From NCBI GenBank assembly GCA_945890645.1, contig CAMDCV010000031.1:1-48367 (forward strand): 48,367 nt of DNA. Direction: 5' to 3'. Shown in pieces: positions 1 to 48,367 of this stretch. This stretch comes from Akkermansia muciniphila (lineage in GTDB: Bacteria; Verrucomicrobiota; Verrucomicrobiia; Verrucomicrobiales; Akkermansiaceae). Each line of letters starts with the position of its first letter. The stretch's first letter is position 1. The notes under the pieces are model-generated. The model had not been told where the DNA came from and ran no database searches. It worked only from the letters and a program-made list of their open reading frames with translations. A program made the translations under genes and the position numbers.

Positions 1-891
1 GGCGAAATGGCATGGATGGAGCGCAATCAAGATCGACGCTGCGATCCACGTGAGGTGCTGCCGGGCTGCGCGACTGTCATTTGTCTGGGGCTCAACTATT
101 ATCCCGGCGACAATCCGGGCACCGATGACTACCGCATCGCCCGCTACGCTTGGAACAATGACTACCACGATTTGATCGGCACGATGTTGCAGCAACTCGA
201 TCAGCGCCTCCAGGAAATGGGCGGTACACAGCGTTACTACGTCGATACCGGACCCGTGCTGGAGCGCGATTTCGCTAGCGATGCCGGCCTTGGTTGGAAT
301 GGCAAAAGCACTGTGCAAATCCATCGCACCTACGGCACATGGTTGTTTCTCGCAGAAATTCTCACCACGCTGAAGATTCCCACCGATGCACCATTCGGCG
401 ATCACTGTGGCAAGTGCACGCGCTGCATCACCGCTTGCCCCACACAGGCCATCATCAGCCCGCATAAGGTCGATGCCCGGCGCTGCATTTCGTATCTCAC
501 CATCGAACACAAGCAGTCGATTCCCCTCGAGTTTCGTCGCGCCATGGGCGACCGCATCTACGGTTGCGATGACTGTCTCAGCGCCTGTCCGTGGAATCGA
601 TTTGCGCAAATTTCCCAGCAATCGCAATTCCATGCACGAGAGGAAATTTTCCAGCATCGGCTGCGAGATTTTTTGCTACTTGATGATGATACCTTCCGCA
701 ACGTTTTTGCAAAGTCGCCGATCAAGCGCATCAAGCGCAATCGTTTTTTACGCAATGTCTGTGTGGCGCTAGGAAATACCGGTAACCGCGAAGATCTTCC
801 TGCCTTAGAATTGGCCGCCAAGGACGAAGACGCCTTAATCGCCGAACATGCACTATGGGCCGTCGAAGAGATTCGCTCTCGTTATCTTTGA
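1..891 (+). CDS. queG: Epoxyqueuosine reductase QueG, 5'-truncated by the window edge
   Basis: QueG performs the last step of queuosine synthesis, the cobalamin- and Fe-S-dependent reduction of epoxyqueuosine in tRNA. The frame is open from base 1, so the first ~60-80 residues lie outside the window; the ATG at base 7 is internal. Visible features: the DTGPVLERDFA segment, which holds the family's catalytic Asp; a first ferredoxin motif, CGKCTRCITACP; a second, CDDCLSACPWN; and a C-terminal HEAT-repeat-like helical pair, the usual QueG tail. It converges on the sulfatase gene with a 30-base gap and no clear terminator. Identity is secure; the true start is not visible. Confidence 0.95.
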   Translation, partial: GEMAWMERNQDRRCDPREVLPGCATVICLGLNYYPGDNPGTDDYRIARYAWNNDYHDLIGTMLQQLDQRLQEMGGTQRYYVDTGPVLERDFASDAGLGWNGKSTVQIHRTYGTWLFLAEILTTLKIPTDAPFGDHCGKCTRCITACPTQAIISPHKVDARRCISYLTIEHKQSIPLEFRRAMGDRIYGCDDCLSACPWNRFAQISQQSQFHAREEIFQHRLRDFLLLDDDTFRNVFAKSPIKRIKRNRFLRNVCVALGNTGNREDLPALELAAKDEDALIAEHALWAVEEIRSRYL

Positions 892-921
892 CAAGTTGTA
901 AATTTTTTTTAGTTAGATTTT

Positions 922-2388
922 TCAACGAAGCCATTGCGGATAGATCGGAGCCAGATCGAGAGGATCGTGGCATTCTTTCTGCAGCTGCTGCAACTTGGCA
1001 AACAGACGCTTTTGGATTGCATAGTTTTTCGCACTCTCAGGAAGTTGATTTTTTTCTAACGGATCTTTGGCAAGATCGAACAGCATCGCCACCTTGCCCT
1101 GGGGGTACAGGATCATTTTGTAGTTGCCATCGATCACCGCGCGTTGCGCATTCTCCTGAAAAGCACCATAGATTCCATCGTAATGCATTTTCTCCTTACC
1201 CTGAAGAATCGGCATCAGACTTTTAAAATCCACACCACTGCGATCCGCGCCCGCGAGTTCGAGGGCTGTGGCCATCGCGTCTTGCAAGTAGATACGTTCT
1301 TCGATGACTTTACCTTGGGGAATGCTGGGGCCACTGATGACAAACGGAACGCGTAGTGAATGCTCATACATATTCTGCTTTCCCATCAGGCCATGACGTC
1401 CCAATGCCAAGCCATGATCTGCCGTAAAAATGACAATGGTATTATCCCGCAGACCGTTGGTCTCTAACGCCTTGAGAATGCGGCCGATTTGCTCATCGGT
1501 GTGCGATACCATCGCGTAGTATTCATGACGATGCGTGCGAATGGAAAATTCCGTGCGCGGAAAGGGTGCCAGCTTCTCATCGCGCATGACGTTTTTCCCA
1601 TTAGCCCCTTCCAACCCCATCATAGCGCGATGTTTTTGAATCGGTTCATAGTTTTCGGGCAGAGGAATGGCTGCCACATCATATTGGTCGAGCCACCGTT
1701 GCGGCGCTTGACGGGGATCGTGCGGTGCATTGAAGGCGAGATACATGAAAAATGGTTTCTTATCCCCTGCCGCTTGTTTGACAAATGACTCAGCATCATC
1801 GGCAAGCACCTCCGACCAATGCTTGCCACCTTGCCAAAAGCCTTCGTTTTTCGGATCGGATGATTTCCAAACATCCGCTTTGCCTTCTAGAGGGCGGTTG
1901 TAGGATGCGGCTACCGTTGATGGCATTCCTGGACGAATATTCAGCGTGTGATCGAAAATTTTTGTCGCATCGGCTTCGACATGCCATTTGCCCGAGAGGT
2001 AGGTCGTATATCCCGCCCTCTTCATGCGCTGCGACCAGGTCTGACCTGCCGCTACTGTCGCGGCAAATTTGGATTTTTCTTCGTGTTGAGTTTTCCAAAC
2101 GTATCGACCTGTTAATAGCATGGAACGGCTCGCGACGCACACGGCACCATGCCACGCGCCCATGTTGTAGGCCTGTCGGAATACCGTGCCGGATTGATAA
2201 AGAGCATCGAGATTCGGAGTGATCAGTGCACTTTTTTCCGCTCCCCACATCTTCCCGGCGGTGATGGTATCGGGCGCTTGGTCATCGGTAAAAATAAAGA
2301 CGATGTTCGGCTTTTCGGCTGCCTGAATGATAGCCAAAGTAGCCAGCACTGCGACCCATAGAGTGAATGCGAATTGTTTCATGCTCAT
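922..2388 (-). CDS. Secreted sulfatase (type I, alkaline-phosphatase fold)
   Basis: This sulfatase hydrolyses sulfate esters, probably on a polysaccharide; the substrate cannot be read from the sequence. A signal peptide (hydrophobic residues ~5-24, ending IIQAA) indicates export. Metal-binding Asp35-Asp36 lie in FIFTDDQAP. The formylglycine site is C84-V-A-S-R followed by SMLLTGR, with Ala at the usual Pro position; (C/S)x(P/A)xR is tolerated by the maturation enzyme. GKWH and the TADHG metal-ligand segment follow. Length (488 aa) is normal. The start lies 6 bases after the stop of the next sulfatase, so the two are cotranscribed. The formylglycine-generating enzyme is not in the window. Confidence 0.92.
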   Translation of the reverse strand: MSMKQFAFTLWVAVLATLAIIQAAEKPNIVFIFTDDQAPDTITAGKMWGAEKSALITPNLDALYQSGTVFRQAYNMGAWHGAVCVASRSMLLTGRYVWKTQHEEKSKFAATVAAGQTWSQRMKRAGYTTYLSGKWHVEADATKIFDHTLNIRPGMPSTVAASYNRPLEGKADVWKSSDPKNEGFWQGGKHWSEVLADDAESFVKQAAGDKKPFFMYLAFNAPHDPRQAPQRWLDQYDVAAIPLPENYEPIQKHRAMMGLEGANGKNVMRDEKLAPFPRTEFSIRTHRHEYYAMVSHTDEQIGRILKALETNGLRDNTIVIFTADHGLALGRHGLMGKQNMYEHSLRVPFVISGPSIPQGKVIEERIYLQDAMATALELAGADRSGVDFKSLMPILQGKEKMHYDGIYGAFQENAQRAVIDGNYKMILYPQGKVAMLFDLAKDPLEKNQLPESAKNYAIQKRLFAKLQQLQKECHDPLDLAPIYPQWLR

Positions 2389-2394
2389 GGGATG

Positions 2395-3867
2395 TTATTT
2401 TATTCTCACTGCGCCACGACCATTGGGCTTGTCTGCAGTAAAACGAGGATTATTGATCGGAAATTTCGCGCCCACTTGCTGTTGCCATTGATTCAACTCG
2501 GCCAGCATCGATTTGACTTTTTCCGGTTGTTCTTGGGCGAGGTTTTTGATTTCGCTGAGATCCTCAGTCAAATCAAACAATTCCATTCGCTGATCCTCAT
2601 ACCAATAAATGAGCTTTAGATCGCCACGACGGATCGCCGCACTGGGCGCGCTGCCTTGGTTGCCATAATGCGGATAATGCCAGAACAAGGCTCTTTCGCT
2701 CGCAGTTCCCTCCAGCGCTTGGCGCAAACTCACACCATCGAGTTGCAATCCCTCGGGCTTTTTCACTCCTGCGGCATCCAATAACGTAGGAAAAAAATCA
2801 GGGCTACTCACCGGCGTGGCGATGCTGCTTCCCGGCTTGGTAACACCCGGCCAAACCACGACTAACGGCTCGCGAATACCGCCCTCATACATCCAGCCTT
2901 TGCCACCACGCAAAGGCGCGTTCGATGTCGGCCACCCTTCGCTGGTGGAAAGTCCGCCATTATCACCTGTAAAAATGATCAGCGTGCGATCACGCAATTT
3001 CAGCTCTTCCAATTTCGCTATCACCTTGCCCACGGCCATATCCATCGCCTCAACCATCGCCGCATACACCACATGATCTTGCGTCAAACGCACATCGCGC
3101 GGTTCCTCGCGGCCCCACTTTTCCTGCAATCCCAGCTTCTTGCGTTTCTCTTCGTACTTTTTCCGCAAATCTTCCCGCGCCATCAGGGGCGTATGTACGT
3201 CGTAAAATGAATAGTAGGCGAAAAACGGTTTATCTTTGTTCTGTTCGATGAATTTCGCAGTCTCCATCGCCAATCGATCCGGCAAATGCTCTCCTGCGGG
3301 ACCGTCGCTCAGCTTCGGATTGTTGTAGGGAGAAAAGTAGCCCTTGCCACCATATGGTCCACCTCCTTTATGGCCACCGAGATTGATATCAAATCCGAAA
3401 TTTTCCGGCGAGTTGCCCTCGGGTCCCAAATGCCACTTGCCCGCAAAAAATGTCGCATAGCCCGCTTGTTTCAGTGCCGATGCCAGAGTCGGCGTGCCCA
3501 ACTTCAACCGATCCGCATAAGGTGCCGGCAGTAGTTTCGTATTGCGTTTCCAATCCTCGGGCTGAAGCGGTGCACCAATGTAATCAGTAATCCCCGTGCG
3601 CTGTGGCCACTGGCCACTCATGATGCTCGCTCGCGTGGGCGAACACACCGGACATGCCGCATAAGCATCGGTGAAACGCGCGCCCTCACGCGCAAGACGG
3701 TCGATATTCGGCGTCTCGTAAAATGTGCTGCCGTAGCAACCAATGTCGCGTTGGCCGAGATCATCCACGAGAAAAAATACCACATTCAGTGGCTTTTCTG
3801 CAGACCATGCGGGAAATATCGCAAACAAAAATGTATAAAGGAGGCGTGTGAACATAAGAGAGTACAT
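2395..3867 (-). CDS. Secreted sulfatase (type I)
   Basis: Second sulfatase of the tandem pair, first in transcription order. From the ATG at 3867 it has a signal peptide (MYSLMFTRLLYTFLFAIFP, cleavage near AWSA), the metal-binding LVDD segment at about 34-36, the canonical formylglycine motif C75-S-P-T-R with ASIMSGQ, then AGKWHLG, a conserved His in VHTPLMAR and FTGDNGG. It is 490 aa, typical for the family. The frame opens further upstream only to a TTG at 3894; an ATG at 3855 is an alternative and would still leave a signal peptide. A HAD phosphatase lies 72 bases upstream on the same strand. The pair probably attacks different sulfate positions of one glycan (inference). Confidence 0.93.
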   Translation of the reverse strand: MYSLMFTRLLYTFLFAIFPAWSAEKPLNVVFFLVDDLGQRDIGCYGSTFYETPNIDRLAREGARFTDAYAACPVCSPTRASIMSGQWPQRTGITDYIGAPLQPEDWKRNTKLLPAPYADRLKLGTPTLASALKQAGYATFFAGKWHLGPEGNSPENFGFDINLGGHKGGGPYGGKGYFSPYNNPKLSDGPAGEHLPDRLAMETAKFIEQNKDKPFFAYYSFYDVHTPLMAREDLRKKYEEKRKKLGLQEKWGREEPRDVRLTQDHVVYAAMVEAMDMAVGKVIAKLEELKLRDRTLIIFTGDNGGLSTSEGWPTSNAPLRGGKGWMYEGGIREPLVVVWPGVTKPGSSIATPVSSPDFFPTLLDAAGVKKPEGLQLDGVSLRQALEGTASERALFWHYPHYGNQGSAPSAAIRRGDLKLIYWYEDQRMELFDLTEDLSEIKNLAQEQPEKVKSMLAELNQWQQQVGAKFPINNPRFTADKPNGRGAVRIK

Positions 3868-3939
3868 ACCCTCGTGCGTAACCGAATCGTTCAAAAAAAC
3901 GACTGCATGACAGCCTCAATCGACGATAAATTCTGCGTC

Positions 3940-4548
3940 TTAGACCGACATCGGGCATGGCACTTCCACCACCATCATCCCCGCTGCACGCGCGGATTCG
4001 ATTCCGGCCGGAGCGTCTTCAAGAGCAAGGCATTTCATGGGTGATACTCCCAATCGACGGGCTGCCTCGATGTAAATGTCTGGTGAAGGTTTACCGTGGA
4101 CCACGTCATCCGCCGTGATTACCTCATCGAACCAATCGGAAACACCAACGATTTGCAGCGTTTTTTCAATCACAAAACGTGAACCACCTGTCGCGATGCC
4201 CATGGGTACCTTGCCACGCTGACTGCGGGCAAAGTCTGCCACTTCATCAATTAATTCCACTTGGTGTAATTTGCGCAAAAACGCTTCCCGCTTCGATAAA
4301 GCGACGCGCGACGGATCGAGCTTTAATCCATACTCGGCGTTCAATTCTATGACAATATCCTTAGTGGGACGCCCGCCCATCGCGTAGAAAACATCTTCCG
4401 CCAACACATTCGCGGCACCGAATTGAGCCAAAGCCTCGCACCATGCCTGAAAATGCGCGGGCATCGAGTTGACCAGAGTGCCGTCACAATCAAAAATGAT
4501 AGCGGAAAATTGCTGATTAGGGATGTTAAGTGAACCGACTGTGGCCAT
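3940..4548 (-). CDS. HAD-superfamily phosphatase (beta-phosphoglucomutase-like)
   Basis: Haloacid-dehalogenase-fold hydrolase of 202 aa with a small helical cap. Motif I is FDCDGTLVNS near residue 20 (nucleophile Asp and acid/base Asp). Motif II is the Thr of GIATGGSRF, motif III the Lys of HGKPSPDIY, motif IV the ALEDAPAGIESARAAGM segment. This order matches the beta-phosphoglucomutase / sugar-phosphatase branch (YqaB-like), but cap residues do not settle a substrate. The stop is 72 bases from the first sulfatase, so a role in sugar-phosphate metabolism after glycan breakdown is possible but not shown. It is divergent from ispH. Confidence 0.85.
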   Translation of the reverse strand: MATVGSLNIPNQQFSAIIFDCDGTLVNSMPAHFQAWCEALAQFGAANVLAEDVFYAMGGRPTKDIVIELNAEYGLKLDPSRVALSKREAFLRKLHQVELIDEVADFARSQRGKVPMGIATGGSRFVIEKTLQIVGVSDWFDEVITADDVVHGKPSPDIYIEAARRLGVSPMKCLALEDAPAGIESARAAGMMVVEVPCPMSV

Positions 4549-4570
4549 GGCGGCATGGGTGTAGCAGACT

Positions 4571-4588
4571 CGCTTGATATGACAAGCG
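4571..4588. repeat. Perfect 6-6-6 inverted repeat between HAD gene and ispH
   Basis: CGCTTG, six bases, then CAAGCG: a perfect 6-bp dyad 23 bases upstream of the HAD start and 142 bases upstream of ispH. The position in a divergent intergenic region suits an operator; no regulator can be assigned. Confidence 0.4.
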
Positions 4589-4691
4589 CGACCTGCAAAA
4601 AAAAACGAACTATTTTATGCTGCCATGATTCTGCTTCATCGGGCAACTTTTGGCGCAAATCGGCCCTCTATCTCAAGCGAATTATTCTTTA

Positions 4692-4719
4692 TTGGTAAAT
4701 TGGCCATTCTGCGTTAAAA
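4692..4719 (+). promoter_or_regulatory. Possible sigma70-type promoter of ispH
   Basis: TTGGTA (4692-4697), a 16-base spacer, then TTAAAA (4714-4719), ending 10 bases before the ispH ATG. Both boxes are imperfect. The spacing would give a leader of only ~4 bases, like other promoters in this window. Confidence 0.3.
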
Positions 4720-4729
4720 CACCCCTGTC

Positions 4730-5998
4730 ATGCCCCAACCCGCTGAAAGCAGCATCAAACGCTCCCGAGTCAATGTGCGCCGCCCCGATGTGATGGAACT
4801 CGTCACCGCGGAAGTAGCTAAGCACTACAAATCCTCGATCGTTGAACGACTTCGCGACTTCCACGGCGAACTTGTCATAGGCTCGACCACTCTGCGCCTC
4901 GCTCAGGAATTCGGCTTTTGTTACGGTGTCGAGCGCGCCATCGACCTCGCCTATGCATCGCGCAAGGTGTTTCCCGATAGCCGCATCTTTCTCATCGGTG
5001 AAATCATTCACAACCCAGAAGTGAACCGCCAGCTCGTGGATATGGGTATTGTCTCGCTCCCGTGGCAAGAACTCAGTTCCGACTACGATAACCTCAATGC
5101 CGACGATGTCGTAATCGTGCCCGCCTTCGGAGCGCCGACCAATTTCATGGATAAAATCGACGCCAAAGGTTGTTACATCGTCGACACCACTTGTGGAGAC
5201 GTCATGAAAGTTTGGCGACGCGTTCGCTCCTACGCCAAAGACGCCATCACCAGTATCATCCACGGAAAAGCAGGCCATGAGGAAACTCGCGCCACCGCCT
5301 CTCGCGCCATGGGCGAAGATGGCAAAGGACACTATCTCATTATACTAACTCTTGAGCATACCGATTACGTCTGCCGCTACATCACCGGACAGGGCAATCG
5401 AGAGGAATTTCTTACCAAGTTCGCCGATGCCATTTCGCCGGGCTTCGATCCCGACCACCATCTTTCTCATGTAGGTGTCGCCAATCAAACGACGATGCTG
5501 AAAAGCGAAACGGAGGAAATCCAAAAACGCATCAAAGCCGCGATCTTCCAACGCGATGGCCATGCCGATCGTTTTCAAATGTTCGACACCATTTGTGGCG
5601 CTACGCAAGAAAGACAAGACGCACTTTTCGATATGCTGCGCAAGCCCATGGACGTATTGTTAGTTGTCGGCGGCTATAACAGTTCCAACACCACCCACCT
5701 CGTGGAAATCGGCGAACAAAACCTGCCCACTTTTTTCATCAGAAATGCGGAATGCCTCGCTTCACTGGAACAAATCATCCACTACGACCTTCACGAAAAA
5801 CAGGAAATCTCCAGCGCTTACCCTCAATTTCTGTTAGGCGATGCTCCATCCGTGATCGGCATTACCGCCGGTGCTTCTTGTCCGAATAATTTGATCGAAG
5901 ATGCCATCGTAAAAGTCTTTTCGTTGCGCGGAATCAGCCGAGATCAAATTCATGCAGTACTTGGCACCTCAGGCTCTGGCGCGAAACAAACGACCTAA
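4730..5998 (+). CDS. ispH: 4-hydroxy-3-methylbut-2-enyl diphosphate reductase IspH (long form)
   Basis: IspH is the last enzyme of the MEP isoprenoid pathway, a 4Fe-4S enzyme making IPP and DMAPP. The three cluster cysteines are visible: C64 (FGFCYGVERAI), C155 (TTCGDVMKVW) and C289 (TICGATQERQ). Other family motifs are GEIIHNPEVN, HGKAGHEET, VVGGYNSSNTTHL and ITAGASCPNNLIED. At 422 aa it is about 100 residues longer than the E. coli enzyme and resembles the plant/cyanobacterial long form, with an N-terminal extension of ~50 residues before the first motif. Its last 30 bases overlap the 3' end of the opposing RND gene. No Shine-Dalgarno sequence precedes the ATG. Confidence 0.96.
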   Translation: MPQPAESSIKRSRVNVRRPDVMELVTAEVAKHYKSSIVERLRDFHGELVIGSTTLRLAQEFGFCYGVERAIDLAYASRKVFPDSRIFLIGEIIHNPEVNRQLVDMGIVSLPWQELSSDYDNLNADDVVIVPAFGAPTNFMDKIDAKGCYIVDTTCGDVMKVWRRVRSYAKDAITSIIHGKAGHEETRATASRAMGEDGKGHYLIILTLEHTDYVCRYITGQGNREEFLTKFADAISPGFDPDHHLSHVGVANQTTMLKSETEEIQKRIKAAIFQRDGHADRFQMFDTICGATQERQDALFDMLRKPMDVLLVVGGYNSSNTTHLVEIGEQNLPTFFIRNAECLASLEQIIHYDLHEKQEISSAYPQFLLGDAPSVIGITAGASCPNNLIEDAIVKVFSLRGISRDQIHAVLGTSGSGAKQTT

Positions 5999-8900
5999 CA
6001 AATCGCGAATATCGCCCATCACCAGATAGACGCAGGGCACGAGATACAACATGATCACGGTAGAAAACAAACTGCCGAATCCTAACGAAACAGCCATTGG
6101 CACCAAAAAGCGCGCCTGCATGTCGGTCTCCATCAACATTGGAAACAGTCCGAGAAATGTGGTGATGGATGTGAGAAAAATTGCGCGAAACCGTCGTGCC
6201 CCCGCAAGTTCCGCCGCCTCGATTTCTGATCCACCCGCATCACGATAGTCATTGATGAAATCTACCATAACCAAAGAGTCATTGACCACCACTCCTGCCA
6301 GCGCCACGACGCCGACCAATGACATAATACTCAGCGACATACCCAACGCCACATGTCCCCAGATCGCGCCCACGACGCCGAAGGGAATCACGCCGAGAAT
6401 GATCAAGGGCTGAAAGTAGCTTTTCAGTGGAATCGCAATCAGCACATACATGATGAGTAGTGCGAAGAGAAATTTGGTGCCGATCTCGCGCACGCTATCG
6501 CGCTGATCTTTTTGTTCACCCTCATAGTCGTAGCTCACACCAGGAAATGTATGCGATAAGTTATCTAACACTTCCGTTGTGAATTTTGTCACCACTTCGT
6601 TGGCATTCGCGTTCACCACGTCAGCCATGACCTTGATCGAGCGCTCGCGGTCCGTGCGCTGAATCGAAGACGGACCACGTCCCCGCTCAAAAACCGCCAC
6701 TTGCAGGAGTGGCACCATTGCACCATCAGCCGTGCGGATTTTCATCTCTTCCAAGCTCGCCATTTCATGACGCTCGTGATCGGTATAGCGCACCATCACT
6801 TTTACTTCATCACGACCACGTTGAAAGCGCTGCACCTCACTACCATAAAATCCATCGCGCAGTTGCGCGGCCACATCATCGAGTCGCAGGCCTAACGATT
6901 CCGCCAATGGCGTCAGGCGAAGCAAGCGCCATTCGTCTTTACCGAGGCTATTGCTATCGGAAATATCCACTACGCCCTGATACTCGGCGAGTTTCTCTTT
7001 TACATACGCAGTCGCTTGTTCCAGTTGTTGTAGATTGCGTGATGTCAGCAGGAAGTCGATGGCATTGCCTCCTGCTGCTGTTTCAGCGCGGAAAGTTAAC
7101 TTAACCGCACCCGGCAAAGAGCCAGCCCGCTCGCGCCACTCATTGGCGAGAAATTCCGCGGAAACACCTCGCTCGGACGATGCATGCAATTCTAACGTAA
7201 CTTCACCCAGATGCGATGCTTGAGGTGTACCAAGCGACACCATGTCCATCAAAAAAGGCTGAGTGCCCGCGCTCGCAAGAACATGCTTCACCACGGAACG
7301 ACCTTGCTGAGAAACGAACTCCTGCTCCATCTGCTGAGCAGCCATCTCTAGACGAGCCACCGCTTCCTGCGTTTGTGCAAAAGGTACCCCCTGCGCCATT
7401 TCCAACTTCGCACTGAGCACATCCCCTTCCACCTCCGGCATGAACTGACTCTTAATCCAACCGAAAGCAACCAATCCAGTCGTAATGATCATCAATGACA
7501 AAAAGGCAGCAATCGCCAAGTAGCGCCAACGCAGCATCCAGCGAAGACTCGGTTGATAGAGCACTCTCACAAATTTTTCCAACTGCTCGCCAAACCATCG
7601 TTGCCCACGGGTGATCGGACCAGCCTTGCGTTGACGATCCATTTTCCGCATCGTCGCCAAATGCGCAGGAAATACTAATTTCGTCAGCACCAAGGAACCC
7701 AGCAGTGTGGGGATGACCACCCAAGGAATGTTTGGCCAAATTTTTCCACTCACCCCACTTAAGCCAAGCATGGGCGTGAACGCCACACAGGTTGTAAGAA
7801 TACCAAAGGTTACCACGCCACCCAACTCATGGGTACCGCGCCACGATGCCTCATACGGATCCTCTCCGTTTTCAATGCGAGTGTATACGTTCTCACCCAC
7901 CACAATGGCATCATCCACTACAATCCCCAGAACCAGAATAAACGCGAACAATGAGATCATGTTGATCGATATGCCAAGATAGGGCATCATCCACACACCC
8001 ACGGCAAAAGAAGCAGGAATACTAAGGGCTACGAGCACTGCCAATTTAGGACGCAAAAACATAGCGATGCTCACCAGTACGAGAACCAGTCCTTGCAAAC
8101 CATCGTTAAACAACAATTCCATGCGCTTTTGCAGCCACACGCTCTGATCATTCCACACCGCTAATTTCACACCCTTTGGCAGATGCTGTTCGGCCTCTGC
8201 GACATACTGCCGTGCCATCCTAGCGATCGACAAAGTATCTTCATTGCCGACACGAAACACATTGACCAACATCGTGCGCTCACCGTCGAAACGCGCTTCG
8301 AGATCCACGTCAGCAAAGCCATCGATGATCCGTCCAATGTCTTTCACTTTCACGGCCGACCCATCCGCCGCAGTGGCAACTGTTGTTTCTAATAAATCCT
8401 CACCACGAAATTTTTTCCCTACCGTGCGAATGACTAGTTCCCCCGATCGCGTTTTTACGCTACCCCCCGGCATATCGAACGAGTCACGACGCAGTGCTTG
8501 AGCAATTTGTTCCATGCTCAGTTCGTAACGTCGCAATGCCTGCTCGGATACCTCCACCGATATTTCATACGGTCGCACGAGTGCCGTTTCTGCTTGGGTA
8601 ATTTTTGGCTTACCGCGCACAAGATGCTCCATGCGTTCTGCAAAATCAGTTGGCGGCCCTGCATCGTAGTCTAACAAATCGTCACGCACTTTTTCCGCAA
8701 GATGTTTCAGTGTCACTTCATCCGCATCCGCAATTACCGCCACGCTCATGACCTGATACTTAATGACCAAGTCTTCGATAACAGGCTTCTCCGCTTTTTC
8801 CGGTAGGGTCTTCAATGCATCCACACGCGACTTCACCCGGTCTTTTAATGTGCCCACATCAAAGCCACTCTCGACTTCGACTAATACGGAACCCGCATGC

Positions 8901-9160
8901 TGTGCGGCGGTCGAACGGATCCGTTTCACACCCTGCAAGTCCGCCACAGCTTCCTCGATCGGCAAGCAAATGCCTGTCTCCACTTCTTCCGGTGCGGCAT
9001 TCGGATACGGCACGCTTACCGAAATTGCATCAATCACTAACTCAGGGAAAATTTCTTTCCGCAGCGTAAACCATTTTGCAAATCCCGCCACGCACACAGA
9101 CAGCAGCAAAAAATTGGCTGCCACAGGATTGTTCGTGAACCAACGAATGACTGTCGCCAT
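5969..9160 (-). CDS. RND-family efflux permease (AcrB/HAE1-like)
   Basis: Inner-membrane proton-driven pump of 1063 aa. It starts with the typical cytoplasmic-end/TM1 pattern (VIRWFTNNPVAANF). Two porter-domain halves are separated by twelve membrane segments. TM4 contains LGIVVDDAIVVGENVY, whose paired Asp is the family's proton relay; the second half repeats the architecture (ALAGVVVNDSLVMVDFIN). ATG 9160 is preferred over an in-frame TTG two codons upstream because an AAGGAAGG Shine-Dalgarno sequence sits 7 bases before it. Neither a membrane-fusion adaptor nor a TolC-like channel is adjacent, so the pump must borrow partners or act alone. Substrate unknown. The 3' end overlaps ispH by 30 bases. 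Confidence 0.92.
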   Translation of the reverse strand: MATVIRWFTNNPVAANFLLLSVCVAGFAKWFTLRKEIFPELVIDAISVSVPYPNAAPEEVETGICLPIEEAVADLQGVKRIRSTAAQHAGSVLVEVESGFDVGTLKDRVKSRVDALKTLPEKAEKPVIEDLVIKYQVMSVAVIADADEVTLKHLAEKVRDDLLDYDAGPPTDFAERMEHLVRGKPKITQAETALVRPYEISVEVSEQALRRYELSMEQIAQALRRDSFDMPGGSVKTRSGELVIRTVGKKFRGEDLLETTVATAADGSAVKVKDIGRIIDGFADVDLEARFDGERTMLVNVFRVGNEDTLSIARMARQYVAEAEQHLPKGVKLAVWNDQSVWLQKRMELLFNDGLQGLVLVLVSIAMFLRPKLAVLVALSIPASFAVGVWMMPYLGISINMISLFAFILVLGIVVDDAIVVGENVYTRIENGEDPYEASWRGTHELGGVVTFGILTTCVAFTPMLGLSGVSGKIWPNIPWVVIPTLLGSLVLTKLVFPAHLATMRKMDRQRKAGPITRGQRWFGEQLEKFVRVLYQPSLRWMLRWRYLAIAAFLSLMIITTGLVAFGWIKSQFMPEVEGDVLSAKLEMAQGVPFAQTQEAVARLEMAAQQMEQEFVSQQGRSVVKHVLASAGTQPFLMDMVSLGTPQASHLGEVTLELHASSERGVSAEFLANEWRERAGSLPGAVKLTFRAETAAGGNAIDFLLTSRNLQQLEQATAYVKEKLAEYQGVVDISDSNSLGKDEWRLLRLTPLAESLGLRLDDVAAQLRDGFYGSEVQRFQRGRDEVKVMVRYTDHERHEMASLEEMKIRTADGAMVPLLQVAVFERGRGPSSIQRTDRERSIKVMADVVNANANEVVTKFTTEVLDNLSHTFPGVSYDYEGEQKDQRDSVREIGTKFLFALLIMYVLIAIPLKSYFQPLIILGVIPFGVVGAIWGHVALGMSLSIMSLVGVVALAGVVVNDSLVMVDFINDYRDAGGSEIEAAELAGARRFRAIFLTSITTFLGLFPMLMETDMQARFLVPMAVSLGFGSLFSTVIMLYLVPCVYLVMGDIRDLLGRLFRARA

Positions 9161-9167
9161 TAGCAAA

Positions 9168-9175
9168 CCTTCCTT
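9168..9175 (-). promoter_or_regulatory. Strong Shine-Dalgarno site of the RND permease gene
   Basis: On the minus strand AAGGAAGG lies 7 bases before ATG 9160. It is the clearest ribosome binding site noticed in the window and decides the start of the gene; most other genes here lack one. Confidence 0.75.
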
Positions 9176-9210
9176 TGATTCGAGTTTCGATTCAGTTGCT
9201 GCACAACTCT

Positions 9211-9238
9211 AGCATAATCCAGCCACGCTCTTTCTCAA
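9211..9238 (-). promoter_or_regulatory. Sigma70-type promoter of the RND permease gene
   Basis: On the minus strand TTGAGA (9238-9233), 16 bases, TATGCT (9216-9211). Predicted initiation near 9204 gives a ~44-base leader containing the Shine-Dalgarno site. Confidence 0.55.
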
Positions 9239-9304
9239 TGGAAAAAAGAATTTGTCTGTATAGTCCCACCATTACAATTTATCCTGTTACAAAGTAAAAT
9301 CATC

Positions 9305-9363
9305 AGGGTATCTGGCTGCATACAAGATATCGCTCGATAGGACGGGCATGCAGCCAGAACCCT
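9305..9363. repeat. Long intergenic hairpin, 11-bp perfect stem extendable to 16 bp
   Basis: TCTGGCTGCAT (9311-9321) is perfectly complementary to ATGCAGCCAGA (9348-9358). Skipping base 9310, AGGGT (9305-9309) pairs with ACCCT (9359-9363). The 26-base loop holds its own small dyad, TATCG-CT-CGATA (9328-9339). It lies between the DUF1080 stop and the RND promoter. No T-tract follows on either strand, so it is not a standard intrinsic terminator. Confidence 0.75.
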
Positions 9364-9394
9364 ATCCCTAGGTCTAAACGATCCGAGCGCTCTC

Positions 9395-10141
9395 CTATTC
9401 CACAGGAGCTTTATCCAAAGAAAGCTTCTGGATCCAGACATTGCGGAATCGAACGGGATTGTGATGTCCTTGCAACTTGATCACACCCGGCTCTGGACTT
9501 TCTTTTTCCCCTACTCCCGTTTTACCAGTCAATTCGTAATCATCGTGGATCAACTCGCCATTGTGATAGACAGTGATGCGGGCATTCTCGATTTTTTTAT
9601 CGCCCTCAAAGCGAGCAGAACGGAAAACAATGTCATAGCTCTGCCACTCTCCCGCTTTTTTGCAAACGATGCGGTCGGGCTTCTTTTGTTTATAAATGCC
9701 ACCGCAGTAACTGGCTTTGTAATCCGCTTCTGCAATACCGAATGAGTTAAGAATCTGCAATTCGTAGCGCTTTTGAATGTAGACGCCGGAATTCCCGTTG
9801 GTCTCCGGATCTTTGGCGTCTTTGACTTCATTAACGTTGAACTCCACATGCATACGGAAATCATGATACTTCTCTTTCGTCACAACGCTGTCCCACAGTG
9901 GCGATGCCGTCAGAACGCCGTCTGCAAAAACCCACTTGGTGACACCATTCATTTCAGGCACCAGATCATAGCCGGCGTCACCGACAAGAGTGACCGCATC
10001 TGCGGGGCGCTCCGGTTTACTGATGTCCATCACGCCGCGGGTGCTTACCGGCTCTGCCGTGACGAGTGAAATACTACCTGTTAAAATCCCTGTGAATATT
10101 GCACTATAAAATTTCATAAATTCAAAAAGTTTGCGTGGCAT
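9395..10141 (-). CDS. Exported DUF1080 (3-keto-disaccharide hydrolase-like) protein
   Basis: DUF1080 / 3-keto-disaccharide hydrolase family, a concanavalin-like beta-sandwich common in PVC bacteria and Bacteroidota. The protein has a signal peptide (hydrophobic stretch FYSAIFTGILTGSISLVTA) and then the family pattern: WVFADGVLTASP, YHDFRMHVEF, a GNSGVYIQKRYELQILNSFG core, GEWQSYDIVFR and a final IKLQGHHNPVRFRNVWIQKL. The ATG at 10156 abuts the -10 box and would precede the predicted transcription start, so ATG 10141 is used; ATG 10117 would leave a tidier signal peptide. Activity on 3-keto-glycosides is known for only a few members, so treat the reaction as likely rather than established. It is divergent from lpxC-fabZ. 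Confidence 0.88.
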   Translation of the reverse strand: MPRKLFEFMKFYSAIFTGILTGSISLVTAEPVSTRGVMDISKPERPADAVTLVGDAGYDLVPEMNGVTKWVFADGVLTASPLWDSVVTKEKYHDFRMHVEFNVNEVKDAKDPETNGNSGVYIQKRYELQILNSFGIAEADYKASYCGGIYKQKKPDRIVCKKAGEWQSYDIVFRSARFEGDKKIENARITVYHNGELIHDDYELTGKTGVGEKESPEPGVIKLQGHHNPVRFRNVWIQKLSLDKAPVE

Positions 10142-10156
10142 CGTAACTGCATACAT

Positions 10157-10185
10157 GAGATAGAGTCAATCACCCTGCGAGTCAA
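10157..10185 (-). promoter_or_regulatory. Promoter of the DUF1080 gene with tandem GAGTCAA elements
   Basis: On the minus strand TTGACT (10185-10180), 17 bases, TATCTC (10162-10157). Predicted initiation near 10150 gives a leader of ~9 bases to ATG 10141. On the plus strand GAGTCAA occurs twice, at 10163 and 10179, so the -35 hexamer is duplicated 16 bases apart; the inner copy lies in the spacer. Confidence 0.55.
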
Positions 10186-10237
10186 ATTCGGATTGTGGAC
10201 TATCGGAGTAACCTGCTTTTCCCTCGTAAAAACAAGC

Positions 10238-10266
10238 TTGGCAGTGTGAAGAATAATCCCTAAAAC
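10238..10266 (+). promoter_or_regulatory. Promoter of lpxC-fabZ
   Basis: TTGGCA (10238-10243), 17 bases, TAAAAC (10261-10266). The -10 box is weak (4 of 6) but the spacing is ideal. It ends 11 bases before the ATG, giving a leader of ~5 bases and no Shine-Dalgarno site. Confidence 0.45.
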
Positions 10267-10277
10267 CCTCCGCAGAC

Positions 10278-11591
10278 ATGGCCACTGAATACGAACACAC
10301 GCTCGCCTCCGCTGCGACTTTGGAAGGCACCTCCCTGCACACAGGAGAAAAAGTTTCCCTCACTATCAAGCCCGCTCCCGAAGGCCATGGCTTCAAATTC
10401 CGCCGTATTGATCTTCCCGATCAACCGTTTATCGATGCCGACGTCGACAAAGTGAAAACCGTGGAACGGGCCACCACTCTAGCCGAGGGATCTGTCAAGG
10501 TTCACACGGTAGAGCATGTTATTTCGGCACTGACCGGCATGGGCATCGATAATGCCATCATCGAGATGGACGCGAATGAACCCCCGATTGGCGATGGTTC
10601 CTCACGCCCCTTCGTAGAATTGATCAAAAAGGCGGGCACGGTCGCCCAAAAAGCCCCTCGCCGCATCTGGGAAATCCGCGAGCCTATTCATCAGGAAAGC
10701 GGCGACGGATGCATTATTACCATCGTTCCCAGCAAAACTTTCCGCGTCTCCGTGACCAATGTCGGCCCTGAAGGTCGCTTCACCCAATACTTTTCCACGG
10801 AAGTGACCCCGGAACTATACGAAAAGGAAATCGCCGCAGCTCGCACATTTGTCTACTACGAGGACGTCAAACCCCTGTTGGAAAAAGGTCTCATTAAGGG
10901 CGGATCACTCGAAAACGCGGTCGTCGTTCGCGGCAATGAGGTCATGTCGAAAGAAGCCCTGCGCTTTCCCAACGAATTTGCCCGACACAAAGCGCTCGAT
11001 CTCATCGGCGACCTGATGCTTTCCGGCAAACGCATCCTCGGTCACGTGATCGCGGTCAAGCCCGGACACGGTCCCAATACGCTAATGGCCGCTACGGTAA
11101 AACGTGAATACAGCCGCATGCGATCCATGGTGCCACCGATCAATATCCCCAGCGGCGAAGCCGTGCTTGACATCAACGACGTCCTAAAAATCCTCCCACA
11201 CCGCTACCCGTTCCTTCTCGTTGATCGCATCGTCGATTTCGAAGGCGACAGCAAATGCACGGGGGTAAAAAACGTCACCATCAACGAGCCATTTTTCCCA
11301 GGACATTTCCCCGGCCACCCTGTCATGCCCGGCGTTTTACAACTCGAAGCCATGGCGCAAGTATCATCGGTTCTGATGCTGCGCAAACCGGAAAACCAAG
11401 GCAAAATCGGGTATTTTATGAGTGCCGACAGCGTCAAATGGCGTCGTCCCGTGCTTCCCGGCGACACCCTTTTCATCGAGGCGGAAGTGATCAAAATCCG
11501 TGGCTCCATTGGCCAAACCAAAGTCCGCTGTCTCGTCAATGGAGAAGTAGTTTCTGAAGGAGAACTCAAGTTCGCTTTGGTCGCAAGCTAA
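10278..11591 (+). CDS. lpxC/fabZ: Bifunctional LpxC-FabZ fusion: lipid A deacetylase / 3-hydroxyacyl-ACP dehydratase
   Basis: One 437-aa chain carries two cytoplasmic enzymes. Residues ~1-285 are LpxC, the zinc deacetylase that commits UDP-3-O-acyl-GlcNAc to lipid A; ligands are visible at H76 (HTVEH), H237 and D241 (HKALDLIGD), with catalytic H264 (GHGPN). Residues ~295-437 are FabZ, the hot-dog dehydratase of fatty-acid elongation, with catalytic H308 (PHRYPFLLVDR) and E357 (MPGVLQLEAMAQ) and the FPGHFPGHPVMPG motif. Both active sites look intact. Such fusions are known in Bacteroidota and relatives and balance 3-hydroxyacyl-ACP use between lipid A and membrane lipids. It stands alone here, without lpxA or lpxD next door. 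Confidence 0.97.
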   Translation: MATEYEHTLASAATLEGTSLHTGEKVSLTIKPAPEGHGFKFRRIDLPDQPFIDADVDKVKTVERATTLAEGSVKVHTVEHVISALTGMGIDNAIIEMDANEPPIGDGSSRPFVELIKKAGTVAQKAPRRIWEIREPIHQESGDGCIITIVPSKTFRVSVTNVGPEGRFTQYFSTEVTPELYEKEIAAARTFVYYEDVKPLLEKGLIKGGSLENAVVVRGNEVMSKEALRFPNEFARHKALDLIGDLMLSGKRILGHVIAVKPGHGPNTLMAATVKREYSRMRSMVPPINIPSGEAVLDINDVLKILPHRYPFLLVDRIVDFEGDSKCTGVKNVTINEPFFPGHFPGHPVMPGVLQLEAMAQVSSVLMLRKPENQGKIGYFMSADSVKWRRPVLPGDTLFIEAEVIKIRGSIGQTKVRCLVNGEVVSEGELKFALVAS

Positions 11592-11719
11592 ACATCGAAC
11601 CCATCGCACGGCGAATCATTGAAATAAAATTCGCGAATCGCTCCTTTACGAAAATTATTTCTTGACTCGCCTCCCGCTTTCGCCCAACTTCCGCGCCCCG
11701 CAACAGCATTTTTTACGTC

Positions 11720-12205
11720 ATGGCTACCGCACAAGTTATTCTCAAAGAAAAAATCGAAGGTCTCGGCGCCGAATCGGATGTCGTCAAAGTACGCGCCGGC
11801 TTCGCCCGCAATTTCCTCATTCCGCAAGGCAAAGCTTTTGAAGCTACCCGCGCCAACCTTCGCTACGTGAACGCTCTCAAAGTCGTTCGTGAAAAGCGTG
11901 AAGCCGAGGAATTGGTCGTCGCTCAAGAAGTGGCTGCCAAAATCGCCAAACTTCGTCCCAAGTTCACCCTCGAAATCGGCCAAGACGGCAAGGCCTTCGG
12001 TTCGGTTACTTCCATCGACATTCATCGCGAATTGGAAGCTGCTGGCATCGTCATCGACCGCCACGGCATTGAACTCGAAAAGCCGATCAAAAAATCCGGC
12101 AAGAGCGACGTCAACGTGCGCGTTCACCCACAAGTTTCTACCATTCTCACCATCAATGTGGTGGCTCCGAAAGAAGGGAAAGAAGAAGAAGCCGCTGCCG
12201 AGTAA
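11720..12205 (+). CDS. rplI: 50S ribosomal protein bL9
   Basis: bL9 binds 23S rRNA with its N-terminal domain and projects its C-terminal domain from the ribosome. The signature is present: VILKEKIEGLGAESDVVKV, then AGFARNFLIPQGKA, a long connecting helix (~residues 45-80) and a C-terminal domain ending in an acidic EEEAAAE tail. At 161 aa it is slightly longer than the E. coli protein (149). The usual neighbours rpsF and rpsR are absent, so it is probably a single-gene unit. A TTGACT at 11662-11667 is a good -35 box, but no convincing -10 box follows. A bidirectional terminator lies 18 bases after the stop. Confidence 0.97.
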   Translation: MATAQVILKEKIEGLGAESDVVKVRAGFARNFLIPQGKAFEATRANLRYVNALKVVREKREAEELVVAQEVAAKIAKLRPKFTLEIGQDGKAFGSVTSIDIHRELEAAGIVIDRHGIELEKPIKKSGKSDVNVRVHPQVSTILTINVVAPKEGKEEEAAAE

Positions 12206-12223
12206 TCGCAGGCTTCTCTCCAC

Positions 12224-12258
12224 AAAAAAGCGCGCCCCTCACACGGCGCGCTTTTTTT
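12224..12258. terminator. Bidirectional intrinsic terminator between rplI and the 12288 gene
   Basis: An A6 run, GCGCGCC (12230-12236), loop CCTCACAC, GGCGCGC (12245-12251), then T7. The A-tract and T-tract make it work on both strands, serving rplI and the convergent minus-strand gene. Confidence 0.92.
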
Positions 12259-12287
12259 GTGTATTGGGTGAACAGCTTGAGGGGCGA

Positions 12288-13913
12288 TTATTCTTTTGCA
12301 TCGCCGGCGATGGCTTCTCTGGCTTTGCGAATCGCATCCATCCGCTCGGTATCCGATTTATCATAAAGCAAATCTTCAATGAGGTAGAGAAGACCAGTCC
12401 GATCCGGCCAATCTTTGGCACGTTCGATGATGAACTTGAGTGCCAGTTCCTCTATCTCCTCAGATTGATGAGTCGAGCCAAACGCCAGCGCTGTACGAAC
12501 CGCCAATTTTTCATTTTCTATTTTGAGAGCGTTACCATTATCAATCATGATCGCTGTCAACGACCACACAGGATCGTTACCCTTTAGCAGAGCGTCCAGC
12601 TTCTTTTGAGCAACAGTCGCGTCCAACTTCGTTAGTTCCGTCAATAGAAAATGGGCCCCGCTCGCACGTGACCAAGCGACATCGCCTACTCCGAACATTG
12701 CCTCTTCGGCCGCGAAGCTCTGCTTCTGCGAAGCCATTTTATCCAGACTTTTTTCCATCCATCCACGAAGATCATTTTCCTCACAAATCACCAGTGCCTT
12801 CCACTCCTGCTCATTCCCTCGTCCATAATCTCTGATGACACGAGCCAAGCATTCATGACCCTGTTTCCATTCGTTAGCAATTTGTGTCGCTAAATACAGC
12901 AGTTCTTGCGCGTGTTGCTGTCCCTTTTTAGCGGTCAATTGAGCAAACAAACTGAAAAACTCTTTCCACTCTTTGTCCGTGGGTTTGTTTGCCCCGCTTT
13001 TCTCTTCCTCCCACGTTTCCAGTGTGTCACTAAGCCAAGACAAAGATCCCTTCACCGCATCTTCGCCAGTTCTGCGGACCCCCTCCTCCTCAATCTTCAC
13101 CATACCGGTGTCGTTAAAAATCGCTTTCAGCTCACAAGGGTAATCATTGGTTAAACCATTCCATGTGACACTTGTCCCCTCAACTTTCGCAGGTTCGCCT
13201 AACAACGTTTTGGCTTGCTCCAAAGTCATCCCGGGATGCAGCCATCCACTTGTCCCGTCGAGACCATATTGATTCATAATTTTTTCCCGCAGAACTTTCT
13301 CGTCATCAGGGTGTTTGATTTTCAACTGCATGCCATCGACAAGTTTTTCGTAAATTTCTCGTTGGCAAGCGAGATGCGTCCACTCAAATACCATCAGTCT
13401 CACTTTCCCACCGAGGATCTGCGCTTTTTTCACAGCGCCACCGGGGAGTAACGAATACCGCTCCAGACAGCCATTCTTATGCCGATACACATGATGAACC
13501 ATGGGACCACACAGGCAAATACCATCGTCCAACCACTCCGCTGCATTCAAGAGATACACGCAATAGGTCGCATCCCCCGCCATCAGCACATAGGCTCGCT
13601 GATAGGAATTATCCACGGTGGTGCAGACTCCGCCTTCCACCTTAATTCCTTGGTTGCCTCCCTTCACGCTCAGCTTCAAAAGCTTATGCTTCGGATAACG
13701 TAGCACGACGAACTCATCCTCATACGTTTCCCACTCATCGAATTTTGTCTGCGCGAGAAATTTTACTAATTCTTCACTTGGTTTCTTTTCACCGGAATAA
13801 TGCCCACCCGCAAAGTCGCTATTCTCGACACCACCAAACACCTGCCACCAGTTATCAGCAGCCTTGGCAAGTAGTGTGGTCAAAGCAATGCCGAGTAAAA
13901 TCGCATATTTCAT
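12288..13913 (-). CDS. Secreted protein of unknown function with a BamE/SmpA-like segment
   Basis: 541-aa protein I do not recognise as a whole. MKYAILLGIALTTLLAKA is a clear signal peptide, so it is exported. Residues ~30-205 look like a compact mixed domain rich in aromatic residues and cysteines. Residues ~222-275 (GMTLEQAKTLLGEP, then a short beta-rich stretch ending KIEEEG) resemble the SmpA/BamE fold, in which GMs..qv...lG.P is the hallmark. Residues ~290-535 are alpha-helical with HEAT/TPR-like spacing. It converges on rplI across a shared terminator and is divergent from lutB. Real coding is supported by the signal peptide, the terminator and the absence of a competing frame. Confidence 0.75.
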   Translation of the reverse strand: MKYAILLGIALTTLLAKAADNWWQVFGGVENSDFAGGHYSGEKKPSEELVKFLAQTKFDEWETYEDEFVVLRYPKHKLLKLSVKGGNQGIKVEGGVCTTVDNSYQRAYVLMAGDATYCVYLLNAAEWLDDGICLCGPMVHHVYRHKNGCLERYSLLPGGAVKKAQILGGKVRLMVFEWTHLACQREIYEKLVDGMQLKIKHPDDEKVLREKIMNQYGLDGTSGWLHPGMTLEQAKTLLGEPAKVEGTSVTWNGLTNDYPCELKAIFNDTGMVKIEEEGVRRTGEDAVKGSLSWLSDTLETWEEEKSGANKPTDKEWKEFFSLFAQLTAKKGQQHAQELLYLATQIANEWKQGHECLARVIRDYGRGNEQEWKALVICEENDLRGWMEKSLDKMASQKQSFAAEEAMFGVGDVAWSRASGAHFLLTELTKLDATVAQKKLDALLKGNDPVWSLTAIMIDNGNALKIENEKLAVRTALAFGSTHQSEEIEELALKFIIERAKDWPDRTGLLYLIEDLLYDKSDTERMDAIRKAREAIAGDAKE

Positions 13914-14079
13914 ATCACCAGGCTAGGTTGCAGGGCTGGAGGGTGACAAGATCAAAAATGTGGTAGTCCGATTTGCGAAGAAGATCGTCGTGCCCAGTTT
14001 CAGCCACAATGGTATTTTCCAGAATCCCCATTCTGCTATTTGCAAATCTCCCAGGTTTGCTATCTTACGTGCAGCTACT

Positions 14080-15465
14080 ATGCACCAACTCATCGACTCC
14101 TACGCGCGCGACATTTCTGATGAAAAACAAGCATCGGTCATCGATGGCTCGGCGGCTGGCACGGAGAAACGCTACAAGGTGCTTTTCCACGATTACAAAG
14201 ACCCCGATTCCCTGCGCCGCCTCGCCGGAAAAATCAAGGACCACACCCTGCACCATCTCGAAGATTATCTACCGAAAGCAGAAGCCGCTTTGTTGAAAAA
14301 CGGTGCGCACGTTCACTTCGCCGATAGCGCCGATGATGCCAAGGACACGATCCTACAAATCCTACGTTCGCACGAGGTCACTCGCCTCACGAAATCCAAA
14401 TCGATGGCAGCGGAGGAAATCCACCTCAATCCTTTTTTGATCGAAAACGGCATCGAGTGCCTTGAGTCCGACCTCGGCGAATTCATCATCCAGCTCGACG
14501 ACGATGAGCCATCGCACATCGTCAAGCCCATCATTCACAAGAATCGCCGCGACATCGCGAAAACATTTTTGCGAGAAGGCATCGCGCAGGACTACAACGA
14601 CGACCCGCAAACGATCACCCATCGTGCCCGTTATCACTTGCGCGAAAAATACATGGAAGCCCAGGCCGTCATCACTGGTGCGAACTTTGTTTCCGCGGAA
14701 TCGGGTCGTCTCGTGCTCGTGACCAACGAGGGCAACACCCGCTTCGGCATGGCGCCCGTGGACGTTCACATCGCCTTGGTCGGCATCGAGAAAATCGTTC
14801 CCACTGATCGTGATCTCGGCGTTTTCTTAAATCTGTTAGGTCGCTCGGCTACAGGTCAACAACTCACCGTTTATACCGAGTTTATCAAGGGACCAAAGTC
14901 CCCCACCCAGCCATCGGGCCCCACGAACATGCATGTCGTGTTCATGAACAACGGTCGCACTGATGTGCTCGAATCAAAGTGTCGCGAAATTCTCCGCTGC
15001 ATCCGCTGCGGCGCTTGCCAGAATGTTTGCCCCGTCTATCGCCAAGCATCCGGTCACGCCTATCGCTCGCCGTATGGTGGTCCCGTCGGTGCAGTGCTTT
15101 CGCCCCTACTCTTTGGCGACCGCTTCCCCGAACTCGCCGACCTGCCCAAAGCTTCATCACTCTGCGGAGCCTGCCACGAAGTCTGTCCCGTCGATATCCC
15201 CATCCCCGATCTCTTGCTGCGCCTGCGCGACAAAGCCAAACAAGAAGAAGTCTATTCGCCCGGTGCCTTGCCGATGAGTCCCTTCGCCACCCTAGCCACC
15301 TCACCCAAAGTCTGGCGCACCGCCATGAACATGAGCAAGGCCATGAACCACCTGCCCATCCACATGACTCCTCTCAAGCCTCTGCAAGAATGGCTCAACC
15401 AACGCACCCTCCCCGACTGGAAAGGCGGCGACTTCCGCAAATGGTTGAGTGCGAGGAAGAAGTGA
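14080..15465 (+). CDS. lutB: LutB-like iron-sulfur protein (lactate utilization / LUD family)
   Basis: LutB belongs to the LutABC complex oxidising L-lactate to pyruvate. This 461-aa protein has the N-terminal LUD fold (~60-300; SKSMAAEEIHLNPFL, GANFVSAESGRLVL, TNEGNTRF) and two C-terminal 4Fe-4S motifs, RCIRCGACQNVCPVYR and SLCGACHEVCPVDIPIPDLL. ATG 14080 fits the family N-terminus (MHQLIDSYARDI); the frame upstream of it is unlike the family. lutA and lutC are not adjacent on either side, which is unusual, so they must be elsewhere or missing. The stop codon is the first TGA of a tandem heptad array. The gene is divergent from the 13913 gene. Confidence 0.9.
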   Translation: MHQLIDSYARDISDEKQASVIDGSAAGTEKRYKVLFHDYKDPDSLRRLAGKIKDHTLHHLEDYLPKAEAALLKNGAHVHFADSADDAKDTILQILRSHEVTRLTKSKSMAAEEIHLNPFLIENGIECLESDLGEFIIQLDDDEPSHIVKPIIHKNRRDIAKTFLREGIAQDYNDDPQTITHRARYHLREKYMEAQAVITGANFVSAESGRLVLVTNEGNTRFGMAPVDVHIALVGIEKIVPTDRDLGVFLNLLGRSATGQQLTVYTEFIKGPKSPTQPSGPTNMHVVFMNNGRTDVLESKCREILRCIRCGACQNVCPVYRQASGHAYRSPYGGPVGAVLSPLLFGDRFPELADLPKASSLCGACHEVCPVDIPIPDLLLRLRDKAKQEEVYSPGALPMSPFATLATSPKVWRTAMNMSKAMNHLPIHMTPLKPLQEWLNQRTLPDWKGGDFRKWLSARKK

Positions 15466-15525
15466 AGAGTGAAGAGTGAAGAGTGAAGAGTGAAGAGTGA
15501 AAAGTGATCAGTCAGCAGTGATCAG
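15463..15525. repeat. Tandem heptad repeat TGAAGAG, nine units
   Basis: Five perfect copies of TGAAGAG (15463-15497) are followed by TGAAAAG, TGATCAG, TCAGCAG and TGATCAG with no break in the 7-base period. The first unit supplies the lutB stop codon. Confidence 0.95.
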
Positions 15526-15531
15526 GAAAAC

Positions 15532-15573
15532 AAATCAAAAATCAAACATCAACAATCGTAAATCGTCAGTCAA
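15532..15573. repeat. Second, A-rich heptad-periodic array (AAATCAA/AAATCGT type)
   Basis: ATC (the last copy GTC) recurs at 15534, 15541, 15548, 15555, 15562 and 15569, exactly every 7 bases, inside units such as AAATCAA, ACATCAA and AAATCGT. The phase is shifted by one base relative to the first array. Confidence 0.85.
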
Positions 15574-15593
15574 TCTGCCTTTTTTGCCTTTCC

Positions 15594-15626
15594 TCAGTGC
15601 TTTCAGTGGTCCTCAGTGTGTCAGTT
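15594..15626. repeat. Degenerate CTCAGTG-type short repeats
   Basis: CAGTG occurs at 15595, 15604 and 15614, then CAGTT at 15622, spaced 9, 10 and 8 bases. It forms a third low-complexity module between the heptad arrays and the mpl stop. Nothing else is seen between 15574 and 15659. Confidence 0.55.
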
Positions 15627-15659
15627 GTTAAATATGCCGCTATGCAAGTGCGGACCCTT

Positions 15660-17042
15660 TTACAAACGATCTAACAACTTCTGATGGATGCCACCGAAGC
15701 CGCCATTGCTGAGAACGGCAATCACATCGCCTGGTTTCGCTTCTTTACTCACGAGATCTACAATTTCCGGCACGCCGGGCAGATACCAGCCATGTCCTCC
15801 AAAGGCGCCAATGTCATGCGACAAACGATCGGGATCGAGACGCTCGGCTTCGGGAACTTTGTGCAGATCGGCGATCGATGCCACCACCGCGAAATCCGCT
15901 AGTGCTAGTGCCTGCGCAAGTTCGGTTTGGAAAACACTGCGCTTGGTGGTGTTCGAACGCGGTTCAAACAACACCCATAAACGAGCATCGGCGTAACGCT
16001 GACGCAAAGCGGCTATCGCTAACTTGATCGCCGTCGGATGGTGCGCGAAATCATCCACCACTTTGATGCCGTTGACCTCGCCTTTGAGTTCCTGACGTCG
16101 TGCCACGCCCTCGAAACTCAATAATCCCGCACGCGCTTGTGCCGCAGTAAGCCCCGCAAACAAACCGGCACAAATTGCCATCGCGGCATTGCGCACGTTG
16201 AACTCTCCCACCATCGAAATTTCATACACTTCCCGATCAATCGTAAAAGTAGAGCCACTACTATGGTAGTCGATGTCCACGATTCGCAGGTCGCAGTTTT
16301 CCCCCATCCCCACAGTTTTCACAGGACACGGCGCATTCGCCGCCACTTGCAGTGCATGAGGATCATCGCCATTCACAAAAGCAATGCCATTGCGCGGCAC
16401 GATGTTCAGCAGGCGTCGGAAACTCAGCTTGATCTCCTCGACGTTGTTATAAATATCCGCGTGATCGAACTCGATGTTGTTGATCACCACGCACTCGGGC
16501 AGGTAGTGAAGAAATTTCGAGCGTTTGTCAAAAAACGCCGTGTCGTATTCATCGCCTTCGAGCACCGTGATGTCGGAGTCAGTAAAGACAGCACCGCCAC
16601 CGAAATTTTTCGGCAATCCACCGATCATATACGAAGGATTGTGATCCGCTGCTTTTAAAAGCCAAGCCAGCATCGAGGACGTTGTCGTTTTCCCATGCGT
16701 GCCGCTGACCACAAAGTTGCGTTTGCCACGAAGAAAATGTTCCTTCAAGACCTCGGGCAACGAAACATACAGCAGCTTGCGTTCGAGCGCTGCTTCGGCC
16801 TCTTCATTGCCGCGGCTGATCGCATTGCCGATGACAATCACGTCCGCAGCCGCAGGAATGTTCGTAGCTTTGTATCCCTCCACCAGAGGAATCCCCTGCC
16901 CTTCGAGGAAGGTGGACATGGGTGGATAGACATTGGCATCGCTGCCCGTGACGGTGAAACCGCGCGCCTTCATCCCGGCGGCGACGGCACCCATGGCCGT
17001 GCCACAAATGCCTACAAAGTGAAAATGCTGATTGTGCGCCAT
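15660..17042 (-). CDS. mpl: UDP-N-acetylmuramate:L-alanyl-gamma-D-glutamyl-meso-diaminopimelate ligase Mpl
   Basis: Mpl joins recycled murein tripeptide to UDP-MurNAc in the cytoplasm. The Mur-ligase layout is clear: N-terminal Rossmann motif HFVGICGTAMGAVA, the GNAISRGN motif that separates Mpl from MurC, ATP-binding loop VVSGTHGKTTTSSM, the EGDEYDTAFFDKRSKF segment, NIEFDHADIY, and C-terminal DDFAHHPTAI plus FEPRSNT. The start is set at ATG 17042 (460 aa) rather than the in-frame TTG at 17060, because Mpl proteins begin just before the HFVGICG strand. It follows the HAD gene at 17065 by 22 bases on the same strand, so the two are probably cotranscribed. This implies meso-diaminopimelate peptidoglycan. 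Confidence 0.95.
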   Translation of the reverse strand: MAHNQHFHFVGICGTAMGAVAAGMKARGFTVTGSDANVYPPMSTFLEGQGIPLVEGYKATNIPAAADVIVIGNAISRGNEEAEAALERKLLYVSLPEVLKEHFLRGKRNFVVSGTHGKTTTSSMLAWLLKAADHNPSYMIGGLPKNFGGGAVFTDSDITVLEGDEYDTAFFDKRSKFLHYLPECVVINNIEFDHADIYNNVEEIKLSFRRLLNIVPRNGIAFVNGDDPHALQVAANAPCPVKTVGMGENCDLRIVDIDYHSSGSTFTIDREVYEISMVGEFNVRNAAMAICAGLFAGLTAAQARAGLLSFEGVARRQELKGEVNGIKVVDDFAHHPTAIKLAIAALRQRYADARLWVLFEPRSNTTKRSVFQTELAQALALADFAVVASIADLHKVPEAERLDPDRLSHDIGAFGGHGWYLPGVPEIVDLVSKEAKPGDVIAVLSNGGFGGIHQKLLDRL

Positions 17043-17064
17043 GCCGGGTATTTCTAACAAAAAA

Positions 17065-17946
17065 TCAAAACGTGGGGGCCGCGACTCGACCGTTTTCGCT
17101 CTCCTCCAGTCGCTGACGAAGGATACGATCTGCCACCTCGCGCACCATTTCGCTCAGCAACAACCACAGGTGACTGCCCTTGCGATAGTCGGCAGGCGCG
17201 ATGTGTTTCACGCGACCCGCGTGGGCGCAGAGTTGGTAGCATTTGCGAAAACTTTTGCCGCTGGCATCCTCGGGATTATACACCGCGATCGCTTGACCGC
17301 CGTTGCGATTCAGCACCGTGAAGCAGGGCACATCCGTCGGACCATCGCCGACATACACCATGTTTTCAAACGGCACCGGACGCAGTTCATTCGGCATGTG
17401 ATCGTTCACATCCTGATCATAACGAAGCATGCCTTTGTTGATGCGGAACAAAAATTGCGTCTTCGTCGTGTGCGAGATCGTGCGTTTCGGAAAACTGATC
17501 CGGCCCTCGGCATCTTCGCCAAACTCACAACCAAAGATCGCCTTCACATGCGGTTGCAGACGCGAGCCATCAAGCAGCGCCTTCAGTCCCGACGAAACAA
17601 TGTAGTGCTCAATCTTGATTCCCGCCGCTTCGTGTTCTTCACCGAGACACACCTTCGGCAGATCCGAAAAGATTTCCGGCAAGCCCGGAAAAAACGACAA
17701 CCCCGCGCCGAGCTCGGTGAGTCGTGCATTCGTCACATTGTCCATGCCGAGATAGTCAAGCAGGCACTTCATGTAGGCCAGCTCGCCGTCCCATTTCTGC
17801 TCCGTTACCAAACCATTGCATTTCTTCCAAAACTGCGCCGGATCGATGCCAAACTGCGGAAACAACACATCATCCTGCATGTAGCGGGGGCTGAGTGTCT
17901 GGTCGTAGTCATAGACCAAAGCGATAATATTTTGCGGCACTGCCAT
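17065..17946 (-). CDS. HAD-family hydrolase (phosphoserine phosphatase-like)
   Basis: 293-aa HAD phosphatase. Motif I is YDYDQTLS (nucleophile D13, acid/base D15), motif II is the Ser pair of YIVSSGLK, and motif IV is [13 protein letters not shown]. The insert between motifs I and II (~20-110) is a helical cap, as in the phosphoserine phosphatase branch. It matches an uncharacterised HAD group, not SerB itself, so the substrate is open. It is the first gene of a two-gene unit with mpl, which may point to cell-wall sugar or amino-sugar phosphates (weak inference). A promoter lies 13-41 bases upstream of the ATG. Confidence 0.85.
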
Positions 17947-17958
17947 ATGGGTGCAGGA

Positions 17959-17987
17959 ACTAAACCCATTCCTCAGAGTCGCGGCAA
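17959..17987 (-). promoter_or_regulatory. Promoter of the HAD-mpl unit
   Basis: On the minus strand TTGCCG (17987-17982), 17 bases, TTTAGT (17964-17959), 12 bases before ATG 17946. The predicted leader is ~6 bases. Confidence 0.4.
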
Positions 17988-18056
17988 GTCTAAATGTCCG
18001 CTTCGCCCCGATTTCATTCTTTCCACACCGAGAGCCTTGCCCTAGCGTAGTAAGGC

Positions 18057-21000
18057 ATGAAAGCCCTGCTCGCCGCGCTGCTAACCCTCTCCCTCCACGC
18101 CCAGGAACTGACGTTTTTGGAAAAATTTGCCACGCCCACCACTCGAACGGAGGCGCTGCAACTGCTCACGCCGCTCACCCGCGATTGGTTTTATTACCAC
18201 GCGCTCGACCAACAATTGCGCGGCGATGAGGCCGCCTTCACGGCCACGATAAAGGAATGGAAACGCCAAAGTGAAAATCCCTATGCCGCCGTCAGCACCC
18301 AGGGCTTTTCTTTACTGGAGAACCGACAACTGCTCCTGCGTGCCAAAACCAATCCCGATGCCACCATCGCCGAGCTCACGCAAAAGCTCGATCTCACCTT
18401 TGACTATGAAAAATCATCGGTCGCCGATGCGCGCAATGAACCTTCCACGCTCAATCCCAAACGCATCGCGCGCGACGCCTTCGAGGCGGAGATTCTGAAA
18501 AATGCACCGGAAAATCCCTGGCAGCATTTCAGCACCGAGCGCTTGCTCGCCGAGATCCCCAATGCCAAAAATTTCCCGGATCAAAAGAAACTCGACCTCC
18601 TGCGCTTGATCCCCGCCTCTGCCCATGCCGAGGCGCTTGATCTGATCGCTCTGTGTCTGGAAATCGTTCCCGATCATCCTTTCGGCGCCGTTGAGATTCA
18701 CCAGGCGCTCACGCATGAGTCCTTGCTCACGCTGCTCAAACGCATGCCCAAGCTCGCGGACAACCAAAATTTCGCCCGTCGCTACTTGCAGACCATGCGG
18801 CCCTCGGACGAGAGCAACTACCTGCGTGATCCCCAACGCTACCTCGCCCACCTGCAAGCCTGCGATGATTTCTTGAGCGCCCGCCCGCCGGTATTCACTC
18901 CGTGGAAAGCGGATTGCCTGTGGCAAAAATTACTGCTGCAATACAAAACCAACCAGCTCTCGCGCGAGGACCTGTTGCGTTATCTGGCGCTGCCCATTCA
19001 AGGTTGCCCGATGATTGGACCACCTCGTGAAATCGTTCAACACACGTCAACTTTCGCGCAGTCGCACTTCGACATCATCGGCGGCAATCTCAGCGGCGAT
19101 GCGAACGACCTGGAATTCATGCTCATCCATTTCCTCCGCGAAACACAAGACCCCGGCGAATTCGCCCAATACATCCCCGAGGAAACGCTGAAAAAACTCC
19201 ACGCCAAAGCACACCTGCTCAAGGGCGATGATGACAGCAAGTGGGCCGCCGCATTTTCCGCCGATGAACTCAAGGAGCTGCGGCAACAAGCGAAACTCAC
19301 CTTCGCCGCACAGCAACCGACCCGCTTTTCGCCACAGGAGGAAGTGATTCTTTTGTTAGATTGCAAAAACACACCGAAGGTCACAGTGCGCATTTTCGAG
19401 CTCGATCTGCTGCGCTACCTGCGCCATCACGATAAGGAGCCGGATGCCTCCATTGAGCTTGATGGCCTAGTGCCGCATGTCGAGCGCACATTAACTTTTG
19501 TTCAGGCACCAGTGGTCGAGCATCGCGAAAGCATCGCCATTCCCGAGCTCAAGGGCCGCGCTGCCTGGGTCGTGGAATGTGTTTCCGGCGGCATCGCCAG
19601 CCGCGCGCTGATCCGCAAGGGCGAGCTGATTCCGCACATCGAGACGACCAACGCGGGGCAATGGATCCGGCTGTTTGATGAATCCCGCCAACCCATCCGC
19701 GCCTTCCGCCTCCACAGCAACAGCGGCATCCTCACCTCACAAGACGATGGCACATTGCTCATTCCCTTCACCAAAACCTTGTCCGTGCCCCAGAACGCAG
19801 TGATCGAAGCGATCCCCGAAAAACCCAACACCCCCACGCTGGCGAAGCGGGTCTTCCTCGGCTCCACCCAGGCCGACTATCAATTTTTCTGCGGATTCCA
19901 CATTGATCGCGAGCAACTCATCGCCGATCAACCCGCCCGTCTTTTATTGCAGCCTCGCCTGCTCAATCACGGTCAACCTTGCCCCCTCGATGTCATCAAA
20001 AACGCCAGCATCACCGTCACCGCGCAACTCCTTTCCGGTGCCACCAGCGATCACGTGATCACTGCGAAGGAACTGCAATCGATCATGACCGCGGAGTTTC
20101 CGATGCCGCGCGATGCCACCAGCTTGCAGATCAAGATTGTAGCGCAAATCCCCCGACCTGATGATCTTCCTCCGTTTTCCCTGCAAGCCAGTCAAAGCTA
20201 CGAATTCAATCAAGCACTCGCCTCGGAAAAAATCTACTCCAGCTTTTTCGTACACACCAGCAAGGGGCATCGTTTGGAAATCCTCGGCCGCAATGGCGAA
20301 CCGGGAGACAACTGGCCGCTCAACCTCAAATTCAAGCACCGCCTGTATTCGACGCCCTTGAGCATCACCTTGCAGACCGATCCATCCGGAGTGATCGAAC
20401 TCGGCGCGCTGGAAGACATCGAGACAGTGACGCTCGAATCCACCGTCATCGCCACCGTGCCCTATCACCCGCAATCGTTAGAAAAGATGACATTGCCGCA
20501 TGTCATTCACGCCGCAGCGGAGGAAGTCATCCGCATTCCCTTGCAGAAAAACATCCGCCGCGAGGGCATCCGTTTGGTGGAAACCACCAGCGAGACCTCA
20601 ACCAGTGAAAAATCTCTCCCCACTCGTGATCATTCCCAGTTTCTCACGATCGCGGAAAACATGCTGGTCATCGAAAAAATCCCCGCCGGAAATTTCCAGC
20701 TCACCATCGGCGACCACACGGTCACGCTGCGCATTTCTTCCGCAAAAGCAAACGCATCGCTCTTGCTCTCCGCCCAGCGCATTTTGCCATCCACCCAGCA
20801 TTCCACGTTGCAAATTTCCGGCACGGAGATCAATCCAGAAACCATCAAGATTCGGCTCAAACAATCGAACGATCAGACGCGCGTATCCATCATAGCCTCG
20901 CAATTTTCCGCCACGCCTTCCCTCTCCGATGCCTGGGATCGATTGCCCGAGCGCACCCCTGCTTACCAAACTCTCGGCTTCCAAGAGTCCTCGTTTCTGA

Positions 21001-24000
21001 ACAACCGGATCCTCGATGAGGAAATGCGCTATGTGCTCGATCGCCGCGCCCTCAAAACCTTCCCCGGCAACATGCTGCCGAATCCCGGCTTGTTGGTGCA
21101 TCGCGCCAACTACCAATACGACGGCGGACATTACAATCCCGCCCTGTTGGAAAAACCCGGCAATCTCAAAGACGAATCGGGAGAGGGCTTGGGAAGTATT
21201 CCTTCTGCAATCGCAAAAAAGACTGAGGAACAAAAAAACAGCCCGCTCTACGATTTCCTCGCGCATGGCTCGAACGTGTTCTACGACCTGAAGCCCGATG
21301 CGAATGGCATCGTGACGCTCGATCGCAAAAAATTCTCGGATGCCCGGATGCTCACAATCTGCGCCGCCGAAGGGAATCATTACCACCAGACCACTGTTGC
21401 TCTCGATCCGACTCCTTTGAAAAAACGCGCACGACAACTGCAACGCGCGCTCGATCCCAAAAAGCATTTCATCGGCACCCAGCGCGCCGTCGTGATGAAT
21501 AAAGACCAGAGCGAATCGATCAACAACGTGCTGGATGCGCGATGGAAGGAATACAACACGCTCGATGACGTGTTCCGACTTTTTGTCAGCTCGGCCAAGA
21601 GTCAACTCTTCACCTTATCCTTTCTCACCCGCTGGAACACCTTGGACGAAAAGAACAAAATCGAACTCTATCAACTCCATGCCAGCCATGAACTCCATGT
21701 ATTCCTCGCTCGCAAGGACCGCCCCTTTTTCGACCAATTCGTCAAACCCCAGCTCGCCCAAAAACGTGAAGTCACTTTCATCGATCACTACCTGTTAGAG
21801 CACGACCTCAGTTCGTATCTGAATCAACGCGAGTGGCTGAAACTGAATGCCGCCGAGCGAGCTTTGCTCTGCCAAGCGATGCCGCAGGCAGCGGATCGCA
21901 TTCGCCGTGAGATGCAGTATGAACTGGAAAAATTCCCCCTTCCCCTGGACCAGCAAGCCTTCCATTTCACCAAAGCGCTCGAAGGCAGCCAGCTCAGCCT
22001 CAGCGAACGCGCCGATATGGCGGCACTGGAATTGCGCAGTGAACAAGAGCGCTACGTGCTGGAAGAGGCACTGCGCAGAGAACTGGCAGCCGTGATCATC
22101 CCGTCCGTTGACATGCAGGACACCACGGTCCGAGAAGCGGTGCAATTTCTGCAATCGTTCTCTTCCAAAGTAGCGTTCGATATCGCCCAGCCACACGCTT
22201 CTGGACCCGACCTCGGCGCACTGCGGATCAAGGAACTCCAACTCACCAACGTGCCCATTCTCACCGCACTCAAATACATCTGCGAACAAACCCGACTAAA
22301 GTATTCCTTTAATGGAAATGCCCTCACCATCCGCCCTGCGACCGATGACGGAGAAGATATTGTCACGCGTAGCATTCAGGTGCCGCCGGATTTTCTCGAT
22401 GCCCTATCCGATAGCGGCATGGATGAATCAGGATCCGCTGATCCCTTCGCCAGCACTCCGACGGCTGGTAGCGGGCTGAGACCGCGAGCGAATGTGCAAG
22501 ATCTCCTCAAATCCAAAGGCATCCCATTTCCGGAAGGCGCCTCTGTGAACTTCATTCCAAGCAATTCTACCTTAGTGATCCGCAATACTCCCACAAATAT
22601 GGATCTCGTGGAACAAATTACCATGGCAATGCATAGTGATGCTCCCGGCAAAGGGATTCGCATCGAAGCCGCCAAAGGGTTATCCAAAGAGGAGCCTGCG
22701 ATACCGCAAAGCCAAGGGATGGTAGGCATGGCCGATCCTTTTGCCACGGCCGATCCCTTTGCCGCAGCACCTGCCACCCTGGGCGGAGCTCCCGATCATA
22801 AAACCACCACCAAAGTCTATGAGGAGAGCCAATACTGGAAACGCACTCAGGATAACTACGGTGATCCGTTTACCAAGTTCATCACCATCAACCGCTTCTG
22901 GATGGACCTCGCCCAGTGGGATGGCAAGGGACCTTTCCTCTCCACGCATTTCACCGAGTGCCTGAGCAGCGACAATGAAATGTTCCTCGCGCTCGCCTTG
23001 CTCGATCTTCCTTTTACCAAAGAGTCATCCGAAACCACCTTGCAAAACGATTCCCTTACCCTCAAGGCCAAGCAGCCGCTGCTCTTGTTCTATCGCGATA
23101 CCCGCGAGGCGGACAAGGTCATGGAAAACTCCCCCATTCTCGTGCGACAAACCTTTTACCCTGCCCAACAACGCTACAGCGAAGTGAACCGACGCCAGAT
23201 CGAGAACAGCATCACGGACGGCATCTTCTCCCCGCGCACGGCCTACGGCTCCTCTCTCATCATCGTCAATCCCACCGGCGAAACGCGCCAGGTGCAGATC
23301 CTCTGGCAAATCCCCCAAGGCTCGCTGCCCCTCGAAGGAAAACCCGCCACGGATTCCGTCACCATCGAGCTACAACCCTACGGCAATGAACAAATCAACA
23401 TGTCCTTCTACTTCCCCGAAGCCGGCGAATTCGCCTGCTACCCGTTTAATGTTTCACAAAACGATACCGTACTCGCCGCACCGCAGGTGCCCGTCATGCG
23501 TGTGACGGAAGAATCCACCAGCACGGCGGAAGATTACTTCTACGAACTCGCGGACGATGGCGATGCGGAAAAGTTGTTAGAATTTCTCCGCACCAAATCG
23601 CTGTTTGATGACAACCATGACCTCTACTACATCCTGTGGCGGCTCAAGGACAAGGCGTTTTATGATCGCGTGATCGCCATCTTGAATGACCGACTTTACT
23701 TTGACGAAGAAGTCTTCAGCTTTGCCTTTTATCATCGCGATCAGGCAAACATCCGTCGCTACCTGGAAAACTCCTCGACCGTGCAGGCCGTCGGTCCCTG
23801 GCTGGACAGCCCGTTTCTCCAAGTCACCGCCGCACGTGATCTGAACTGGTTCGATCAGGAATTTGACCCCTTCATCAACAACCGCGCGCATCGTCTCGGG
23901 ATGCAGGATCAGTTGCCGCTCGATCTCGCAAAAACGCATTACATCGGATTGCTCAATATCCTCTGCCACAAAACCGAACTCTCCGCCGATGACCAGCTCC

Positions 24001-24845
24001 AGCTCTGCTACTTCCTCCTCTTGCAGAACCGCACGGAGGATGCCGTGAATGCCTTTGCGAAAATCGATAGAGCCAAGCTCGGCCAGCAGTTGCACTACGA
24101 TTACCTGCACTGCTACCTGCTGTTCTCCCAGCAAAAACCCACCGAAGCCAAAGCCATCGCTGCACCCTATCAGAAACATCCTGTGCGCATCTGGCAGCAA
24201 CGCTTCCAGTCCGTGATCGCGCAGGCCGATGAAATCGCCAAGCCCGTGATCGCCGCAGATCAACCGGAAAACAAACAAGCGACGAACAGCTTCCTGACCA
24301 TGGCACACAAGGCCAACGGGCAACTGATTTTCACCCATCAGGGCCTGAAAGAGATCGACGTGCAGCTCTATCAAGTCGATATGGAATTGCTCTTCACCGC
24401 GAATCCCTTCCTCGATCAAAACAAAGTCCTGCATCACGCGATACGCCCGAACAAGATTCTGAAGGTCGCACTCAAGGACAAGGAAACCACCGTCGATCTA
24501 CCGGACGGCTATGCCCAGGGCAATGTCATCGCCGCCGTGGAAACGGGCAGCACGCAGGTGTTGCAAAACATCAACAGCAGCAAGTTTGCCCTGATGACGA
24601 ACAAAGCGCTGGGTGAGATCCAAGTCATCGAGCCCGGCAACAACAAAGCCCTGCCGCAGACCTACATCAAAGTCTATGCGCGCACGGAAGACGGCAGCGT
24701 GCAATTTTACAAGGACGGCTACACCGATCTGCGTGGCAAATTCAATTTCCGCGAGCACAACAACATCGATCCCGTATCCGTAAAACACTTCTCTCTCCTG
24801 CTCAGCCACCCCACTCTCGGCACTCGCATCGAGCGACTGGAATAA
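18057..24845 (+). CDS. Giant secreted multidomain protein, macroglobulin-like with embedded STN/secretin-type module
   Basis: 2262-aa protein with a short signal peptide ([15 protein letters not shown]). Residues ~30-420 are helical. About 425-900 is a series of beta-sandwich-like segments resembling MG/A2M domains ([14 protein letters not shown] near 435; [19 protein letters not shown] near 740). Near 995-1020 is a conserved-looking block ([20 protein letters not shown]). Residues ~1346-1528 form a two-part STN/secretin-N-like module ([26 protein letters not shown], then [30 protein letters not shown]), flanked by DPFA-containing linkers (1462, 1560, 1566). About 1825-2060 is TPR-like. The C-terminal domain (~2085-2262) contains [14 protein letters not shown]. 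No CxEQ thioester is present, so it is not a classical protease-trapping A2M. Function unknown; probably periplasmic or surface scaffold. Confidence 0.8.
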
Positions 24846-24860
24846 GCATCCAAGACCCCA

Positions 24861-26858
24861 TCACTCCCCAAACATGTTTTTCATGCTACTGAAGAAATTG
24901 CTTAGCTCATCGGCGCTGGCTTCGCGTCCGAAAATTTCTTCGTAGGAAGAAATTTGCATGTGCTCGCCATCGAGCTCGTCAAGGAAGCTGCTCGGTTGAC
25001 AGGCGACGGTCTCACCGAATTTCATACGCTTGGCGCAGTAGGTGAGCGTCAATCGTTCGCGGGCGCGAGTGATCCCTACATAAAGCAAGCGACGTTCCTC
25101 ATCGCGTGTGCCCTCGCTGATGCTGCGTTTGTGCGGCAGGGTGCCTTCTTCCAGGCCTACCAGATAAACATGCGGAAACTCCAATCCCTTCGAGGCATGC
25201 AAGGTGATCAGCGTCACGCCTTGTTTCGTTTCGAGATCATCTTCTTTTTCCGAACTGAGAGAAACGGCATCGAGAAATTGTTGCAGGCTCTTCCCGCGCG
25301 CGGAGTAGTCATCGAGCTGCTGGATGATACTGCCGATGCCTTCAGTGCGGGCATCGCGTTCTTTCTCCGTCTTGCAACCACGCATGAGCCATGCCACATA
25401 ATCCATTTCAGCAATCATCTCACGCAGCACCTTGCCGGCATTTTCCTTGGCGACATCGATGCGCGCTTTTGCGCCAGAAATCATTGCGACGAATTCCTCG
25501 ATACAGGTGCGAGTCTTCGTGCCAAGAGTGTGCGTAAAAGTTGGATCGCAGAGTGCTTCCCACACGCTTTTGTGCGTCTCGCGGCTGTAGTCGGTGGCAA
25601 GCACAGCGGTAGTCTGACCAATGCCGCGATTGGGCGCATTGAGCACCCGCAGCAATGCGACATCAGCTTCAGGGGAAGCGAGGAGCTGCGCATAGGCAAT
25701 GACATCGCGGATCTCGCGTCGGTCGAAGAAACTCTGCGCGCCGACCATTCGATACGGAATCTTGCGTTCCCGCAGTGCTTCTTCCAATCGGCGGCACTGG
25801 CCATTGGTGCGAAACAAGATGGCAAAATCTTCCCACGCTTTTTTCGTTAGATCTTTTTCTTCAATGATCTCTTCCGCGATGAATTCCGCTTCCTCTTCAT
25901 CGCCGGGCATCGATACCACGCGCACCGGGGCACCTCCCGCGCGAGTGCTGATCAGAACCTTAGGACGACGGCCGACGTTGTGTTTGATCAGGCTATTGGC
26001 TGTATGGAGAACGGCATTCGTACTGCGATAGTTTTCCTCTAACAGAATAACTTGGGGATTCGGAAAAAATTTCTCGAATTGCAAAATGTTCGCCACCTCG
26101 GCTCCGCGCCAACCATAGATCGATTGGTCGTCATCGCCGACCACACATACATGATACGGTGGCCCGACCAGTTGCTGCAATAGCCGCATCTGCAGGGAGT
26201 TTGTATCCTGAAATTCATCGACAGTGACGCGTTGGTAAAATTCGCGAAAAACTTGGCGCACCTCATCATGTTCCGTGAGCAGTTTTTCGCCGAGCACCAG
26301 AAGGTCATCGAAATCGACCGCATTCTGCGCCCGCAGCTCATTTTGATAAGCCGTGGCGAGCAAGCCAATGAATTCATCACTCTGATTCGATGGATCTTGG
26401 CCGGCGTTTTTGGCCTTCGATATCGCACCCAGAACTTGTTCGGGCTTGAGGGGCGAATTCGCCCCACCCTTGCGCACCATGATTTGTTTGATCAGGCCCA
26501 CTTGGTCACTGCCCGTGTAGATCGCAAAATTTTTCTTATAGCCGAGACGGTCAATGCCACCACGCAACAATCGAACGCACAACGAATGGAAGGTACAGAC
26601 AGTCATGTCCTCGCTGGCTTGCTTCGATACCATGCCGCCGATGCGTTCGCGCATTTCCGATGCCGCCTTATTCGTGAACGTAACAGCAAGGATGTTTCGC
26701 GCCGCGACACCGCGCTCGAGCATGTTGGCCATTCGACAAGTGACCGTGCGAGTCTTTCCCGTTCCAGCCCCGGCGAGGATCAATACAGGACCATCAATCG
26801 CTCCAACAGCTTCCCGTTGGGCTTTGTTCAAGGAGTCGAATGAAAATGCACCCGCCAT
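24861..26858 (-). CDS. UvrD/Rep/PcrA-family 3'-5' DNA helicase
   Basis: Superfamily 1A ATP-dependent helicase acting in repair or replication restart. Motifs in order: Q-motif LNKAQREAV, Walker A LAGAGTGKTRTV, Ia LAVTFTNKAASEMRERI, Walker B VDEFQDTNSLQ, III VVGDDDQSIYGWRGA, IV ILLEENYRST, V LITLHASKGLEFPHVYL, VI YVGITRARERLTL. ATG 26858 gives 665 aa, about the length of Rep and shorter than UvrD (720); the C-terminal tail is brief. An in-frame ATG at 26900 would add 14 residues without family similarity. It converges on the giant gene with a 15-base gap and no terminator. UvrD, Rep and PcrA cannot be told apart with certainty here. Confidence 0.95.
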   Translation of the reverse strand: MAGAFSFDSLNKAQREAVGAIDGPVLILAGAGTGKTRTVTCRMANMLERGVAARNILAVTFTNKAASEMRERIGGMVSKQASEDMTVCTFHSLCVRLLRGGIDRLGYKKNFAIYTGSDQVGLIKQIMVRKGGANSPLKPEQVLGAISKAKNAGQDPSNQSDEFIGLLATAYQNELRAQNAVDFDDLLVLGEKLLTEHDEVRQVFREFYQRVTVDEFQDTNSLQMRLLQQLVGPPYHVCVVGDDDQSIYGWRGAEVANILQFEKFFPNPQVILLEENYRSTNAVLHTANSLIKHNVGRRPKVLISTRAGGAPVRVVSMPGDEEEAEFIAEEIIEEKDLTKKAWEDFAILFRTNGQCRRLEEALRERKIPYRMVGAQSFFDRREIRDVIAYAQLLASPEADVALLRVLNAPNRGIGQTTAVLATDYSRETHKSVWEALCDPTFTHTLGTKTRTCIEEFVAMISGAKARIDVAKENAGKVLREMIAEMDYVAWLMRGCKTEKERDARTEGIGSIIQQLDDYSARGKSLQQFLDAVSLSSEKEDDLETKQGVTLITLHASKGLEFPHVYLVGLEEGTLPHKRSISEGTRDEERRLLYVGITRARERLTLTYCAKRMKFGETVACQPSSFLDELDGEHMQISSYEEIFGREASADELSNFFSSMKNMFGE

Positions 26859-26937
26859 GCGCGCGCCACTCAAAGCGCACGCACGGGGAAAGACAATCAC
26901 GAAACGAAATGTTCGGCAAAATTGCTGATAAACTCGA

Positions 26938-28623
26938 TTACTTTTCTCCTACGACCTCACGTATCAGCGCCTCCGTTGCGGCAGCACCTGCCACATCTTT
27001 GGTCGTGATTTGCAATTGCTTCATGGCTTGCAACAACGACAAATCGCGAGGCCAGTATTGCAAACCTTCATCATACATTTCTTTGGCTCGATCAAAGTTA
27101 CTTTTGCTTTCGTAATAGCGTCCCAATGGCACACTCATCGGCAGCAGAGAAATCGGTGGCATCATGCGCGATGACAGCAATTGCCGCTCGCGTGCGCCAC
27201 TATACCAGTTGTAGGCGGCAGTGGATTTTGCATCGGCCTTGCTCATCGCTACATCGCCTTTGTATTCGAGATTTGCGATTTCCATAAATGTATAGGCCCG
27301 CACGTAATGGGAGATCTCGCCCAGCTTCGCGGCATCGCGACGCACTGGGTCCATCAATTGCACATGCATCGCTAATGCTTGCTGTATTTCCTCGACACGT
27401 TTCAGGTTTTTCTCCGCGAGAGCCGTTTTACCTTCCATCATCATCGCCAAGCCTTGATAAAAATAGGCCACTTTGGATACGGGTGTCATGGCTTTTACAC
27501 TTTCCTTCGTGGGCATGCTCGCTTTCGCCAAAGCAACATCTCCCGGCCGTCCGCGACGCAGCAACAATCGTGTCTCGAGGGTGTACGCCTCCCACCACAT
27601 CATGCGCGCCCCTGGCGATTTCATGCGATCTGGGGGAATAGGCACCTTCGCTAGTGCCTTCGCGACGGCGAGAGCAGAATCGTAATCGCCCGACGATGCT
27701 AATGCTACGGCGCGATAGACTTCCGCCCGAATCCACTCCGGACAATCCGCAATGCCGATACTGGAATTTTTCATCCATGCAAGATAGAGCTCCCCCGTGC
27801 GCGAAAATGCGGTGGCAGCCTCGCGATGATTGCCGCAACGCCATTCATAATGGCCCAGCAAATGCAAGTATGGTGGATAATCGGGCACTAATTGGCAAAG
27901 CTTGCGCGCCATGAGCAGATCATCGCCCATCTGCAAGTTCTCCGCGCGGATCATCAACCAGGAGTGCATCAACAGTGGTGAGTCAGGCTGAGATTTCATC
28001 AGCGACTTCAGAATTTCCTGTGCTGTTTCTTGTTCTGGCTTCGGCGAACCATAGTCATCGAATCCACTGCGTCGGAAATAGGCTTCAAACAATTTCAATT
28101 GTTGATCCTGTGGGAACTTCTTCGCCACCAGACCAAACGTATCCGCGGCGGAATTGGGGCCTTCGTCTAACAATTTTGCCATCGCATAAATGTAACCTCG
28201 CTCTAGCTCCGTGCCCATCCCCTCTTCGATCAATGCCAAGGCACGCTCCGCTGCCGCCATGCGCGCCTTTAGGTAAGCAGCATCCGATTCTAACATACAA
28301 AACGTGACTCCAAAATGCGCCATCAAGCATTCAGGATCATGTTTGAGAGCCTCGGTAAAATGCCGGTACGCCTCAAAATCCCAACCTCCATGGATTAAAT
28401 TCAACCCTTGTAGTACGTGCTTCTGCGCATCTTCGGAACTCGAGCTAATCGCCATCGAAATGCCACTGGGCACCGGGCTTAGCATCACTTTCTGCGCAGA
28501 CTTTACATTCGGCAGGAACATGTCCTCAACCGGTGGCGTCTCTTCCGCGCCCCAAGCGCACATCCCGAGAAAGCCCATCATCACAATGATTCGCATGGCG
28601 CGACGATGACTGCTTTTTTTCAT
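26938..28623 (-). CDS. Exported tetratricopeptide-repeat protein
   Basis: 561-aa TPR protein, function unknown. Residues 1-28 form a signal peptide (basic KKSSHRRAMR, then hydrophobic IIVMMGFLGMCAWG, cleavage before AEE). Repeats begin at ~65 (HVLQGLNLIHGGWDFEAYRHF, the usual first TPR of this group) and continue to the C-terminus, ending in a canonical unit (YYESKSNFDRAKEMYDEGLQYWP). The frame is open to 28926, but this would run across proC; the start is 28623 or the adjacent ATG 28626. A TATCAT box at 28642-28637 lies 10 bases before the ATG. It is divergent from proC and 79 bases upstream of the helicase start. Confidence 0.82.
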   Translation of the reverse strand: MKKSSHRRAMRIIVMMGFLGMCAWGAEETPPVEDMFLPNVKSAQKVMLSPVPSGISMAISSSSEDAQKHVLQGLNLIHGGWDFEAYRHFTEALKHDPECLMAHFGVTFCMLESDAAYLKARMAAAERALALIEEGMGTELERGYIYAMAKLLDEGPNSAADTFGLVAKKFPQDQQLKLFEAYFRRSGFDDYGSPKPEQETAQEILKSLMKSQPDSPLLMHSWLMIRAENLQMGDDLLMARKLCQLVPDYPPYLHLLGHYEWRCGNHREAATAFSRTGELYLAWMKNSSIGIADCPEWIRAEVYRAVALASSGDYDSALAVAKALAKVPIPPDRMKSPGARMMWWEAYTLETRLLLRRGRPGDVALAKASMPTKESVKAMTPVSKVAYFYQGLAMMMEGKTALAEKNLKRVEEIQQALAMHVQLMDPVRRDAAKLGEISHYVRAYTFMEIANLEYKGDVAMSKADAKSTAAYNWYSGARERQLLSSRMMPPISLLPMSVPLGRYYESKSNFDRAKEMYDEGLQYWPRDLSLLQAMKQLQITTKDVAGAAATEALIREVVGEK

Positions 28624-28662
28624 CATCCAAGCAAAAATGATACTCGCCTGATCGAAGAATCC

Positions 28663-28671
28663 TGTTATGCT
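28663..28671 (+). promoter_or_regulatory. Extended -10 promoter of proC, leaderless
   Basis: TGTTATGCT: the extended TG motif plus -10 hexamer TATGCT (28666-28671). Six bases separate it from ATG 28678, placing the predicted transcription start on the A of the ATG. No convincing -35 box, as is usual for extended -10 promoters. Confidence 0.5.
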
Positions 28672-28677
28672 CGGCCT

Positions 28678-29484
28678 ATGAACCTCGGTGTCATCGGTTG
28701 TGGAAAAATGGGCTCTGCGCTCATTGGAGGCGCTTTGCGCGCGAAACTCATCGCCACGCAACAGGTCTGGGGCTTCGATACGATTGCCGCGGCTGTCGAT
28801 CAATTTTGCCAAACCACTGGTGCCCAAGCATGCTCCAGCCTTAAGGATCTCGCCGATCATTGCGACACGTTTGTGCTCGCTACCAAGCCCCATCAAGTGC
28901 GAGGAGTGCTCAAAGAGCTCGGACACTCACTCGCAGGGAAACCTGCCTTGTTGATATCCGTAGCCGCGGGCATTCGACTCAGCGCACTGGAAGACGCCCT
29001 GCCAGAGAATGTGCGTGTCATCCGCACCATGCCCAATACCCCAGCCCTGGTGGGAAAAGGAGCCACCGCTTACTCGCTCGGCACCCGTGCATTGCCTACC
29101 GATGCGGATACGGCCGCTGCGCTATTTTCCTCCGTGGGCTTAGCCCTTTCCACACCGGAAACTTTGCTCGATGCAGTCACAGGGCTTTCGGGTTCGGGCC
29201 CGGCTTATGGTTTCATCATCATTGAGGCACTCGCCGACGCCGGCGTGCGACAAGGGTTACCTCGTGCCGATGCACTTCAGCTTGCCGCTCAAACAATGCT
29301 GGGGGCCGCTACCATGGTGCAAGAAACAGGGCTACATCCCGGTGTTTTAAAAGATATGGTCGCTTCGCCCGGCGGCACCACCATTGCCGGCATTGCCGCA
29401 CTCGAACAAAACGGACTGCGTCACGCGCTCATCGAAGCTGTCGCTGCCGCTACCCTTCGCTCGCAAGAACTTTCCACACTCTAA
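28678..29484 (+). CDS. proC: Pyrroline-5-carboxylate reductase ProC
   Basis: ProC reduces 1-pyrroline-5-carboxylate to proline with NAD(P)H in the cytoplasm. It has the N-terminal Rossmann motif GVIGCGKMGSALIGG, LATKPHQVRGVL, RTMPNTPALVGKGATAY and the C-terminal dimerisation signature SGSGPAYGFIIIEALADAGVR with the family's MVASPGGTTIAGIAALEQ. At 268 aa the length is standard. ATG 28678 begins the Rossmann strand directly; an in-frame ATG at 28606 would add 24 unrelated residues overlapping the divergent TPR gene. It heads a five-gene array with gaps of 5-17 bases. Confidence 0.96.
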   Translation: MNLGVIGCGKMGSALIGGALRAKLIATQQVWGFDTIAAAVDQFCQTTGAQACSSLKDLADHCDTFVLATKPHQVRGVLKELGHSLAGKPALLISVAAGIRLSALEDALPENVRVIRTMPNTPALVGKGATAYSLGTRALPTDADTAAALFSSVGLALSTPETLLDAVTGLSGSGPAYGFIIIEALADAGVRQGLPRADALQLAAQTMLGAATMVQETGLHPGVLKDMVASPGGTTIAGIAALEQNGLRHALIEAVAAATLRSQELSTL

Positions 29485-29489
29485 TCACT

Positions 29490-30428
29490 ATGAAACCTGC
29501 CAAGCTACTCTTCTTCTATCTTCCGGTCGCTCTCGTGAGCCAATCGCTGCTTACCTCTTGCGGATCTGATGAAGGCGAGCCACCCCCACTGGTCGGCTCC
29601 GCGCAGGCATCCTCCGGCCCTGCAGCATCTGCCTACCAAGCTGCTCTATCCGCCGATCAATCAGGAAATTCCAAAAAAGCCGCCAAGCTCTACGGCAACA
29701 TGGCGAGCGAGTACCCCACCGCACAGGACGCACCGCAGGCACGTTTCCGCGAAGCCCAGTTGCTCGAGCAACTCGGTGAACCCGTTAAAGCCTTCGATTC
29801 CTACAGTGATGTTCTGACCCGCTATCAAGGCAGCAAACTATACAGCCAAGCGCTCGCACGCCAATCCGCTATTGCACAGAACGCAGTAAGTGGTGATGTA
29901 AAGTCCGGTTTTTTTGGCTCATCCATAGACACGGTTAAACTCGTGCAGATGCTCGAAAAAGTTCGTGATGCCGCACCACAAGCCTCTTCCGCCCCCAAAG
30001 CACAGTATCAAATCGGCGAGGTCTATCAGAATCGGGGCAAAGCCAAGGAATCAATTGCCGCGTATCGCAAAGTCGTACAAGACTGGCCGGATAGCGCACA
30101 AGCCCCCGAAGCGCAGTACCGCGTCGGCATGATCCTTGTGGAAGAAGCCAAGAGCGGCAACCAAGACCTAGGCAATCTTGACCGTGCACGAGAAGCATTT
30201 CAAGATTACCTTACTCTTTACCCGAATGGCAGTCGCGCCGGTGCCGCCCGTTCCCAAATTGCATCACTCGGTGGCCAAGATGTGCAGCGCTCCTTCGAAG
30301 TCGCTGAATTTTATCGTCGCAAAGGTGATTACGAGTCCGCACGTTTTTATTACCGCGAAGTTCTGAAAAAACATGGTTCTGGTCCCTTACACGACAAGGC
30401 GCAAGCGGGTCTGAACTCTCTCCAATAA
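29490..30428 (+). CDS. bamD: BamD-like outer-membrane TPR lipoprotein
   Basis: 312-aa lipoprotein: hydrophobic leader, then lipobox L-T-S-C near residue 24, followed by an acidic/proline spacer that should favour outer-membrane sorting. About five TPR units follow (AAKLYGNMASEYP, AFDSYSDVLTRYQ, SIAAYRKVVQDWPDSAQAPEAQYRVG, AREAFQDYLTLYP, SARFYYREVLKKH). Layout and spacing match BamD/ComL of the BAM beta-barrel assembly machine, and the next gene is lptE, another outer-membrane assembly lipoprotein. A YbgF-like TPR role is the main alternative; bamA is not nearby. Confidence 0.75.
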   Translation: MKPAKLLFFYLPVALVSQSLLTSCGSDEGEPPPLVGSAQASSGPAASAYQAALSADQSGNSKKAAKLYGNMASEYPTAQDAPQARFREAQLLEQLGEPVKAFDSYSDVLTRYQGSKLYSQALARQSAIAQNAVSGDVKSGFFGSSIDTVKLVQMLEKVRDAAPQASSAPKAQYQIGEVYQNRGKAKESIAAYRKVVQDWPDSAQAPEAQYRVGMILVEEAKSGNQDLGNLDRAREAFQDYLTLYPNGSRAGAARSQIASLGGQDVQRSFEVAEFYRRKGDYESARFYYREVLKKHGSGPLHDKAQAGLNSLQ

Positions 30429-30445
30429 TTTGATTTCCTACACTC

Positions 30446-30991
30446 ATGCGATTCAGTTTCTTTTCCCGCATCAAACGCCCACTCGCCGCCATACTGGGCA
30501 TGGCCACCATTGTCATCGGGCTTAACTCCTGCGCAGGCTACAAACTCACAGGCCACCGTCCCCAAGCTCTTGCCCACGTGCAATCGATCCGTGTGCCCTT
30601 GTTTGAAAATAAAACACTCATCCCGCGTGGAGAAGTGTTGGCGACTAACTCCATTGTCGATGCCATCACCAGCGATGGCACGTATCGCATTGCCGATGAC
30701 TCGAAAGCTGATGCTTCGTTGCATGGATCAGTGGAATCGGTTTCCTACAATCAAGTGCGATCGACTCGACTCGACACCCTGCGATCTGAAGAGTTGGAAA
30801 ACACCATCATCATCCGCTGGGAATTGCGCGATGCGAAGAATCCGCTCAAAGTTCTCGCAAGAGGCAAAGCAGAAGGGTCCTCCCGTTTCGCCATCGATGG
30901 TAACTTGCAAACAGCGCGCACCAATGCCCTGCCCGATGCCATGCAGCGCGCTGCCACCCAAGTGGTCGGTCGTTTGACCGATGACTACTGA
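30446..30991 (+). CDS. lptE: LPS-assembly lipoprotein LptE
   Basis: LptE plugs the LptD barrel that inserts LPS into the outer leaflet. This 181-aa protein has an N-terminal basic and hydrophobic leader, lipobox LNSC, and then CAGYKLTGHRP, the signature start of mature LptE in PVC bacteria and Bacteroidota. VPLFENKTLIPRGEV, ITSDGTYRIADDSKADASLHGSV and the C-terminal amphipathic helix ALPDAMQRAATQVVGRL follow. It lies 17 bases after the BamD-like gene and its stop lies 10 bases before the rsmI start used here. Confidence 0.88.
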   Translation: MRFSFFSRIKRPLAAILGMATIVIGLNSCAGYKLTGHRPQALAHVQSIRVPLFENKTLIPRGEVLATNSIVDAITSDGTYRIADDSKADASLHGSVESVSYNQVRSTRLDTLRSEELENTIIIRWELRDAKNPLKVLARGKAEGSSRFAIDGNLQTARTNALPDAMQRAATQVVGRLTDDY

Positions 30992-31001
30992 CAGACGTAT
31001 C

Positions 31002-31691
31002 ATGTCGAACGGCAGCTTTTATTTGATTCCCACGCCCATCGGCCATCGCGATGACATTACCTTGCGTGCCTTGGAAGTGCTGCGCACTGTCGATGCCATC
31101 GCCTGCGAAGATACGCGACACTCTTCGCCGCTTCTGCAACATCACGGCATTCAGAAACCTCTTGTCTCTCTGCATGAACATAACGAAATTCGACGCATCC
31201 CCGAGTTGTTAGATCGCGTGCGTGCTGGCGAGTCCATCGCAGTCATCACTGATGCGGGCATGCCTGGCATCTCGGATCCGGGCTATCGTCTCATCCAGCG
31301 TTGTATCGAGGAAAGCATTCCCTATGAAGTCCTACCGGGGCCTTCCTCGATTCTCAATGCTTTAATCGGTTCTGGATTTCCTTGCCACGCCTTCAGCTTC
31401 GGCGGCTTCCTCTCGGTCAAAAAAGGCAAACGCGGGCAGACCTTGCAAGCCGCGCTAGACTCGGGGCAGACCAGCATATTTTTCGAATCACCGCATCGCT
31501 TGCAATCCACTTTGGAAATCCTTGCAACGCTTCAACCGCAGGCACGCGTCTGCGTAGCGCGCGAGCTCACCAAAAAGTTTGAAACCTTCCACCGCGACAC
31601 GGCCGCCGCCCTTCACGCGTATTTTCAAGTCCACCCGCCCAAGGGAGAAATTGTCTTGCTTGTACACGGCAACCCCACTGCCGACGCCTAA
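31002..31691 (+). CDS. rsmI: 16S rRNA (cytidine-1402-2'-O)-methyltransferase RsmI, short form
   Basis: RsmI 2'-O-methylates C1402 in the 16S decoding centre, with SAM as donor. Visible family motifs: FYLIPTPIGHRDDITLRALEVL, CEDTRHSSPLL, AVITDAGMPGISDPGY, LPGPSSILNALIGSGF and FFESPHRL. The protein ends just after KGEIVLLVHGN, so at 229 aa it lacks the ~50-residue C-terminal helical domain of the 286-aa E. coli enzyme. The usual Asn of PIGN is His here. ATG 31002 fits the family start; the in-frame ATG 30981 overlaps the lptE stop by 11 bases and would add 7 residues. Part of the proC array. Confidence 0.93.
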   Translation: MSNGSFYLIPTPIGHRDDITLRALEVLRTVDAIACEDTRHSSPLLQHHGIQKPLVSLHEHNEIRRIPELLDRVRAGESIAVITDAGMPGISDPGYRLIQRCIEESIPYEVLPGPSSILNALIGSGFPCHAFSFGGFLSVKKGKRGQTLQAALDSGQTSIFFESPHRLQSTLEILATLQPQARVCVARELTKKFETFHRDTAAALHAYFQVHPPKGEIVLLVHGNPTADA

Positions 31692-31703
31692 CCGATTTTT
31701 GCC

Positions 31704-32633
31704 ATGCTTTCCTTTTCCACCTGCTGGAACAACGCACGCCACACCGATGGCGAAGCGATGATTGATGAAATTCTTGCCTTAGGCTTTCATCACATTGAGC
31801 TATCCCATGGCATGACCATCGCGAAGCTGCCAGGCATCCGCAAGGCATTTGCTGACGGACGTTTTCATTGCTCAGGAGTTCATAATTTTTTCCCGTCACC
31901 CGTGGAGGTCATGATCGATGCTCCTGATGCCTATGAATACACGTCGCATCGCCCTTGGGATCGCAAGCGTGCCCTCGAAATGAGTCTACAAACGTTGGAA
32001 TTGGCCGCCGAGTTCCGCGCCAGCTACCTCGTGCTGCACATGGGATCCGTGCCGCTGAACCCCGCAAAATACACCAAGCGACTCACCGCAATGGTCGCTG
32101 ATGGTAAACAACATGAAGCAAAATTCACTAAAGCGAAAATCGCGTTCGTAAAGAAGCGGGAAAAAATCGCCCCGCTCTATTACAGCCGAGCCATCGATGC
32201 GCTTGAGCAACTCGTTGCCAAAGCAGAAGAATACGGCGTCATCCTCGCTGTGGAATCTCGTTCGCGCTTCGAAGACATGCCAAACGAGCGCGAGATGTTG
32301 CACTTGCAAAATCATTTTAAAGACAATCCGTGGATTGGCTACTGGCACGACTTCGGACATGTGCAGTTAAAACACAACCTCGGCTTATTGGACCACACCG
32401 ACTGGTTGAGAAATATTCAACCGCACATCATTGGTGCCCACATTCACGATGTCGAGTGGCCCGCGCGCGATCACCGCACTCCTTTCACGGGCACGCTCGA
32501 CTACAAATCTCTGTTGCCTTTCTTTCCTGCCAAGTGCCCCATCATCTGGGAACTCTCCCCCACCCGCAAGACCGCAGAAATCCTCGACGCACTCGAAGTG
32601 TGGAAACAAGTTTTCCCCGATCGTTTACCGTGA
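31704..32633 (+). CDS. TIM-barrel sugar-phosphate isomerase/epimerase-like protein
   Basis: 309-aa protein of the AP-endonuclease-2 / xylose-isomerase-like superfamily. The pattern fits a metal-dependent barrel: an N-terminal strand with GFHHIELSHG, VHNFFPSP, YLVLHMGS (metal-ligand His candidate), ILAVESRS (Glu), GYWHDFGHVQL (His/Asp), GAHIHDVEWPARDH (His) and a closing IIWELSP (Glu). The conserved E, D/H, H and E set is intact, so it is probably an active isomerase, epimerase or endonuclease; which one cannot be said. It is the last gene of the proC array, 12 bases after rsmI, and is followed by 170 AT-rich bases. Confidence 0.8.
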   Translation: MLSFSTCWNNARHTDGEAMIDEILALGFHHIELSHGMTIAKLPGIRKAFADGRFHCSGVHNFFPSPVEVMIDAPDAYEYTSHRPWDRKRALEMSLQTLELAAEFRASYLVLHMGSVPLNPAKYTKRLTAMVADGKQHEAKFTKAKIAFVKKREKIAPLYYSRAIDALEQLVAKAEEYGVILAVESRSRFEDMPNEREMLHLQNHFKDNPWIGYWHDFGHVQLKHNLGLLDHTDWLRNIQPHIIGAHIHDVEWPARDHRTPFTGTLDYKSLLPFFPAKCPIIWELSPTRKTAEILDALEVWKQVFPDRLP

Positions 32634-32803
32634 TGATTGGTTTAGTTCGATCATTTCCGTTAGATTTAATCGATTATGTATCACTTCTACAATCACGACT
32701 CTCTTCAAAAGATCATCTTATCTTCATCGAAAATTCTCAATTCCTCTCTTGATTAATTTCCTCTAACCGACAGCATTTCACCATCTCCGTGACAATACGC
32801 TTC

Positions 32804-34615
32804 ATGAATCAGATTTCCCGCACTCTCCTCTTTCTGTGGACCATCATCGGTCTAGGCACTCTCCAGGCACAGGAAACGTTTTTTCGTAACATGTATGAGC
32901 CGAAATCGGGATCTTACGTGGAAGTCGTATCGCTCTTTGGCAAATTGCCCGTTACCGGATATGCGCCCGTGCGTGTCACGATCGCTAACCGGACTGCGGC
33001 ACCTGCCAGCGTCTCGCTTTCCTTTGAATCTGCTGCTAGCAGCCAGTATTACAACTCAGGCGATCTTAAAGTAAAATCTTCTTTTGTCGCAGGCTCTCCC
33101 GCTGGCACTGTGACAAGCACCGATTTCTTAGTGCCCGTGGCAGCCATGGTTAAGCAAACCAGTTATGGTTACAACAGTGGTTCTCAAAGCCTATCACTCA
33201 ACATGGTCGGCGTGAGCAATGGTTCCTACACACAAAGTAGCTACTCTTCGATCGACACCCCTCACATGCTCATCTCGGAAGCACTCAATACACCGAATGC
33301 TTCCACTCTCGACTCGGAGGTGAACAAAAGCTCTTCGAGCGGTTATTCTCGGGGCAATCTCACCTTCGCTGGAAAATTCACGCCCCCGCAAATGCCCGAA
33401 GATTGGCGCGCATATGCGGGATTCGATGGCATGATTCTCACCGACCAAGACTGGATGGATCTCCCACCCGGCGCTCGTTCCGCGATTTTGCAATGGAACC
33501 GACATGGCGGCTACTTGCGCATTTTTAGCAATAGTTCTACAGCATCGATGAGTTCGCTCGGCATCAGTGAAACAGGCACCACCAACTCACTGGCGCGGGG
33601 CAAAGGCTACGTCACCCTTAGCCGCATCACAAAATCTCTCGCACTGGATGCCTCATTGGTCGACGAAGTGAAGACCAGCAATCAAGTCTTCCGCGTGGGC
33701 AAGTCGATGATCGAAGACTACAGCAATTCCAGTTGGGGTCTGCAAGATGAGCTTGGCAGCAAGACTTTCCATTTCGTAATGTTCATTCTCGTGCTGATCG
33801 CATTCGGTATCTTGGTCGGTCCCGTCAATCTTTTCGTTTTTGCGAAATCGGGCAAACGCCACAAGCTGTTCATCACCACTCCCATCATCGCCATCGGCGC
33901 CAGTGCGGCGATGATCGTGTTGATCTTTATCCAAGATGGTCTCGGTGGCAGCGGCATTCGTGTGCAATGGATGGAACTCACGCAAGAAAATGGCGACAAC
34001 AATGCCTACATCCATCAGGAACAAATTTCGCGTTCGGGTGTTTTGATCGGTAATCGTTTTCTACTCACCGAACCCACGGTGATCTCCCCACTTCCCCTCG
34101 CCAAAAGCCAATGGACTCGTCTGAATGTCGATAGCGAAACCAGCCAAGCCTTCGATATGAATTTCGTCGACAAAGGACTACAAGTCTCAGGCGATTGGTT
34201 CCAATCCCGCTCTGAACAAGCGCAGTTGCTCCAGTCGATCATCCCCACTCGGGCGCGCATCGAGTCCACACCTGGCGGCAACGAGGCGGCACTGCTATCG
34301 AACTTCGAATACAACATCGCTAGCTTTTATCTGCGGGGCAAAGGCGGCAAATACTGGAAAGCCGAACAAATTGCCGCAGGCAAAAATTTCCTCTGCACGG
34401 AATCCTCGCAGGCGGAATACGAAGACTTCGTCAAAAATGGCATCAAGTATCTTGGCAAAGCCCAGCAAGATCAATTGATGCGCCTCAGCGAACGCGAAGG
34501 ACACTATTTCGCTATCACCGAGGATGCGCCCATGCTCGACACCTACTCCTCGATCAGTTGGAAACAAAACCATACGATCATCACCGGCCAAATCCACAAT
34601 CCGGAAACTCCTTAA
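32804..34615 (+). CDS. Uncharacterised exported/membrane subunit of a three-gene ABC system
   Basis: 603-aa protein. A signal peptide or anchor (RTLLFLWTIIGLGTLQAQE) leads into a large periplasmic Ser/Thr-rich region (~25-315). Two membrane segments follow: FVMFILVLIAFGILVGPVNL (~325-345) and ITTPIIAIGASAAMIVLIFI (~355-380), joined by a short basic FAKSGKRHK loop; then a second soluble domain (~390-603). The GPVNLF motif before a basic loop recurs in PVC proteins next to ABC transporters, but I know of no assigned function. ATG 32804 is chosen over GTG 32789, which precedes a possible -10 box (GACAAT, 32791-32796). ABC ATPase follows after 14 bases. Confidence 0.8.
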   Translation: MNQISRTLLFLWTIIGLGTLQAQETFFRNMYEPKSGSYVEVVSLFGKLPVTGYAPVRVTIANRTAAPASVSLSFESAASSQYYNSGDLKVKSSFVAGSPAGTVTSTDFLVPVAAMVKQTSYGYNSGSQSLSLNMVGVSNGSYTQSSYSSIDTPHMLISEALNTPNASTLDSEVNKSSSSGYSRGNLTFAGKFTPPQMPEDWRAYAGFDGMILTDQDWMDLPPGARSAILQWNRHGGYLRIFSNSSTASMSSLGISETGTTNSLARGKGYVTLSRITKSLALDASLVDEVKTSNQVFRVGKSMIEDYSNSSWGLQDELGSKTFHFVMFILVLIAFGILVGPVNLFVFAKSGKRHKLFITTPIIAIGASAAMIVLIFIQDGLGGSGIRVQWMELTQENGDNNAYIHQEQISRSGVLIGNRFLLTEPTVISPLPLAKSQWTRLNVDSETSQAFDMNFVDKGLQVSGDWFQSRSEQAQLLQSIIPTRARIESTPGGNEAALLSNFEYNIASFYLRGKGGKYWKAEQIAAGKNFLCTESSQAEYEDFVKNGIKYLGKAQQDQLMRLSEREGHYFAITEDAPMLDTYSSISWKQNHTIITGQIHNPETP

Positions 34616-34629
34616 TCAGCCATCTCCTC

Positions 34630-35649
34630 ATGAGCCAACACGCCATCAGCGTTCACAATCTTTATCGCTACTTCGGCCCGCTCAAAGCGGTCAATGGAGT
34701 GAGTTTTGAAATCCCACACGGATCAGTCTGCGGTTTCGTCGGTGCCAATGGTGCCGGCAAAACCACGACCATGAGGATCCTCGCCTCACTCGATTATCCC
34801 ACTCTCGGCGCGGCGGAAATCTGCGGCTATAATGTCGTCAGTCATCCTGAAGAAGTGCGACGTCTCATCGGTTGGATGCCCGACCATTTCGGCAACTACG
34901 AGCACATGACTGTGGTCGAGTATCTCGATTTCTACGCCCGCGCCCTCGGCTACAAGGGCAAGGAACGCCGTCTACGCGTGCAAGAGGTGATGGAGTTCAC
35001 AGACCTCGTGCCACTCGCCGAACGCTTTTCGAATAAGCTCTCCAAAGGCAACACACAACGTCTCGGATTAGGCCGCGCGCTGCTCCAAGACCCGCAAGTG
35101 CTGATCATGGATGAACCCGCCGCCGGTCTCGACCCCAAAGCGCGCGTGGAACTCAAGAGCCTCATCCGCGTTCTCGCGAATGAAGGCAAAACGATTTTCA
35201 TTTCTTCTCACATTCTTTCGGAACTCGGAGAAATGTGCGATTCGCTACTCTTCATCAATAGTGGTCGCATCGTCCACCACGGCGATGCCGAGAGCATGAA
35301 GCGCGATACCGACACCGAAGGTGGACTGCTCTATGACGTGCAGGTTCTCGGCAATCCTGAAGAACTATCGGCATGGTGTTTGTTGCACCCGAAAGTCGAA
35401 TTCGTCGAAGCCCGCCGGCAAGGGGGACGTCTGCGCATCGAGTCGGCAGAACTCACTGATGCCGCAGAAATTTTACACCGCATGGTGAAGGATGGCCTCA
35501 AGATCACCGAGTTCCATCGCGAGGAACGGAATCTCGAAGATGCCTTCATTGATATGTTAGGCAAAATTGATCGGGGAGAAGCCATCGGACCTAAACCACC
35601 TCCGATGCCCGAACTTCAAGCCTTTAACCCACCGAGCACAGAATCATGA
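34630..35649 (+). CDS. ABC transporter ATP-binding protein
   Basis: 339-aa ATPase of the ABC-2 / gliding-type exporter group. Walker A GANGAGKTTTM, signature LSKGNTQRLGLGRALL, Walker B VLIMDEPAAGLDP, and switch His in FISSHIL. The C-terminal ~100 residues (from about 235) form the extra domain typical of this group, ending in a proline-rich tail (GPKPPPMPELQAF). ATG 34630 is used; an in-frame ATG at 34558 lies inside the upstream gene. The stop overlaps the permease start (ATGA), implying coupled translation. Partner of the 603-aa protein and the permease. Confidence 0.94.
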   Translation: MSQHAISVHNLYRYFGPLKAVNGVSFEIPHGSVCGFVGANGAGKTTTMRILASLDYPTLGAAEICGYNVVSHPEEVRRLIGWMPDHFGNYEHMTVVEYLDFYARALGYKGKERRLRVQEVMEFTDLVPLAERFSNKLSKGNTQRLGLGRALLQDPQVLIMDEPAAGLDPKARVELKSLIRVLANEGKTIFISSHILSELGEMCDSLLFINSGRIVHHGDAESMKRDTDTEGGLLYDVQVLGNPEELSAWCLLHPKVEFVEARRQGGRLRIESAELTDAAEILHRMVKDGLKITEFHREERNLEDAFIDMLGKIDRGEAIGPKPPPMPELQAFNPPSTES

Positions 35650-37151
35650 GCACCAACGCACCCAGTCCCGCGATTGAAATGAATGCGTCGGAGCGAAGCA
35701 CTGCCGGCTTGAGCGATTTCTCGGATCGTCTGCCTCCCATGCTAGTGAAGGAGCTGCGCCAGGGCTTGCGCGCGAAAACTTTTGTCGGCGTCTTTCTCGG
35801 CCTGCAATTGTTTCTCGCCATCGTCATGCTTTTTGCCACCACGGCCTCGGGTCTTGATGGCGCGGGCGAGGCGGTTTCGCGCATCATCTTTTTCTTTTTC
35901 TCACTTGCGGTTCTCGTCGTCCAGCCATTGCGCGCGATGAATGCTCTCTACAGTGAGATCAAAACCACCACCATTGACATGATGGTACTCACTCGCCTGA
36001 ACGCTCGTCGCATCGTCGCGGGCAAATGGGCGGCGATTGTTGGACAGACCTTGCTGCTATTTGTCTCCATCGTCCCCTACCTCATTCTGCGCTATTTCTT
36101 CGGCGGCATGAATTTGTTTGCCGAGCTATTAGCACTGGGTTCTTTGTTCCTTTTATCCGCGTGCCTCACGGCATTCAATGTGGGGATTTCCTCCAATGCG
36201 GCCATTATCGTGCGCGGCATTTTCCCGCTCGCATTGGCCGTCACGATGTTCTTCTTCATGGGTTTCATGATGGAAGAATTCGATGATTTCATGGAGTTCT
36301 TCGCATTGGAAGACCCCACCTACATTGCGGTGTATTTCGGCCTGCTGATTGGGGCGCTGTACCTTGCATGGACCGCATTTGGTTTGGGTGTTGGTGCCAT
36401 TGCGCCGGTTTCGGAAAATCACAGCACCTTGAATCGATTAGTAACTCTCGGCACGATGATAGTGGTGGGACTCATCTTAATTTTAGCGGATGCCGACACT
36501 GAAATGATTCCGTTTCTCATTGGTGCCGTGGCATTTCCCGGTCTTGTGTTAGCGCTGACGGAAGCAAACTTCCTCATGCCACGTGTCACCATTCCCTTTG
36601 TGAAGCGTGGTGTCATCGGAAGATTTCTGGGTGCGTTTCTCTATCCCTGCTGGACCTCAGGTGTCCATTACACCGCTCTGCTTGCGGTGATTGTCTTGGG
36701 GACCGGAGCGATGATTGCTGGTCAGCCCAGCATTCGCGGTTATTTTGGAGCTGAGGAATTCACCGTGCTCTGCAGTTTATTTGGCAGCGCCTTGTTTCCC
36801 GCCCTCTTTCTCGCTCGGTTTCAAAACCGCATTCAAAACCGCCTCGGCATTTACTTCGCGATATTAATCGGCTCCTTTGCCCTCATGCTGGCCTTAATCG
36901 CGGTGGCTGAAAGCACGAATGCAGATCTTTCGATGTGGATCTTTTGCTGGTTGCCGCCAGTCCATTTATATATGGTCGATAACCACAAGTTCGGCGATGA
37001 AATCACCATGATGATCAGTCTCATTTTCACAGGCCTCTACCTTGGTGCCTTGCTCATCCACGGCTGGAAGCATTTCAAAACCATCCGTCTCGCAGAAGAA
37101 GAAGCGATCTCGACCTACTTCACACCAACGGATACTGCGAAAAAATCCTAA
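35646..37151 (+). CDS. ABC transporter permease (ABC-2 type), about 12 membrane segments
   Basis: 501-aa polytopic membrane protein. A soluble N-terminus carries VKELRQGLRAKTF, the amphipathic segment that precedes TM1 in ABC-2 permeases. TM candidates include LFLAIVMLFATTASGL, IIFFFFSLAVLVVQPL, LLLFVSIVPYLILRYFF, FPLALAVTMFFFMGF, VYFGLLIGALYLAWTAF, MIVVGLILILAD, ALLAVIVLGTGAMIA and FAILIGSFALMLALIAVA. The first half has the core ABC-2 fold; the extra TMs suggest a fused second half. It overlaps the ATPase gene by 4 bases. Substrate unknown. No terminator was seen before waaA, 95 bases downstream. Confidence 0.88.
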   Translation: MSTNAPSPAIEMNASERSTAGLSDFSDRLPPMLVKELRQGLRAKTFVGVFLGLQLFLAIVMLFATTASGLDGAGEAVSRIIFFFFSLAVLVVQPLRAMNALYSEIKTTTIDMMVLTRLNARRIVAGKWAAIVGQTLLLFVSIVPYLILRYFFGGMNLFAELLALGSLFLLSACLTAFNVGISSNAAIIVRGIFPLALAVTMFFFMGFMMEEFDDFMEFFALEDPTYIAVYFGLLIGALYLAWTAFGLGVGAIAPVSENHSTLNRLVTLGTMIVVGLILILADADTEMIPFLIGAVAFPGLVLALTEANFLMPRVTIPFVKRGVIGRFLGAFLYPCWTSGVHYTALLAVIVLGTGAMIAGQPSIRGYFGAEEFTVLCSLFGSALFPALFLARFQNRIQNRLGIYFAILIGSFALMLALIAVAESTNADLSMWIFCWLPPVHLYMVDNHKFGDEITMMISLIFTGLYLGALLIHGWKHFKTIRLAEEEAISTYFTPTDTAKKS

Positions 37152-37246
37152 TTCCAAAAGAGCCTGGCTATGCCTTTTCGCTCTGATCTCTGTAGATTCA
37201 TTCAAAGATCCCATTACAGTAATTCTATTCAGCCACTATTTTCCGC

Positions 37247-38569
37247 ATGACCATTCCACCTCACGCCCCCGATCCATGGCGCTGGCGGTTGGCACTGGCA
37301 TTGTATCGGTTGAGCTCACCTCTTCTGTTAGGAATCGCCTTGCCCGCTTGGTTACGAAAAATGGCGGCACGCGGTGGCTGGGCCACACCCATCGGTGAGC
37401 GCTTTGGCTTTTATCAATCCGATGCTGAGTGGGCCCCTTGTGGCAAAGTCCACATTCATGCCGTCAGTGTCGGCGAAACTTTAATTGCGCTCAAATTCCT
37501 GCGCGCATTCCAGCGTCCTGCTGTGCTCGCCGTCAGCACTGCGACCGCCTGGCAAGTCGCCATCGATGCCGCCGTCAACCATGTCACTGTGGTCTATGCT
37601 CCCATCGATCTTTATCCCATCGTCCGCCGCTATCTGCAACGCTTTGAACCCTCTCAGCTCGTCCTCGTCGAAGCTGAAGCATGGCCCGAACTCATGCAGG
37701 CCTGCCAACGAAGTGTCATTCCTGTGACGATGATCAATGCTCGTCTGTCCGCTCGCTCAGAACGAAGATATCGCGCCGTGCGGAAATGGATTTCTCCTCT
37801 GTTTCAAAAAATCTCTCACATCGGTGTGCAAGATCCACAAGACGCCGAACGCTTCGCAGCCCTGGGTATCGATAGCGCACGACTGCAAGTCACTGGCAGC
37901 ATTAAGTTCGACCCTCAATCTGCCGAGATACCGAAGCGACGCGATGAGTTCGACGCCATTCTCGCTCCTCTCCAACAGCAGAGGAAAATCATTCTCGCAG
38001 CTAGTACGCACGATGGCGAGGAACTCATGCTCGCCCAATCTCTGCGCGATCGCGGATATCTTTTCCTCTGCGTACCCCGACACGCCGAACGTCGCCAGGA
38101 AGTCCGCGAGGCCCTAGTATCGCATGGATTTTCCGTCTGGCTTCGCAGTGAAGGAATCCCCCCAAAGGGCAGAATAATCGATGTGGTAATCATTGACAGC
38201 ACTGGTGAACTTCGCGACTGGACGGCTCATGCTGATGTAGTGATCATCGGAAAAAGTTTCCTCTCCACAGGAGGGCAAAATCCCGCCGAGGCGATCCTCG
38301 CGCACAAGCCGCTAATCGTCGGCCCGCACATGGAAAACTTCGAGCCTCTCATGAGCCAACTACTCGCGGCACATGCCGCCATTCGAGTGAATGATCCATC
38401 AAACTTGCCATCGGCCATCGCTGATCTGCTGGAAAATTCTAAGACCACTAAAGCAATCTGTGAGCGCGCCATGATCGTCCTCCAACAGCACGCAGGAGCG
38501 ACCGAACGCAGCGTGCAGATGATCGATCAAGCGCCGGCTAAGCCCACGGACGCCACCATAAGAATATAA
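37247..38569 (+). CDS. waaA: 3-deoxy-D-manno-octulosonic acid transferase WaaA (KdtA)
   Basis: WaaA adds Kdo to lipid IVA at the inner membrane. This 440-aa protein has an N-terminal membrane anchor region (LALALYRLSSPLLLGIALP), a GERFG motif, HIHAVSVGETLIA (the family's catalytic Glu), AVSTATAWQVA, YAPIDLYPIVRRYL, LVEAEAWPELM, INARLSARSERRYR, and C-terminal GT-B motifs VIIGKSFLSTGGQNPAEAIL. Length is normal. The 3' end overlaps the opposing GYF-CD225 gene by 43 bases. With lpxC and lptE, it shows complete-type LPS synthesis. Confidence 0.94.
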   Translation: MTIPPHAPDPWRWRLALALYRLSSPLLLGIALPAWLRKMAARGGWATPIGERFGFYQSDAEWAPCGKVHIHAVSVGETLIALKFLRAFQRPAVLAVSTATAWQVAIDAAVNHVTVVYAPIDLYPIVRRYLQRFEPSQLVLVEAEAWPELMQACQRSVIPVTMINARLSARSERRYRAVRKWISPLFQKISHIGVQDPQDAERFAALGIDSARLQVTGSIKFDPQSAEIPKRRDEFDAILAPLQQQRKIILAASTHDGEELMLAQSLRDRGYLFLCVPRHAERRQEVREALVSHGFSVWLRSEGIPPKGRIIDVVIIDSTGELRDWTAHADVVIIGKSFLSTGGQNPAEAILAHKPLIVGPHMENFEPLMSQLLAAHAAIRVNDPSNLPSAIADLLENSKTTKAICERAMIVLQQHAGATERSVQMIDQAPAKPTDATIRI

Positions 38570-39054
38570 AGAATTGTTACCACTAAGCCGCAACCGAGAC
38601 CAATCCAACTCCACATTTTGGATTTGCGGGCTGATTCCGCGGCACCGAGATAATCGCCCATGGCGAGTTTCGAATTAATCTGTGCGGCAAAAACAATGGC
38701 TACGATTCCGAAGGGTGGACAACACAACACCGTTGTCACAATGGCAAAGGCCAATATGCCACCCCCATTGACCGGAGCTCCCATGGGAGCCTGCGATGCT
38801 TGCGGTGCGACCGTGCCAGCAGGCTGACTCATAGGAGAGGCGTAGGGGTTGCTGGCCGGTGGGGTGTAAGCCGAAGGCGTGGATGCATTGATGGCAATGG
38901 CTAATTCAGGAATCTCCGTCACTGGTTTCCAATCGGTCATCCCCTCTTTCCACACCAGTGAACTGCTCGATAACGAAGCCGCACGCAACATCGACTTGAT
39001 CTGTTCCTCAGGCACTGGTCCCAACTGCTGATTATTTTGCGAGTAATACCACAT
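38527..39054 (-). CDS. GYF_2 plus CD225/dispanin (IFITM-like) membrane protein
   Basis: 175-aa protein. Residues 1-50 are a GYF_2 domain (MWYYSQNNQQLGPVPEEQI, then LVWKEGMTDWKPVTEI). A Pro/Ala/Ser-rich linker (~55-92) follows. Residues ~98-168 match CD225/dispanin: a first membrane segment ILAFAIVTTVLCCPPFGIVA with a Cys pair, the loop NSKLAMGDYLGAAESARKSK (the family's GDy..A..as..ak), and a second TM, WIGLGCGLVVTILYILM. CD225 proteins include vertebrate IFITMs; in bacteria this pairing is known but the role is not. It probably docks a partner to the membrane via GYF. It overlaps the end of waaA by 43 bases. Confidence 0.88.
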   Translation of the reverse strand: MWYYSQNNQQLGPVPEEQIKSMLRAASLSSSSLVWKEGMTDWKPVTEIPELAIAINASTPSAYTPPASNPYASPMSQPAGTVAPQASQAPMGAPVNGGGILAFAIVTTVLCCPPFGIVAIVFAAQINSKLAMGDYLGAAESARKSKMWSWIGLGCGLVVTILYILMVASVGLAGA

Positions 39055-39141
39055 GGCCTAATGGTGAAAATGATTACCCCCGGCGTCAATCACCGAAAAC
39101 GTAACAAGTGAATTTTCGCAAATGTGCCATGCAGCACAGAA

Positions 39142-39867
39142 TTATCCAATCCACGCCAGAAACTCATGGTTGCCATCGGTGCCAGTGATCGGCGAAGGAA
39201 GCAGACCGCGCCATGTTTTTCCACAAGTCTCGGTCACGAAAGCACGAATTTTTTCCACGGCTTTGTCATGCAAGGCCGTGTCGCGCACAATACCCCCTTT
39301 ACCAATTTCGTGTCGCTCTAATTCGAACTGAGGCTTGATCAAACATACCACCACCCCACTGGGCTTGAGCACGGCAAAAACGGCGGGCAATACTTTGGTC
39401 AGCGAAATAAACGACAAGTCCATCACCGCCAAATCCACCGGCTCTCCCAGGTCATCAGGCACCATGTGGCGAGCGTTGAATTTTTCTTTCACGATGACGC
39501 GCGGATCACTGCGGATTTTCCATGCGAGTTGATTGGTGCCGACATCGATCGCGTGCACACGTGCCGCGCCGCGCTGCAAAAGGCAATCGGTAAAGCCTCC
39601 TGTCGAGGCACCCACATCGACGCAGACCCAGCCCGTGACATCGATGCCGAATCCCTCGAGCGCCCCCTCCATCTTCAAGCCGCCACGCCCGACAAACTTA
39701 AGCTTATCCTTGATTTCGAGCGGCGCGTCGACATCGACTGTCGTGCTCGGCTTTTCGATCAATCGATCGCCGCTGCGCACTTCACCCGCCAGCACAAGAC
39801 GTTTCGCCTGCTCGCGCGATTCGCACAATCCGCGCGTGACCAGCAGGGCATCGACTCGTTCTTTCAT
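39142..39867 (-). CDS. tlyA: TlyA-family rRNA 2'-O-methyltransferase
   Basis: TlyA methylates ribosomal RNA (in mycobacteria C1409 of 16S and C1920 of 23S) and was once annotated as hemolysin. Residues 1-60 are an S4 RNA-binding domain (RVDALLVTRGLCESREQAKRLVLAG). FVGRGGLKMEGAL starts the FtsJ-like methyltransferase domain, followed by SAM motif VDVGASTGGFTDCLL, LAVMDLSFIS and VCLIKPQFE. ATG 39867 (241 aa) is chosen; the frame extends upstream only to a TTG at 39897. It lies 39 bases downstream of rlmH in the glyS-rlmH-tlyA group. Confidence 0.94.
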   Translation of the reverse strand: MKERVDALLVTRGLCESREQAKRLVLAGEVRSGDRLIEKPSTTVDVDAPLEIKDKLKFVGRGGLKMEGALEGFGIDVTGWVCVDVGASTGGFTDCLLQRGAARVHAIDVGTNQLAWKIRSDPRVIVKEKFNARHMVPDDLGEPVDLAVMDLSFISLTKVLPAVFAVLKPSGVVVCLIKPQFELERHEIGKGGIVRDTALHDKAVEKIRAFVTETCGKTWRGLLPSPITGTDGNHEFLAWIG

Positions 39868-39906
39868 CGGCGGAAGAAAATCAAATTCGCAAAACAAAAG
39901 CGAGCC

Positions 39907-40350
39907 TCAATCCCGGTGATACGGTTCCCCTTTTCGCAGAGTGGCTACCCGATAGAGCTGCTCTAACAAAACAACCAATGCCAATTCGTGCTGCATGGTC
40001 ATCGAGGACAACGACAACAACAAATCTGCGGAACGACGCAACTCCTCGGTATGCCCATCGGACGCGCCGATCAGAAACGCCACACATTTCACATCGCCGC
40101 GCATTTCTAAGGCCGCCACCTTCTCACTGAGTTGTCGTGTGGTCGGACTTTCACCTCTTTCATCGAGCACAACTCGATACGCCCCCTGCGATTTTTCTAA
40201 CAAACGCTGCGATACTTCCTGCGAAGTGCCCGCCTTAACCACCACCAACTCGCAATCGAGATAGCGACGCAGGCGCTGCAAGTATTCATCAACGCCCGAC
40301 TTGGCATAGGCCAGTGCCGGTTTTCCTGCGACGATGACTTGCCAGCGCAT
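39907..40350 (-). CDS. rlmH: 23S rRNA (pseudouridine-1915-N3)-methyltransferase RlmH
   Basis: RlmH is a SPOUT methyltransferase acting on pseudouridine 1915 in helix 69 of assembled 70S ribosomes. The 147-aa protein has the compact SPOUT layout: basic Y..RL..Y segment, LDERG (usual substrate-side motif), FLIGASDGHTEELRRSADLLLSLS, MTMQHELALVVLLEQLYR and the diagnostic end GEPYHRD. The QHELALVV stretch differs a little from the usual PHQLARV. Start ATG 40350 lies 9 bases after the glycyl-tRNA synthetase stop; clearly cotranscribed. Confidence 0.94.
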   Translation of the reverse strand: MRWQVIVAGKPALAYAKSGVDEYLQRLRRYLDCELVVVKAGTSQEVSQRLLEKSQGAYRVVLDERGESPTTRQLSEKVAALEMRGDVKCVAFLIGASDGHTEELRRSADLLLSLSSMTMQHELALVVLLEQLYRVATLRKGEPYHRD

Positions 40351-40359
40351 GGCGATGGA

Positions 40360-41748
40360 TCAACGCACGCGTTCGAGCAACCAGGGCAGCAACGCATCGA
40401 TCGCGATGCGCTCTTGTTCCATGGAATCGCGATGACGCAAGGTCACGGTGTTTTTCAACTCCTCGCCACTTTCACCAAGCGTTTCGAAATCGATGGTGAT
40501 GCCAAAGGGCGTACCGACTTCGTCTTGACGACGATAACGACGACCGACCGCACCGCTGTCATCGTAAAAGACATTCATCCACGGTTGCAGCTTCTTCTGA
40601 ATTTCTTTGGCGATGCGCACTTGGTCCTCGTTCTTTTTCAACAAAGGAAAAATGCCGACCTTGATCGGTGCCATGCGCGGGGTGAAACGCATCACCGTGC
40701 GGACATCGTCTTTGCCTTTGTCGTCGGTGAGCACTTCCTCGTCGTAGGCCTCGCAGATCAATGCGAGAATCGTGCGGTCACAACCAGCGGATGGTTCGAC
40801 AACATGCGGCAGGAATTTTTCCTTCGTTTCTTCATCAAAATATTCCAGCGGACGGCCCGAGCCTTTCTGATGGACGCCGAGGTCGTAGTCAGTGCGATAG
40901 GCCACGCCTTCTAACTCTTGTATGCCAAAGGGGAATTCGTATTCAATGTCGTACGTCCGCTGTGAGTAGAAAGCTCGCTCGCCATCGGGCACATCGCGAA
41001 TGTGCAACTTGGTGCGCGGGATGCCGATTTCTTCGTAAAATTTCAAACGCGTTTCCAGCCACTCGTCGGTGAGGCGCATGCCGTCCTTCGGATGGCAGAA
41101 ATACTCGATTTCCATTTGCTCGAATTCACGCGAGCGGAAAGTGTAGTTGCGAGGATTAATCTCATTGCGGAACGACTTGCCCACTTGTGCGATACCAAAC
41201 GGCAACTTCACACGCGAGGAATCCAGCACGTTTTTGTATTGCACGAAGATCGACTGCGCGGTCTCGGGACGCAGGTAAGCCGTCGCGTTCGGATCGCTTT
41301 CATCGGCCGAGGCACCGACCTTGGTTTTGAACATCAAATTGAACTCACGGGCTTCCGTTAGCTCGCATTTCGGCGAACCACCGACGCTGCAACTCGGTTT
41401 TTCCGGGCACGGCATGCTCGCCACATTGTCCGCGCGGAAACGGCCCTTGCAGGTTTTGCAATCGACCATCGGGTCGGAGAAACCACCGACGTGACCGGAG
41501 GCGACGAGCACTTGTTGCATTGTCAAAATCGCACCATCCATGCCGACCACATCATCGCGCTCCTGCACCGTGCGACGCCACCAATAGTCCTTGAGATTGC
41601 GTTTCAGTTCGGCGCCCAGCGGACCGTAGTCCCAGCAACCGTTGAGCCCACCATACAATTCACCAGCTTGAAAAATGAAGCCACGGCGCTTGCACAGCGA
41701 AACGATTTTTTCCATGCGCTGCGGGTCGGTATTTGTTTTATCTGCCAT
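40360..41748 (-). CDS. glyS: Glycyl-tRNA synthetase, alpha2 (eukaryote/archaea-like) type
   Basis: Class II synthetase charging tRNA-Gly as a homodimer, unlike the alpha2beta2 GlyQ/GlyS of E. coli. The N-terminus RMEKIVSLCKRRGFIFQAGELYGGLNGCWDYGPLG is diagnostic. Motif 2 is FRNEINPRNYTFRSREFEQMEIEYF and motif 3 includes VVEPSAGCDRTILAL. A zinc-like CKTCKGRFRAD...CPEK insert follows motif 1. The C-terminal anticodon-binding domain runs from ~355 (MAPIKVGIFPLLKKNE). ATG 41748 gives 462 aa; an extension to 41802 is unlike the family. First gene of the glyS-rlmH-tlyA group. Confidence 0.96.
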   Translation of the reverse strand: MADKTNTDPQRMEKIVSLCKRRGFIFQAGELYGGLNGCWDYGPLGAELKRNLKDYWWRRTVQERDDVVGMDGAILTMQQVLVASGHVGGFSDPMVDCKTCKGRFRADNVASMPCPEKPSCSVGGSPKCELTEAREFNLMFKTKVGASADESDPNATAYLRPETAQSIFVQYKNVLDSSRVKLPFGIAQVGKSFRNEINPRNYTFRSREFEQMEIEYFCHPKDGMRLTDEWLETRLKFYEEIGIPRTKLHIRDVPDGERAFYSQRTYDIEYEFPFGIQELEGVAYRTDYDLGVHQKGSGRPLEYFDEETKEKFLPHVVEPSAGCDRTILALICEAYDEEVLTDDKGKDDVRTVMRFTPRMAPIKVGIFPLLKKNEDQVRIAKEIQKKLQPWMNVFYDDSGAVGRRYRRQDEVGTPFGITIDFETLGESGEELKNTVTLRHRDSMEQERIAIDALLPWLLERVR

Positions 41749-41826
41749 AATAATCGGAATTGCGGGGAGACGCAGGAAAGCAGAATCATCTTCACGGCGC
41801 AAGTGGTGTTTTGTGGCAGGGTGAAA

Positions 41827-41861
41827 ACAGGCGGGAAGCCGGTTGGCCGAGACAGGCGGGA
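41827..41861. repeat. Direct repeat ACAGGCGGGA, two copies, with a possible hairpin
   Basis: ACAGGCGGGA at 41827-41836 and 41852-41861, 25 bases apart, in the 228-base gap between glyS and the PadR gene. The second copy opens a GC-rich stem, GGCGGGA (41855-41861) with TCCCGTC (41872-41878, one G-U pair), followed by GCG and T5, a weak terminator-like hairpin on the plus strand. Otherwise the gap holds only the PadR promoter. Confidence 0.5.
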
Positions 41862-41938
41862 CGCGGTGTCCTCCCGTCGCGTTTTTGTCGTTTGCCCAAC
41901 ACTTTCAGAGCCTCTCAGAAAAAAACTATAATTTTTCA

Positions 41939-41967
41939 TTGACTGCTACCTGTTAATGCAATATACT
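41939..41967 (+). promoter_or_regulatory. Near-consensus sigma70 promoter of the PadR operon
   Basis: TTGACT (41939-41944), exactly 17 bases, TATACT (41962-41967). The -10 box ends 9 bases before ATG 41977, so the predicted transcript starts about 3 bases before the start codon. An alternative ATG at 41956 falls within the spacer and would not be transcribed. No clear ATGT-N8-ACAT PadR-type operator was seen. Confidence 0.85.
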
Positions 41968-41976
41968 GTGCGTGTC

Positions 41977-42357
41977 ATGAACGTTGCGTTAGAAGAAACC
42001 GGGGAATGGTTTGGCAATTGGACCGTGCAGATGCGCAAGGGTCTGCTCGACTTCTGTATATTACGCGCGCTCAAAGATGGCGAGTGGTATGGCTATGCCT
42101 TGGTGAAAGCACTCGTCGCGATTCCCGGCATTGGAGTCGCCGAAGGATCCATTTATCCTCTTCTCTCTCGTTTGAAAAAGCAAGGTCTCGTGAACACGCG
42201 ATTGGAAGAGTCGAACGAAGGACCCGCACGAAAATACTACAGTCTTACCGTCACCGGACGTCGTTACGCCGAGGAGATGGCCGTCTATTTTGAAACGATG
42301 ATCCGAGGCGTGGAAACCTTGGGCAAACAAAAACAGCAACAACAGAAATCACTATGA
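41977..42357 (+). CDS. PadR-family transcriptional regulator
   Basis: 126-aa winged-helix regulator. The PadR domain spans ~17-95: LLDFCILRALKDGEWYGYAL, EGSIYPLLSRLKKQGLV (recognition helix) and the wing ESNEGPARKYYSLTVTGRRY. A short C-terminal helix with a QKQQQQK tail serves as the dimer arm. The promoter fixes the start at 41977. The stop overlaps the next ATG by 4 bases (ATGA), coupling it to a protein with an N-terminal HAAS domain, the domain that typically accompanies PadR regulators. It probably represses its own operon; the effector is unknown. Confidence 0.93.
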   Translation: MNVALEETGEWFGNWTVQMRKGLLDFCILRALKDGEWYGYALVKALVAIPGIGVAEGSIYPLLSRLKKQGLVNTRLEESNEGPARKYYSLTVTGRRYAEEMAVYFETMIRGVETLGKQKQQQQKSL

Positions 42358-44912
42358 AAACGTGGACAGAAGCAGCAGAGATGCGATTGGAAAGCTACTT
42401 GCAGGAGCGGGTGGCACGCGAAGGGATGCATGGCGAAGAAGCCGTCGAACTCAAGGAGGACCTACGCCGGCACATCCATGAGGAAATCACCAAGGACCAA
42501 TTGGGCACTTGCGGTCTGATGGAATTGGAAAATGCGTTAGGTCGACTCGATGCCGGGTATCAGCCAAAAATTCCCACGCCTGATGTCTACAACGCGCCTA
42601 AAAGATCCAAAGTTGTTCGATCTTTTCTCTGGTTCTTCGCTGTGATATTTCCCTTAGGCATTGTCATCTTTGAGTGGATCTCCAACTTTTGCGGATCCAC
42701 ATTTTTTGAGCCCATCCCCACTGTGGGGCATGGTTTGTTATTATTGGCCGCACCGCTGTGCAACTGGTGGCTGTTGAAAACGGAAGACAAGCAGACGAAA
42801 CATCATTTCAAGTGCCGTGCCGTGGCATCAGGTGTTAGTTTTAGTGTCGGATTGTTTTACGCCTTGTTATTTTTACCGCTGATTCCGGCATCGTGTTTTG
42901 CTTTGCTGGCCTTTGGTTTGGGACTTCTTTCGTTAGCACCGATTATTGCATGGGCCTTGTCATGGAGAATCGCCGTGAAAGAAAAACGCCTTGCCAACTC
43001 TTTTGGTTTCGGAAATTTCAAGAAGTTCTGGTGGGCGACGATTGCCTTGGTTTTCGGTGGGCTTTGCTTGTTCGAAGCACCGGCGATCTGGACTCGTCAT
43101 CAAGTGGCACGCGGTCTCGATAGCGACCCCGAAGTATCGCAGAGTGCTGTCGAATCGCTACGTTCGTGGCACTCGAAGGATACCTTATTGAGCATGTGCT
43201 ATGAGACCTCGATGTTTATGAGTGGTGGTGACATTAGCTCGTGGATCACGGACCGTTCCTGGGGCGCTATGACATTGAGCAATAGTTGGCAACAAGCCAG
43301 TAACATCGCCAATGTGCGTGATTTGTATTTCAAAGTCACAGGAGAACCCTTTAATACCACTCCCCCGCCCCATTGGACGCGTGGAGGCATGCTCGGGCAA
43401 ACACGCGAATCGCGTATGATCGAAGAGGAATTCGATTTCGACCATGGAGGCGATGTTGTCGCAGCAAAAATCAAGTATCTCGATTGCAAAGAATCGCGCT
43501 TCGATGCCCACCTGGATACAGCGGCACGCATCGGCTACGGCGAGTGGACGCTCGTGTTTCACAATGGCGCCACTACCGCTCGGGAAGCGCGTTGCCAAAT
43601 GCGTTTGCCACGTGGTGGACAGGTCAGTCGTCTTACTTTATGGATCAATGGAGAGCCGTGCGAAGCCGCTTTTGGCTCCGTGGCCCAAGTCAAAGCGGCG
43701 TATAAAGAAGTTGCCGTTGTCCAGCGCCGCGATCCGGTTCTGGTGAACATGGTTGGCCCCGATACGATCATGGTGCAATGTTTCCCCGTACCGGCCAAAG
43801 GAGATATGAAAATCCGCATCGGTGTGACCGCACCACTGGAGGGCGATACCTGGCGACTCCCCTACATCATTGAGAAAAATTTCGGTGACACGCCCTCGAT
43901 GCAACACGCGCTGTGGATGCAGGCGGATGCACCCTTTTCCTGCGGCGATGAACCTAAGCCCTCGCACGCGGATGAGGCGATGCAATCGTTGAGCTTCAGC
44001 AGTGACACGATGAAGATGAGCGTAAAACTCTCGGCATCGCCCAAAACGGCGGAGGCTGTCTGGTGTGAAGATCGTTTCGCCACAACGGAAGAAAAAATTC
44101 TGATCGCTGAACCGCATTCGTCCGCACGTGCGGCGATGGAAAAAATCATCGTGGTCGTGGATGGATCCAAGACCCTAGAGAAACATCGCGAGTGGATTTC
44201 CAAAGCCCTGCGCGACAAAAATGCGACCATCATACTTGCAAATGATCGTGCGACGGCAGTCACAGCGGAGGAACTCGCCAAGGCAAATTTTCGCGGCGGT
44301 TGCGACAACGAACCCGCGCTCTACGAAGCGCTACTCAAGGCAAAAGAATCGCCGCGCTCTGCCGTGTTGTGGCTGCATGGACCGCAACCCGTAACCATGG
44401 GTCGTAGTGAGCGACTGCTGCAATTGTTAGAGCGAGGCGGCAATCGTCCGGCATTTTATGCGCTGCCACTGGTCGATGGTGCCAATCGTTTGTTCGAATC
44501 GTTAGGCCGAAGTGGCTTAATGTCGCCCGCTCCTTCAGATGCCGATAGCGAAATGGGATTGTCCTCTTGGTTAGATCTGCTCCAGAAGGGCGAAGAAACA
44601 TTTTCGTGGCAATGGTCGCGCCGTGCCGATGCCACGGGTCTTACGAGCAAAAAGGTGAGTGATCAACTCGCACGTTTTTGGGCGATGGAAGAAGTGGGCA
44701 AAACCAAAGATAGCAAGCTTGCGGTGAACTATCAGATTGTGAGTTATGTTTCGGGTGCCGTGGTGTTAGAAACCATGGAGCAATACCAACGCCATGGCCT
44801 TACTCCCGTCGATACCGCAACGACTCCCGGAATCGCCAATGTGCCGGAAACATCGACCGCATTGATGTTACTCTTTGGCACTTTGATGGCTTGCCTGCGA
44901 CGCAAGCGATGA
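42354..44912 (+). CDS. HAAS-VIT-vWA-like membrane protein with PEP-CTERM-like C-terminus
   Basis: 852-aa protein. Residues ~8-65 are a HAAS-like cytoplasmic domain (MRLESYLQERV, ELKEDLRRHIHEEI, ALGRLDAGY). About five TMs lie at ~88-108, 124-142, 160-180, 182-205 and 225-245. About 390-500 is a VIT domain (REARCQMRLPRGGQVSRLTLWINGE, AAYKEV, VQRRDPVLV, VQCFPVPAKGDMKIRIGV). About 596-730 is vWA-like with a weakened MIDAS (VVVDGSKT, canonical DxSxS). The tail 830-852 begins VPETSTA, then a hydrophobic stretch and RRKR, resembling PEP-CTERM sorting signals. VIT-domain proteins with such tails are known from exosortase systems (MSEP-CTERM/XrtN); no exosortase is in the window. Coupled to padR; 4 bases from the convergent GNAT gene. 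Confidence 0.85.
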   Translation: MKTWTEAAEMRLESYLQERVAREGMHGEEAVELKEDLRRHIHEEITKDQLGTCGLMELENALGRLDAGYQPKIPTPDVYNAPKRSKVVRSFLWFFAVIFPLGIVIFEWISNFCGSTFFEPIPTVGHGLLLLAAPLCNWWLLKTEDKQTKHHFKCRAVASGVSFSVGLFYALLFLPLIPASCFALLAFGLGLLSLAPIIAWALSWRIAVKEKRLANSFGFGNFKKFWWATIALVFGGLCLFEAPAIWTRHQVARGLDSDPEVSQSAVESLRSWHSKDTLLSMCYETSMFMSGGDISSWITDRSWGAMTLSNSWQQASNIANVRDLYFKVTGEPFNTTPPPHWTRGGMLGQTRESRMIEEEFDFDHGGDVVAAKIKYLDCKESRFDAHLDTAARIGYGEWTLVFHNGATTAREARCQMRLPRGGQVSRLTLWINGEPCEAAFGSVAQVKAAYKEVAVVQRRDPVLVNMVGPDTIMVQCFPVPAKGDMKIRIGVTAPLEGDTWRLPYIIEKNFGDTPSMQHALWMQADAPFSCGDEPKPSHADEAMQSLSFSSDTMKMSVKLSASPKTAEAVWCEDRFATTEEKILIAEPHSSARAAMEKIIVVVDGSKTLEKHREWISKALRDKNATIILANDRATAVTAEELAKANFRGGCDNEPALYEALLKAKESPRSAVLWLHGPQPVTMGRSERLLQLLERGGNRPAFYALPLVDGANRLFESLGRSGLMSPAPSDADSEMGLSSWLDLLQKGEETFSWQWSRRADATGLTSKKVSDQLARFWAMEEVGKTKDSKLAVNYQIVSYVSGAVVLETMEQYQRHGLTPVDTATTPGIANVPETSTALMLLFGTLMACLRRKR

Positions 44913-44916
44913 ACCA

Positions 44917-45354
44917 TCAATGCTCAAACGGCCCCAGCGGCTTGATGAAATGAAAGCCCCAGATTTCGCAGCCTTTGCGATGGTAGAGTCGATGGGACGT
45001 ATGGTTGTTTGTATAGCTGTCCAACACGACGATGCTGCATTCTTTTTCACGCGCCATCGCCTCAACTTTTTCCATTAAGGCTGAAGCGACGCCGCGATTG
45101 CGGAAGTCGGGATGGACGACGAGGTTATCGATTTCCATGTAATCGCCACACCACATTTTAGTGCCATGCCAGATACCCGTGAGGCCGATAAGTTTCCCTT
45201 CAATGTAGGCACCGAGCACGCGGTAGTTCGGAAACTCTCGCAAAATCTTTTCGTAGCGACGCTGCAACGTTTCATGACTCACGGCGGGGTTAAGAAAAGC
45301 AAGTAGCGTGATGACATCGTGCATCGCATCGATGCTGAGGAGTTGCAGTTTCAT
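44917..45354 (-). CDS. GNAT-family N-acetyltransferase
   Basis: 145-aa GNAT enzyme, substrate unknown. The acetyl-CoA motif A is visible as NLVVHPDFRNRGVASALMEKVEAMA (RxxGxA loop), preceded by strand GKLIGLTGIWHGT and followed by motif B, CSIVVLDSYTNNHTSHRLYHRKGCEIWGFHFIK. ATG 45354 overlaps the gpgS stop by 4 bases, so the two are translationally coupled; an upstream in-frame start at 45432 would lie within gpgS. It may modify a small molecule linked to the preceding gene's product, but nothing shows this. Last gene of the hslO-gpgS-GNAT operon. Confidence 0.9.
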   Translation of the reverse strand: MKLQLLSIDAMHDVITLLAFLNPAVSHETLQRRYEKILREFPNYRVLGAYIEGKLIGLTGIWHGTKMWCGDYMEIDNLVVHPDFRNRGVASALMEKVEAMAREKECSIVVLDSYTNNHTSHRLYHRKGCEIWGFHFIKPLGPFEH

Positions 45355-46292
45355 GGTCGTGGGCTCGTAGCGTTGAGTGAGGCAAATGGCGGACGCTCGA
45401 TCGTCAGCATCGGCACTTCTTCCATCTGCCATCCATTATCAGTGGCGACGTGACGAATGTAAGATTGTCCTAACTCCTTTGACAAGTGCAACAATCCATC
45501 GCGTTCGGCGCGTTGGAGAAACACTTGCAAGATCGAGCATGCCATCGAGCCTAATTCATCGAGCGGCCGATTCCGGTGCCTCCGTGAATCGAGATCGCAC
45601 TGCGCAAATCCATCAATGCCACAGAGCGCCAGAGCATCGATCAAATGCGCCGTCTCCACTGCGTAGCCGCTCGGAAAAGACAAGCGCTCTAGCAGCGAAC
45701 GACGAATGGCATACTCGCCCGCGAGTGGTTGGTGGAATTCGCAAAGCTGCGGATAGAAAAGAGAAAACAGTGGCCGCATCAATAACTCCGAGACTCGCCC
45801 ACCGCCATGGTTCAACGGTTCCGCAGAAGTTTGCAATGGTCGACGGTAAAATGCTTTCACGTAATCGACATTGGGATTTTCTAACAAAGGTCCCACCAAA
45901 CCCGTCACGAAGCCCTGATGAAAATCAAGGATGTCACCATCGATGAATACACAGATCGAACCGCTACTGACAAATTGCGACTTCCACAAATTTTCTCCTT
46001 TGCCCGGATGATTGCCGCATTCCGGCACAATCTCCGATGCCAAAAAAACCCTCGCGCCTGCGGACGCTGCCCGCTCAAGTGTGAGATCACTCGAACCCGA
46101 ATCGACGACGATGATTTCATCCACTAACGCCACTTTCTCCATCAGCTTCTCACGAATTTCCGCAACAATCGCGGCGATGGTCGCTTCTTCATTTAATGTC
46201 GGGATCACCACGCTGATTGTTTGCGCTTGAGACTGCTTGCAATCACACAAAGCCTGCGCGTCGCCGAATTGTTGATGATGATAGACTTTCAA
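45351..46292 (-). CDS. gpgS: Glucosyl-3-phosphoglycerate synthase-like glycosyltransferase (GT81)
   Basis: GpgS makes glucosyl-3-phosphoglycerate from NDP-glucose and 3-phosphoglycerate, a precursor of the compatible solute glucosylglycerate. GT-A motifs: ISVVIPTLNEEATIAAIV, EIIVVDSGSSD, IDGDILDFHQGFVTGLVGPLL (metal-binding DGD), YRRPLQ with GGGRVSELLMRPL, HQPLAGEYAIRR and ETAHLIDA. The protein begins at TTG 46292, since a stop lies 12 bases upstream in frame and the conserved YHHQQF start needs it; no SD sequence is seen. The phosphatase partner (gpgP) is not adjacent. It follows the Hsp33-like gene by 12 bases. Confidence 0.85.
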   Translation of the reverse strand: MKVYHHQQFGDAQALCDCKQSQAQTISVVIPTLNEEATIAAIVAEIREKLMEKVALVDEIIVVDSGSSDLTLERAASAGARVFLASEIVPECGNHPGKGENLWKSQFVSSGSICVFIDGDILDFHQGFVTGLVGPLLENPNVDYVKAFYRRPLQTSAEPLNHGGGRVSELLMRPLFSLFYPQLCEFHQPLAGEYAIRRSLLERLSFPSGYAVETAHLIDALALCGIDGFAQCDLDSRRHRNRPLDELGSMACSILQVFLQRAERDGLLHLSKELGQSYIRHVATDNGWQMEEVPMLTIERPPFASLNATSPRP

Positions 46293-46304
46293 ATTACTAT
46301 AATT

Positions 46305-47162
46305 TTACTCGTTCTCTTGGAATTCGGATACCATTTCGCGCGATACCGGATAGACCGCAGCGCAACGTGGGCATTGCACTTGGATAACCTCAAGCTCGCC
46401 AAACAAATCATCCATCCGATTGCGCCACGATGCCAGCAAGGGCATGATTTTCAATAAATCACAGCCGCAGAAAAATCGGATCTTACGCACTTCTAACAAC
46501 TTCACCTCTTCGGTTTTTTCCAGTTGTTTCACGGTATCGACATCAAGTGCCGCAAGCCACTCCAAATCGCAATCGGGTTGTGCGACCACTACCGCGTAAT
46601 CGTCATCGCCCATATGAAAGGCACGCCCCGGCCGCTGCTCGGACTGGTGATAAAAATCTTCAAACCACAACAGCGGATTGCGGCTATCCATTTCCATCGT
46701 CGAGAGGCGCGGCTCCTTCTGGTGCGGCGTGGTCGTTTGCGCGTATAAATAATTGCGATCCGGTTCGCGCACATCTTCGGTGAACAAGCGTCCCGTGATG
46801 GCCTCCTGCGTGCAGCCACCGGTGGCAAACAAATTGACGCGCGGTGCTCGCAGATTGACGGTCCAGCCAGTGGTTTCCGCCCATGGCCGCGTCGTGAGGT
46901 ACAAGCTCAACATCACCAGGTGCTCCTTCAGCATCATATCCAACTCAGGATTATGGCGTATTTTTTGCTCCATCAAATGAATGTAATAATCCGTGAACAA
47001 GCCCGTGAACGAGCCGCGGATCCACAAGGCATTGCGGTGCCGCACAAAGATCGACTCAATTCGTGTCATGTCCTCTTCCATCACTTGCTGCTGCTCCGTC
47101 ACCGCGACAGCTTGCAACGACAATGCCCCAACATCCAAGTGCGAAATGGCGAAATTCCGCAT
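46305..47162 (-). CDS. hslO: Divergent Hsp33-family redox chaperone
   Basis: Hsp33 is a holdase activated by oxidation of a C-terminal zinc site. In this 285-aa protein the CxC-x(29)-CxxC pattern is intact (FFCGCDLL ... CPRCAAVYPVSREM), the spacing expected for Hsp33, and FEDFYHQSEQRPGRAF matches the family's QSEQ segment. The N-terminal half is divergent, lacking the usual glycine-rich repeats, and carries an additional cysteine (GGCTQEAI). ATG 47162 is used: an open frame continues upstream to 47924 but is antisense to the hydrolase gene and unlike Hsp33. First gene of an operon with gpgS and a GNAT. Confidence 0.8.
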   Translation of the reverse strand: MRNFAISHLDVGALSLQAVAVTEQQQVMEEDMTRIESIFVRHRNALWIRGSFTGLFTDYYIHLMEQKIRHNPELDMMLKEHLVMLSLYLTTRPWAETTGWTVNLRAPRVNLFATGGCTQEAITGRLFTEDVREPDRNYLYAQTTTPHQKEPRLSTMEMDSRNPLLWFEDFYHQSEQRPGRAFHMGDDDYAVVVAQPDCDLEWLAALDVDTVKQLEKTEEVKLLEVRKIRFFCGCDLLKIMPLLASWRNRMDDLFGELEVIQVQCPRCAAVYPVSREMVSEFQENE

Positions 47163-47169
47163 CTGGTGG

Positions 47170-47197
47170 TTGCCACTGCCCGTATTCCTGTTATAAT
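47170..47197 (+). promoter_or_regulatory. Perfect -10 promoter of the hydrolase gene, leaderless; overlaps the hslO -10
   Basis: TTGCCA (47170-47175), 16 bases, TATAAT (47192-47197). Seven bases separate it from GTG 47205, so initiation is expected at or 1 base before the start codon. On the minus strand the same bases read TATAAC (47195-47190), 27 bases before the hslO ATG, so the two -10 boxes share a TTATAA core. Confidence 0.75.
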
Positions 47198-47204
47198 TTC
47201 CTTT

Positions 47205-48254
47205 GTGAAACAGCCATTTACCATTGTCGCCCTCGTGGGTCGCTTGCGTTGTGTGGCCTCGTTGTTGCTTACGCTGGTTTTTGTTTCCTGCCACACCACC
47301 CCGAAATACACGCTGGTAAGCCATACTTACGACAAACCGCGACTGGGTGAAAAAACTTTCACCACCAAGGACAGGCAAAGCTTTTCCTATCGCAAATTCG
47401 TCGCCAGCGGGCCCGACGCTAAGGAACCGGAAACCGTGGTCATCGCCTTGCACGGATTTTGTGGAGCATCGATCGATTACAAAAATCTCGGCACGTGGCT
47501 CCTCAAAGAGCACCCCAGCATTGCCCTTTATGCCTATGACATTCGCGGACAAGGCCTCGATCCCGTGAATGAACGTCGGGGCGATATCGATATACCGGAA
47601 AATTGGTTCAACGACCTGAATACTTTCACCGAACTCGTGCGCCAGCAGCACCCCCGTGCGAACATCGTCTGGCAAGGTGAGAGCATGGGCGCGCTGATTC
47701 TCGCCAACACCTACCGTCGCGATATGGAAAATGGCAAACGCCCCGCTTGTGATGCGATCGTCATCACTTCCCCGGTCGTGAGTATTCGCGGAGATTTCCC
47801 CGCATGGAAAAAACAAACCGTGCGCGCCATCGCCAAAATTTTTCCTGCGGCCCGATTGTCGCTCGATACCCTCTCCGGCGGTGAACAGGTACAAATGACC
47901 GCGACTTCGACTCATAGCGAGCAATCAGAAACCAATGCATGGCACATCGAACGACACACGCTGCGTTTACTCGTCAGCCTCAATGATCTGATCGATCAAA
48001 TGAAAGTCAGTGCCGCTACTTTCCGAGTGCCGACCTTGATCGTTCACGGCGGAAAAGATTATTTCACCGATACACAGGACGTGATCACCTTCTACCAACA
48101 CCTCTCTGCCGCGCCCGAGAAAAAGCGATTGTTTTATCCAAAAGCCCATCACTTGCTAATGTACGACGCACAAAAAGACGTGGTCATTCAAGACATCGGC
48201 TCATGGTTATTGGACTTACCGAAAAATCGCAAAACGGCGAGAGTTCAAAGATAA
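47205..48254 (+). CDS. Lipoprotein alpha/beta hydrolase (lysophospholipase-like, S33 type)
   Basis: 349-aa alpha/beta hydrolase. It starts at GTG 47205, fixed by the promoter. A signal peptide (RLRCVASLLLTLVFVSC) ends in a lipobox-like FVSC, so it is probably a lipoprotein. The oxyanion segment is IALHGFCGASIDY, then AYDIRGQGLDP, the nucleophile elbow WQGESMG (Ser), acid IVHGGKDYFT (Asp) and His in PKAHHLLMYD, a complete triad. This is the monoglyceride lipase / lysophospholipase-like 'hydrolase_4' branch. It is divergent from hslO, and its 3' end overlaps the next, convergent gene by 10 bases. Confidence 0.9.
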   Translation: MKQPFTIVALVGRLRCVASLLLTLVFVSCHTTPKYTLVSHTYDKPRLGEKTFTTKDRQSFSYRKFVASGPDAKEPETVVIALHGFCGASIDYKNLGTWLLKEHPSIALYAYDIRGQGLDPVNERRGDIDIPENWFNDLNTFTELVRQQHPRANIVWQGESMGALILANTYRRDMENGKRPACDAIVITSPVVSIRGDFPAWKKQTVRAIAKIFPAARLSLDTLSGGEQVQMTATSTHSEQSETNAWHIERHTLRLLVSLNDLIDQMKVSAATFRVPTLIVHGGKDYFTDTQDVITFYQHLSAAPEKKRLFYPKAHHLLMYDAQKDVVIQDIGSWLLDLPKNRKTARVQR

Positions 48255-48367
48255 GCGGTTAATGCATCGACGTGGCTTTGATCCAATCGACGCACCAGTG
48301 CTGTGGTCAGCGCCACCATCGCGAGGTAGTCATTGATGTCGATGATCGAATTGTGCGAGTGAATGTA
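48245..48367 (-). CDS. 3' end of an unidentified gene, cut by the window edge
   Basis: The final 40 codons of a minus-strand gene, ending with TGA at 48247-48245. The visible residues (YIHSHNSIIDINDYLAMVAL ..., ending DALTAYL) read as a real C-terminus with conserved-looking His, Asn and Asp. A metallopeptidase-type C-terminus is possible; I cannot assign a family. It overlaps the hydrolase gene by 10 bases. Confidence 0.6.
   Translation of the reverse strand, partial: YIHSHNSIIDINDYLAMVALTTALVRRLDQSHVDALTAYL

Follow-up and report, generated by a model that had tools for sequence, protein, structure and literature searches.

Repeated overwriting of a secretin N0-N1 segment inside a giant envelope protein in the family of Akkermansia muciniphila

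Results

A pilus secretin segment within a giant exported protein

The window, by which we mean the whole 48,367-nucleotide stretch of Akkermansia muciniphila DNA that was analyzed, encodes a giant, exported cell-envelope protein of 2262 aa, and within this protein lies a block that is the N0(STN)-N1 segment of the type IV pilus secretin, of the Amuc_1098 type, that the lineage itself possesses, present in frame and without the secretin barrel. Trees and silent sites show that the block has been repeatedly overwritten, and we consider it very likely that it both originated from the secretin and was rewritten many times thereafter. The block stands, in frame, in a part of the protein that would otherwise be a flexible linker, and the gene divides as follows (B denotes the block-bearing and N the block-less subfamily):

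18057..24845, + strand: host gene of the 2262 aa protein, B subfamily; the start resembles a signal peptide by eye
18057..22043, + strand: N-terminal backbone, residues 1-1329, common to the block-less (N) proteins up to about residues 1273-1332
22044..22805, + strand: whole inserted region, residues ~1330-1583, which replaces the hypervariable linker of the N proteins
22104..22346, + strand: N0/STN lobe, residues ~1350-1430, in which about 32 residues of the N0 region of the genome's own secretin are absent
22347..22481, + strand: linker between the N0 and N1 lobes, residues ~1431-1475; its DPFA at 1462 has a counterpart in the displayed secretins
22482..22664, + strand: N1/Secretin_N lobe, residues ~1476-1536
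22665..22805, + strand: residues ~1537-1583, the low-complexity end of the insert, which includes the DPFA motifs at 1560 and 1566
22806..24842, + strand: C-terminal backbone, residues 1584-2262, again common to B and N proteins

The NCBIfam profile for the Amuc_1098 type IV pilus outer membrane protein (NF042912) matches residues 1329-1531 with an E-value of 1.2e-49 and 169 bits, a match that spans only profile positions 243-461 of 805 and falls below the full-length cut-off of 750 bits. The two-lobed STN/secretin-N-like module that a sequence-only reading had described in this protein is thereby borne out, and the four motifs quoted for it are present at residues 1355, 1398, 1491 and 1510; its proposed extent of ~1346-1528 captures a real block, the homology of which starts slightly earlier, near residue 1330. 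In a Pfam search of an excerpt, STN (E 7.4e-5, 22.9 bits) and Secretin_N (E 0.015, 16 bits) were each recovered below their cut-offs of 28.4 and 28.2 bits, the homology running in the order of a secretin N0-N1, and the secretin barrel domain PF00263 was absent from the 2262 aa protein (Pfam, E<=10).

Two complete Amuc_1098-type secretins are encoded in the window genome, S1 with 877 aa and S2 with 819 aa; each has the barrel and TPR repeats, their NF042912 scores are 1165 and 979 bits, and S1 is the last gene in an Amuc_1102-1101-1100-1099-1098 row. Identity between the block and S1 is 61% over 184 residues (E 9.4e-58), against 33% for S2; the match to S1, together with the partial NF042912 match, therefore defines the block as a secretin N0-N1 segment lacking the barrel.

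Judging from the conserved hydrophobic pattern, the block very probably still folds: Across 34 B rows (B_G069 excluded), blocks are hydrophobic, on average, at 95% of the 50 columns that are hydrophobic in the secretin and at 4% of the 70 columns that are non-hydrophobic in S1. AlphaFold2 predictions, each based on three sequences only, reached a pLDDT of 50 for the block, with a fitting order of elements, and of 35 for residues 881-1800, too poor to place the linker among the domains. When the pLDDT 50 model of the block was searched with Foldseek, nothing was returned at E<=0.001; designed proteins ranked on top, and secretin N-domains spanned E 0.11-0.38, including the XcpQ N-domains (E 0.11) and the N0-N1 of MxiD (E 0.19). 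Against PDB sequences, neither phmmer with the block nor hmmsearch with the family alignment A1 produced a match at E<=10, and the secretin alignment A2 recovered known secretins, with the best stretches in the barrel end, as well as TPR proteins.

The three DPFA motifs, thought from the sequence to be flexible joins bounding the module, are located where they were said to be (1462, 1560 and 1566) but do not mark its borders: The one at 1462 lies inside the N0-N1 linker, where DPF is found in all six displayed secretin rows, and we reject these motifs as edges of the insert. DPF[AS] occurs in 40 of 48 S1 secretins and 33 of 38 B proteins, as well as in 10/37 vWA proteins, 4/24 macroglobulins, 5/17 N proteins and 15/701 other (background) ORFs.

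The block replaces a hypervariable linker

Among 26 aligned homologs, the block is present in nine (B); at the same place, the remaining 17 (N) possess a low-complexity, hypervariable linker of 70-157 residues, none of which contained a secretin piece (0/17 at E<=1e-3 in a secretin profile search). Because most homologs (17/26) have only the linker, rather than all of them having the block in unbroken alignment, the block is an insertion, as it had looked from the sequence. A tree of the backbones from which the block was omitted (G165 and G185 excluded, no outside root) split 36 B from 17 N proteins cleanly, with SH-aLRT values of 100 on both sides, and the two types occur together in at least six draft genomes (G150, G173, G209, G233, G241 and G260). 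The simplest reading of this unrooted tree is that B proteins gained the block, probably once, at the base of their subfamily. Ten genomes (G001, G003, G004, G006, G007, G017, G020, G021, G024 and G031) contain S1 and have no B match at E<=1e-60, so the direction of transfer was from the secretin to the giant protein.

At E<=1e-150, which no N protein attained, B-level matches were detected in 22 of 288 genomes of the order, all within the window's family; weaker B relatives elsewhere could fall below this threshold. The N0-N1 pair occupies the same site in all 31 B proteins first examined and in 37 of 38 examined later, the single miss being G165, in which the B gene is split into two ORFs: the block-less half was used, and the second ORF carries the block.

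No gene partner of the B gene is conserved, and its neighbors mostly differ across the 10 contexts compared, several being common only to G000 and G009, with an ABC-type ATPase present in a few. In G018 (L144:16643-19344) and G097, the B gene is followed immediately by two genes, one of them encoding an ABC-type ATPase, which was checked against Pfam in G018 only; a similar ATPase is encoded in the window at 34558-37151, about 10 kb from the B gene. Adjacent genes at 29490-31691 of the window encode a YfiO-like TPR protein, an LptE-like protein and a tetrapyrrole-methylase-family protein. A Pfam search of the 2262 aa protein itself found no TPR in its C-terminal region.

Blocks follow the secretin of their own genome

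In a tree of 31 blocks, 18 S1 and two S2 segments, a single block clade was rejected (AU p 5.7e-68): The B backbones form one clade, their blocks do not. Pairs of a block and the S1 of the same genome were supported in G027 (97/88), G015 (100/98), G018 (99/92), G022 (99/91) and G005 (100/99). A quick tree of 86 rows (37 blocks and 47 S1) contained 27 label changes, 17 of which were forced by well-supported branches, and such changes were about as frequent as with shuffled labels. (The S1 of G097, which has a broken frame, was excluded from trees and ranks, and the S1 of G154 and G069 were not included.)

For 27 of 34 blocks, the S1 of the same genome was the best of 47, and for 30 it was second or better, a count that in part reflects the genus-level kinship of the secretins. 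Median block identity was 64% to own S1, 47% to other S1 and 43% between blocks, and when the pairing was permuted over 33 genomes, the observed value was reached 0 times in 20,000; with only about 64% identity, the likeness of a block to its own secretin is nonetheless loose. In 20 of 24 nearest-backbone pairs, both blocks were nearer to their own secretin than to each other, the exceptions being G209/G173, G233/G260, G256/G209 (on one side) and the window's own pair, G000/G009.

Blocks thus group with the same-genome donor while their flanks follow the orthologs, a pattern that in the window genome holds only at the level of the genus. There, own S1 ranks only seventh of 47 for the block, other secretins of the genus being nearer, and the blocks of G000 and G009 are nearer to each other than to their secretins. 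Given this rank, copying into this protein probably last took place before the split from G009, or else S1 has changed since. Own secretin is likewise not always the best match in the group comprising G027, G135, G146, G150 and G154.

Silent sites and exact tracts

The backbones of the B proteins of G146 and G150 are 95% identical and their blocks 61% identical, and silent divergence amounts to 0.69 in the block versus 0.21 in the N-side flank and 0.03 in the C-side flank (220 codons). These blocks, near saturation at silent sites between backbones this similar, have been replaced and not merely mutated. Silent divergence was also raised between G146 and G154 (0.51 in the block versus 0.15 in the flank), and a small excess was seen for G089/G067 (0.63 versus 0.54 and 0.51) and G000/G009 (0.58 versus 0.50 and 0.44); the pair G209/G173 showed no excess in the block.

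In B_G108, the exact DNA match to own secretin is 51 nt long, versus 19 nt for the best other genome; the corresponding lengths are 44 versus 26 nt for B_G256 and, among vWA genes, 59 versus 35 nt for that of G067. The longest exact tract came from own secretin in only 8/36 B genes, 4/37 vWA genes and 1/24 macroglobulins, and B_G086 has 47 nt in common with the secretin of G165 versus 26 nt with its own, so that the majority of copies are of no recent date, and sequence may have been exchanged between species. Within S1 itself, the N0-N1 part has a silent divergence of 0.46-0.47 versus 0.26-0.29 in the part after it, in both G146/G150 and G129/G067, as if this part of the donor also recombines.

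Recurrent copying from the cell's own secretin is well supported, the block having been rewritten many times with the secretin gene of that cell, or of close kin, as the source. Because the flanks of the orthologs are kept, the likely route would be short-tract ectopic gene conversion.

Secretin pieces in other large proteins

A secretin profile search recovered pieces in 37/38 B proteins, 30/37 vWA proteins and 9/24 macroglobulins, and in none of 116 reversed proteins searched as a control; an earlier BLAST count had yielded 29/37 vWA proteins, 8/24 macroglobulins and no reversed protein. Among the ranked rows (30 of 37 vWA and 9 of 24 macroglobulins, rows without a secretin match being left out and several macroglobulin frames being partial), own secretin was the best match for 16/30 vWA proteins and 3/9 macroglobulins, a weaker association than in B. 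All 90 matches inside the secretin gene were sense and in frame, a count to be read with the consideration that off-frame pieces would become undetectable faster than in-frame ones. Two matches fell outside the secretin gene, both in a secretin fragment next to it in G173; the flanks examined contained no further matching gene, and we reject sequence flanking the secretin gene as a donor. Matches among the 701 other ORFs, in which the assigned host-family members were checked in part, were limited to secretins, to copies or additional members of the host families, to small fragment proteins, and to two proteins of 302 aa and 377 aa.

Like the window protein, the YfbK-like vWA proteins receive sequence from the secretin in their long linker, but unlike it they show no sequence relation beyond this common donor. 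The vWA protein of the window genome contains a secretin TPR piece (62% identity), and a search of the same genome with its linker found, at E<=0.001 and apart from the protein itself, nothing but secretins. Linkers of vWA proteins and bait regions harbor permuted, partial pieces and a gate-loop peptide of about 30 residues from the same donor, the pieces in vWA linkers being sometimes in permuted order (G135, G015 and G027). There is also a second donor: In the vWA linker of G264 (L136:2698-8160), two stretches match a Wzz/GNVR/AAA_31 kinase encoded by that genome, at 73% and 63% identity. A case with a Wzz-type kinase as donor was also noted in L139 (G203), and a few weaker matches to small proteins in G264.

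Several smaller proteins contain secretin sequence as well. In the window genome, a 292 aa protein (L161:5327-6202; C4:117326-118201) is made up for the most part of the secretin STN region, present twice in tandem and 39-43% identical to S1, and barrel pieces (32-40%) occur in two adjacent 254 aa proteins (L160:3419-4959) and one 274 aa protein (L162:3701-4522), on C6 and C3. Directly upstream of the B gene in G064, a 302 aa protein of no Pfam family (L129:6936-7841) carries a gate-loop-like secretin peptide (E 4e-4). Outside the family, weaker secretin N-domain pieces are present in frames of 1040-1570 aa (G051:C151:68672-69883, G047:C74:21780-22139 and G037:C1:414732-415679), and the habit of copying may therefore be order-wide. 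Within the family, a search of the single-contig genomes G057 and G066 (genus g3), in which the secretin of another genome (G027) served as query, detected in each just its two full secretins; at E<=1e-6, scattered pieces were absent.

Macroglobulins and the bait region

The window genome also encodes a true macroglobulin of 1994 aa (L163:5892-11873), with Pfam domains MG2, A2M_BRD, A2M and bMG10 and a CAEQ motif. At residues 1177-1213, between A2M_BRD (963-1054) and A2M (1236-1322), it contains a peptide from the secretin of its own genome (78-85% identical over 34-37 residues), which is the position of the bait; a bait position of the secretin piece was seen in the alignment for 7 of 9 macroglobulins. 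Baits are described as being cut by proteases, which become trapped by macroglobulins of type I, with a thioester, or of type II, without one (PMC4498604, PMC5764988). The same secretin donor feeds the bait region of thioester macroglobulins in addition to the linkers of vWA proteins.

Unlike this macroglobulin, and unlike bacterial alpha-2-macroglobulins generally (the thioester type I and the type II, MagD), the 2262 aa protein of the window has no MG2, A2M or bMG10 domain, and the CxEQ thioester, found in 15/16 canonical macroglobulins, occurs in 0/38 B frames, some of which are partial; type II macroglobulins are likewise reported to lack the CxEQ thioester (PMC5764988). The sole basis for calling the host protein macroglobulin-like, as the sequence-only reading did, is one weak macroglobulin profile match at its C-terminus (residues 2087-2236, E 1.2e-4). 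The label finds no support in Pfam, and we reject the host as a macroglobulin; a role for it as a protease trap would be conjectural.

Discussion

The copies may act as self-secretin mimics, serving as bait or decoy for any agent that attacks the secretin or binds to it, a function that we propose tentatively and that may well prove wrong. As mimics, the copies would have to keep resembling the current secretin. Such a role would account for why secretin-like sequence is favored and sits in linkers and baits, for why the copies follow the current secretin yet diverge from it, and for the choice of model, the Amuc_1098 protein being described as the most abundant outer membrane protein of Akkermansia (PMC4960237). 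The explanation taken as a whole, from the secretin origin through to mimicry, is possible, though we would not wager on all of its parts holding together. Its most specific form, in which secretin fragments would be continually converted into the exposed linkers and baits of macroglobulin traps, vWA proteins and B proteins, such that any attacker adapted to the secretin, be it a protease, a phage or a predator, would also meet a trap that keeps pace with it, strikes us as rather unlikely.

Docking on a secretin or similar ring was already suggested by the sequence-only reading, and the block might instead be a module that joins the giant protein to the secretin ring or to the inner-membrane partner of the secretin, with gene conversion keeping the interface matched to the cell's own machine. 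N0 and N1 domains contact partners in other secretin systems, and the presence of the same domain pair at the same site in virtually all B proteins (31/31, then 37/38), the retention of the hydrophobic pattern, and the tracking of own secretin by the block all agree with such a role. However, the blocks of G146 and G150 are each 66% identical to own secretin when the two secretins are 80% identical to each other, and the block is therefore less constrained than the secretin; moreover, docking could explain a constant block in B but fails for the pieces, permuted and partial, that occur in vWA linkers and baits, and we view it as unlikely. Somewhat improbable too, in our estimate, is that the copies have little function and result from a recombination bias, by which disordered linkers tolerate inserts and the secretin gene, perhaps because it is highly expressed and has low-complexity sequence and DPF motifs in common with the linkers, is simply the commonest donor. 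The sites are indeed linkers or baits, DPF[AS] is frequent in secretins and B proteins relative to background ORFs, Amuc_1098 is very abundant in Akkermansia according to the same report (PMC4960237), the Wzz-type kinase provides a second donor, and exact tracts often match a foreign secretin better than own. Against this stand the sense and in-frame orientation of all 90 matches in the secretin gene, the lack of any donor in the flanking sequence bar the fragment in G173, the retention by B of the same two domains and their hydrophobic pattern, and the absence of secretin pieces from all 17 N linkers.

That a single ancient fusion was followed by vertical descent, with the likeness to own secretin arising as a tree artifact or by parallel evolution, would be in keeping with the B backbones forming one clade, with the block being always at the same site, and with the lack of block turnover in G209/G173, but we reject this scenario as very improbable on account of the block tree (AU p 5.7e-68), the excess of silent divergence in the block, and the exact matches of 44-51 nt between two B genes and their own secretin. 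Chimeric assemblies or contamination in metagenome assemblies are, if anything, still less probable. Many of the sampled genomes are draft assemblies, yet the block is also carried by the single-contig genomes G027, G064, G105 and G152, with own secretin best in G027, G105 and G152 and second in G064; two MAGs carry orthologs of the window protein, and reading frames are mostly intact.

Repeated overwriting from a donor gene is familiar from antigenic variation by gene conversion, as in pilE/pilS of Neisseria and vlsE of Borrelia, where one gene repeatedly receives tracts from a donor locus. Unlike in those systems, the donor here is an intact gene of another protein family, the recipients are several and unrelated, and no silent cassette array was seen. 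Plant NLR immune receptors contain integrated decoy domains, and there, as in the B proteins, a larger protein of another kind incorporates a fast-changing copy of a domain of a cellular protein. The present case differs in being bacterial and refreshed from the source gene, and an attacker or immune role would be conjectural here; if true, the self-mimic defense would constitute a bacterial counterpart of integrated decoys with built-in updating. The closest relative of the block itself is the Amuc_1098 secretin (PilQ of Akkermansia), whose N0-N1 it matches and whose gene resides in the same genome, but the window protein, with neither PF00263 nor more than positions 243-461 of the 805-position profile, is not itself such a secretin. 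In the open-access literature, considered by titles and the beginnings of abstracts, we found no earlier description of secretin pieces in macroglobulin, vWA or other proteins.

A practical consequence is that annotation matches labeled "secretin-like" in this group call for caution, since they may be copied fragments. These proteins also offer a testable system for how the baits of bacterial macroglobulins acquire their sequence and specificity, and for why copying would hold an unrelated protein in step with the pilus secretin. Across this bacterial family, the linkers and baits of giant envelope proteins can be written, in frame and repeatedly, from a working gene elsewhere in the genome.
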